The position numbers and the translations under genes were made by a program. From assembly GCA_026874595.1 (NCBI GenBank), contig CM049321.1:23181979-23245978 (forward strand): a DNA stretch of 64,000 nt. Reading direction: 5' to 3'. The DNA is from Sipunculus nudus. Its lineage: Eukaryota; Annelida; Sipuncula; Golfingiida; Sipunculidae. Within the stretch, counting starts at the first letter, position 1. The number at the start of each line of letters is the position of its first letter. The notes under the pieces were generated by a model that saw only the letters and a list, made by a program, of their open reading frames with translations, ran no database searches and was not told the origin of the DNA. Below are positions 1 through 64,000 of this stretch, in pieces.

Positions 1-1486
1 TTCTAATCACATCTAATTGGAAGCAAATGACACATTGGTCACGACGCTTAGCTGACATGCAAGAATTATTTAGTTATTTGTGCTACTGTCTGAATTGTTA
101 CTTAACACAGACCACTTGTACGGATTCGTTATCACTGATAGCATTATTCATAAGAAAGCTGTAGCCCAATATTGTTGAAGCTTTGCATTATTAAAGGAAT
201 ATATATCTGCTATATGTTCATATTTTCAGACTGCCTAATGAATAATTATTGCCCTTGCAAATACTTTGAAATGACTGGAATTTAGTCTCATATTAAACAT
301 CCTACGTTGCCAGTTCATGAATCCACTGCTTAGGAAGTGTCTATATTGCTACGAGCTGGTGGGCTGAAATAATCTATTTTTTTTTTCACATATAATTCTA
401 AATCGTGTGATTCGTCTTCAAGTTGGCTTTTTAAAGTAAATAAATATTAAAAGTTTCCAGGGGGTTGATTGGTCATTCTGACCTACACTTTGTGGTGTAA
501 GAAATGAAACCCAAATAAACTTTTTTGTTTTATTTTATTTTATTTTCATATTTGTTTAGTTCCCAGCTCTTAGGAGCATTTCATGAGAAATAAGAAATTA
601 CACTAATCCAACCTTGTCACAGACACTGCCGATGAACATAGAAAACTCGGCTCCTTTTGAATGATGCTTTGGGATGAACAGCAAGCCACTCCGCGGTGTC
701 CTATATATATGCGGATTTATGTGTATTAATTAGCTGTTATAATTACTCCGCAAAGCATTTGCTAGAATTTCAACCTGAACAATAATTTAGGGGTACTGCA
801 TTTCATGATTTTGTCATGATACATAAATACGAATTTCCTTATATTTTTCAGCATATTCCTTTATTTTTACAGGTCGAAGGTAAAACGGACATTAAATTCA
901 GATTGAGAAATCTTGATGGATGCAATATAACGGTTGTAACAAAATCATTTGCATAAACAAAACGTGCAAGTGTTCTAACTCGTATATGACCCATAACTAT
1001 AGATTGTGGAAAACTATTGGCACTAAAATTTCTAATTTCAGTTTATATTATTATAAATTCTTGCTTCGTTGAAATTCATAATTATACCCTTTTCCTGAGA
1101 ATCGTATCACATCAATTTTATTGGGCCTTATTGTTCTAATACAGGCCTAGGGTGGAGAAAAAAGATTTTTTGTTTGGTTTGACCTACAACAAATCACCAA
1201 AATCAGCACATATGACAGTTTTACTACATAAAAAAATAAGCGTCATCCAGGTAATTGAGCACAAAATGATTTGAGCTGACTTACAACAAAATACTGTAGA
1301 TCAATTTGATTTATGTCCTCAGGAAGGTCTTCATAATCAAAGAATGCAAGAGAAAATGAGAGGAACCCCCGGGATGCGAGCAGGGCGGCTCTATGTTCCT
1401 TTAGTCCACCGGCCGTACCGTACAGGTCGATTAACGCTGGAAACGGTCCGGGACCTAGAAAATAACAATCGGACTTTATAAAGCTC

Positions 1487-1572
1487 TTGATGCGAGTAGA
1501 GCGGCTCTGTGTTATGTCAGTCCACCGGTAGTATACCATACATGTCAATCATGGCCGGGAACAGACATGGAA
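1487..1572 (-). repeat. Partial extra copy of ACOT exon 3 in copy C
   Basis: About 85 bp matching the 5' part of exon 3 (1369-1454) lies roughly 118 bp upstream of it in transcript sense. It lacks an intact frame and flanking splice sites. The same relic sits beside exon 3 of copy B (20042-20125), so it predates the B/C duplication. Copy A has no such relic. Confidence 0.6.
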
Positions 1573-1689
1573 CAAGTAAACCTTAAATAGCAATCAGAAT
1601 TGATAAACAGAGGAGGCAAGAAAGGAAAGAAGCGGGTACTAGCAAATAACAATAAAATTTAATAAACTAGAAATCTGCATCCCAATGAA

Positions 1690-2510
1690 CACAAGCCTCC
1701 GCCAAAGGAGCAAAACTTTTCAACTAGGGACCCATGGGTCTCGATGCTCAGCAGAATTCGTCTAAGGATAGGTTTATGAGCATTTTTCAAAATATGGGGT
1801 CTATGATCGGGTTAAGGCCCATTTGTCTACCAAATAGTATCATCCATAAGATAATTTGTGAATAAATGGGCCTGTGACCTTGACCTTTGACCTAGTGACC
1901 CCAAAATCAAAAGGAATTCATGAACCTTCCTCTATTGGCAAGTGCGCAACGTGGAAAACGGAAGGTTTGGGATGAAAAGTTATATGAAAAGAAGTGGGTC
2001 TTGTAACCTTGATCTTTGACCCCATGACCCTAAAATAAAAAGGATTGTTAAATTACGGGTTGGTCTTATATAAGTCAAGTTTGAAACCAATATGTCAACC
2101 AAAATGTCAGTTATCATTTGAAAACAAATATGCGGACAGATGTCCCCGTGACCTTGACCTTTGACCTTGTGACCACGAAATCAATCAGGTTCTTCTCCTA
2201 TTGGACGGTCTACTAGATGTGCAAGATGGAAGGTTTGGGATGAAACGTTTGGCCTAAAATGCATCCACAATCGTTCTGATTATGTTGGTCCTGTGACCTT
2301 GAACTTTCACCTCATGACCCCGAAATCAATATAGTTCTTGCGTTAAAGATGGGCCATACATAAGTCCAGTTTAAAATCATTATGTCAATCCAAACTGGAG
2401 TTGTCATTAGGAAACGAATTTGACGGACATTCAGAATGACGAACAGACAGACGGAGAGTGTGTTATTATAGGGCATCCGCTTTTCCAAGCCCTAATAAAC
2501 TATGCAAGGT
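1690..2510. repeat. Dispersed repeat rich in TGACCTTGACCTTTGACC blocks (copy C, intron 3)
   Basis: Four blocks about 135-150 bp apart (near 1873, 1997, 2148 and 2290) each hold variants of TGACCTTGACCTTTGACC. The spacers share GGAAGGTTTGGGATGAAA. The right end has GACGAACAGACAGACGG and GGGCATCCGCTT. The repeat recurs at 20235-21010. No coding frame is visible. Confidence 0.6.
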
Positions 2511-2814
2511 TTCAGGACACAGATGAAACCACAGCTGAGAAACTGACATAACTGCTGTCATTTGACAGTCTCAAAAACAGAAAAAAACTCGTAAAAATAG
2601 AAAAAAATGCAAGTGGCGCCACCAGTTTCCAAAAACTAACAACTCTAGTCGTGGTCAATATACAAGCAAGATTCAGGGCAATCCATGTATTAATCATCAA
2701 CATACTTGAGGTTTTTTTTTTAAATTATTCTGGGGGAGGGGGTATTTTTAAGCCCTATAGCTCGAAGGATATCGGCCACTCTGACCTAATTCCAGGTTTA
2801 TACCTTTACCTCAG

Positions 2815-3135
2815 TTGACTTCAGAAGCGGATCCGTGGGGGGGGGGGGGGGGGTCCAGGGGGTCCGGACCCCCCCCCCCCTCCTTTTCATCAGAAACAAC
2901 GTTTTTTTTAAGGGCCTCAAACAAACTTTATGACGCTACAAAATCCGGAAAGAGGCTGGATCAACACCAAAGTCGGATCGGATCTTCCTTGACCCATTCC
3001 GGAATTACCCTGATAATTTCATGAGATTCCGGTCATGATTGCATGAGCTATGCTGTGAGGAAATACACACACACTAACACTCACACATGAACGGGAATGA
3101 ACGCATAATCTAACGACGGAGGCAAACATATGAAT
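2815..3135 (+). repeat. 3' tail of a dispersed invertebrate repeat, with G/C homopolymer insert
   Basis: Contains ATGACGCTACAAAATCCGG, GATCTTCCTTGACCCATTCC, GCATGAGCTATGCTGT and ACACACACACTAACACTC. The run ends in GAACGCATAATCT-ACGACGGAGGCAA. I recognise this as the 3' end of a repeat frequent in marine invertebrates, probably a non-LTR element tail. The same unit lies at 21660-21880 and, more compactly, at 47395-47645. A run of G followed by a run of C sits at 2837-2880. Confidence 0.5.
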
Positions 3136-3789
3136 TAAGTATCCGTAACCCAACCTAGTGGAAGTTTACTTTTAGAATTATATATATATTTGTAACTTTC
3201 CAACAATTTAAAATATCTGTATGGGTATGTATACGTATGTATATTGACCTTTATCAGTGCACCAGGAGCTGTACATAATTAAATTTTAAATACAAAAAGA
3301 TGTAATCTAACAATTTAATATATGATATTATCAAAGTTCAAAGTTAAAGTGCTTTTCATGAATATATTTGACGGCATTGAGACAGTTGGAATATGGCTCG
3401 CTCACGTTCCTAAAGCCCCGGACTCGTAAAAGACGGACTTGGATTCGAACCAAGGCCTAGCATTCGCACTCAGGTGGTTTGGACTCTACTACAAAACTGT
3501 ACACACATAAGTTACCTGCTGGTGTGAATAATGTTCCTCTCAGCTGGCCTTCTCTTATTGGTTGTCTGGCGACCCCTTGACCCAAATGACCTCGTGTCAA
3601 CACCTGCTGACCCAGAAAACTTTCCATCAGTCTGGGGTGAGAGCACGTGCTTGCGTCAAGATGGCCATCCAAAACCGATATGGGTACTGAGTATGGTATG
3701 TTGACGTCTTTTTTACTTAGCGCTAATCCAGGAGATTGTCCAGGTGCCTGTTTCATACTCCAGAATAAACCCATAGGCTCCACTCCTAA

Positions 3790-3790
<1 letters not shown>

Positions 3791-3829
<39 letters not shown>
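3791..3829. repeat. (AT)n microsatellite at the exon 2 acceptor, copy C
   Basis: The dinucleotide run ends five bases from the acceptor AG of exon 2 on the minus strand. Copy B has the equivalent run at 22512-22571; copy A does not. Confidence 0.9.
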
Positions 3830-3833
<4 letters not shown>

Positions 3834-4803
3834 ACGAAGACAAATAAATGAGGGGAAAATCCTGGGCCGATCCCGGAGTCGAACCTAGGTCGGTGGCATA
3901 CAAGTCCGGCGTACCAACCGCTTCGCTAGAAAAGCAAGCTTCACTAGCGCCTTTATGTCACCCCGTAACACGTACACCCCCTCTTAAGAGCGTTCTGCTG
4001 CCAGAACAAGACTAATTATCCCAGGAGTCACACTTTGGTGAGCTTACTCCCTGGGCCACAAAGTTAACCGTCACGTTAGACGAGCCCCCAATTTGTTACG
4101 AAGACAAATTGTTGAGGGGAAAAATCCTGGGCCGATCCGGGAGTCGAACCCAGGTCGGTGGCGCACAAGTCCGGCGAACCAACCGCTTCGCTAGCAATGC
4201 AAACTTCGCTAGCGAGACAGTTCGGTCCGCTTTTATGTGCACCCCGTAACACACCCCTTTTTAAGAGCGTTCTGCTATCAGAACAAGACTAATTATCCCA
4301 GGAGTCACACTTTAGTGAGCTTATTCCCTGGGCCACAATGTTAATTGTCACGTTAGACGAGCCCCCATTTTGTTACGAAGGCAAATAAATGAGGGGAAAA
4401 TCCTGGGCCGATCCCGGAGTCAACCCAGCTCGGTGGCGCACATGTCCGGCGTACCAACCGCTTTGCCAGCAAAGCAAGCTTCACCAGCGAGACAGTTCGG
4501 TCCGCTTTTATGTCACCCCGTAACACCCCCCGCCCCCTACTAAGAGCGTTCTGCTACCAGAACAAGACTAATTATCCCAGGAATCACACTTTGGTGAGCT
4601 TACTCCCTGGGCCACAAAGTTAACCGTCACGTAAGACGAGCTACCATTTTGTTACGAAGACAAATTGTTGAGGGGAAAAATCCTGGGCCGATCCAGGAGT
4701 CGAACCCAGGTCGGTGGCGCAAAAGTCCGGCGAACCACCCTCTTCGCTAGCAAAGCAAGCTTCACTATCGAGACAGTTCGGTCCGGTTTTATGTACACCC
4801 CGT

Positions 4804-4807
<4 letters not shown>
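3830..4807 (-). mobile_element. Tandem array of a miniature LTR element (TRIM): four LTRs, three internal spacers
   Basis: LTR modules at 3830-3970, 4094-4251, 4371-4525 and 4650-4807 all start TGTTACG and end CGTAACA. They alternate with spacers of about 120 bp. Read on the minus strand, each spacer opens with TGGGGGCTCGTC, matching the 3' end of tRNA-Pro as a primer binding site. It closes with AAGAGGGGG-type polypurine next to the following LTR. Inside each LTR, minus strand, are TAGCGAAGCGG (fits box A) and GGTTCGACTCC (fits box B). A T-arm-like hairpin (CCTGG/CCGGG) surrounds box B. No protein is encoded, so it must use proteins from elsewhere. It is inserted in the (AT)n of copy C intron 1. 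The first LTR is shorter by about 16 bp. Confidence 0.75.

Positions 4808-4862
<55 letters not shown>
4808..4862. repeat. (AT)n microsatellite flanking the TRIM array
   Basis: Long AT run directly after the last CGTAACA. With 3791-3829 it suggests the array inserted into one AT microsatellite. Confidence 0.85.
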
Positions 4863-4865
<3 letters not shown>

Positions 4866-5039
4866 CATATATAAACACATTAATGATTCAATGTCGACTT
4901 TAAGACGAACAGAATAACAAACTGTTAAAATATTTATTTACAGAGTGATTCTTTTTCTAGTATATAGCGAAGGTTAGCGCACCTGTGTACATATGTTTGC
5001 TTGTAACATCGTAAAAAGAATAAAAATATATTTCAATAA

Positions 5040-5270
5040 TTAAACGTGCCATTTGAGCCATGAGCCAAGATGGAATCGATAAAATAAGGGTCTGATAAGT
5101 GATGTTTTCTCCCGTGTTTGCCTGTCAGTATGTTTATGCAACATATAACTTTTCCGCAAGTTTGTTGGGCAGGGGTGAGTTTATTATCTTTTTTTTTTGC
5201 GGATCTAGACAAGGGACACATATTCGGTAGGATTTGACGGAGGTAAGCGTTCTTTATGTCTTGTCTAGCT
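5040..5270. other. Intron 1 segment shared by copies B and C
   Basis: Matches 22915-23185 closely, and includes GTTTATGCAACA and GTTGGGCAGG. It has no coding potential I can support and reflects the recent B/C duplication. Confidence 0.5.
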
Positions 5271-5879
5271 TCAGTACCTGTATAACTACCCCCTGTCGAC
5301 GGCACTGTAGACAGGTCCACGCGTCCATTCTGATTGGCCGTATAGTGTGCATGTGATATGAATATTTTATTGTTTTCGTCTATCCCAGCGGTGATTGTGA
5401 TTGGTTGTCTGGCCTAGAGCCCTGTAACCTGAATTTTTATGGGTTCGTCAATGAGTGCATGCGCAGGCGTCGCTGACACATTGACGGTGGTGTCCCCTCC
5501 GGTAGGAAATTTTGTAAGCAAGCTCATTCCTATAAATATATAAACGAGTTGCACATCTGAAAACGTGTTACCAATATACTCTAATAATATGTTCGAGTAT
5601 TCCCCTGTGATTAAATGATTCTATGTTAGTCCAAAGGGGATATAAAATTCAATTGTCAAATATAATGCATGCGTAAATATCAATCTCACCTTAATTAAAT
5701 GCTTCATTTGTTAAATTAAGCAAGTTTATTAAAAAACATCAGACTATTATATCACATGAACTTTGTTAAATGTGCAGCACTTACTTATATTAAACACGAA
5801 CAGAAAATAAATAGTTATGAATAAATTATACAGTAGATTCAAATTCTGTCATAAGGTATAACCAAACCGTTGTTATGCC

Positions 5880-6320
5880 CTTCTTTATACGGTGCTTTAA
5901 AGGAAGCACAATTATTGTTTCTTCATGCCCATGAATGCGACGGATATTCCCATTGCGAACGGTAGCGCCGCCTATTAGTAGGTGACCACACCAGTACAGA
6001 CGTGCACTTGGTCGTCAGTCACACGGGGAATATGCCAACATTACGGCACAAAGTACACACAGTCAACATCAACATTACTTTGTACGGACTGTCTCAGAAG
6101 GCATCATGCATGTCTATAAATTCACCTCTTAACCATGAAACCAATTTGGATAAACTTGAATTTCCCTACCTCTCGCTGTTTTGATACCAACCCTTCGCAA
6201 CCAGCTTTGCGTACCAGTCTCAGTATTGGACCATAGGGTTCAATATTCAGGTCACCGCAGTGATACCGGTCTGGTACATGCTACCTGTGTTTACTTGTGA
6301 TAATGTTTCCAGTGACTGAT
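5880..6320 (-). promoter_or_regulatory. Conserved 5' region of copy C (likely non-coding exon and promoter)
   Basis: Matches 23780-24160 upstream of copy B. On the minus strand GTATCAAAACAGCGAGAG is followed by GTAGGG, a plausible 5'UTR exon donor. The transcription start would lie somewhat to the right. I see no clear TATA box. This is inference from conservation. Confidence 0.3.
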
Positions 6321-6499
6321 ACGTAAAACCTACAATATGATTTACGGCAAAGAAAGCTCAAATGATCATTCTCTCCAACTCCTTGATCCGATCGAGGCAG
6401 TGTAAATATCAGAGCTTTCCCCGGTAGTGACAGCCACTGTCATATACACGTGGTCCCAGACGTTGCTAAGCTTTGCATAATAGGAGGTTATAATATGTG

Positions 6500-7787
6500 C
6501 ATGCATGCGTGTGTGTTTGGATGATTATATCATAACATTAGAGGCGCCCGCCCCCCCCCCCCCCCCCCTCCACCACCACGAACCTTTTTTAGACCAATTT
6601 TACACCATGGAGGGTAAATTGCTTGGAATAATCACACAATGACACCCATTACTCCAACCCCCCTTCCTCTTTGACCCCCCCCCCCCCCGCAAAAAAAAAA
6701 TCCAGGTCCGCGCCTGCATTAATATTAATTGATCTGTGCTACTAGTACTTTTATTTGTCGTGGTGACGAGCTGTACTTTCTAAAAACAAGTCCAGTCATG
6801 CATGGAGGCCCGACGTCCCACTCATGCTACATTATTATTATAATTATTATAATTATTATTATTATTATTGTTATTTTTATTATGATGAAATTAATAAAAC
6901 AATAACAATAATTATAATAACAAAAATGAATATTAATAATTGTTATTAGTATTATTATACTTCTACAAATAATGATTATAATACAATAATAATTATTATT
7001 ATAATGAAAATAAAATTAATAATAATTATTATTACACTAATGAAAACAATTATATAATTATAATAATAACAATAATAAATAAAAATAATAATAATATGTA
7101 CACTTTTGGAATATGATGAAAAGCGGTCTAGTAACTTAGAAAGAGTTTGTCTAATGTAACTTTGTTTTACTTTCAATATATTATAGGTAAGGTTCTTCAT
7201 TAAAGCCAAATTACATGTACATGTATAATTATAAGGTGTTCTGTAATGTTTACCATTTAAAGGGGCCCAATCGCCTAACTGACCTTTATAAACTAAAGGT
7301 AATCCTTTGGAACTCTCATATAAATAGGCCAGAAAACATGGATATCACCGCACACAGGCTGCTTGTTTTGTTAATATCAGCGTGGTTATAATATGTTAGG
7401 GTCCGCCAAAATAATCAAAACAAATTCAACGAGGACATCTGGCAGCAAGTCAGATAAATCAGAGCTTTGAAAATGGTGTTTTGCAACAAATGACCTTCCC
7501 TCCTTTCCAAATATGCAACCTACCATGCACCTAAGGCTACATGTTTTCCCATTTGTCAAAAGTTCTGTGTTTACAAACACGTTGTTGATAAACAAGTTCA
7601 CACATCCTTCATGAAGGCCTTGTAAGAACATTTCACAACCAAAATAACCCTCATATCATTAATATATACAAAGAGGAAACCAGAAATCACATAATTCTTT
7701 TTTTTTTCGAAAGGTAGATGATTTGGCACCAACATATTCTCGCTGTCTAACTGATGTATACAGGTGAAGATCAATGTATTATTATTG
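6500..7787. other. Gene-free stretch: poly-C tracts and an ATT/TTA-rich block
   Basis: Poly-C runs at about 6550-6568 and 6676-6689. An irregular (ATT)n/(AAT)n block runs at about 6831-7095. Short frames here are low-complexity translations. I see no gene. Confidence 0.6.
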
Positions 7788-9106
7788 TCAGACCTTGGGT
7801 CAATTCCGAATTGAATTCGAATTGAATGGGACTTGAGGGGAATTTTGAAGGAATTGGAATTGAATTGAATTGAAAAATCAAATGAAAATGAAATGAATTA
7901 AATTGGAGTTCCACTGAACTGATCAAAATTCATGAGCAGAAGTTCCTACTCTCATTTTTTCAAAGTGTGGCTCACTGCAAATTACTCAAGGTCAGTTTGA
8001 AAATCAGTTATGCAGTATTTGGTTATACTCAAACACAAATGGTTCTCATGGAAGACACAAGGGGGCATGATTACAGCTTTAATGCTCCTTACTCACTGTT
8101 CCTGAATTGTTTGTTCCGGTATCAACATATTCAGCACACCAGAGATGAGATCACATTAATATAATAATAAGCTGTTCATAGTAATATAATAATATATATA
8201 AAACAGTTATGATAATAGAAGGCAAAGAGTTAGAGTAATATGTATTATATATACCTTCTATTATATCCCATGTTATTTTCCTCCTTTGCCATGAAGCATG
8301 TAACCAGGTTATACTGAACTGACTTGTTCTGATCCAGTGACTTTCTAGGATATGCCTATTGTTATAGCATTCTGTGTCCCTGGAGCTGCTCTTCTGTTCT
8401 GGTGTGTTCAGACCAGCTGTTATCTGTGTAGTGACCAGTGATTCTGATAAACTAGGGCATTTCATTGGACAGAACTAGCAACATCCCATAGACTGCTGGT
8501 CTTTGATTGACCTACCTATTGTTCAGGGGATATACTGTGATCACCCCTCCCCATAATGATGAGAACTTTTATGTTCTTAATCACCAAAAAAAAAGAATAT
8601 TATATATATATATATTAAATGCACATGGTAATAATGGCTACTCATTTGAAATTCAAATAAACCTTTATCCCTAATTAGGCAGTTTACCTGATCTGAAGGC
8701 ATAAAACAGTAAAACTAGTAAAACCTACCTGGCTGCAATGCCTTGCCACACTGAAAGGTAAACCTTTATGTTAATGAATACTAGTACATGAAGATGAATT
8801 ATAATGACATGGTATTTCATTTAGTTTTGGAGCAAATTCTACCAATTCTGAAGGAAACTTTACAGTAAGATGTGTACTTGTGCAAACGTAATAGAACACG
8901 TGACATTACATGTTACCAAACAATGAGATGTATTCAAATTACAGCAACTTTTTGTTCAATTGTGAATTGAATTTGGATTAAAAAAAAAATGATTTGAATT
9001 GAATTGGAATTAATATTTTTCTCCAGTAAATCGAATTGAATCGATTTGGAATGAAAGTTTTATAAAAGTTCTTGAATTGAAAATATTGAATTGACACAAG
9101 GTCTGA
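7788..9106. mobile_element. Non-autonomous 1.3-kb element with inverted ends (possibly hAT-like)
   Basis: The left end TCAGACCTTGGGTCAATTC is mirrored at the right end by GAATTGACACAAGGTCTGA. Both ends lead inward into degenerate GAATTGAATT repeats (7800-7910 and 8950-9090). The flanks TTATTATTG and TTATTATATG may be an approximate target duplication. The interior encodes nothing I recognise. Assignment to hAT is a guess from the CAG-type ends. Confidence 0.55.
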
Positions 9107-10250
9107 TTATTATATGCAAACAGTTGTTTTCCACGGCAGTGCGTGCATTAATTATACCCCCTTCCCCATCCTTACGAAATTATATTTTCATTTCCTGAAG
9201 AAATCTACCGATTTTGAGATCCAGCAGCTCCGATAATTCAATTAATAAAACAAATTTCAATAAAATTTCGTATTGTCGTGCTTTGCCCCGTTAGCTAGAC
9301 AATTATGTTATTATTATGTTTGTTAATTGTCCTTATCATGCATCTTTTTTATTCGAAAGCACATAATTAAATGTAAAATAAATTTCCCGTAAGTACTGAT
9401 TTCTAAGACAAAGTGGCTGAGAAACATACCTTTTTTTCGGTCTCACTTTCCTTGTTTGATAGTTATGGGATTTGTCTCTCTAGCCTTTTTTTCATAAAGA
9501 AACCAATGATATGCACCCTACTCTCCTGTATAACAGAGTGTGTAAAATCTTCATGAGTATATATAGGTAATAACATTTCGACACGTCACCCTTACATAAA
9601 ATGTGGTCTAAGTATATCCTATATGAAAAACAACCTCTCCCAGCTGGGATTGCGGAACGGCAGTATTTGCCATTTGCCTTGTAAATATCCTTCGAACACT
9701 TCCAACACATATTAGTTTTACATGGATAAATAAAGTTTGAAGTAGATTCTAGGGGTCTTATGCTTCTTCTGGGAAAAAAAATATTTCTGAACAAAATTGT
9801 TCAATTACACATGAGAAAGTTATACTTGTATAATGATTGTATTATATTGTCATGGACGACACAGTCCGTCTCTGTTTAAATGCATAATTAACAGGTCATA
9901 TCATTATTTTGTCCATCAAAACTGCATTACACGTGATTAATCAAGAAAAAAGAAGCAGAAACCCTACGTTCAGTATGTTATAAAGCAAGTCTTGAATACA
10001 TCCATATGAGTCATTATCTCACTACAAGGGCTGACATTCAAGATTGCGCCTATAAATGCCAAAAAAATTGCTCACGGCTACCTTGCTCTGACAGGTTTCC
10101 TAATTTGTAAAAGTAAAACAGACAAAGGGGTTTTTCTTTCTAAAACAGGACTAAAACAGAGTTTCTCCCACTGGTCTTTTACCACATATTTATTATAATG
10201 CTAGAGCTTTCTGTAGCCCCCTTGAAACAAGACCAGTTATTTTTTAAATA
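9107..10250. other. Gene-free stretch
   Basis: AT-rich unique-looking sequence with short frames only. No splice-bounded coding block or family motif was seen. Confidence 0.5.
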
Positions 10251-10255
10251 ATTTT

Positions 10256-10660
10256 TTGGTGGAGGTAACCGCCTCCATTTTTAATGCTAACTTATCTAAT
10301 TCGTAACCTTAGTATGTGCATCAGCAGATTTTCGGTGCGGGTCTACTTGCAGGGTATAGCACTCGCCTCCTATCATTCTAATTTGTATCCTGGTGTCACC
10401 GGTGTTCACCGAACCTGCGCTTCCCGGGCGTGTAATCGTTCCCATTGCTGGATCATAACAAAGAGGAACCCCCTCAAAGACCACTCGAATGTGAGTGATA
10501 CATGGCTGCAGGGTACAGCCTTCCCATTTGGCCTGCAGAGCGCTCAGCCTGGGTGGGGGCCTAAAGTGAAAAATCTTGTCTCTCCTTGAGATTCGAACTC
10601 ACGACTTCCCTTCTTTGGGAACTGTGCCCTGTCCCTATACCACAGAATCGGGTCAAGACA
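10256..10660 (-). mobile_element. tRNA-derived SINE, copy 1
   Basis: On the minus strand the head holds a tRNA-like box B, GAGTTCGAATCTC (10588-10600), and a box A-like TGTGGTATAGGG further upstream. The body shares GGTATCCTGGTGTCACC, ATTGCTG-TCATAACA and CCGCCTCCATTTT-type sequence with 61733-62135. Two independent copies in the same orientation sense support a SINE family. Confidence 0.55.
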
Positions 10661-11104
10661 TGGCAGGTGCTGGAAGATTATTCGTCTGACGGACATGAAC
10701 AATGCCCATTTATTCCTGGTTGGAGAGAGAGCACGCTTGTGGTAAAATAAAAAAAGTAATTGGCCCAAGACTTAGCGATGAAGACCATTAGATGAGGACG
10801 CGAACTACCAATAATTAACCTTGTGTCCTGTGCCCTATAAGTCATGTCATGTTAGTTCAGACGCCATGTCAAGATATTATTGCACATATAAGACAGGCCA
10901 TATACAAGGGCTCTAATGATCCATCGGTCCACCGTTACAAGCACAATACAAATAATATACATCCATAAAATAATATACTTAATGTATATCGTCATATGTC
11001 AATGATTAAAATTAAATGCTTTGGTTTGGGTTATATTTGAATAGTTTTGGATATGTTTTCATGAAAAAGGAAGAAAATTGGTTTATAATCTGAACTGTGG
11101 TATA

Positions 11105-11515
11105 CTCTGGCTGGCTTCATATTCGCGAGTGTAACACTTCGCGACCTGTACCTTTTCAATGTTTCGCAAGGGGTCAATTTTCGGGATTTCACCATACAAT
11201 AACGAGCAGATCGATCGTTTTATGGATGAATTTATTATAAAGGTACTATGTGCGCAAAGTTATAAAATTGGGTGGGGGACCCGAGTAAATATCGATCGAG
11301 TAGAAACAATTTTTCATTGTTGACAGATAATATGAAATATCTAATTGTTTATAATATCTACATTCTGAATAACGGTAATGTAATGGATCAATTATTATTT
11401 ATTATATCAATCTCTTGCTTTTTTATCTGCCTTCGATGATGGGGCCTCTTATTCAAGGTTTTATTTTCGCGAAACTTTTCCTTTCACGAACGTCATGAAA
11501 CAAAATGTTACAGTC
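11105..11515. mobile_element. Old copy of the TTCGCGAA-type MITE in the 3' flank of ACOT copy B
   Basis: The left end CTCTGGCTGGCTTCATATTC with TTCGCGAG follows a TA. The right half has GGGGCCTCTTATTC and GGTTTTATTTTCGCGAA. The better-preserved copy is 49122-49496. Its interior holds the single ancestral unit (11362-11411) of the minisatellite at 30001-30945. Confidence 0.5.
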
Positions 11516-12667
11516 GTTAATATGTATCGGATCGTATATTGTATCCTGATCGAAATATCGCAATATTTATCAGATCGTCGGATAATGAATGGTACATCAT
11601 TTCGTTATTCAGTCTTCGTCGCTATGATTATCAAGTAGATCACAAGAGGATCACAAATATTAGTTTCATATATTAAAAAGTCAACTTCGACCAAATTCGT
11701 AATGTAAGAACAAAAAAATAACGAATTGTTACCAATGACTTTTGGCAAAAACAACCATAGTTTCACCAGAATTAGGAGACTGACGAATCCGAAGGGGAAC
11801 TTCGAAATAACTCTTTATTGCTAGCTATCCACATCTCGTCAGCTAAAGTTGGGAGTATTAATGAGTAAGTGAAGTAGACATATGATACTTAATGTAGGCT
11901 AGCTGGTGTTGTTACTCTTTACACAAGCTTTCTGGGATACGGCCCCCGTACAGTTAGCGTTAACAGAATGGAGACATTTACTTCCATCCAAAAAAGAAAT
12001 AACATAAAAAATTGTACTTATGCAAGCTTATAATGACTGCTAACAAATACTAGGAAAGTATGGACACGATCATATTGGTGTTTTTACATGCATGAAATGC
12101 TGGCGCGTGTCCTTTTTATTTTTTAAATCTATGCCCAATTCATATGTATTTCTATTATTAAAATATTTTCTCCCATTCGGCTTTGATCTCAGTAGGGCTC
12201 ATATTTCGGATTATAATTCATGATATAACTTCGATTTACTAAAATATTTTAAACATTGGCGTAGCAGTTTCTCGAGGTGCATTTACGCCTACATATTCTG
12301 ACCTAAATATTCGACCACAGGTGAAATTATATTGACCGGAACCATGCGCAAAAATCAAACACTAATTAACAAGGGAAGATGTGATTGGGGATCCGTATTC
12401 CGAGAAACTATATAAACAAGTTTTCAATAGATTTTTATACCCACTAGTCTTTTAAGTAATTATGTTGAAGAAAAGGGAGCAGGAAAAGGTTTCAGCCGAA
12501 ATATTACGTATGGTATTTCATCTATCAAACAAAAGATTTGGCGTATCATTTGAAATGAGTGCATGCAAACCCGCAAAGCGAACATTGCAGCCCTTACAGA
12601 GGTTGAGGGGTCATTCAAATGTGGCAAGTGAATAAAAAGATATGCCGGCTTGATATGGTGAAGTCTT

Positions 12668-12673
12668 TTTATT
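12668..12673 (-). promoter_or_regulatory. Polyadenylation signal AATAAA, copy B
   Basis: AATAAA on the minus strand about 255 nt downstream of the copy B stop codon. The flanking sequence (GTGAAGTC/TTTTATTTGTTTAAAAATA on the plus strand) is conserved at the same distance in copy A. Confidence 0.5.
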
Positions 12674-12924
12674 TGTTTAAAAATACTTATCAAAATAGCT
12701 GGAAACTATACACAAAGATCAATGACGCGTATTATCAATAGGTATCGTATTGCACTACATTTTGGTATTATATCTATATAAGCTGACCGATGCCTGGGCC
12801 TAATTATCGTGAACCCTAGTAGTACAACATTGTAAAAGACGAAGTAAAAAGATGATTTATGATGAATTTTGGTCGTCGCTGCTTTTGTCGTGCAGAGCTC
12901 TCGACGAAATGTTGCCACGTGACG

Positions 12925-13067
12925 TCACAGTTTGCTGTCGTCTGCTTTCTTCGGGAGGTACCGCCGCAGGAAGTGGAGAATTTTAGGCCAGGCGTCCTCT
13001 TGTGCGCGTGCGTGGGCATACATTTCACCTCCCCATATGAAATTCATATCTATAATAAATGTTTGAC

Positions 13068-13126
<59 letters not shown>

Positions 13127-16100
13127 ATATAATATATTAACATATTGATTAAATATAGAGATATATTTTGCAAAGTTATATGATTTTGTGGAAAAAAGTA
13201 AGGTGTCATGTTAATAGGAAGGAAACCCTAATAACCTCTTACAATGTTCGAATCCACATAGCATTAACAGAGGCAGCGTCCTTACCGCAGCCCGTCCAAA
13301 AACGGAGGAAATGTGTTTTGGGAGATAATTAAGGAAGGCCTATAAATTCTTTTTGTGTAAAAATGACAAATGATATGTGCACTCTGTCGATATCGTGGGG
13401 AATAGTTTATCCGACTTATTAATAATAAATTTAACGCCTGTCTTAACCCCATCTCATGAACCCCATCTCCCTGTCTCAACCCAAGTTTTTGCCAGGTGTG
13501 GGGGTCGTTAACCTCTGAATAATTACTCCGAGTCTAGGTCCAATATAAAGAACATGTTCTAATTTCCGTCACACCCAGTTACATTGTTCGAACTAGGACC
13601 GTTCTCTACGGCACTCAACAAACTGTTTTTCATATGCTATTTTAATGCATATATATCAATAACAATTTATACCGGTTTTGTGAACTTGTGTTCCTGATTT
13701 CAGACTATATTTTTATCACTGGCTCCGACACGTGGCAAATGTGAACATATACACTTGAAATGAAAACTGATTTTTATCTGACCTACTTTGTTCTCCTTTA
13801 TTCTACACAGAACCAGTCTTCATTCTGGGAGGGCCGGAAATGAGCTGGGAACAAGTCAATGCAGCTTACCGTACTGTTTGTGATAAGAGGCATAGTTTAG
13901 CGGAACATATGGCGGTTCAATGAAGTGTCCAGCTCCGGGGTAGAGTAGTGAATATAAGTTGTCTTTCTTCCATTTCTTGTTTTTCTCCTGAAGTTCGGAC
14001 GCCGCTGTGGGGGCCATATTCTGATCGTCAGTCCCCTGTATTACTAAAAGTGCCCCCTTGGCGTCCTCAACCTAACAATAATAAAAACATTGAAATACTG
14101 ATAAGTACAGATAATATGAATATTTGAATCTGTGAATCGCAATATTCTGGGTTTTTTTTTTAAATAAATAACTAAAATATTGTGGTTGGCTTGACATTCG
14201 CATGTTGAAATGTTGCGATATTTTCTTTTTTTTTATGTTTAGGGTGTTTTTTGTGATCTAACCTGAAATCTATAGTAAGTTTATGTGATAATTTGTTACT
14301 GTGTTGACGCGAGTATGTCCATCCCTAAAATTAACTTTTTTTAAAGTAATTAATCATCTTTTCTCCAGTGATGTATTTGAGTTCACACCATCCGAGTCCG
14401 AGTACAAGTCCGTGTCCAGGCCACTCGAGTTTAAGTCCATGACCGATTCTACCTTCTTCCAGTCCGAGTTATTTGAAACCCGAATCAAAGTCCGGGTCCA
14501 AAATAAATATCCTTAGTACATTTTAAACGGAAATTCCAGATACTTATGTACATTTATAAGTTAGTCCAAACATGCTTTTATTAAAATGGTTCATTACATT
14601 TATAACTCCCGATGCTGAGGAAAACTTGTTATATAGTGTTATTATTTGGTAAAATTCTGTTGGTGGTTCGAAGTGTACATACTTAAGTCTTTATAATGGG
14701 TGACAGAGTATTTTTTTTTGTTGGACTTGAGATTGAGTCGAACTGATTTTCGAGTCCTTACCTCCGAGTTCAAGTCCGAGTCAAGGACCCTCGAGTCAAA
14801 GTCCGAGTTTCTAAAAAGGTGGACTCGAGAATACATTACTGATTTTTTTTTTTCATTTACAGAGTGTGCTGCGGATCAACAGATGTTTAATAAAAACCAA
14901 ACTTATCAAAACAAGTGAGGTAACTTAACTGACCATTGTATAAATGATTGCTCAGCTTTCCTGATAGGTTTTCTTATACTGACTTATATAAATCAGGACT
15001 TGACTCCTGACTCGACCCTACCTGTTTTGCCACCCCTAGTCCTTCCTGGCTTGATGATCGTGATAGTTTAGATTATCATTACATGTTTTGATCTCACCTT
15101 GATTCGAGCTTCAGGGACCTTCCGTCTCACCACCTCTCTCGTTGCGACTCCTTCGCTCGTAACTTCACAAAGGGTGGCATCAAAACTGTCAGTGTTTAAA
15201 TTAATGACAATAATGTATATATTTTATATTTGAATGATATATAATATATATATATATCAGTATGTGTATATTTATATAAATATTTTTATGTTACGGAACC
15301 CAATATAAACAGATCACGTATGCGTGAGAAACACAAATTTTGTAATGGAGATAAAAAAAATCAGATTCTTTAACACTAGGCAGCGTGAAATGTCTAGGGG
15401 AATGAATAAAGAAGTCAGTGGTTTTTTGTTAACAAATAACCATAATTTATTCTTAAAACACCCCTAAAATTACAATACACTTAATCAATACAATTATACA
15501 GTAAAACAGCGGTATAACAACAAATTAATACAATCACACAGTAAAATACACGAAGTGTACAGTACCTGGATACCACCACCTCACAACGATAAGTGCTTTA
15601 AATGTGTACTCTCGGAGAATGACAGTCCAGTGTAAAGCTCTTGTAACAATCCAGAGAGTAAACTGAAGTCCAAAAGAAAATCTATAATTGCCGCACTCGT
15701 TGGATAAGGTCCCAGAAACTGACACACGCTTCGGCGTCCATTTTGTTACGAAGACAAATGGCTCAGGGGAAAATACTGAGCCGATCCGGGAATCGAACCC
15801 ATAACGGCGGCGTACAAGTCCGGCGTACCAACCGCTTTGCTAGAAAAGCAAGCTTCACTAGCGAGACAGTTAGGTACGCTTTTATGTCACCCCGTAACAC
15901 ACCCCCCTCTTAAGAGCGTTCTGCTAACGGAAAAAAAGACTAGTTATCCCAGGAGTCACAATTTGGTGAGCTTATTCCCTGGGCAACAAAGTTACCGTCA
16001 CGTTGGACATGCCCCCATTTCGTTACGAAGACAAATTGCTCAGGGGAAAATACTGGGCCGATCCGGGATTCGAACCCATAACGGTGGCGCACAAGTCCGG

Positions 16101-17088
16101 CGTACCAACCGCTTCGCTAGAAAAGCAAGCTTCACTAGCGAGACAGTTCGGTCCGCTTTTATGTCACCCCGTAACAATATAAATATATTTTATTACGGAA
16201 CCCAACAACAACAGATTACGTTGTCGTGACGAGCATAAATTTTGTTATAGAGATAAAAAAATCAGATTTGCAACACTAGGCAGCGTGAAATGTCTAGGGG
16301 AATGAATAAAGAAGTCAGTGGTTTTTTTTAAAGAAATAATTATAATTTATTCTTAAAACAATCCTAACATTACAATACACTAAAGCAATACAATTACACA
16401 GTATAACAACATTATAAGAGTAAATCAATACAATAACACAGTATAATAAATAAAGTGTACAGTACCTGGATAACACCACTGTCACAGCGACATCAAGTCC
16501 TTTAAAACGTGTAATCCAGATGAACAGTTCACATAAATCTTCTCAGAGAATAATAGTCCAGTTTAATCACAAAATCAGTCGGTTGTAATCCAAAAGTGAA
16601 GTTCTTGTAATAATCCCGAAAGCAAACTGGAGACAGGCCGCACTAAATCTGCATAGAGTTCGTAGAATCCCTGACACTACTGCAATTATCGTATATGTCC
16701 AATACTGATTCAGACTCTTCTGTGTCCGCTGGAATATTTCTTTCTCTTTCCCCAGGCTCTAAAACACAGCCCCTATTTATAAGTTTTCATCCGAAAATTC
16801 TAGAAACTTTATTTCACGAACAATCGAAAGAACCCAACAATACATAATACACACGCCCAAAGAACATTGCAAGACACGCGCTCATAGAGCGCGACCGGCC
16901 CAGAAGGTTCTAGAATAGCATGAGCGCTGTGTTTCTACACGTCAGAGTTCAACCAGTGCGGATTACACCGAGCCTGCAACACCCGGCCAGGCGAGGTTGC
17001 TACAGCAACGAGCCACGCCCGCGCAACACGAATCAAGTGTCAACAACACATGTAACAGACATCTGTAACAATTTATATATATGAGCAC

Positions 17089-17156
<68 letters not shown>

Positions 17157-18503
17157 CTGTATGATATATGTTTATTTATAGCGGGCAACTTTTATTGTTT
17201 GTATTATTACTATTTGAGATATTTACACATACACTTTATATGTTTATAATTGACTTACTCTATACATCCCTGGCGAACACCTTTATACAAGTGCTCAAAA
17301 AGGATTATATAGTCGTTGGTGTTTATGCATACAGCTGCCTTTACCTGAAAATTAAAAAAAAGAATATAATTAGGAGAGGTATACATAATAAGCTTTCAAA
17401 ATTAAAATACAAAGGTTGATAATAATTACCATCTATAAGTGTGCGAATCGAATCATTACATATAATACGGACGACATCTAAATTCTGAGGTGGGGGGGGG
17501 GGTGCATTGGGAATAATGTGGGGGAGTAGAAGCGCAGAACATACTATAGAACCCGTTTGCATATTTGTGCTGCTATGAGCAATTAAAGGTATAGTGTTTT
17601 TTTTGTTTTCTTAAGTAAGTAAAATATTGAGGGGGGGGGGGGGGGGGGGGTTCACCTTCCCTCTAAATCCTGTCCTGGACCCGGCTCACACATTTTGCCT
17701 GTGACATTGGCTTTAGATTGAACCAACATCGGGACACATCGGGTGACATCGGGATTGAGAGAAGATCGGGGGAGAATTCGTTACAATATTGGACATGTTC
17801 AAATTATTTAGAAACAGAGTGAATTCGTGACACATCGGGTGACATTGGCACGGATCGGGTTGTAATCGTGACAACATAAGGGTGCCTTTAAAGCTCTCAA
17901 CGTTGTCACCTGATGAGTCCCGATACGGTGTGCACCAGTGTCAACCTGATGTAAAGCTGATGCCATCTTTTGAGACATAACAAAAGCCTTGTTATAATGT
18001 GTGTGAGCCTTGTCTCAGGCATGTCTTGCTAGATATGTTCCCATTTTGTATTAACACATTTGTCATTAAGTCATATTACGTATGATAGGATAACTGATAA
18101 GTAAACGCCACAAATCCAACCTTGTCACACACGCTACTGGTGAACATGCAGATTTCTCCTCCTTTAGAAATTCCGATCATACCCACGCCGCCAGGTGTCG
18201 CTCTCGGATGAACGGCCAGCCATTCTGTAGCGTCCTGAAGATAAAGCATTACTGTTTGCACCAGGAGCGTTTGCTTTCATTCCCGTTCGTGTCTTGTGTG
18301 TGCGTTTGTTTACAACATAAAGGGGCGTTCACACCTATCCGTATTTTTTCCTTCCGCACCCGCACCCGCTTCCGTCATCCGTCGTCCGCCATCCGTTGTC
18401 TCTGTTCACACCTATCCGCGCTTTTTCCGTCCGCACCCACACTCATCGCCTTTGTTTTATATAAAATACACTATTATCTTTCACATATGTTTATATATAT
18501 ATG

Positions 18504-18568
<65 letters not shown>

Positions 18569-18730
18569 TTCGAATCTAATCTAATAACAAATAATGTATT
18601 ACCAGGAACCCTCTTAAACTTGAATTTGACCAAATTCGTGTAATTGAGGTTTAGAACTTTGATTCATTCTAAAACCCTCGTTTCCACAAGGGCGCTTGAA
18701 TTATTCTCCAAACATTATGTTTAAATCATA

Positions 18731-18788
<58 letters not shown>

Positions 18789-19548
18789 CTTTATATAATA
18801 GGTTATATTTTATTTCTCGTGGGCTTACTATTAACTTTATTTTATATCCATTGACTTATTAGTCTTTATTCCAAATTACCCAGCCCCCGCTTCTTTGGTG
18901 ATTTATATGCATGATTTTACTTATAAAATTCCTTTAATTATATCAATAAATAATTAAAACTTTCCCGAGCGTGAGAGTGAGGCATTAAATGCCCCCGCGC
19001 AGGTTCCAACTTATCAAAGTGAAAATCAAACACTTGTGTCATTTTCTATCAAGGGGAAGACACAAGGACATTCCAGAATATCCCCTATTATATTACGTCA
19101 TAGTATGGATTCCCGTCCGCACCCGTCGTCCGCTTCCGTCGTGAATCGGTCCCAGACCGATTTGTGCGGACGGTGTGACGGGTGCGGGTGCGGAAGCGGA
19201 TAGGTGTGAATGCCCTATGTAATTTTAACTGACTCAAATTTGACGGACGACGGATGACGGAAGCGGGTGCGGGTGCGGAAGGAAAGAACGGATAGGTGTG
19301 AACGCCCCTTAACTCCTGCAATCATGAACAGAATCTTAAGAAATTGTCAGGACATTTCGGAAATCGGTCATTGAAGAATCGATTAGATTTTTGTGTGAAT
19401 CCGGAAAATGATCCGGATACAGAAACGTCATTAAGGAATATTAAAAAGGAATTATTTCAAGGCAATTTACATAAACATAAGTCATTTTTGGTAAGGATTC
19501 CACGGAATAAGTGTTTTATTGTAAGTATACGCATGTCACTGGTGTGTA

Positions 19549-19603
<55 letters not shown>

Positions 19604-22510
19604 CTCTGCCAGTATGACAACCCTGAGCATAAGTTTAAATCCGCACCAGACTTTCCATTAGGAAAAAATGATCAGTCAACTATCAGCCGTTTTTATATGG
19701 CTGCTCAGGTATTATAACTTCTTATAGTGAATCTCCAGCAAAATTTCCTTTATATTAATCGGTCATATAAGGTATTAAAAAACACAAAAATAGCTTTAGG
19801 TCAGGTAATTACGAGGAGCAAATCATTTCGGTTACTTACAACAAAATACTGTAGATCGATTTGGTTTATGTCCTTAGGAAGGTCTTCATAATCAAAGAAT
19901 GCAAGAGATAAGGTAAGAAAGCCTCGGGATGCGAGCAGGGCGGCTCTATGTTCCTTCATTCCACCGGCTAAACCATACAGGTCGATTAACGCTGGAAACG
20001 GACCGGGCCCTAGAAAATAACAATCACACTTAATAAACCTCTTGATGCGAGCAGGGCGGCTCTATGTTCGTTCAGTCCAACAGCAGTATACCATACATGT
20101 CAATCAGGGCCGGGAACAGACCTGGAACTAGTAAACGTTAAATAACAGATTAACAGATTAATTAACAGAGGAGGCAAGAAAGGAACGGAGCGGGTACTTG
20201 CAAATAACATTAACACTTAATGAACTAGAAATCTGCATCCCAACAGATACATGCCTCCGCCATGAAAGCACAAGTTTCAACGAGGGACCCATGAGTCTCG
20301 ACGCTCATCTGAATTTTTTTTAAAGGATAGGCGGAAGAGCTCTTTCAAAATATGGAAGCCCACCTGTCTACCCAATGTTATCATCCATATGCTAATTTTG
20401 AATGGCTAGGCCTGTGACCTTGACCTGTAACCTAATGACCTAATTATCAAAAGGAACCTTCCTCTGTTGGCAGGTGCACCACGTGGAAGAGGGAAGGTTT
20501 TGGATGATAAGTTTAACTTAAAATACATTCACAATCTTGTTAGAAAGAGGGTGCTATGGCCTTAACCTTTGACCTCACGACCCAAAAACCAAAAGGGTTG
20601 TTGAATTACTGGTTGGTCATATATAAATCTGGTTTGAAACCAATATGTCAACCAAAACTGGAGTAATCATCTAAAAACAAATATGCAGACAGATGGCCCT
20701 GTATTCTTGACCTTTGACCTTGTGACCACGAAACAAATCAGGTGCTTCTCCTATTGGAGGTCAGCTATGTGTGCAAGATGGAAGGTTCGGGATGAAAAGT
20801 TTGGCTTAAAATGCATCCACCATCTTTCTGATTATGTGGTTCCTGTGACCTTGACTTCATGACTCCTAAGTTCTTGCGTTAGAGATTGGCCATATATAAG
20901 TCCAATTTGAAATCCATATGTCAATCAAAACTGGAATTATCACCAGGAAACAAATTGGACGGACACTCAAAAAGACGAACAGACAGACGGACAGTGTAAT
21001 TATTCTAGGGCATCCGCTTATTCAAGTGATGCCCTTATAAACAACACAAGGTTTCAAGACACAAATGAAACCACAGAAAAAACTGAAGAAACCAATCATA
21101 ATCAATAAACACGTAGGGGTTCAGGACACTGGATGAAACCACAGTTGAAAAACATACATATTTGCTGTCGTTTGACAGTCTCAAAAACAGGAAAAAAATC
21201 CTAAAAAATTAGAAATAATACAGGTGGCGCCACCAATTTCCAGAAACTGACAACACTAGTCATGGTCAATTTTAATGCAATATTCAGGGCAATCAATATA
21301 TTAATTATCAAGATACTGGAGGTTTAGTATCAATTGTTTTATGATTATGGGGGTATTTACAAGCCCCGTAGCTCGGAGGATATAGGTCACACTGACTTAA
21401 TTCTAGGTTTCCCAGGAGATTTTTTTATTGAACTCATGATGTACGCTAAGAAGTTTCTTCGTCTAGGGGTTTCGATTTGTGCCCTGCTAACGGATGATGG
21501 ACAAAACGCTATATCTCAGTTGACTTTCAGTCAGCTGACCTTAAAACGCTCTGTGAACACAGTGGACACCGTCACTCCGAGGTACTGAGCGCTCGACCGT
21601 GCCTAGAACCTTCTGTGCATTCACTTATTTTTGGTTCATACATGCATAAGTGACCGTACATGTGTGGATATTCCTTGATGACGCTACAGAATCCGAAACA
21701 GAGACTGAATCAACACCAAGGTCGAATCGGTTCTTCCTTGTCCCATTCCCGAATTAATCTGATATTTTCCTGAGATTCTGGTAATGATTGCGTGAGCTAT
21801 GCTGTTAGCAAATACACACACATACCCATACACGAACGGAAATGAACGCATACTCTAGCGACGGATTAAGTATCTGTAACACAACCTAGCGAAAGTTTGC
21901 TATTACTCCTACAAATTATAGTTGTCTATATGGGTATATGTATACGTATGTATATTAGCCTTTATCAATGCACCAGGAGCTATATATACTTAAATTATAA
22001 ATACAAAAAAGTGCAAACTAATAATTTAATATATGATATTATCACATTTCAAAGTTAAAGTGCTTTTCATGAATATATTTTAAGACATTCAGGCAGTTGG
22101 AATATGGTTCACGTTCCGACAGACTCCGACCCGTACAAAATAGACTTTGATTCGAACCTAATAGGGAAGGACTGGGCCTAGAATTCGCACTCTTTTGGTT
22201 TGGACTCTACTACAACACTGTATACAAATAAATTACCTGCTGGTATGAATAATGTTCCTCTCAGCTGGTCATCTCTTATTGGTCGTCTGGTGACCCCTTG
22301 ACCCAAATAACCTCGTGTCACGACCTGCTGACCCAGAAAACTTTCCATCAGTCTGGAGTGAGAGCACGTGCTTGCGTCAAGATGGCCATCAAAAACTGAT
22401 ATGGGTACTGTGTATGGTATGGTGACGTCCTTTTTACTTAGCGCGAGTCCGCGTGTTTGTCCAGGTGCTTGTTTCATACTCCAGAATAAACCCATAGGCT
22501 CCACTCCTGA

Positions 22511-22575
<65 letters not shown>

Positions 22576-22581
22576 CTACAG

Positions 22582-22628
<47 letters not shown>

Positions 22629-23438
22629 TGTAGTGAATTTAGTGTTGTTTTTCCTCTTTCATTATATATAGGTGTTTGTGTGTGATTTGAAAACTCGTTA
22701 ATGGTTCAATGTCGACTCTAAGATGCACAGATAACTAGATGTTACAAGTACTTAATAATGAATGATTCTGTTTCATTCTGAATTGAAGTGAGTGTAAAGG
22801 GTATGTTAGCACACCTGTGTCTATATACCCGTCAATCTGTTTGCTTTTTAATGTTTGTGTAACAACAACAAAAAAAATCAAAGTATTTTCTAATAAGAAT
22901 ACATATAAGCGAATGTGAGCCTTGAACCAAGATGGATTCCATTAAATAAGGGTCTGATAAATTTGCGATTTCATAGTCATTTCGATATCATTGTTACCTC
23001 CATCATGAGTGATGTTTTCTGCTGTGTTTGTCTGTTTGCCAGTATGTTTATGCAACAAATAACTTTTACGAAAATTTGTTGGGCAGGAGTGAGTTTATTA
23101 TCTTTTTCTGCTGATTTATATAGGGGACACATATTCGGTAGGATTTGGCGGAGGTAAGCGCTCATTATGTGTTGTCTAGCTGAAGTACCTGTATAACTGC
23201 CCCCTGTCGACGGCACTGCAGACAAGTCCACGCGTCCATTATGACTGGCCGTATAGTGAGCATGTGATATGAATATTTTATTGTTTTCGTCTATCCCGGC
23301 GGTGATTGTGATTGGTTGTGTTGCCTGGAGCCCTGTAACCTCTATTTTAATAGGGTCGTCAATGAGTGCGTGCGCAGGCGTCGCTGACACATTGACTGTG
23401 GCGCCCTCTCTGGTCAGAACTTTTGTAAGTAAGCTCAT
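12925..23438 (-). CDS. ACOT: Peroxisomal acyl-CoA thioesterase, ACOT/BAAT family (copy B), 8 exons
   Basis: Close paralogue of copy A with identical exon lengths and phases. Exons in transcript order: 23438-23189, 22506-22237, 20009-19840, 18234-18121, 17344-17259, 15185-15098, 14071-13870, 13049-12925. The spliced frame is open for 434 residues. Visible family marks are GSYTG/VEPMGLFWSM across the first junction, GPFPALIDLYG in exon 3, nucleophile Ser253 in GMIGISKGGE, QGTDDQN (Asp341/342), GAGHFIEPP (His375) and the same C-terminal SKL peroxisomal signal. Introns are longer than in copy A because they hold an LTR, a TRIM, a Harbinger-type MITE and other repeats. The block GTATCAAAACAGCGAGAG followed by GTAGGG near 24050-24070 is conserved upstream of copy C too, and may be the donor end of a 5'UTR exon. 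No coding lesion was seen, so I infer an active gene. Confidence 0.87.
13071..13136. repeat. (AT)n microsatellite upstream of ACOT exon 8, copy B
   Basis: Starts about 20 bp intronic of the exon 8 acceptor. Copy A has the same microsatellite in the same place (33402-33458), so it predates the A/B duplication. Confidence 0.9.
14380..15045. repeat. Degenerate GAGTCCGAGT-rich repeat in copy B intron 6
   Basis: Two clusters of GAGTCCGAGT/AAGTCCGAGTC variants (14390-14500 and 14735-14830). A third block, GACTCCTGACTCGACCC, leads into TTTTGCCACCCCTAG at 15030-15045. The last part resembles the end of a hAT-type MITE. The matching other end was not found. Confidence 0.35.
15289..15743 (-). mobile_element. 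Truncated LTR, R/U5 side
   Basis: Begins TGTTACGGAACCCAA and matches 16191-16670. It is interrupted at CGTCCATTT by the TRIM at 15744. The shared AATAAATTAT on the minus strand would be the LTR poly(A) signal. Confidence 0.6.
15744..16176 (-). mobile_element. Second TRIM copy (LTR-internal-LTR)
   Basis: LTRs at 15744-15899 and 16021-16176 are about 156 bp with the same minus-strand box A (TAGCGAAGCGG) and box B (GGTTCGAATCCC in the second LTR). The internal spacer has a polypurine tract beside one LTR. On the plus strand GACATGCCCCCA is a worn tRNA-Pro primer site. The second LTR starts CGTTACG instead of TGTTACG. It is inserted between two LTR fragments in copy B intron 5. Confidence 0.72.
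16191..17070 (-). mobile_element. Solo LTR of an LTR retrotransposon, 880 bp
   Basis: On the minus strand it runs TGTTACAGATG to CCGTAATA; the parallel copy at 15289 ends TG...CA. A TATA box, TATAAATA, lies at 16774-16781 minus. An AATAAA is near 16345. These give the expected U3-R-U5 order for minus orientation. No internal region is present. It is GC-richer than its surroundings at 16860-17050. Confidence 0.65.
17091..17126. repeat. (CT)n microsatellite followed by AT run
   Basis: TCTCTC run, then ATATAT to 17156, in copy B intron 5 next to the solo LTR. Confidence 0.9.
18321..19309. mobile_element. PIF/Harbinger-type MITE, 989 bp, in copy B intron 3
   Basis: Nearly perfect inverted ends of about 68 bp (18321-18389 and 19243-19309) start AGGGGCGTTCACACCTATCC. 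TAA flanks both sides (18318-18320 and 19310-19312), matching the 3-bp TWA target of Harbinger elements. A second inner pair of the same motif lies at about 18410-18450 and 19170-19216. The middle is (ATT)n/(AT)n and non-coding. It is absent from copies A and C, so it inserted after duplication. Confidence 0.75.
19551..19600. repeat. (AT)n microsatellite, copy B intron 3
   Basis: Uninterrupted AT/TA dinucleotides. The reading frame through it is an artefact. Confidence 0.9.
20042..20125 (-). repeat. Partial extra copy of ACOT exon 3 in copy B
   Basis: Degenerate duplicate of the exon 3 segment at 19920-20009, starting at the shared CTTGATGCGAGCAGGGCGGC-like sequence. It is not expected to be spliced. 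It is orthologous to the relic in copy C. Confidence 0.6.
20235..21010. repeat. Dispersed repeat rich in TGACCTTGACC blocks (copy B, intron 2)
   Basis: Paralogous to 1690-2510 and carried along by the B/C duplication. The blocks near 20412, 20570, 20705 and 20842 are more degenerate. It ends with the same AGACAGACGGACAGTGT and GGGCATCCGCTT sequence. Confidence 0.6.
21660..21880 (+). repeat. 3' tail of the same dispersed repeat (copy B, intron 2)
   Basis: ATGACGCTACAGAATCCG, GGTTCTTCCTTGTCCCATTC, GCGTGAGCTATGCTGTTAGC, then ACACACA and GAACGCATACTCTAGCGACGG. It matches 2930-3135 closely. Confidence 0.5.
22512..22571. repeat. (AT)n microsatellite at the exon 2 acceptor, copy B
   Basis: Ends within six bases of the acceptor of exon 2, leaving only CCTCAG as the non-AT part of the tract. 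Confidence 0.9.
22572..22638. repeat. Inverted repeat enclosing an (AT)n core
   Basis: ATTCACTACAGACA on the left is the exact reverse complement of TGTCTGTAGTGAAT on the right. About 40 bp of AT lies between them, so the strand could fold into a long hairpin. Confidence 0.75.
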
Positions 23439-23779
23439 ACCTATAAATATAAAATCGAGTTACAGATTAATAAACGTTTAACACCTATACTCTAATATTA
23501 TGTTCTTATATTTCTCTGTCACGAATGTTTATATGTTAATCCAAAGTGATATAAAATCACTTGTCAATTAAATTGCAGGCGTAAGTTCAATCTCATTTAA
23601 TTTTTTTTTTTAATTAAACTATTTTTTTAATCATTAGACTATTATATCACATGAACAGTGCTAAATGGCAGCACTAACTTAAATTCAACATGAACAGAAT
23701 ATTAATATTTATGAATAAATGATACAGTAGATTTATTTTTTTTTTCATAAGGTATAACAAACCAAACCTTTGTGATGCC

Positions 23780-24160
23780 CTTCTTTAAAAGGAAGTACAA
23801 TAATTATTACTACATTCCCATGGATGCGATGGACTCTAAATATTCCCAAATGCACACGGTAACGCCGCCTGTTAACAAGTAACTACACCAACACAGACGT
23901 GCACTTGGTCGTCAGTGACACGAACACAACGATACAAAGTACACATCGTGAACATCAACAGCATTTTGAACTGACTCTCTCAGATGCATGTGCATAAATT
24001 TACCACTTTGCCATGAGACCAAATCAGATAAACTTGAATTTTCCCTACCTCTCGCTGTTTTGATACCCACCCTTTGCAAAATCGAGCTACGTACGTGTAT
24101 CACCTATTATGTAGGTCACCGCGGTGATACTGACTTCTTTAAAGCGTGCCTCTGTGTTTA
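23780..24160 (-). promoter_or_regulatory. Conserved 5' region of copy B (likely non-coding exon and promoter)
   Basis: Counterpart of 5880-6320, with the conserved GTATCAAAACAGCGAGAG/GTAGGG donor-like site near 24050. Copy A has lost or replaced this block. Confidence 0.3.
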
Positions 24161-24329
24161 CTTGTAATAGGTTCTTCCAATGATTAATACAAATTTAATG
24201 ATCATGGCGACACCTAGAGTTAAGTATTTGTATTAACGCGTAATTCCTATACACGTGTATTGCTGGTGGCGACATCTACAGGCAGGATAAATGATTTAAT
24301 ATATTCAGAAAACTGGTAGAGCAGGGACA

Positions 24330-24759
24330 GCATTAAATGCTGCATGTTCTTTTGTTATAATGTGGTAGCCAGGGTGCATGCGCGTAGTTCTAGTCGCAAG
24401 TATTCTTGGAAATTTAGTCAGTTGGTACTCGAGCCGGGGCGAAATAAACATCTATTAAATCGTTGCTGGAGTCCGTTTTCGGAATGTCTGTGTGAGAAAG
24501 AACACCACTTCATAGATGGCACACAACGTCATCGGCTGCCGACTCACGTAGAGCTGTGATGTACTTCTAGGTAACACCTGTGGGTTCCGGCTTTTTCCCA
24601 TCATGCTCTGTTTCTTGTTATTTCATATTTTGTTGTTTTTCGTGGTGGCAGCACGCAACTTAGTACTTATCCTACGTTTTTTTGTTTGTTTCCTTTTTAG
24701 CCTGTCCTCGGGTGTTTTTTGCCATTCTCTCTTGTTCCTGGTTGTTTTCTCTTCCCTCT
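24330..24759 (+). other. Possible 5' LTR/leader of the Ty3/gypsy element
   Basis: Contains GGGGCGAAATAAACATC (a poly(A) signal-like AATAAA) and leads into the first ORF. I could not find a matching 3' copy near 29600, so LTR status is unproven. Confidence 0.3.
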
Positions 24760-25505
24760 ATGGCGACCTTTCTGTTACTTTCTGATTCTAAGGGGAGGGG
24801 TTTAGCTGACTACTTTCGGGCAAATGCACGGCTCTCGCATCAGAATTCAGTTGTTGAAGTGTGTAAGGGCGGGGCCACTTTTAATTCTTTATCTCATGAA
24901 CTTCGGTGTCGTACGCATTCTAGTCTTAGAAAGGAATTTACTATTATATTATCTGATGGTATTTGTGACTTGACTGCTAAAAGGACAACTGCACATGGCA
25001 TAGAAATTATTTATCATCCTGATTCTCATAGACTCACGTGTGCAGAACATTGTTACTGATGTCAAACAACATGGTTATTTTATCATCCGGAATACCATGC
25101 TCCCCATCCATATCAAGTCTGCCTCTCAACACAATGTTCAAACTAGGAAACTCCGTTTATTAAATTTTACTGATACTCAACTTTGATGTCCAATAAAAAG
25201 CTCTAGATTCATATTTGGTCACTATCAATAATTTCATTACCTCACAGGTCCATCAGTCCGGTTATACTTTTGTCAATTCTATTTAAGATATTACACGCAC
25301 TTCCGTTAAGAAGAGAGGTAAGCCAGGAAAGTCATATAAGAAAGTATTCAGAAAGGTCAATTACTCGTTGTTGAGGGAAGGGGTACATCCAGGGGAGGTG
25401 TTGAAGCGAAAGATCTTTCATAAAATTACCCGTGCTTGTCAATTAGGGCTCCTAAATGATTCTAGTTCTGAGGAAGAACAGGAGTGGGATTTCAAGAGGC
25501 AGTGA
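24760..25505 (+). pseudogene. SGNH-hydrolase-like first ORF of a Ty3/gypsy element, broken
   Basis: From ATG at 24760 the frame gives MATFLLLSDSKGRGLADYF, then KGGATF and ILSDGICDLT. After a frameshift near 25030 it continues with NIVTDVKQHGYFIIRNTMLP. The next part has two stops and ends with RTSVKKRGKPG and YSLLREGVHPGEVL. The order DS...GG...D...(D/E)GVH matches the blocks of SGNH/GDSL hydrolases: Ser in SDSKG, His in GVHP. The acidic partner of His is E here instead of D. SGNH domains are known from LINE (CR1-type) ORF1. Finding one just upstream of gag in the same orientation in an LTR element is less usual. At least one frameshift and two stops mean it is dead here. Confidence 0.6.
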
Positions 25506-25829
25506 TTTCCCTATACTCTATTAATTTTTTAAATGTCATCCAGGGGCTTTGCTCCTTATTATCAGTGGGATTTCTGGCGTATTATTATTTCTTGGGAGAC
25601 CCGTTTGGGGCCTTGGTCCCATCCAGCAGCTATAGCTCATGTTGGTCTGGTAAGGTATCATCTGGGCAGCATCCCGCAGCTATGAGATAGTGAGCCATTT
25701 ATCCTTAGAAATAAAAGAAGGTAATCCCGTTCTAATAATAGTTGATTATTTCCTTTTAATGTCATCATGGCTTATACTAAAAGCATATACTAAATATAAT
25801 ATTGTTTAATTATGTGAACACAATCTTTT

Positions 25830-26840
25830 AGATTTGTTTGATTTGAATACTAAGGAAGAGCATATAGATGCTTGAGTGGAGATTCCTGACATGAAAAAGC
25901 CCGGAGTATCTCTTAAGGGTATGTCAGATATTTCTCTTCAGTCTGTCCTTGGTGAGATGAAAAGCATAGGAAAGAGGATAATGATATATTTATGAATATT
26001 CTTGAGGAGATGATAGTCAAGTAATCAGTTAGTCCATCTAATGTTAAGATTAAAGAAATGACTAAACTGACAGATAGAGTTAATATCGACTATTGGATCA
26101 AAACTTTTGAGAATTTGGTTGATAGATATCAAATTCCTAAAAGTTAATGGAGTCATTATTTAGAACAATATCTTACTGGAAATGCTCAGCAGGCTTATCA
26201 TTTCTCTTTCTCATAAAGAACAAAGGGTTTATGATAAGGTAATAGTCCATACTACCCTACACAGATGTCAATTAACTCCTAGTACTTATCGCCTGAAATT
26301 TAGGAATGAGGCAAAGAAATCCGATGAAACCTTTCTTTCGTATGTTTCAAGGTTGGAGGAGTATTTCTTTAGATGGATACAACCTAGTAATAGATTAATA
26401 GATTAATGGAAGACGTTTTAAAAGCTGGTTATAGATCAAATGTTACATTCTGTGGCTGATGACATTTTGAAATATAAGTTGGTGGAAAAGGAAAGATTAA
26501 CAGTCAGATAATTAGCTAAATTTGCAGATGATCATGTTTTGCAGAAAACATTAATGAAAGAGGAAAAGACATTCAAAAGACATAAAACAAGCTATGCTTA
26601 CAAGGGACCTGAATTTAAGGCTAAACAATTCGATCAGAAAGATTTTGGTACCAAAACCTCAGTTAATTCCGGGGCTATTCCAAAGAATACGTTTAAATAA
26701 AGTAGAGAGGATTCTCTTCGGCATGTTTTCTCTGTGGTGAATTAGGTCATATTCAAAGAAATTGCCCTAACAAAAAAAAAAAACAAAGAAATTCTCCCGT
26801 TAAATCTGAACCAACTGACATATGACTATGCCGTTCTTCA
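25830..26840 (+). pseudogene. Gag-like polyprotein with CCHC zinc knuckle, Ty3/gypsy, broken
   Basis: Capsid-like stretches are NIDYWIKTFENLVDRYQIP (about 26085) and STYRLKFRNEAKKSDETFLS (26280-26340). A basic linker follows (TFKRHKTSYAYKG). Then CFLCGELGHIQRNC at about 26725-26766 is a perfect CCHC nucleic-acid-binding knuckle. Stops at several points, e.g. after IPKS near 26145 and at 26404, show decay. Context with protease and RT immediately downstream makes gag the natural reading. Confidence 0.65.
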
Positions 26841-26897
26841 AAATCATTAAATGTTTATGCCAAAGAATTTATTTCATTATTCCATGTTCATACTAAA

Positions 26898-29590
26898 ATG
26901 TTTATTCCAAAATTGCAAAATCAAAGTAACGATTGTTCTGTATTTTCATCTGATAAATTTCCATCCGCTTCCCAAAATGGACCCTTAGAAGCCCTTAAAG
27001 TAAATGGTCAGGAATGTTATGGTTTTGTAGATTCTGGATCTTCTGTTTCAATGATCAGTGAAGACTTATGTCAAGATTTATATCTTATCAGTGTTAAGAA
27101 GAAGAATCAGGATTTGAGGTGGTTTGAAAGAAGAGAGTTCTCAGCCATTGAATGTTCTATTTGATCTCGATTGTGTTGGATTTTCTCATCAAATTGAATG
27201 TATAGGAACTCCACATCTCCAAACTCCAATGTTATTAGGGAATTATTGTTGTGCAAGTGTTGGTTTGTTCATTGATTTTTAGAATGAAAAAAAGTAGAAC
27301 CTGAAACAATTGATGAAAATTTGGAAAATTTTAAAAATAGAATGGAAGTGGTTTTCAGAATATATGGAAAATATATTTGAACTTTTTATTGGATGTTATA
27401 ACAGAAAACCCTGGTTGGACTGATTTAGTTGAACATGAAATAATAATAAAGGAAGGAACTGAACCAAGCAAACAACGTCCATATAGATTATCCCCTGCAA
27501 AACAAAAAGCTGCTGATCAACAAATTCCTCAAATGTTAAAAGATGGTATTATTGAAGAATCTTAGTCACCCTGGAGAAGTCCTATTGTGATGGTTCCTGA
27601 ACCAGAAAGGTATACTTAGAGTTTGTATTGATTTTTTTTTGGAAAGTAAATGCTGTTAGGAAAATCACTTCTTATCCATTGCGTACTATTACATACTTTC
27701 TTCTTTACATCGAGCTACCATATTTTCCACTCTTGGCATGAAATCTGGATACTGGCGAGTGAAATTGAAACCTGAACATAGAGAAATTAATGCATTCTCT
27801 ATGGAACAGAATTTATATCAATTTAAAGTACTCCCCTTCGGATTAGTCAATGGACCCGCAATATTTCAGAGATTAGTAGAAAAAGTTCTGAAAGATTGTC
27901 TTGGCCGAAATTGTTATGTTTATCTGGATGATATTGTCATTTATTCATCTGATGTACAAAAACATATCAGTGACTTAAAAGAAGTTCTTGAAAAAATAAG
28001 ACAAGCAGGATTAACAATAAATCCAAAGAAAAGTATTTTTTTTCCAAACTGAATTAATTCAGTATCAAAATGGACACTTGAGAACTATTGGCTTTGCTAG
28101 TAGAACTTTGAATCCTGTTGAAAGAAGAAAAAGAACAATTAAAGAGAAATGTTAGCAGTAGTTTGGAGTATGGTAAATGGAGACCATTTATTAAAGGTAA
28201 ATTTACAACAGTGATTTTTGATCATCAGGCACTTTCATTGCCATTCAAGAATCAAACAGAATTAAATGGTAGACTGTATCGTTGGGTTCTTATAATTTAA
28301 GAATTCAATTTTGAAAACTCCTACAAATGCAAAACAAGATCCTGTGTTAGGTTTAGTTATAAGATATTTATAGGGCGAGAAAGACCTTGATAAGAACAAG
28401 AAATTAGCGAGTCGGTGTCAGTTGTCATTTATCCTTTATCGTCAGACCCGTGACGGTTATAAGATTTGGATTCCATCTGTTTTGAAACTGAGGTTTATCA
28501 GTGCATTTCATGATTTACTCACAGCAGGTCATATTGGCAGTTTTAAGACTAGAAGGAGAATTCAGTCTTATTTTACTTTGGATGGATTGTATAAAGATGT
28601 GAAAAAAGTATATTGATTCTTGTTCAGTATGTAAGAAGGTAAAACCCTCATATCGTAAACCTTAGGGTTTTATGCAATGTACTGAGTCAATTAGGCCATG
28701 GGAATTTGTAACTGTAGACTTAGAAGGTCCTTTGCCTAGTTCTTATAGTGGACACCAGTATATCTTAGTCTAGCGAGATCATTGTTCTAAGCAGACTGAA
28801 CTATGTCCCTCGAAATGAGCAACAGGTTAAGCAATTTTAGTCAGAGAGATATTCACTCGATATGGTCCACCACAAAAATTACTCTCTGATCAAGGTAGTC
28901 AATTAACTTCTATGTATTTGAAGGCTATTTGTCAGAGATTGGGTGTACGTCTTAACCATGCTACTACGTATCATCCCCAGACGAATTGGGTGGAGAGGGC
29001 TTACCGAGATTTGAAGTCCATGATGTCTAGTTATGTTCATGATGAAAAGGAACTTGGGATGTTCATCTGTCAGAATTCCGTTTTGCTTTGAACTCAGTAG
29101 AAAATTGTTCCACGGGTGAGTCTCCTCCTTTGGTTCTGTTTGGTCTTCAGTTGCAGTATCCTCAGACCGGTGTGTTTTATTCGGATGTTCCTGTAGCACC
29201 CATCATTCCATCCGGTGACACTCATATGGAATGGATTCTGAAACTCATCAAGGACCATGTGGATAGAGACAATATTGGGTTGGAACGAATGAGACACAAA
29301 CGCGCAACTCGGAAATACCATTATGATAAACGTCGAAGGCAAGTTAATATTAAAGTCGGAGATCACGTGTATATTAAGACACATCATCAGTCGGATGCTT
29401 CGAAGTGATATACTGCGAAATTGGCATTTTGCTGGAACGTACCTTATCCCGTGGAAAAACGTTTCAATGCGTTAAATTTCGGCGTCCAAGTTGGATCAGA
29501 TGTATTAGATAAGCATGCGAATCAGCTCAAGCCAGAACATGGATCACAGACTATTGTGAATCCTTATATACGCGTGTATGAACTTTGTGC
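26898..29590 (+). pseudogene. Pol of Ty3/gypsy retrotransposon: protease, RT, RNase H, integrase; broken
   Basis: Aspartic protease: CYGFVDSGSSVSMIS (27018-27055). Reverse transcriptase: QFKVLPFGLVNGPAIFQRL and the catalytic YVYLDDIVIYSSD (about 27920-27955). RNase H: FASRTLNP and VIFDHQALSLPF (28090-28245). Integrase zinc module: HDLLTAGHIGSFKTRRRI then CSVCKK (28510-28640). Integrase core: first D in VDLEGPLPS, second in LLSDQGSQL, and E in TNWVERAYRDLKSM (28725-29025). The order protease-RT-RNase H-integrase is Ty3/gypsy. Many in-frame stops and frameshifts (27170, 27562, 28052, 28300, 28616) show that it is inactive. It lies between ACOT copies A and B. Confidence 0.85.
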
Positions 29591-30000
29591 TGACTGATGT
29601 CTTATCAGTTGGACTAATCAGATTTCCTTCTGTGATTATTATACTGTGTTGCAGTGTACTATGTTGTTTATCACACTGTACTACTCCATTATTTCAGTGT
29701 ATATTATTTCACACTCACTTAACATGCACCAGTATCAGGTAGTATTATGATACCTGACATATATCATTATTAGGGAATATTATAATACTACGTATATTAT
29801 TCTGTATGTCTCAAAACAGAATAATTACTATACTAGTGTAATGTTGAGGTGTGTATTTGTTTATGATCAGTAATTTAGTTTGATATTATCAAATATATTT
29901 AGTGTCTACTTTAATATGCATTCTTTTAGAGAAACAGCAAGCTGATACGGTAATCTCACCGGAATTTTCCAAATCAAGTTTTGCTCTAGTATTAGCTTTG

Positions 30001-30945
30001 TTAAGATTAACGAAAACGTAAAGGATCAATTATTATTAATAATACCTACCTTCTGATTAACGAAAAAATAAAGGACCAATTATTATTTACAATACCTACC
30101 TTCTGATTAACGATAACGTGAAGGATCAATTATTATTTTAATACCTACCTTCTGATTAACGATGACATAAAGAATCAATTATTATTTATAATACCTACCT
30201 TCTGATTAACGATTACGTACAGGACCAGTTATTATTTATAATACCTACCTTCTGATTAACGATAACGTAAAGGACCAATTATTATTTATTATACCTACCT
30301 TCTGATTAACGACAACGTAAAGGACTAATTATTATTTATAATACCTACCTTCTGATTAACGATAACGTAAAGAATCAATTATTATTTATAATACCTACCT
30401 TCTGATTAGCGGTAACGTAAAAGACCAATTATTATTTATAATACCTACCTTCTGATTATCGATAACGTAAAGGACCTATTATTATTAATAATACCTACCT
30501 TCTGATTATCGATAACGTAAAAGACCTATTATTATTTATAATACCTACCTTATGATGGACGATAACGTAAAGGATCAATTATTATTTATAACACCTACCT
30601 TCTGATTAACGATAACGTAAAGGACCAGTTATTATTTATAATATCTACCTTCCGATTTACGATAACGTAAAGGATCAATTATCATTTATAACACCTACCT
30701 TCTGATTAACGATAACGTAAAGGACCAGTTATTATTTATAATATCTACCTTCCGATTAACGATAACGTAAAGGATCAATTATTATTTATAATACCTACCT
30801 TCTTATTAACGATAACGTAAAGAACCAATTATTATTTATAATACCTACCTTCTGAGCAACGATAACGTAAAGGATCAGTTATTATTAATAATATCTACCT
30901 TTTGATTAACGATAACCTAAAGGATCAATTATTATTTATAATATC
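30001..30945. repeat. 50-bp minisatellite, about 19 copies
   Basis: The period is exactly 50 bp, with one 49-bp unit. The consensus core is TTCTGATTAACGATAACGTA followed by AAGGACCAATTATTATTTAT and AATACCTACC. Units differ by a few substitutions each. There are no unique spacers, so this is not a CRISPR-like array. The right edge runs straight into the right half of the TTCGCGAA-type MITE (30946-31045). Confidence 0.92.
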
Positions 30946-31577
30946 AATATCTTGCCTTTCTATATGTCTTCGATGATGAGGCCTCTTATTCACGAAGGTT
31001 TTATTTTCACGATAATTTTCCTTTCGCGAACGTCACGAACAAAAATTCAACCACGGTAGTTAATATGTATCGCATCGAGTATTGTATCCTGACCCGAATA
31101 TCTCAATATTAATCGTATCGTTGAATAATAAAAGGTACATCATTTCGTAATTCCACCTTCGTCGCTTTGATTATTAAGTGGATCACAAGAGGATCGCATA
31201 CGTTAATTTCATAAAATAAATAGTCAACTTTGACCGCATGCATAATGTAAGAAAAAATAACGAAATTGTTACTATTGACTTTTGGCAAAACAATCACAAT
31301 TTCGCCTCAATTAGGAGAGTGTATAGGATCCGAAGTCGAAATTCTTAATAGCTTTAATTTTCAAAGGGGAGATGGTATTAATCATCGCATAAAAAGGTGT
31401 TAATATGGGCTTCCTTGTATCATTTATACTTATTTTTGAATGTAGAAAGAGTTTTACGCTCTTAGTCCCTGTGTATACATATATGGAGCAGGCGTGAACG
31501 TTCAAGAAGAATATTGACGTAAAACATTATTAGTACGGCTGGTAGGATTATATGGACAGCTTTACCGTCTATTTAAT

Positions 31578-31579
<2 letters not shown>

Positions 31580-31664
<85 letters not shown>
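31580..31664. repeat. (AT)n microsatellite
   Basis: About 85 bp of pure AT/TA dinucleotide downstream of copy A. Confidence 0.95.
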
Positions 31665-31667
<3 letters not shown>

Positions 31668-32998
31668 GTGTTAATTATGAAAGCTGTTAATGTGATCAAA
31701 GATTTCAGCCTCTCAGCGAAATAATTATGTAGTCTGATATATTTCGCATTCAAAAGTAACTTTACCAGTACATATACTTCAGCTATCCGCGAACTCAATC
31801 ACTACGATGAGACGCATTATTATGGTAGATAGCTGAAGTCAACAGAACTTTTATATCGAATTTAATTTACTGATCTCCCTTAAATGATTTCTTTACAGCA
31901 AGCTTGTCAAGTCAAATATAGAGTTTTTATAACGTGTGCTTAGCAACAAACTGTGACTTATCGCTTTCTGGAATGCGCCTGGCGCCATGCAGTCTCTCAA
32001 TATTCTATAACGTCAGAACTCAGGTGCGGATTCAGGATTTCGGAAAAAAAAGGGGGTCCATCTCAGGAGAACTGTTGACAAAGTGTGAAAAAGGATCCCC
32101 AGGTCCGGAAAATGGGCTAGTCCAGGCTGCAAAAAATGATTTGAAACCCTCGGAAAAAGCCAGCAGAGGCTGAAATGGGGATGGGGGTCCTTTGTCGTTA
32201 TGATAAGTGCTGGATCGATGTCGATATATCGACAGCCAACGATACGCCATGTAGATGCGGTTAACGATATGCTATGCATGCTGTAATATCGTATCGTGGA
32301 CACACGATGAAAGTACGGGACACATATAGGAGTGCATGTATACACCTGTCAGTCCTTTGTCGGCCCGTGTGGGCGGGTGACAGGGAAATATTACCAATCA
32401 TTGCTGAAATCGATTTTTTTTTATCTGATGGGCAGGTATTTGGTTTATAAGCCATGATGTTGCCTCCAATTTTTTTCAAATACCAGTGTAGCAATATCTG
32501 TAGATGCATGTATGCCTTTATATTCTACAAGTTCGACAACATTTGAGACTGTTTACCGAAGCCTAGAGGATTGGGTGGGGATCAAACACTAATTTACGAA
32601 GGAAAGGTGTCTAGGACTCCATATTCCCGGAAACATACAATAACTGTACAACTGAATAAAATATAACCAATGCATATTCTTCCCCTAAAAAGGGCAAACA
32701 TGGGAGGGAGTGCCGGGCGGGGTTAGGAGGGGAGGGGGGTCTAAATATAGAACAAGTTTTCAATAGATTTTATTACATTTTAGTAATGAAGAAAAAAAGA
32801 TGGAAAAAGTTTCAGCCTTAATATTTTATATCTTATGCATTTACCAAATACATTACAAAATTTGTGTTTATCATTTAAATAGGTGAATGCCTGAAACCCC
32901 GCGGAGTGAACACTGCAGCCTATAAACTATGCCATGGCGTCACTCAAATGTGACAAGCGAAAAATAATGCTATGCCAGCTTGAAACGGTGAGTCTTTC

Positions 32999-33004
32999 TT
33001 TATT
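32999..33004 (-). promoter_or_regulatory. Polyadenylation signal AATAAA, copy A
   Basis: Minus-strand AATAAA about 260 nt past the copy A stop, repeated once more four bases away. Its position matches the copy B signal, which supports a conserved 3'UTR of roughly 260 nt. Confidence 0.5.
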
Positions 33005-33261
33005 TATTTATAAAATATTTATCTACATTTAGCTGGAAATATGACACAAGGATCGATGAAACGTATCGTCAGTTCGTATTATATTGCAATCTGTTTTTGT
33101 GTTGTATCTGAATAAACTGACCGATACCCAGCCCTTAATTATTATTTTGCACCCGAGTGCTACAACATTGTAAGGATGAACAATGATGATTTATGATAAA
33201 TTATGTGTGTCGCGATTTTTCTTGTTGTGCAAAGCACTCGACCAAGGGTTGCCACGTGACG

Positions 33262-39516
<6,255 letters not shown>

Positions 39517-39570
39517 ACCTGCTATAAGTGGAATAAATACAAACGTAAGTACAATTGCACATGACATAAT

Positions 39571-39571
<1 letters not shown>

Positions 39572-39623
<52 letters not shown>

Positions 39624-39640
39624 TATATATTTATATTTAT
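39572..39640. repeat. (AT)n microsatellite just upstream of ACOT copy A exon 1
   Basis: AT dinucleotides starting about 55 bp upstream of the coding exon 1 acceptor. Confidence 0.9.
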
Positions 39641-40329
39641 ATTTATGCACACACACCAAATGGAACTAAAAGGAACATCCGTAAAATTAGAGAATCATAA
39701 TTTTTTTAAAATTGTTTTGTATTTTTTAAATATCTATTTATTGAACGAAGATAACACATTTCCCAATCGATTGAGACAGTGTCTCTGTAATTCGTTCAGT
39801 CGTATGGACATAGCGCCATCTAGCGGCACTTAACTACATCAAAACACAGTAACTCGGCGCTCCAGGTGAGAGATATGGGGAATGACCACTTACTCCGGGA
39901 CCATGCACTGCGCGTCAAACGGAGGTTAAATAAATCAATACATGGCTTTAACTCGAGGATAAACCTACATGTGGTGGAATAAGTCACCAAGTGGTTGATA
40001 AAGTTGATATGTACCTACCTTTTATTGTTGTACTAGCGGCACGTTGTAAAATCAAACTCCCCATGTCACTACCAAATAATCTGCCGAGGTCAATAAGTGG
40101 GACTCGGCGATATGGACCGGGCCGACTTTACTCAGGTGGTCTCGTTTATTTGTACAGTTTGATTTATTGCCAGGTGACAGTTACCAGCTCATCTTTCAGA
40201 GTTCTTAATATAAAGAACTATTTTAATGCACCTTCACATTATCCAATGCATGTAATCAAACACACATATAGGACCTACAACATGCAACTGCTGATCCAAG
40301 AGGAGTCAGATGATATGTCTGGCCACAGC

Positions 40330-40330
<1 letters not shown>

Positions 40331-40377
<47 letters not shown>

Positions 40378-40399
40378 AATAATAAGTATAAAATAAATG

Positions 40400-40440
<41 letters not shown>
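40331..40440. repeat. Two (AT)n microsatellites separated by about 30 bp
   Basis: AT runs at 40331-40373 and 40404-40440. No gene is visible from 40020 to 40990. Confidence 0.9.
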
Positions 40441-40443
<3 letters not shown>

Positions 40444-41208
40444 TAAAGATAAAAGTAAATTCCATTTCTCGGCTCTCATGCAATAATACCTAGGGACTTA
40501 TTACCGTAATATGTGCGGTGTGAATTTTTTCCCTTAAATGTTGACCGAATAACTTGTACATCACCCAGTCTATCATTTACATCAGACCCAAAGGTCAATG
40601 TAATGGCCGGGTTTTTGACAATTATTATTACAATGTATTACAATCTATTCATTGCAGAGATCAAGTTTTCATGCTATTCGATCTCTGGTTTGGGCCAGAC
40701 CGTCTTATATTTCAGACATAAGGATAATATTTTGTCGGGATAGCGTGACTTCTTTTGACGTGCATATGTACATAATCAGTTATGATAGATCATGCACAAA
40801 TGTAATCGATTTCTCGATTGGATATATGAGCACCTTAAGAATTTTCGTCACAGAAAATGAATCGAACAACTCTTTCGTCAGATTTATGTTTTAATCTTGA
40901 TGACCTACCTAAATACTAACTTAATTAGAAAAACAGCAGTTTTAAAGAGCTTTTTATATTGGAAAAGAGACCAATTACATATTTTGTATTTATGCTCATA
41001 TTACCCCGGGCCTCGTGTAATATGAGCATGTAGCTTATATTGCCCCAACATAGATGCAGGAGGGAAAAAGAGAGAATATGACGTCTTTTTTTGTTACAAG
41101 AATAGGCCAATATGCAAATAGTAAATGGTAAAATTACTCGTGGCAAATATCACAAACGACTGCACAACACATAAAAAATTAACCTTATCTTTATTCAATG
41201 ACACATCG

Positions 41209-41345
41209 ACACTATACTTCTTTTAGTAACTTAACTGCGAATTCTGTAAAATGAGTTGAACTGATCAGCAAATGCTGATTGACACTATACTTCTTTAAGT
41301 AAGTTAACGTCAATGTATGTCAAATGAATTGGACTGATCAGCAAA
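41209..41345. repeat. 72-bp tandem duplication
   Basis: GACACTATACTTCTTT...CTGATCAGCAAA occurs at 41209-41273 and again at 41281-41345 with several mismatches. Confidence 0.6.
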
Positions 41346-41527
41346 AATCATATCCAAAAGTGAATTGTAAAGAAATATCTTTTTTTTTTCAATACAACAG
41401 ATGAACGTCTTGCCTAAAATTTCACAGCGTTGCAAAACACATATTTGAACACAAAAAAAAATAAACTTTTTTTTTCAAGATTCAGTGACTTATCTAAGTA
41501 CCATCTGTCTCAGATGATTAATACCGT

Positions 41528-44130
41528 TTAACATAAATCACATTCAAATGTTGTTTGTGAGTCATCAACCCCGGCACATTCTGTGTGCATCCACGAGAGG
41601 CATTTCTGACACTGAATCCAGTCATCATTCAACGTATCAAGGTAACATTCACGACAGTCTGGACACTTTTCATTTTCTCCAGCATTTACAGAGTTCTTCC
41701 GCAGGTGCCCCTCTTTACGGGATATGTGCTCTCCTTTTTTTTGAAACTTTCCCTTTTCTAATCAATTTCTGATTTTTAGTGCCAGTTTTTCTCACATTAG
41801 CTTTGTTTGACGTTTTCTCATTCCGCGGTTTGACTGTCCGGACAGATTCCGACTTGCTAAGTTTTTTTTTCTTTTTTTTTTGCAGCTTCAATCTGCCGTT
41901 TACACGGTGATGTTGTGATAACTTCCGCATGACATACTTTTCTTTTTCGTGTAGACGTTTGCCTCAAGGCTCTTGGAACTGGAAGCATATCCCGGAAGGA
42001 CTGAGACTTATCTGCATCAATATATGGCTCCTGAGACATACAGTGAGCAGACTCTGATCCTCCACAATTTTGAGGTTCTACAGGTGAGATCTGGTCCTCT
42101 GAAGTGGCAAGTTTCTCTGGTCTTTGAAAGGCAACCATAGGTAAGAGTGGCTTCTCTGAAATACCAGTGGTCTCTGTAACCCGGGGCCCTTTAGGAGACT
42201 CAGGTGAGACAGGATTCTTTGAAGTGACAGAGTTTTTAGACATGCTCTTATCACTAGCGTCTTCAGGTGAGATTTGATTTTCTAAACTGACAGATATCTC
42301 TGGTCTCTCGGAATCAAGGGGACCGGGAGGTGAGAATGAATTCTCTGAATTAGAACTTGCGTCGCTTCTCCTGGTATCCTGAGCGCCGTAAGATGTGTCA
42401 GGGTCTTTTGAAATAGATATCAGCTCTGCTACCCCAGAACCCAGAGGGTCTTCATGTGAGACGAGGTGTTCGAACGCGGCAGGGGTCCCTGGTCCTCCGG
42501 AATCCTGAGGACCTTCGGATGAGACTTGTTTCTCTAGAGTGGAAGGGATCCCTAGTCCTCCGGAATCCTGAGGACCCTCGGGTGAGACTTGTTTCTCTGA
42601 AGTGGCAGGGGCCCCTGGTCCTCCGGAATCCTGAGGACCCTCGGGTGAGACTTGGTTCTCTGAAGTGGCAGGGGTCCCTGGTCCTCCGGAATCCTGAGGA
42701 CCCTCGGGTGGGACTTGGTTCTCAGAAGTGGCAGGGGTCCCTGGTCCTCCAGAATCCTGAGGACCCTCGGGTGAGACTTGGTTCTCTGAGGTGGCAGGAG
42801 TCGCAGGTCCCCTGGAAGCCTGAACATCCAGAGTTGTGCTAGGTTTCTCTAAAATGTCAGATTCCTGTGATTCTCTGTTGTCTGCAGTGATAGGACCATC
42901 TGTGAGTTCAATGGCTATGAAGTCTTCCTCAGAAAAAATATCTGGGTTGAAAGGGTTTATTCCAGATTTTTTAAACCCCGACACGGCATTTTTCACTGTT
43001 TCCGCCCTGCAGTGGCCTTCGGAAAAGAGCTCTGCCACCTGCCATTCAGTCACTACTCTGCCCGGATGGTTGCGCATCCATGTCTGTACTGCGGAGTCAT
43101 AGTGAAGTTAAGACTCTTAAACAATGATACGTCAAGTGGCTGCATCCGATGCGTGCAATGAGAAGGAAGGGATATGACGAGTACATTGTTGGAACGAGCC
43201 ATGTCAATGACAGCTTAGTTTTTGGTGTGACTTGTGTGCCCATCTAAAATGAGCAGTACCTTTGCTCGACGTTGTTTAGGCTGGATTGAATTTAAGAAAT
43301 GGTCAAACCATATCTCAGATAGTCCCTCATTAATCCACCCTGTCTGGTTAGCAACCCCAATGCTATCTGAAGGTCCCTTGTCAATTAGTTTTGGTTTGAA
43401 TCGCACGCGGGGAAAAATTAACATGGGGGGCACAAAACATCCAGCAGCGGAAGCACAAACAACTGCAGTCACAGTTTTCCCCTTTTCAGCACTGGTCAGT
43501 GTACCAACATTTCTTTTCCCCTCTTTGCTAATATCTTGAGAGGGTTTTGACAAACTGTATAACCGGATTCGTCAACGTTAAAGTTATTCTGGGGGGGTAT
43601 TAGGCGCTGTCCTGTTTTAGAAAACAACACGTCTTGTAGTTTCTTGTAAAATATATCCACCTTTTCCTTGTTGAATCCGATAGCCCTTTGCACGTAGACC
43701 GCCTCTGGAGAACGAATTGAATATCGGGGTTACGTCTCAGGAACCCTTTTAGCCAGTCTGGACCTGCCATCTGTTTTTCTTTGTTGAACGGATTGTCTAT
43801 TTGTTTTTTTTTTCTCGCAAAATGAATATACAAGATGCTGAACGTCCTTTATGGTAAGACCAAACAAGCGAGCTTCCATGTCTAGAATTATTTCGGCCAA
43901 CTCTTCTTCCTGTTGTGTGTTTAATACTGTGGGTCGTCCAAACTTCTGTTCAACCCCTTCACCACATATAGCTTTTTTTAAATGCCTTCGTAATGTTTCT
44001 CTCGGAATTCCATGTTCACGACTTGCTTTCTTTTCTGATTTGCGATGAATGATTACGTCACGAACTGCTAATTGGAGGGTGCAAGGGTCCAGTTTCCACG
44101 TTTACTCTGGCTTTTATATCTGCGTACCAT
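41528..44130 (-). pseudogene. pogo/Tigger-type DDE transposase with C-terminal PHD-like finger, broken
   Basis: Cut-and-paste transposase remnant. In order on the minus strand: a psq-type helix-turn-helix (VRDVIIHRKSEKKASREHG, PRETLRRHLKK), then a CENP-B/Tc5-type second DNA-binding part (MAGPDWLKGFLRRNPDI). In the catalytic domain the first Asp is in NFNVDESGYT, the second in LLILDGHTSH, and the third in HRMQPLDVSLFKSL. The pogo signature TEWQVAELF with GFKKSGINPFNPDIF follows. Next come a Pro/Ser/Gly-rich tail with 63-bp tandem repeats and a lysine-rich region. The last part is a Cys/His finger (CPDCRECY, DDWIQCQKCLSWMHTEC, CDLC) ending at a TAA at 41528. A TAA at about 43215 and frameshifts near 43810, 43700, 43090 and 41900 show that it is inactive. 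Confidence 0.8.
42440..42835 (-). repeat. 63-bp coding minisatellite inside the transposase tail
   Basis: Six units start every 63 bp (42470, 42533, 42596, 42659, 42722, 42785). Each encodes a 21-residue PxTSENQVSPEGPQDSGG-type repeat. The period is a multiple of three and the frame is kept, so it arose while the ORF was still translated or very recently. Confidence 0.85.
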
Positions 44131-44767
44131 TCTTCTGAAAAGTGAAATGATTTGTTTGATAAAGCAGTTAGAGTAAACTTTTTTTTTAACTTTCAGATAT
44201 GGAGTTAATTCTTTATTTAATTAAACTGAATTAAAACTTAAGAAAAATGTTTGGAGTTTATGCTTTTTAAAATATGAATTGGAAATAAATGACCCCAGAT
44301 CTGTATAGTTTTGATAAGGTTAGAATCTAAGTAAATTGGTATACATGTGTATATTAAAGTATGATGTTAAAACTGAATTTCAAGTTTATATTAGAGTAAT
44401 CATTTAACAACCAAATAATATTTAATAAATACTCAGATAGGCCTAAATATAATCAACAGCCATTATTTTTCTGTTATCAAAGGGATGGGAGTCAAAACAC
44501 CATATACTAACAAACTTATTTCATCCAAATAATCTTAAAACAAAACAAATTCAATTGATAATACACTTCTAAGTTCGCTTTAAAATACGAATTACCACCA
44601 ACTGATATAGTTATACCGGGCCCCGTTGAATGTTTAGATTCCTGTCAATAACAGTTTCAATACACACACACAGTGGCATCAATTTATCATCAAATATTGA
44701 GGTGATGACTCACAGGCATGCGAGGGCAATCAAAGTTCGGATACCTTTTTTTTTATTTCAAACACAC

Positions 44768-44769
<2 letters not shown>

Positions 44770-44820
<51 letters not shown>

Positions 44821-44955
44821 GTGTTACAAATTTCAAATATAAAACATTTTGAAAAAGACTTAGAAAATAAGGTATTATGGCAAATATATATATCTGTGTC
44901 ACAAATTTCAGATATATAACATTTGGAAAAAGATTTAGAAAATAAGGTATTATGT
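44770..44955. repeat. (AT)n microsatellite and 74-bp tandem duplication
   Basis: AT run to 44818, then TCTGTGTTACAAATTTCA...AAAATAAGGTATTATG twice (44818-44880 and 44892-44954). Confidence 0.7.
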
Positions 44956-45160
44956 TGACAGTACAACTTGATTCTAGACCAGGCTTAGATATAAAATATT
45001 TCAAAGTATACTCAGAAATGGAACAAAATTCTGATAATTAATACATTCCATGACCAATATACAAGTAATATTCTCTGAACTGACCATTCCCCTTTGCTAA
45101 AAAGTGGGGAAATATGTACCCCCAGCCCCTGTATTTACGCCCCTGTACACACGGATACAC

Positions 45161-45194
<34 letters not shown>

Positions 45195-45824
45195 GCATTT
45201 TAATTTAAAATATTTATTTAAATAAACTGAAAGAATATCACTAATTGCAGTGCCATGAGACCGCTCAGGTTGAAGTGTATAACTTATATTTACAGTTTTC
45301 ACATTGTGTGGGCCCTGTGGGGCAATTCGGGCACCCACGAAATTATATGGGTAATATGAGTACACATGCCCAAATTACCCCAAGATAGACATGCTCGTAT
45401 TCCCAATCCTTGTATACTTGACATTGATCGAGAGGTCACACACATTGTCACAGTTTCATCCATTATCACTCACTCATAAATAAAAATAATACTCCATGGG
45501 TCAGCCAAAACAAATATTTTGGAAATCGAGTCAATTATGTATCCTCACTGACACTGCGAACTTAGATAGACATTTTTGTTAAATGTACACTAAACTTTTT
45601 TTAAATGATTTTACCTTCTCAAATATGCTGGCGTCTTGTCTGATTCGTTCTTCAGCCTCATTGTGACTTTTTTCATGACAATCCAACAGGGGGCAGCACA
45701 TTTTAGTGGTCTAGAAATATTTACACGGGTGTTGTCATATTTCCCATATGCTCATATTACCCCTATGTACCGGAAAGAAATGTGCTTGCAAGCTGTTTTT
45801 GCTTTTCTTGAGTTTCTTGCTTTC

Positions 45825-45826
<2 letters not shown>

Positions 45827-45899
<73 letters not shown>

Positions 45900-45904
45900 T
45901 ATAT
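45827..45904. repeat. (AT)n microsatellite
   Basis: About 75 bp of AT dinucleotides at the right margin of the pogo-like element. Confidence 0.95.
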
Positions 45905-45910
45905 ATTACA

Positions 45911-47049
45911 ATGCATGCTTTGATCAAAATAGAAGATGTGTTTCATCATTATTCTTAAAAAAAGTAAAAATAGAAGATCCGCACATTTAATAAAAAAAAC
46001 ACGCGATGTAGTGAACCACTTGAAAAGCTGAGGTTATTAGTCAGCTTTACTACGAGTTATTATGACACTTAAAACTTCTTACTAGACATAACCAGATACG
46101 TATTTGGCCATGATGACAAAACCGTTATTACATAGCAATGGGCCACGTAAAAGGTCCCATCTACATATGTGAAACAACAGATGTGAATGGAAATATAACA
46201 TGCATCCCATGAAAAAATACAGGCAAGCACGAAAGAAAATCTAAGCTTGAAACGGTGCGTTCCCCCCATCTGTTTATATGTAAAAAGGTGTGGGAGGGAT
46301 GTTGAATAATGTACATCCTGCAAGTTATGTGTAGTTGATATTTTTTACTGTTATTGTGACTATATTTAGTTCATTATGAATTATGAATGGTGTTCATGGA
46401 AACCAGTAAATGAACTTAACAAGGAAAAAAGTGAACGACCCTTTATTAAAAGTTAAACATAGCCTAATACTGTTTTAGGAAAGAATTGGTCACATGAAAA
46501 ATAAACATTTTTAAATTGAAAAATATGTTTCTTTAGTCGTAAAATTATCATGGCATTACAAAAATACACATAAATCCGCGGCTAATGCATGCTTTAATCA
46601 AATCAGAAGATGTGTTTCATATTATTCTTAAAATATAGTAAAAATAGAAGATCCGCACATTTAATAAAAAGAACACGCGATGTAGTGGACCACTTGAAAA
46701 GCTGAGGTTATGAGTCAGCTTTACTTCGAGTTATAATAAAAATTAACACTTCTTACTTGAAATAACCAGAGACGTATTAGACCATGATGACAGAACCGTT
46801 ATTACATAGCAATAGGCCACGTAAAGGGTCCCATCTACATATGTAAAACAACAGATGTGAATGGAAATATAACATGCAAACGATTACATGTAAACGAACC
46901 TTTATTATAAGTTTAACATAGCCTAATACTGTTTTAGAAAAGAATTGGTCACATGAAAAATAAACATTTTTAAATTGAAAAATATGTTTCTTTAGTCGTA
47001 AAATTATCATGGCATTACACGACAGAAAAATACACATAAACCTACGGCT
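45911..47049. repeat. Tandem duplication, 674-bp unit, second copy with internal deletion
   Basis: Unit 1 is 45911-46584 and unit 2 is 46585-47049. They share GAAGATCCGCACATTTAATAA, ACACGCGATGTAGTG and GGCCACGTAAA-GGTCCCATC. Both end with CTTTAGTCGTAAAATTATCA. Unit 2 lacks about 210 bp (46205-46430 in unit 1). Identity is high, so the event is recent. No gene is seen in either copy. Confidence 0.85.
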
Positions 47050-47394
47050 CTAGCGGATTTACCCCCCCCCCCCCCCCGACAATTCAACCCCCCCCCCCCC
47101 CAAAAAAAAAAATCCAACCCATACTATATACTACCGATACTACGTCGTGATAGGAAAATACGAAATCGTGTCGTATCCACCGTTAGTTAACGTGTACGCT
47201 TGGCTTTAATATGTATAATAGCATGTATCGTATCGTTAGACAATCATCGCGACATCTGTCGTAACGTGAGAAAATATTGTTACAGCTCTAATTGTCTCAT
47301 CGATTAAATTCAAATTACTCATGAATAAACCCGATTCTGTTACTTGTTAATGGAAACATGAAGAAAAAAATTAAACTAGCCATCCGAACTCTCA

Positions 47395-47645
47395 AGGAAT
47401 GCAAGCCTCCGCAATGTTGGGGTCACATGTTTGCATTTACTTATTCTTTACCATATTCCGAGGTTCATTCGTGCATAAGTGACTACATTTTTGAATATTC
47501 CTTGATGACGTTCCTAAATCCGGATCAAGTGCCGGATCCACGCCAAAATCTTATCCATTCTTCCTCGTTAAGAAGTGAACAAACACACAAACACACACAC
47601 ACGAACAGGGATGAACGCATACTCTCCTGGCGAAGGCAATAAAAC
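47395..47645 (+). repeat. Short copy of the dispersed repeat, away from the ACOT genes
   Basis: Has the head GGAATGCAAGCCTCCGC, the middle TTCCTTGATGACGTTCC, an ACACACAC run and the tail CTGGCGAAGGCAATAAA. It joins directly the head and tail pieces that are about 1 kb apart in ACOT copies B and C. This shows those copies are the longer form. Confidence 0.5.
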
Positions 47646-47649
47646 TATG

Positions 47650-48913
47650 GAATAAGTTCCGAATTTATCGCTGAAAAAAGACCAAAACCAGGTCGAGATC
47701 AGTTCTATAATTTAGACGTATTTCCATTTAATTAAAATGCATCTCAAACTTGTTTACATGATGAGTAAAATATATCACATAATAAATTTTACATACTTCT
47801 TGAATAATAGACCTGCATATACTTTCTTTAGGTTTCCTTGAAGCAGAGGCAATGCGCTCTGTTCCAAATGAATTCCAGAATTTCCTCACAAAGAACATTA
47901 ATGCGGAGGAGTACACATTTAAAACATGTACTCATTCAACAGGATACACCCCTATTCCCACTCACATTCCATAAAAATATGTTTACACAGAGCGTTTAAA
48001 CAGGAATTATCTTCAGATAAGTACAGTAAATGCTTCACTTAGAGTCTTTGTTTTCGCTACCCTCGACACTCATGGGTAAATTGGTACTGGTACACCAGGT
48101 AACGCAGAACGAATCACATTCTGGATAGCACCAGAAGTGGATCAGGGGGTGTGTGGAGGGGGGGGGGGGGGTGGATCCAAAAGATCCCAACCTCCTTTTT
48201 TTTCTATCAGCCGTTACCATTTTATAAGGGGTCCAGCCAATTTTTTAGTATTTGGTTGGTTTGTATGCCCCTCAGAAACTATTAAAATCTGTAAGAAAAA
48301 ACAGGTTCTAAAGACCGGAAAGACAATGTGTGCATGAAGTCGAAAGAGACTGACGCCGCCGTGTACAGCTGACTATAAACCAAGCCCTAACTCTTTTTTA
48401 TGTTGTCGTGGCAGCGTGGTGTCCATTTATTTCAACTTTAATAATGCTATTCGATAACAAAGCGGTAGTCGCGAAAGCGGGGTGGTCGATATGCCGGGTT
48501 TCACTGTATATAGCCTACAGGCGACATCCTTTGAGTTTGAAAATTTATTATTAAACTCGTGACACGATGAAAGCACGCAGTCACCGGCCGATTTTAAAGA
48601 GGAGACATCAAGAGCACTCACGGGTGAAATATTAACAAGTAAAACGACATTTGACACGAAAGTGAAAACCGTGTTTATTGCATTACTAAGTGACATACAT
48701 TTACCATTGTGCATTTTAGTTTTAATTATTTAAAATAAACCATGTTTGTTACTTACCTTGTTACATAAGTTGGCCGAGAATGTTTCCTGAAAGAGCGCCC
48801 TTTCAGCCGCCGCAACTTTTTTTTAAGGGTTTCAGATCCCTCCGTTTTCCGGACCTGGGGACCTTTTTTAAGCTTTGTCATTATCCTGGATCCGTCCCTC
48901 CAAAGTCCATAAA
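47650..48913. other. Gene-free stretch with poly-G/poly-C repeat fragments
   Basis: G-run at about 48157-48171 inside GGATC-type repeat sequence, and a related fragment at 48780-48905 (CCGGACCTGGGGACC, GGATCCGTCCCTCC). Nothing codes convincingly. Confidence 0.5.
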
Positions 48914-48990
48914 AATACCGTGGTTGGCGTTTTATTTGCGAAGTTTTACATTTCGCGAAGTAAATGTATCGCGAAAATAAAACCTATATG
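48914..48990. mobile_element. Fragment of the TTCGCGAA-type MITE
   Basis: CCGTGGTTGGCGTTTTATTT followed by TTTCGCGAAG and CGCGAAAATAAAACC, matching both ends of the 375-bp MITE in compressed form. Confidence 0.5.
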
Positions 48991-49121
48991 AATAAGATAT
49001 GTCACATCCATACATGTGATCAGTCATTAACATCACAGCCTCTTTGCTTTGTCGTTAAAGTTATCCGTTCCTGTAGAAAAACATCGGGACGACACAATAA
49101 ATACAATTATGCAGTTTGTTA

Positions 49122-49496
49122 CTGTGGTTGGCTATGTATTCGCGGGGTTTAAATTTCGCGATCTTTACTTCGTTACTGTTTCTCGAGGGTTCCGTTTTCA
49201 CGATCTCACAATACAACAGACCTATACACAACCATTAACATGAGAATTAATTATGTCAAATAGAATGTGCCAATAATCTTATTAACAAAAATATTTTTCG
49301 TTAAAGACAATAATGGGAAAAACCTGATATTTAAAATATCAATCATTGAACATTTTTTATTTAAAATGACCTTTTGTTTTTCATCATTGCCTTCGACGTA
49401 GGGGCCTCTTATTAAAGAAGGTTTTATTTTCGCGATAATTTTCCATTCGCGAATATTGCGAATTTGAAACCCTCGCGAACAATAAGCCACCCACAG
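49122..49496. mobile_element. MITE with TA target site and TTCGCGAA-rich inverted ends
   Basis: Left CTGTGGTTGGCTATGTATTC and the reverse complement of the right end, CTGTGGGTGGCTTATTGTTC, are inverted repeats of about 45 bp. Both continue into TTCGCG..GGGTTT..AATTCGC. TA flanks both sides (49120-49121 and 49497-49498), as in Tc1/mariner-like elements. It is 375 bp and non-coding. Fragments lie at 11105-11515, 30946-31045, 48914-48990 and 61624-61695. Confidence 0.7.
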
Positions 49497-49499
49497 TAT

Positions 49500-51060
49500 A
49501 TGTATTAACCTGTATGTAATTAAAAATTTAACCCCCCAAATATGGAGCCAACAAAAATCTAAGTCTCATTAAACAATGTGCGCACTTGCAGATAATCAAA
49601 CATTTTAAAGTGAAATATGTCAGACAAAGAAAGATTCAGAGCATCCTCTGGCCAACATAAAAAATAGCGTTCTTTTAAAATTCCTATGGCATTCTGGGTG
49701 AGAGTATTATATAACGTTTTCTAAATCATGTTCCTCTCTCACGCAGGACACTTTAAATTCCTTTTCCTGATATAGCATAATCTGTATGCGTTTTGAAACG
49801 GCAAATATACACAGAGGCCTCATTCTATGAATGATGATTTTTTTAATACTTTCCAAATACTAGAATAGTAACATATTCATAATGTTTTTTTTTTTTAGTT
49901 GCTAGGCCAGAAAAAATTCTAGCAACGTCAACTTTGGATAAATTTTATATATTTTATGTAGTGTTATAAAGTGGTAAGTTTTGAAATTCTGGCTCCTGAC
50001 CAAAATAGTGTCGTGATGGCCATATTTTACAGTTGACACGTGTATGATAAAACAGTGTAGGCAAATGCATCAATAAATGATTATGGTTGAAACGCTTTCT
50101 GTCCTAACACAACGCTGAGAAGTTTTGTCAAATACAATGTCTGAAATATTAACATTGTAGCCCGCGTTACACGGACCAACTATGAGTAAACAAAAATTAC
50201 TCCATTGTCTGTGTTTATGCGTTTTGTAGGATTGTTTTATTTACGTTAGAGCCACTGTACATAAGAGCATGGACATTTAAGCATACCCTGTACATTTCAA
50301 CAGAACCTACTGTTGTCTTTTAATCATTTTGGGTAAAACACGGCATATCAAAAGTTTTGTGAGGCCTCATTTTAGTATGAGGTTCTCTTGTTCCAAGGCA
50401 TCGATTAATTAATTTGATGGGAAAATGCGACCAATGGACTTGTGGCTGTTTGTGTCTGCAACAGTAATTCTTTTTGATAGGGGTAAGTATACATTTTATT
50501 CTTGCAATTGCTATTAACCGTTACGACCTGTCATAGATCGACTTTCTTCGCTTTCCTTTGATTCTCATTTATTTCCAATAATATATAAGGAGATGGTAGA
50601 AAAAAAGCGAAAAAATATTATAAATGACATGAATCCGTCGCAGCAAAACGGGAGGAATCGCAAGACCTTTAAGACTTAAAAATCGGACCTCATAAAAGAG
50701 CTGTAACGATGTATTATCTCCCGTGACAATACAGGACATGATTTAGTACTTCTGTCAAACCATAGAATTTGGAACATCGGTACCATTTGTTTGTGACAAA
50801 TTTTCACCATTTGTGCATAGTGGCGTCTATTTATCTTCCAAGGTCGGGGGATGACTCGCACACACAGACACACAGACAAACACACACACACACAAACATA
50901 TTTATATATACACCTTTGTAGCGTCTGCATGATACATTTCAAATATATTACAATTAAGTATAAGGTTAATAAAAAAAAAAAGGAATCATGTTTCCAGTAT
51001 AAATTAATTCTAGGTTTAGATCGAACTTTTATATGGTCACAGGGGCGAACCGAGGATTTA
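49500..51060. other. Gene-free stretch
   Basis: AT-rich sequence with short frames and a small CACACA tract near 50855-50895. I see no supported gene or element here. Confidence 0.5.
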
Positions 51061-51079
51061 GAAAAGGAGGGGTCCAACC

Positions 51080-51480
51080 AAGGAAGACTATTATTATTAT
51101 TATTATTAATTAATTAATACATTTATAAACCGCAACATATCTAAACACGTGTGCTTAATCAAGGCGCTGTACATATACTATAACATTAAACTGAATAAAA
51201 TAGATAAAACATATAAATTAATTATAGGTATCCCGGGGAACACCAGAAACCGCTAAAAAAGCTTTCACAAAAAGATAAGTCGTTAAACTACTCGTTAAAT
51301 AAGTCAGTGTGTCCGAAAAACGAACAATAGGAGTTTTTGTCAAATTCCTGGGGCAACATTTGTAAAAGTCCTTCCATCAAAGGTGGATAAATTTACTGCT
51401 GGCTTAACGAGTATAATAACCGATTAGAAGATCTGAGAGCGCGAGATGGTTGATATATAATGAAGCTAATTCAGTAATGT
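51080..51480. repeat. Dispersed repeat with ATT-repeat start and AAGGCGCTGTACATAT core
   Basis: Starts with (ATT)n/(TTAA)n at 51088-51117. Then come ACCGCAACATATCTAAACAC, CAAGGCGCTGTACATA and, further on, GGGGCAACATTTGTAAAAG. This layout resembles a short dispersed repeat common in invertebrates. It lies just outside the left inverted repeat of the next element. Confidence 0.4.
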
Positions 51481-51610
51481 ATAATATTATAACATATTTG
51501 GTAGGCAATACGCTGACGTATTGGCAACCAGTGTAAATCAATAAATATGGGTGTTATATAGTGAAACATCTTTGTATCGTGTTTAATAGTGAAAGCAAAT
51601 TTGTAATTTC

Positions 51611-51736
51611 GTGTATTATTTTTTTGTTAAAAGCAAAAACTCCCTTGATCTTGAAAGAAGGTATCATAAGCTTCAAGAAAAATTAGGGTGGCATTTTTCT
51701 TAACATTCTAAGGGTATGAAATCCAAGATGGCGTCC
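51611..51736 (+). repeat. Left terminal inverted repeat of the nuclease-bearing element
   Basis: Mirror of 57042-57161. By eye, roughly three quarters of positions match, with small indels. The inner boundary is sharp just after CCAAGATGGC. Confidence 0.7.
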
Positions 51737-52199
51737 ACAATGGCAGCCGCACAAGAATAATGCGATATCTTCGCAAGTACATATGATACAATAACAAGTA
51801 AGGTGTCCAAATATATGTTTTTTTCCGACAAGGAAACTAATGATTATATGCATGATCTACCTGCCAAATTCCAAGATGACCTCAGAAATGATCGCCAAAC
51901 ACCCATAATTGTTCGCTATACCTTTGCAAACATTACCGGGTCAATACGATGTTGTAATTACGAAACCAAATATCACTTGAAATCATGTATTCATCTCAAA
52001 GAATACATAATTAGCAAGTCAACAAATATCCAAATAAAATGAAGCAATCTAATTACTGTACAATCTTGTTAAAGTCATTTAAACACGAAAATACAGTAAG
52101 TTGTACTGAATAAATGCATGTCTTTCAAATAGTAGTTTTTACCAAGGGGCATCAGTTGAGTTAATTGAATGCATGAATGTCATAGAAGATAACACCTCA

Positions 52200-55100
52200 A
52201 TCTTCACAGTCCTCATCTATGCCTGGCTGAATATCTTTGATGTTGCAACTGAAAAGCCAGCATCCGAAAACTTCCGTACATGGGATATTGTTCTTGCGAC
52301 AGCTGCATTTTCTTCGCATCCATGTTTGCACCCACACTTTATGAGGTGCAATACTGCTTCAGGAGCTGGTGGATTGAAACAGCGAACAGGAGAGAAGTGA
52401 CTCAAATGTCAAACCAAATGCAGCTGGTCCTGGGAGACGTGGTGGATTTTCAGTAGCCTTTCTCCAAATCATGGATAGCATGAGTCTTTGGTTCTGCCAG
52501 CAAATTTCCCAGACATATCGGAACCTGTCAGAGCATTAAAATCCAACAGTGCAGAAGCACGCTTTGGTCCCAAGATATTGTATATGCTCTGCACAGAGAT
52601 GTCCCCTCTTCAGCCTGCCACTTCCTGTGAGAAAGGTTGTACATATTGGTAAGCTTGGATACATGTAGACAACAAGACGTCCGTGTCTGGCGAACTGACA
52701 ACAAGCTCTGCATCATTGGGAACATTACGAGCATGCAGTACAAGCAAAATGTCTGCTTCTTCTTGGCTGTGAGTGAGGAGTGAACATGGAATATCAGCAT
52801 TGCCCTTTGTTTGTCACAATTAGTTTTTTTCAATCTCTTGTTGGGGCTGTTGCTGTGACATACAACCTGACCAAATACTCGGTCAGTGCTCCTTTCGTCC
52901 AGATATCTGAGAGAAAGTCCTTCAGGGAAATGTTCTGGATTAAAGTGGTGTCTTTCACTTGGTAATATGTTGACTTTTCCTTGGTCCTTATTGTCCTCAT
53001 CTGTTCTTTGAGTGATGTTCTTATGTACCGGTCGAAGACCAATCTGACCTCATCATACTGTGCTGCCATGTTACAGATTATCTTCAGAAAGGCATCTGCA
53101 AAGTTTTGACATGTTTTCATTTGTTCTGTTTTGGTAACTGAATTAACTACAGTCTTCCATCAATGATGATCACTTTGTGTGATGATGATTCACCTGCTGG
53201 ATCCACATGTGCATGTTCCCCTGTTGTGTCTGCAACCTGTATGGGTTCTTGCGTTGCTTGGTTATCAGATAGTTCACTTCCAGTTGCCCCGATCCTGTCA
53301 CCTTGGACCTGTTGTGTTGTATCCAGCTTCTCAAGATGATGGAGTACTGAAGCCTTATCATATGCAAACAGGAGGGATCCATCTGAAGCAAACAGAGATC
53401 GAGGCACCACACCAAACTCGTAAGTACCAATGCACTCCTTGAGGTCCAGCTCTGGTCGACTTCTAGAAATAACAATAAAGCGTTGCAAAAGTCCTCACTC
53501 TTCTTTGATTTAGACAACCTTGTCTCCAATTCTAATTTCGGACATTGCATTTGCACTTTTGAAAGTTCTCAGTTTCTTTTTGGACATTTTGTCCCACACA
53601 GAGAGTTTTCCTTCTGTTAGGCGTTCATTGACAAAACTTTCAAACATCTGTTTTCAAATCTCATCACGCTGAATGATATCGTTGGTAGCAGTTTCAGTCA
53701 TAACTGCTTTGGTGAGCAGGTTGTTTCCGTGCTCATGAAATACTGTGGTGAGTTTGACTGCGTTTTGTGTTAATCGGGTGAGTTTTCCCCTTGTAAGCTC
53801 ATGATGCTGTGTTCTTTTCTCTTTGTTGCCAGTGCAGTACTGTCTCTCAAATTCTTGTTGTACATTCGAAAGTTCAGGGGCGATGAGAAAGTATTTGTCC
53901 AGTGATTTTTCATTCTGCGTGATTCCAACAATGCCTCCAATAACCTTGAGTTCACGATTCTCATGTTCAATCCCATGGTCCGGGCCTATTGATGTGAATC
54001 CAGCAACACCTTTGGTGACACAAAAATTCCCCTTCATGAACTCTGCCCAGATCTCAGGATGCTGCTGTTCTGTCTGTTGCATAGTGGAAATGTACAGTGG
54101 TAGAAGGCGCGCATAGTTTAAATGATCATGGGCAAAGAAGTACTTCGTTAGTGATTCCTGACTCTGCATGTGCAGCAATAGGTCGCGTTGTCTTGTGGCT
54201 GGCACAAATTGGAGGATGGTCTCGAACTGCTTCATGTAGTTTCCGATGAAACGCTGAATTTTGTTTTCAGTGTCTTCAGATTGTTTGATCTTTCGGAATA
54301 TGTCCCTGGATTCTAACATTTCGAATGTTTTCGTAACGGCATCACTGAGATTGTGTCTGCTTCCTGAGTCAGTATTGATGTCTTGCTGATACGCTTCTCC
54401 CAAAAGAGTGGACGTTTCCTTCAAGAAAGCTTTTTCATCAGGCTGAAGTTCAAGGAATTTTCGGAAGTACAAACTGTACAAAGCGAGCAAGTTAATTGTA
54501 TGAGCTTCCTGTGCTCGATACATGTGTTTCCCGTTGAGTATTTGTGTTACTGTTATAGGTGAGTAAAGTCCAGCCTCGACCCATGCCTGGTCAATACCAC
54601 TGCCTTCCACATATTTTCCCAAGGCAGCCAGTGCCCAGAACACGATGTGCAGCTCACCAGGGCGAAACAAAACTGTTTCTGGATGTTCTCTCTCTTCATC
54701 CACAACTTCATGGCCATTTCGTACAGCTGAAGATCAAGAGTCACAACTGTGATAGCTTCTGGTCCCATGGCATGAGTAGCGATATCACGTGCTCTCGTCA
54801 GGGTGTCATAACCTGTTGGTGGCAAGCGTATTAAAGGTGGTACTAAGGCAATGTTTGTCTTGAGGCCAGACAGAGACAATAGAGAGTTGAAGGCGCCCCA
54901 TGTTCCTGGAGAAGTTGAACTTGGTTTTACTTCTACTTCGCTTTCGTTGAGGTCCAAACAGCCAATAATCCATGCCACATCCTTCTCCTTATTTGGCTCT
55001 GTGCTGGACTTGCAGGAATTCAGTGTGCAAACACACTTTTTGTTCGTTGGTACTGGTTTGACCGATCGATGTCAAGTGGTGTTCTTGGGGATTTGTCAGA

Positions 55101-56697
55101 TTCACTCTGGTATCCCCAGTGGCAGTGCCATGGAGTGTATTAGTGCCACAAGCTGTTGATTCAAGAAAATCTATGTTGTCCAGCGCAAACCAAACAAACA
55201 TGTCATTCACCAACCAAGGTGGTCGATAAACACCTCCAATGGATTTAATCTTCTCAAGAACAATATTTGTGATGGCAGTCTCTATCTCCATAACCTTTTT
55301 GTACGGAACGGTGAGGTCTAGTTGGCTTAGCATCCCTACAATGGACTTGGACCTAGTGTTTTTGTGCACATGTAGACCTAAGCCGACGCTAATGGGAGTT
55401 ACAGTGCGGTATTTGAAAGCGACGTCTTCATGTTTAGTTTCATAGGAGACCTGCCGATCAGATTTGTATGCACACACAAAATGTTATGCCAACACAGATA
55501 CACTCTGGTTCAGAGATTTGGTCCTGATGGTCGTTTTAACCTGATGTAAACCTTGGGTAGCATCCTTGCAGAAGAGTTGAAGCAAAGTAGGTGGTTCATA
55601 ATTATCAAATGTTCCTTCGAACTTCCATGGTGTTGCACTTGCAATGTCTCTCCTCAATATTTTAGCTGCTTTCAGAAGGATTTTCACATCTTCTTTTAGG
55701 CTTTTTGTATATGTGGCCATAGCATCAGCTAACAGGGTTTCTTTGGCTTTGGTAGAAAGGACTTGCTCAGGTTTGGTTTTTCTGGAGGCCTGGTGAAGTG
55801 CACATCAGGGATGTTGTCCAGAATCAGTTGCTTTAAGTGTGGTTTGTATCGTGGATTGTTGGGTAAGGCGAACCCATTGGTTTCTAGAAAACCATGATAT
55901 AATTGTTCAATGTCATTCATATTCAAAGCAGAACTGTTGGCTGGGTCATTGATTTCAGTTTCCACCATGTCAAGTATCTCCAGGTTAGACACTAACCGAG
56001 AAAATTGAATCTGTTGTTTCGGGAGTCTACTGGCTTTTTCTATGTCTCGCTTTGCATGGCTTAAGCACAGAAGATGATATTTCATGTCCTCACCAACTGC
56101 TGTAATGAGATCGGATGAGCCTACAATATTGCTCAATCTGACTTTGAGAAGTGCATTTTTTTTGTCTGTTGGTCAATGGCGTTGAGATGAGCTCCCATAT
56201 TTTCAGTTGCAACATCGTGCAATTTGTCTGCTTGAACTCCCAGACAAATGACACACATTTCCTTGTCAAATGTCTGACTTCAGGTAGATCGCTGTGACGT
56301 GGAAGCACTTTCAGATGTAGCATCAAATTTTGGCGCCGTCCTTTTTTTTATTTTACATAACTGGCACTGCCTGTCGCTTGTCCTTTCTCGTATCTGATCC
56401 TAGCTCGTTCAATGCATGTTTTATGTGTGAGATCCTTATAGCATATCTTGTGGTAGGAAATACCAGTCTGTAACAGTTCATCGGCAGACAAACCTTAATG
56501 CGACACTTCAATGCAGAGAACTCTGTTTCCCCATATGAACATCGAACATTAGTGGTTGTAATTAGTTTCTCTACTGAAGGCAAAGAAGGATGAAGCACAT
56601 AGTTTGTATAATCTGTCTGCTTGCTGCTCAACTGACAAATAAAGCATAGCGCAAAATCCACCCTTTTTGACTTCTTGTTAGATGCTGACTCTGCCAT
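52200..56697 (-). pseudogene. Large multidomain protein with FEN1/XPG-like nuclease and CXC domain, broken by frameshifts
   Basis: One intronless coding region of about 1,450 codons starting at ATG 56697 (MAESASNKKSKR), now split by several frameshifts and stops. In order: Cys/His modules (LCFICQ with YHKICYKDLTHKTC; then MCVICLG with KYHLLCLSH); a middle domain with PISVGLGLHVHKNTRSK, WFALDNIDF, NTLHGTA, VVTLDLQLYEMA and GELHIVFWAL. A nuclease domain resembling FEN1/XPG/PIN-like proteins follows: IIIDGR, VRLVFDRYIRTSLKEQMR, HSQEEADILLVLHA, SSPDTDVLL and LTGSDMSGKFAG. Last is PPAPEAVLHLIKCGCKHG with CSCRKNNIPCTEVFGC, a CXC cysteine cluster. I recall similar multi-copy unnamed proteins in invertebrate genomes. 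The role is inferred: a transposase or its partner. Confidence 0.7.
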
Positions 56698-57041
56698 CTT
56701 GCTTAATTTGAGGCCTCTAAGCTATGTTATCATGGATTATGGTTGCTGTGGGTACTTGTAGCCTGCAAAAAAAGAAAAGAATGTATTTGTATTAACACCA
56801 TAAGATTGATAAAAGGAACTTTATCCTAATGCGAACAATCACTGCCGATTACTGAATTCGAACATCAAGTTCCGGGCAGCCATATTAGAATGGCGGCCTT
56901 TGTCTGAAAGTGTACAAAATAAAAGATTAGTTGTCAGGTGAAAAAGATTGTTACCATAGTCACCTTTATTTACAATTTTCCAAACAGTATGCATGCTGAA
57001 AAAAATTTTGCTTCAAATTTATGCCTTTTTGCTAATGGGGC

Positions 57042-57161
57042 GGCCATCTTGGATTTCAGTCCGTTAGAATGCTAAAATAATGCCACCCTATTTTTTTTAA
57101 TGTTTATACTATCATCTAACAAAATCATTTGAGTTTTTGCTTTTACCAAAAAAAAATACGC
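57042..57161 (-). repeat. Right terminal inverted repeat of the nuclease-bearing element
   Basis: Reverse complement of the left end. It reads GCCATCTTGGATTTCA, then AATGCCACCCTA and GAGTTTTTGCTTTTAC on the plus strand. Confidence 0.7.
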
Positions 57162-58639
57162 AGAGTTTTTTTTTATGACAAATGAGCCTACACTATAACA
57201 AGAGCTGAGCTTTTGTGAAAATTTCGTAATTTGTATAGCGTAAGATGGCAGTCCAAACGTGCACTTGACGTCACCGTCGCCTGAAAAAGCAGATCCTTTG
57301 GTCACTCAAGAACCATTCAAGAAAGAGCCACGATCATAAAAGTCAGACGAAGCGAAAGAAAATGCACAGAACGTTGTAGTTTTACACTTTACACTGTAGT
57401 TGTACACTTTTCTTGTCTGAATGGGCCTCAAAATCACAGAATTTTGAGTCCAAGTTGATCTTCGTACAGTTAGTCTTGTTTTTTTTATGAAGTTTTCCAA
57501 ATCTTTTCCATTCAAATATCTTCAAATCGCTGCCTGTTTAATGAAACAGCCTCTATGTGATACAAAAATACAGTTGGAGTAAATAAATTGACATTAACTG
57601 CCTTGGTATATTATCTGAGTACACTTGTCTTTTTTTATGACAGATTTTTTTTTCCTTTTTCATTGATGACTTACAAAACAAGAAAATATTATTACAGTTG
57701 GCTGACTATGAAGATTCGTTTCTAAAGGAAGATTTGTTCTGAAGATTGGTTCCAAATTAATTTTGAAAAACGCTTTAAATATGATAAGGTACCAGTTTCC
57801 TATTTCAATATTTGAGAATAACACTAAGCCTCGGAGGTGTTCTCAAGCTGACATTAGGGTGACTAAAATTCAAGAGAGGGACAAATTCATATTAAAATAA
57901 TTATATATTTAATTGAGGGCTGAATCAAATATTTTAACTAATATTTTGAGTGTATAGATGTTCCATTTATGATTTAGATTTAACCACGATTTGGACACCG
58001 TATATTAACATATGTTTTAAACTGGGTATCAGTGTAAAATAACTGGCTATTTTCAACAGCTCAAGTTTGGAATCAAGTCAACCTAAACTGCTGGACTTTA
58101 AATTACTTTTCAATTACTAATTAGACCACTTTAATGTGCCTACCACAGCCCAAACTGGCTGTTCCAGTAGTGAATGAACCATTCAGTAGCTATGCATACC
58201 GGGTTGATGGGTATTCTTCGATCTGACAGTCACAAGACTTTCTTATGTCAGTGAGGCAAAGAAACTGCTATAGACAATACCTTGATTGGACAACCTATTC
58301 GTTGACCCAGATACTTGGTACTCAGAGATAAGGTAAGATAGGGTAAGGTACCCCTGGCGCAGTGCAATGTTTACCTAGCAGTTGCACTTAATGTTCAACA
58401 CGAAACTATGGTCCCTTTCATGCATTGTGTCATATTGTCCGAAACTGAAATATAAAGGGTTTGCATAACCCTAAAAGTTTACCTGTATAAAGATTCTGAG
58501 AGCGGCTTGTCTGAGAAAAAAAAAATTGTAGAACAGTATGGGATATCTAAGGATGCATTGGGCAACTTATCAAAATATTAGACAGATTTAAACAAAAGGA
58601 TCAATGCTTTTAATTAGCTTATGTCTATCGATATATGTT

Positions 58640-58684
<45 letters not shown>

Positions 58685-58960
58685 TAAGTATCGCAGTGTT
58701 TATTTTGTGCTTGGCAGGGCCTCCGGACTGGAGCACTCCAGGATATGTATATATATTGCTGAATAAACCGACTTTTATATACATATCTTCGCGCTGCCTT
58801 GCCTTGACTCACGCCGGGTGACCTGGGCTTTTGCCAAGAACACCCGTTAAATATATACTAACAATATTTACTTTTTAACCTTAATGTTTAAAAACAGGTA
58901 TAAAGAGCATGCATCATTTTGATGAAGTACTCTCAAAACAGGAGCAGCTATTGAAATATT
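57162..58960. other. Gene-free stretch; CA/AT microsatellite
   Basis: AT-rich sequence. A (CA)n tract lies at 58645-58671, followed by ATATAT. A segment at 58690-58860 contains CTGAATAAACCG and could be a small LTR or repeat fragment. No gene was seen. Confidence 0.45.
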
Positions 58961-58964
58961 TCAA

Positions 58965-59078
58965 AGTAGGTGGCAGTACTCAATGCGGAAGCTATAACCT
59001 CCATATAGTGGGCACCTCTATAGAGTGGACAGTTTGGCCCAGTTCCAAGGTTGCCCACATTATAGAGGTTCGACTGTA
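58965..59078. mobile_element. Single end of a Tigger/pogo-type MITE
   Basis: Read on the minus strand from 59078 it starts TACAGTCGAACCTCTATAAT, the typical CAGT(C/T)-AACCTC start of Tigger-family inverted ends. Internal copies of CACTCTATAGAGGTGCCCAC and TATATGGAGGTTATAG follow. The opposite end was not found. Confidence 0.5.
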
Positions 59079-61620
59079 TTTAATCTTCTTGAAAGAAATG
59101 TCGGAGCAGCTGGCGCTCAAAATTGGTTATTTACTGTTGAAAATCAAAATAGAAATTGTTGATGCGGGGGCTTAAATTGACGCGTATGGTGCCTGAGAGC
59201 CATACCTTTTATTATTTTGGCCTTACATTAAAATTTTAAGTACGATTGAAGTTATTTGGATATAATATAACTAAATCCTCTCTATTCAGTAACCAACAAT
59301 AGTTGCCCCTTGCGAAAAGATTCTTGAGCCCCCCCCCCCCCCCCCCCCCTTACCCTCGATTGGGTTCCTATTTTTTAATCGGTAAAACCTTCACGAATGA
59401 TCTAATTTGTGCGTTAAATGTCCCTTTTCCCCAATTCCGTGGAAACTGTCGAATCACTTCATACGATTACTCGTTTACGTATACTTTTACGTCAATCCTG
59501 AAAACCAGTTAATCTTTGATGTTTATAGAATTTTGCAATACCGGGACTTGGGTTTATTAATGACTCCTAATTTTTCGGATTGGATTTCAATCGTATTTTA
59601 TGGCGACATGAGATTCTTTCAATCTACAAAATGTGGGGATATAATATGCAATGTCCCCCCGTTGACCAAGCCAGAAAGATGAAGCGGGGGCACATAGTTT
59701 ATTTGCCAGAAATTGACCCCTCCCACCCCCGGTCGGAATTTTCTCGACCCCCCCTAGTGTTCTTCCTTGAGGTGTCCTTAATTCATTTCTAGGTGTTTTC
59801 AAACATATAAATCCAGTGAACCCCCAGAAAATCAATTTCTTTTTATAAAACGCGTACTGCATATGAATACCTTTTTTTTCTGGCGCGACTTTCAATTGGT
59901 TTGTGGAACATAACTTTCTTATTATACATGATAAGTGCATAAATTTGGCATCAATGGAAATGGAAGAACATTAGCTTCAAAATTAGTCTGAACCCCTTAA
60001 ACATGGTTGTGGCGACTGTAGAGTGGGTTCCGGCATTCTGCCTCACCCCTTCGAAAAAAAAATTACATTATTCGTTATTTACATAAAGATGTTTCTGCAG
60101 AGATAACGTATGTCGGTTACCAAATACAGCAGGAACGGCTGCAACTGTCACCTCCAAGTGTTTTATTGATAGTTGGACTGGTATTTCGAATGAAGCTAAC
60201 TTCTGCAAGCCAATTATAATATAAATCTTTCCTTTCATACCATTTTTTAAGACGATCAAAAGATGACTTAAGCAGTATGAGGTGTGCAGAATTATTATAA
60301 GATTTGTCTTTACGTTGCTTTAGCTTTTGCTGATCACAAGTGTTTGCATCGATTTTATTTTGTCCAGTGCCCCGCATATTGATCCCAGGACCAGTCATTG
60401 TTAATTGCAAGTATCGCCACGTGGTTGTCTTGAGTGAGTCAAAATGGTCCTTTCACTTCCTCCTGCTCAAATCAGGAAATATGACAAAGTAGCTTTTATG
60501 TGATGGATAGCTTTACCTTAGCGTAATTAGACTAACATATGTGTTATATGAATAATGTTATTCATCTGTTTTAATTGTGCGGCTGTTAACCAATTATTAG
60601 CCGCGTATCTGTTTTCTGGCCAACGATGATTCTCCTTATATGAGCTTGGCTACTAAGTATCATTACGTGCTTGATATTCAGTGAATGATTATCGATATAC
60701 AGGGGCCTTTGACATGTAATACTTAAACGATAGGTGACATTGTATGTTATACCTTGCGATTTCCATGCATTTTCTGCCATTTTCCACGATATCGTTGAAT
60801 ATCAATGAAAATCGAACTGCGTGAGAACATCCATTATACATTTCTTTTGTAGAAATCGTAGCCGACTAGTGACTCGGAGGGCGGAGGTTAGGGGGGGGGG
60901 GGGGGGGGGAGTGTTGGTAGAGGGGGGGGGGGGGCTTAACACCCTGGCTCAAGTAAACAGGCGTGCGGGATGTGGAAGTTAATTTAATAAATCTCTTGCA
61001 TATAGAAGTATTGTTACGAAAACAGCACCAAACTCAAAATCGGAGCTACTTTTTAATATGAAGATCATATTAACATTTTTCTTTTGGCCGTATTTGGGTT
61101 AAAATCCATACGTGCAATCTACTATAGCAGATACCACATACGCCGCACAGCACGTCAACGACAGAAAATTAATTTTTCAAAAATTTCCCCAAACAGTATT
61201 GATTGTGTCAATCTAAGTTAAGGGTTTTTTATGGCTCTAAACACTAGCTTCTGATCATATTAAAAAACTTTTCAATCATGAAGTGGAGTCCCATTCCGTG
61301 CGTTTGTCCGCCGACACGCCGACATTTTTACGAGAGACCGAAGAATTTCATAATCTTTGGGAATTTGGTGAGATGGCGACTTTGGATCTCCATCCCCCCC
61401 CCCCCCCCCAACCCCCCACCGCTCAAGGAAAACAAAATCACACATAGGTCCTTGCGAAAGGACAAGGCATATTTACCAACAATATTGAAACCCCTCTCCA
61501 CCCCCCCACCTCCCCCCCCCCCCACACACACATGCACAATTGTTATCATAACGCTTCTTTCCTCCACAACACTTTATCAACTGGACTGTGGGTCGGTCTG
61601 TAAATTGAGTGTCTTGTGAG
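59079..61620. other. Gene-free stretch with poly-C/poly-G tracts
   Basis: C-run at 59331-59349, G-runs at 60891-60910 and 60921-60934, C-runs at 61395-61410 and 61511-61522. Frames through these are low-complexity. No supported gene. Confidence 0.5.
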
Positions 61621-61623
61621 ACA

Positions 61624-61695
61624 CCGTGGTCGGCTTTTTATTCGCGAAGGTTTCTAATTCGCCATATTCACGTAAGGAAATCACGACTATACAAT
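61624..61695. mobile_element. Left-end fragment of the TTCGCGAA-type MITE
   Basis: CCGTGGTCGGCTTTTTATTC, GCGAAGGTTTCTAATTCGC, then GGAAATCACGACTATACAAT, as in the left end of 49122-49496. Confidence 0.45.
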
Positions 61696-61732
61696 CGTAG
61701 AAAGGCCGGGGCCATTTTTGTTATTTTTATTT

Positions 61733-62135
61733 CTGAAGGAAACCACCTCCATTTTAGTGCTCTCTAAAGTAATTCTTAATCTAAGTATATGCATATGCAG
61801 ACTTCCGTTTCGGTTTGGGACTGCGTGTAAGGGTGGTAGCACACTCTTTCTATCTTGTTATTTTTTTTTTTTTTGGTATCCTGGTGTCACCCAGGCCAGG
61901 TGTCTACCGCACCTGCTGGTCCTGTGTGAGTAATCATCTTCATTGCTGAGTCATAACACAAAAGAACCCCAAAAGGCGCATTTGTTTGTGAGTGATAAAC
62001 GGCAGTGGGACGCAGCCTTCCCATGAAGCCTGCAGATATCTCATCCTCGGTGAGTACCGACCGTGAAAATCGCACCGCCTGGGCTGAGATTTGAACTCAC
62101 GACCTCCCGGCTTTACCCCAGAGCCATTTTTTTTT
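61733..62135 (-). mobile_element. tRNA-derived SINE, copy 2
   Basis: Same layout as 10256-10660. Box B is GAGTTCAAATCTC at 62086-62098, followed by the shared body and ACCTCCATTTT near the left end. A T-run flanks the head at about 62128-62140. Confidence 0.55.
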
Positions 62136-62587
62136 TTTTAAACACTGTCTGTCTTTGGTTTTTACCTTTCATGTATATAATATATTAGGGCTTCAAGTAC
62201 ATTGAAGCCAGCTAGTTACCATCCCAATTGATGCGATTTTTGGATCACGCATCATACATACTGAATCATGTACCCCATTGGGTAGGGACAGGGGGATCCT
62301 CTTTACCCCCCGCAAACCCCGCCTATATTTTCCGAACAGGAGGAAATATATATATTATATCCCCTCGTAATATTCCAATTAAAAGAATGGTGTCCTGCCA
62401 TAAAAAATGACACCGTTTGAATGCATATAAATATGATTAATTGAAAAATAAAGTTTCTTTAAATACTATTTAACTGCATTTCTTCAGAAATGATTGAAAT
62501 ACAAAAATAACTGAGAATTGGATATGATTCAAACATTATGGAACCGAGCCATCTGTCAAATCAATAGTTCATGCAGGTGTTTTTAAG

Positions 62588-63594
62588 CCTGCGTCAAAAT
62601 TATTCTCGCATGTCCAAAACCTATCCCGTCCGACTTCTCTGCGGTGTTTCCTCGATCACTGCGGACTCCGCCACGATTTTTTGGGGTCGAACGACGATCG
62701 CAGGGCACCGAAACCTGTTCTTAAATCAGCGATTTTTCAATGGCTATTTTTGAGGTCGCAGAGCTCGTAAACAGGTCACCCGTAGATCGCTCGGGCAGCG
62801 GCCAAAATGCGATCGATATTCGGGCAGAAAATCCGGCGATTCTAGACGAATTTTTGCTTAAAATTCGGACGGAGGTCGACAGAGCTGGGCGGCAACCGCA
62901 TGGGCTCCAATTGATACTCGAACGACCCCCTCCCGTATTCCGCCCGACTTGTCCAAACCCGAACTTGCTGCAAACGCGCTCCGTGCAGTTATCGGGCCCC
63001 CGTCGGGCGGCTTCGGCCTCCGGTCTGGTTCCTCCGATCAACTCAGCTTCCTATTCATGCTCCGATGAAGCGGACACGGGCTATCGTGCCACCTTCTTCT
63101 TGGAAACGGGTGTCTTTGCTCCCTTGAACTCCTTTGGTGGCATCTTAGATAGCCAGAATTACTTTGCAGCTGCGCAGTGCTTTTCACTTTATATGTCAAA
63201 CTTAAGAAATGTGATGTGATAAACATTTTACATTTCATATATATATATACTCAAGGCGCGGACGTCGGACGATGTCAGGTAGGACGTAGGGGAAGACCGC
63301 CAGGGCGTCGCCCGGGTGTCTGGCGGGCATCGACAGACAAAATGACCATAGACCGCAACTTGGCAGCGCCTGCAATTATGCAGGGCGGTCTTCGCCCGAC
63401 TACCTTATGTTAACTGTCGGCTGCCGGGCAATTTTAGATCATTATTGTTAAATGGGCACCGCCCGATTCCGTCCGATATGTGACAGGTTAGATTTTAAGC
63501 GTAAAATACGCTCGGCTTCCTGGCGGGCTTGGAATACGGCGTCCTCCTTGCGACCCACAAATTCGGCCGGAGGACGTTGAATATGTGACGCAGG
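62588..63594. mobile_element. GC-rich MITE-like element with CCTGCGTCA ends
   Basis: CCTGCGTCAAAATTATTC on the left is mirrored by GAATATGTGACGCAGG on the right; the inverted match is imperfect after the first nine bases. The interior is sharply GC-richer than its surroundings and rich in CGCCCGA/TCGGGC motifs. Flanks TTAAG occur on both sides (offset by one base). A 159-residue frame at 62740-63219 crosses it but shows no family motif, so I do not call a gene. Confidence 0.45.
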
Positions 63595-64000
63595 ATTAAG
63601 CATGATAATTGGAACTTTATTTTAATGGCTATATAATTACCCTTTAGCGGATACGAAGGAAGGACAAGGGGCATCGATGAGGAGGCCCAGCGCGGGGGTC
63701 AGAACCTCCCACACCAAACCTACTTGGCCGACACATACCCCCAGGGCTTATCTGCTGCCCCCCCCCCCCCCCCCATGAGAGCGTGGTATGACATCGTGAA
63801 TAAAGCTCCAAATTTTAAACGTGCGACACCAGTTCTTGTTGATTTACCGCTGATAACATTATTTTATTGATAAAATGATTGGGGAAGTTAAAATTGGTTA
63901 ACATAGTTGCAATTGCAATTAGATAGCTGAGTGGGGATTACACCCCCCCCCCCCCCAAATTCTGAAGTAAATTGCGTCTTTGTAATAAAGAACTAGAAAT
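63595..64000. other. Gene-free right edge
   Basis: Contains poly-C runs at 63757-63774 and 63943-63957 and otherwise unremarkable sequence. Confidence 0.5.

Follow-up and report, generated by a model that had tools for sequence, protein, structure and literature searches.

The nuclease encoded by AcademX transposons is of the XPG type, and DDE integration usually produces a short target duplication of constant length. The Academ superfamily and its AcademX lineage reportedly go back to the work of Kapitonov and Jurka in 2010 and of Kojima in 2020. In the published accounts, Academ is classed as a DDD/E superfamily (PMC9587614), AcademX is its nuclease-encoding lineage with duplications of 3 or 4 bp (PMC10045372), and curated bivalve Academ elements have a mean length of 5565 bp (PMC10294476). 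The helicase-encoding Academ elements, AcademH, generate duplications of 9 or 10 bp according to PMC10045372.

A preliminary description of the window, the whole 64-kb stretch of Sipunculus nudus DNA that was analysed, proposed a DNA transposon whose gene fits no named superfamily and might therefore define a new transposon class. The transposon reading was borne out by recurring ends, target duplications and empty sites. The claim of novelty was not supported, given a conserved D-D-E triad and AcademX as published in PMC10045372, and the element appears to be of a kind already named: a decayed new member of this kind rather than a new class. Judged by architecture, duplication length and size, it is very probably a cut-and-paste DNA transposon copy that is no longer active and belongs to AcademX, the nuclease-encoding lineage of the Academ superfamily. 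It shares with the Academ superfamily and its AcademX lineage a 3-bp duplication, a nuclease, a predicted DDD/E transposase and a length near 5.6 kb, and nothing contrary was found. AcademH is placed in print in the superfamily that holds AcademX, but is distinguished by its helicase and 9-10 bp duplication: neither 9 nor 10 bp was seen in any of 15 elements here, and helicase models were absent from the matches listed for the element and its relatives. KolobokE, KolobokD and KolobokP also combine a DDD/E transposase with a nuclease (PMC9587614), but their accessory nucleases are of other folds. None of the papers searched linked Academ with both XPG and transposon.

Limits, copies and insertion sites of the element

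Alignment of copies fixed the limits of the window element as follows.

51584..51586: left target-site duplication, TAA
51587..57195, minus strand (gene strand): whole transposon copy, 5609 bp, ends TAGTG...CACTA
51587..51745, plus strand: left terminal inverted repeat, ~160 bp
57030..57195, minus strand: right terminal inverted repeat, ~165 bp
57196..57198: right target-site duplication, TAA

The preliminary description was correct that inverted repeats bracket the gene, but set their limits too far inward, the true ends being at 51587 and 57195. Arms taken from these ends gave an alignment score of 120, whereas none of 500 shuffles exceeded 31. Terminal inverted repeats, which are a feature of Academ and AcademX, are present in the window element and bracket 12/20 divergent loci. 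Rfam and tRNA scans of the 64-kb window gave no matches.

The host genome contains six further copies. Both ends are kept in five of the seven copies, four of which possess a perfect 3-bp duplication; the other both-ended copies are 5924-7852 bp long. The expectation that the ends recur with the gene was upheld: two end queries produced 12 matches each, all 12 at the same seven places and every place containing parts of the gene, the match counts being lower bounds because very common words are passed over in this search. The end-query matches included no MITE with these ends. A constant target duplication, also anticipated, was evident as 3 bp in 12 of the 15 elements with both ends placed (window family 4/5, relatives 8/10) and was missing in three, whereas crossing the flanks of different elements yielded a 3-bp duplication in 26/210 control combinations. 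Duplications of 4, 5, 6, 8, 9 or 10 bp with the same ends were found in none of the 15 elements; in 10 of them a boundary slid by one base also fits, so that a 3-bp and a 4-bp duplication can scarcely be told apart there. In 10 relatives whose ends had not been placed, scanning for end motifs retrieved no pair with a duplication.

The joined flanks of the window insertion match 32 other places in the genome, 23 of which reach at least 20 bases beyond the junction. The predicted empty sites exist: all seven flanking-repeat paralogues examined cross the insertion point without a gap, with TAA present once at the junction in six and AAA in one. Among the four flank pairs searched for the window family, empty sites came from the window pair only. 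The joined flanks of the relative L017 match 37 places over their full 220 bases at 96-100%, and two of these empty sites that were re-read matched at 219/220 bases with no gap. Homologous genes without bracketing inverted repeats, the observation that the preliminary description had set against its own reading, were seen at 8/20 divergent loci. These are not taken as refuting because several are cut short by the sequence range or truncated and have siblings with repeats; L018, L020, L021 and L029 are each >96% identical to repeat-bearing siblings.

Predicted transposase and nuclease domains of the decayed gene

Relatives were compared in alignments of transposase rows (A2) and nuclease rows (A3), and the features of the window gene are listed below.

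52197..56697, minus strand: frameshifted remnant of a single gene for transposase and nuclease, from its ATG at 56697 to a stop that ends at 52197
55178..55180, minus strand: first presumed catalytic Asp, DNID motif, codon GAC; Asp in 12/12 covering A2 rows
54733..54735, minus strand: second presumed catalytic Asp, TLD motif, codon GAT; Asp in 14/14 covering A2 rows
53966..53968, minus strand: presumed catalytic Glu, DHGIE motif, codon GAA; Glu in 12/12 covering A2 rows
52480..53190, minus strand: FEN/XPG-like nuclease domain remnant, limits approximate
52477..52477: deletion point, ~245 bp (241-248) gone, immediately downstream of the region with the G-x-D motif
52240..52335, minus strand: C-terminal cysteine cluster (CXC) remnant, limits approximate, from comparison with other copies

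The pieces of the window gene are spread over all three minus-strand frames, with a longest stop-free stretch of 359 aa, and the ~241-248 bp absent at 52477 are present in 6/6 other copies. The window copy is dead and the protein can no longer be made from it, because the gene is frameshifted and about 245 bp are missing. Of the one large intronless gene that had been proposed, the single intact frame does not hold for this copy, but the absence of introns is backed by the relative L016, in which one 1471-aa frame spans an N-terminal cysteine stretch, the triad, the nuclease and the CXC cluster. The cysteine modules, DNIDF motif, FEN-like nuclease and CXC cluster originally noted were all recovered across copies. 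Pfam TCR/CXC gave weak matches in 3/20 nuclease rows (best E 0.038), and Pfam scans of the window-element pieces gave nothing usable.

As read from its sequence, the gene product combines a transposase of the DDE type with a FEN/XPG-like nuclease in one fusion protein. The transposase is assigned to the DDE type because the D-D-E triad, whose first D lies within the DNIDF motif, is conserved; conservation of the triad alone thus predicts the DDD/E transposase that is characteristic of Academ and AcademX. No Pfam transposase model matched the middle domain, 10/24 transposase rows matched Pfam DUF6589 (best E 1.6e-6), and no mention of DUF6589 was found in the papers searched. A profile search of PDB with A2 gave no match. 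Comparison of A2 with FEN1 produced just a 30-column match (E 0.14), with some A2 rows extending into the nuclease.

The FEN/XPG-like nuclease of the preliminary description was backed by comparisons with exonuclease 1, Xni and archaeal FEN1. Exonuclease 1 was the top match in a profile search of PDB sequences (E 0.006), through two stretches of which neither reaches significance by itself (E 6.5 and 9.8), and 2/19 relatives matched the NCBIfam flap endonuclease Xni model (best E 5.1e-5). Alignment of the nuclease profile with 12 archaeal FEN1 proteins by hhalign scored 31.5 at a probability of only 9%, versus at most 24.5 among 100 column-shuffled controls and 18.6 and 16.6 for reversed ones. 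The alignment pairs FD, the first E, DTD and GxD with FEN1, places the second FEN1 Glu opposite the Ala of EEAD, and leaves IDG outside the aligned part. The FEN-type carboxylates occur in order in the covering A3 rows: IDG (17/17), FD (18/18), EEAD (E 15/17, E 17/18, D 18/18), DTD (D 17/18, D 18/18) and GxD (18/18), and are retained across families that are mostly 22-40% identical. The domain thus resembles FEN1, EXO1, XPG and Xni in acidic motif order and in weak to moderate sequence similarity, but differs in that Pfam XPG models matched none of the nuclease rows and in its position behind a transposase as a fusion. A genome search with Pfam XPG_I returned 10 rows, none <21 kb from the nuclease loci compared. 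A single-sequence PDB search gave chance matches only, and a scan of viral contigs found no relatives. The nuclease is downstream in 60 and upstream in none of the 81 transposase-like loci listed, the other 21 being without a nuclease match; L037, one of 23 divergent nuclease loci examined, has no transposase match. In near-identical pairs dN/dS was <1 in 7/8 comparisons of the nuclease part and 6/8 of the transposase part, values that were given no weight because the counts are small and the pairs overlap.

Alternative readings and a possible role for the nuclease

The retention of the nuclease carboxylates across such divergent families, together with a middle domain without a Pfam transposase match, would suit an unnamed new class in which the FEN/XPG-like nuclease is itself the transposase. 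However, the upstream triad is invariant in all covering rows, the short constant duplication is typical of DDE integration, and an AcademX lineage with such traits is in print (PMC10045372), so this proposal is highly unlikely. It is also improbable that the elements form a separate DDE superfamily, sister to Academ, that captured a nuclease on its own: the DUF6589 matches and the silence of the searched literature on this domain favor such a separation, as does an Academ membership that is judged here from architecture, duplication length and size, whereas AcademX is matched in each of nuclease fusion, length of the duplication and size of the element. A host gene or gene family lying between an unrelated MITE pair might be suggested by the eight divergent loci without a bracketing repeat and by the solitary nuclease of L037. 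The likelihood of this arrangement is negligible, as every end match found sits at a gene copy, and the duplications and empty sites cover the whole unit. The MITE-only and host-gene readings were rejected because of the empty sites.

For an AcademX element, the N-terminal cysteine modules may bind the TAG...CTA ends, and the D-D-E active site, as its conserved triad suggests, would cut and join DNA. Insertion proceeds with a 3-bp stagger, as both the duplications and the empty sites show. The fused FEN/XPG-like nuclease would most likely trim or cut a branched intermediate, putative targets including a flap where element and host meet or the strand that is not transferred. We tentatively suggest that the nuclease might be a catalytic partner in transposition, cutting the second strand or resolving a branched intermediate left behind by the D-D-E site and thereby setting the 3-bp duplication of AcademX, compared with 9-10 bp in the helicase lineage.

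A set of proteins that is barely recognised by Pfam in the Sipunculus nudus genome is accounted for as a lineage of transposons for which genuine insertions and also empty sites are seen. Its relatives, such as L016 with its 1471-aa open frame, provide a panel with which to ask why a D-D-E transposase needs a flap-type nuclease of its own.

Limits and genomic copies of the element

The genome searched comprised 1,426,538,692 bases in 153 contigs. Alignment of the copies, followed to the point where similarity ends, placed the limits of the window element at a TAGTG start (51587) and a CACTA end (57195), with TAA on either side. The inverted repeats reported in the preliminary description lie within these limits, and the arms gave an alignment score of 120 compared with a maximum of 31 in 500 shuffles.

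Transposon copy and inverted repeats in the window
51587-57195, gene on minus strand: transposon copy of 5609 bp, TAGTG...CACTA ends from copy alignment
51619-51683 versus 57090-57154: inverted repeats, 77% complementary
51695-51745 versus 57030-57080: inverted repeats, 78% complementary

The ends recur in the genome, as the same description had anticipated. Each of two end queries produced at least 12 matches, a lower bound as very common words are skipped by the search, and all fell within the same seven places: the window, contigs C9, C11, C6, C3 and C17, and a second C16 site. The right end is absent from the C17 copy and the left end from the second C16 copy. The five two-ended copies measure 5609, 5996, 7852, 5974 and 5924 bp; the greater length of the C9 copy is due to ~1.86 kb that sits inside it (~2687-4551 of L009, the fetched sequence that holds this copy). 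Substitution identity between the window copy and the six others was 91-95% over the aligned parts and the window family therefore is not freshly active. An extra transposase fragment that is 81% identical is located at C16:31998515.

Other features of the window
41857-43077, minus strand: 406-aa frame with 63-bp tandem repeats, the start of which we take to resemble a pogo/jerky-type transposase C terminus
22977-23438, minus strand: 153-aa frame, perhaps a host gene exon, with a presumed resemblance to acyl-CoA thioesterase/BAAT enzymes in their N-terminal portion
30005-30943: tandem array, 50-bp unit repeated 18.8 times
3948-4807: tandem array, 277-bp unit repeated 3.1 times

Gene organization and protein domains

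The single large gene originally proposed for the window is broken there, being spread over all three minus-strand frames with a longest stop-free stretch of 359 aa. The relative L016 has one 1471-aa frame with the modules in order, within inverted repeats and a 3-bp duplication. The window copy lacks ~241-248 bp at 52477, just downstream of the nuclease G-x-D motif region, that are kept in all six other copies. None of the seven window-family copies carries an uninterrupted gene, the longest frame being 1001 aa (C11).

Genome searches with the nuclease piece gave at least 150 rows, sometimes several per copy (weakest E 0.26; best 150 of 217 candidates), and with the transposase piece at least 98 rows with E of 1e-5 or lower (best 88 of 401 candidates). 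The transposase rows were merged by hand into at least 81 loci, focal copies included. Among the matches listed, a same-strand nuclease match was present ≤6.5 kb downstream in at least 60 of these 81 loci, and none had one upstream. Twenty divergent loci were fetched for their nuclease and selected for long frames. All 20 matched the transposase piece, and 19 again matched the nuclease piece below 1e-3; the exception, L022, is alignable and 98% identical to L016.

In the transposase alignment, the aspartate within the previously noted DNIDF motif is conserved in 12/12 covering rows. In the focal protein a second aspartate (14/14) lies 171 residues beyond it and a glutamate (12/12) 427 residues beyond it. 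From this conservation the three positions may be read as a D-D-E triad. The transposase profile had no match in a PDB sequence search. Pfam DUF6589 matched 10 of 24 transposase rows (best E 1.6e-6), which suggests that this domain of unknown function is at least partly transposon-derived; the remaining listed Pfam matches involved one to three rows each with E no better than 0.001. DUF6589 is not mentioned in the literature searched.

Exonuclease 1 is a FEN/XPG-family enzyme. When a 20-row nuclease profile was compared with all PDB sequences, exonuclease 1 ranked first (E 0.006) and the top four were EXO1 sequences. The match comprises two collinear stretches, the VFD..S.K..R and GCD..G.G regions, that are nonsignificant alone (E 9.8 and 6.5). 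Two of the 19 relatives matched the NCBIfam flap endonuclease Xni model, with a lowest E of 5.1e-5, Pfam XPG models did not match the nuclease rows, and none of the XPG_I rows of the genome coincided with the nuclease loci compared. Alignment with 12 archaeal FEN1 proteins by hhalign yielded E 0.0036 at a probability of only 9%, with a score of 31.5 versus a maximum of 24.5 in 100 column shuffles and 18.6 and 16.6 for reversals. In this alignment FEN1 motifs face FD, DTD, GxD and, within EEAD, the first Glu; the second FEN1 Glu lies opposite Ala. The acidic positions are kept in most covering rows: IDG 17/17, FD 18/18, GxD 18/18, DTD 17/18 and 18/18, and E, E and D of EEAD in 15/17, 17/18 and 18/18, respectively. 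L016 lacks the first-position E of EEAD and has D in place of the second. The C-terminal Cys cluster gave a weak TCR/CXC match in 3/20 rows.

Insertion sites and target-site duplications

Flanks of four focal copies were joined with a single copy of the duplication and searched against the genome. The joined flanks of the C11, C9 and C6 copies returned their own flanks only. The window flanks are part of a dispersed repeat that matches 32 other places, 23 of which by hand count extend ≥20 bases beyond the junction on both sides at ~70-79% identity. All seven paralogues that were fetched cross the insertion point gap-free, six having a single TAA at the junction and L096 having AAA instead. A joined-flank search with six pairs was dominated by one repeat (best 40 of 1208 candidates scored). 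The joined flanks of the divergent locus L017 matched at least 37 places over all 220 bases at 96-100%, the target thus being a high-copy repeat, and two of these empty sites when re-read were gap-free with one base differing in 220. The empty paralogous sites sought for the element exist for the insertions of the window copy and of L017, which are therefore genuine events of the whole unit.

A perfect 3-bp duplication flanks four of the five two-ended window-family copies (TAA, TAT, ATA and ATA) and is absent from the C3 copy, in which both ends are present. Bracketing inverted repeats occur in 12 of the 20 divergent loci, and ends were placed in 10 of these 12 (all but L028 and L030). Within L028 (1-968 and 6246-6730), and likewise within L027, the inverted repeats match one another in several registers, with steps of ~163 bp in L028, and look built of tandem subrepeats.

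Duplications at the eight divergent loci that have them, among ten with placed ends
L016: TAT
L017: ATA
L019: GAG
L025: TTT
L031: TTG
L032: TAT
L033: TAC
L034: ATA

L022 and L027 have no duplication at the placed ends, and no end pair with a duplication was found in ten other loci. Taken together, the expected constant target duplication was 3 bp in 12 of 15 elements, compared with 26 of 210 crossed flanks in which the left of one element was set against the right of another. Duplications of 4, 5, 6, 8, 9 or 10 bp were not observed with the same ends in the 15 elements. A one-base shift of the boundary still fits 10 of the 15, in which 3-bp and 4-bp readings are indistinguishable.

Classification and putative mechanism

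Kojima's 2020 paper that defined AcademX, the nuclease-encoding lineage of Academ, reportedly gives its nuclease as of XPG type. No paper in the literature searched combined Academ, XPG and transposon. Academ is listed among 20 Repbase superfamilies with a DDD/E transposase (PMC9587614), and 100 curated Academ elements from bivalve genomes have a mean of 5565 bp (PMC10294476). Published duplications are 3 or 4 bp for AcademX and 9 or 10 bp for the helicase-encoding AcademH, a difference that has been linked to the nuclease or helicase of the two lineages (PMC10045372).

The element has the architecture of AcademX, and the suggestion of a new transposon class was not borne out. It is very probably an AcademX member, new within a known lineage, as judged by its architecture, duplication length and size. 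A related but separate DDE superfamily, sister to Academ, is improbable. Confidence in AcademX is lowered slightly, and the sister reading raised slightly, by the locus L037 and by eight of the 20 divergent loci that have no bracketing repeats. Both domains are present in two of three closer relatives that were fetched (L035 and L036); the third, L037, shows the nuclease only. The fetched 7 kb contain its nuclease frame (3092-4162) but nothing that matches the transposase; the frame is either a truncated copy or a nuclease separate from the transposase. Among the eight repeat-less loci, four (L018, L020, L021 and L029) share 95-98% identity over much of their length with repeat-bearing siblings or with one another, and some of these are truncated or clipped by the fetched range; this applies to four of the eight only.

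Insertion of the whole unit, the 3-bp duplication and the fused gene are the parts demonstrated here. The N-terminal Cys modules would bind the element ends, the putative D-D-E site would cut and join DNA with a 3-bp stagger, and the FEN-like domain may process a branched or flapped intermediate.
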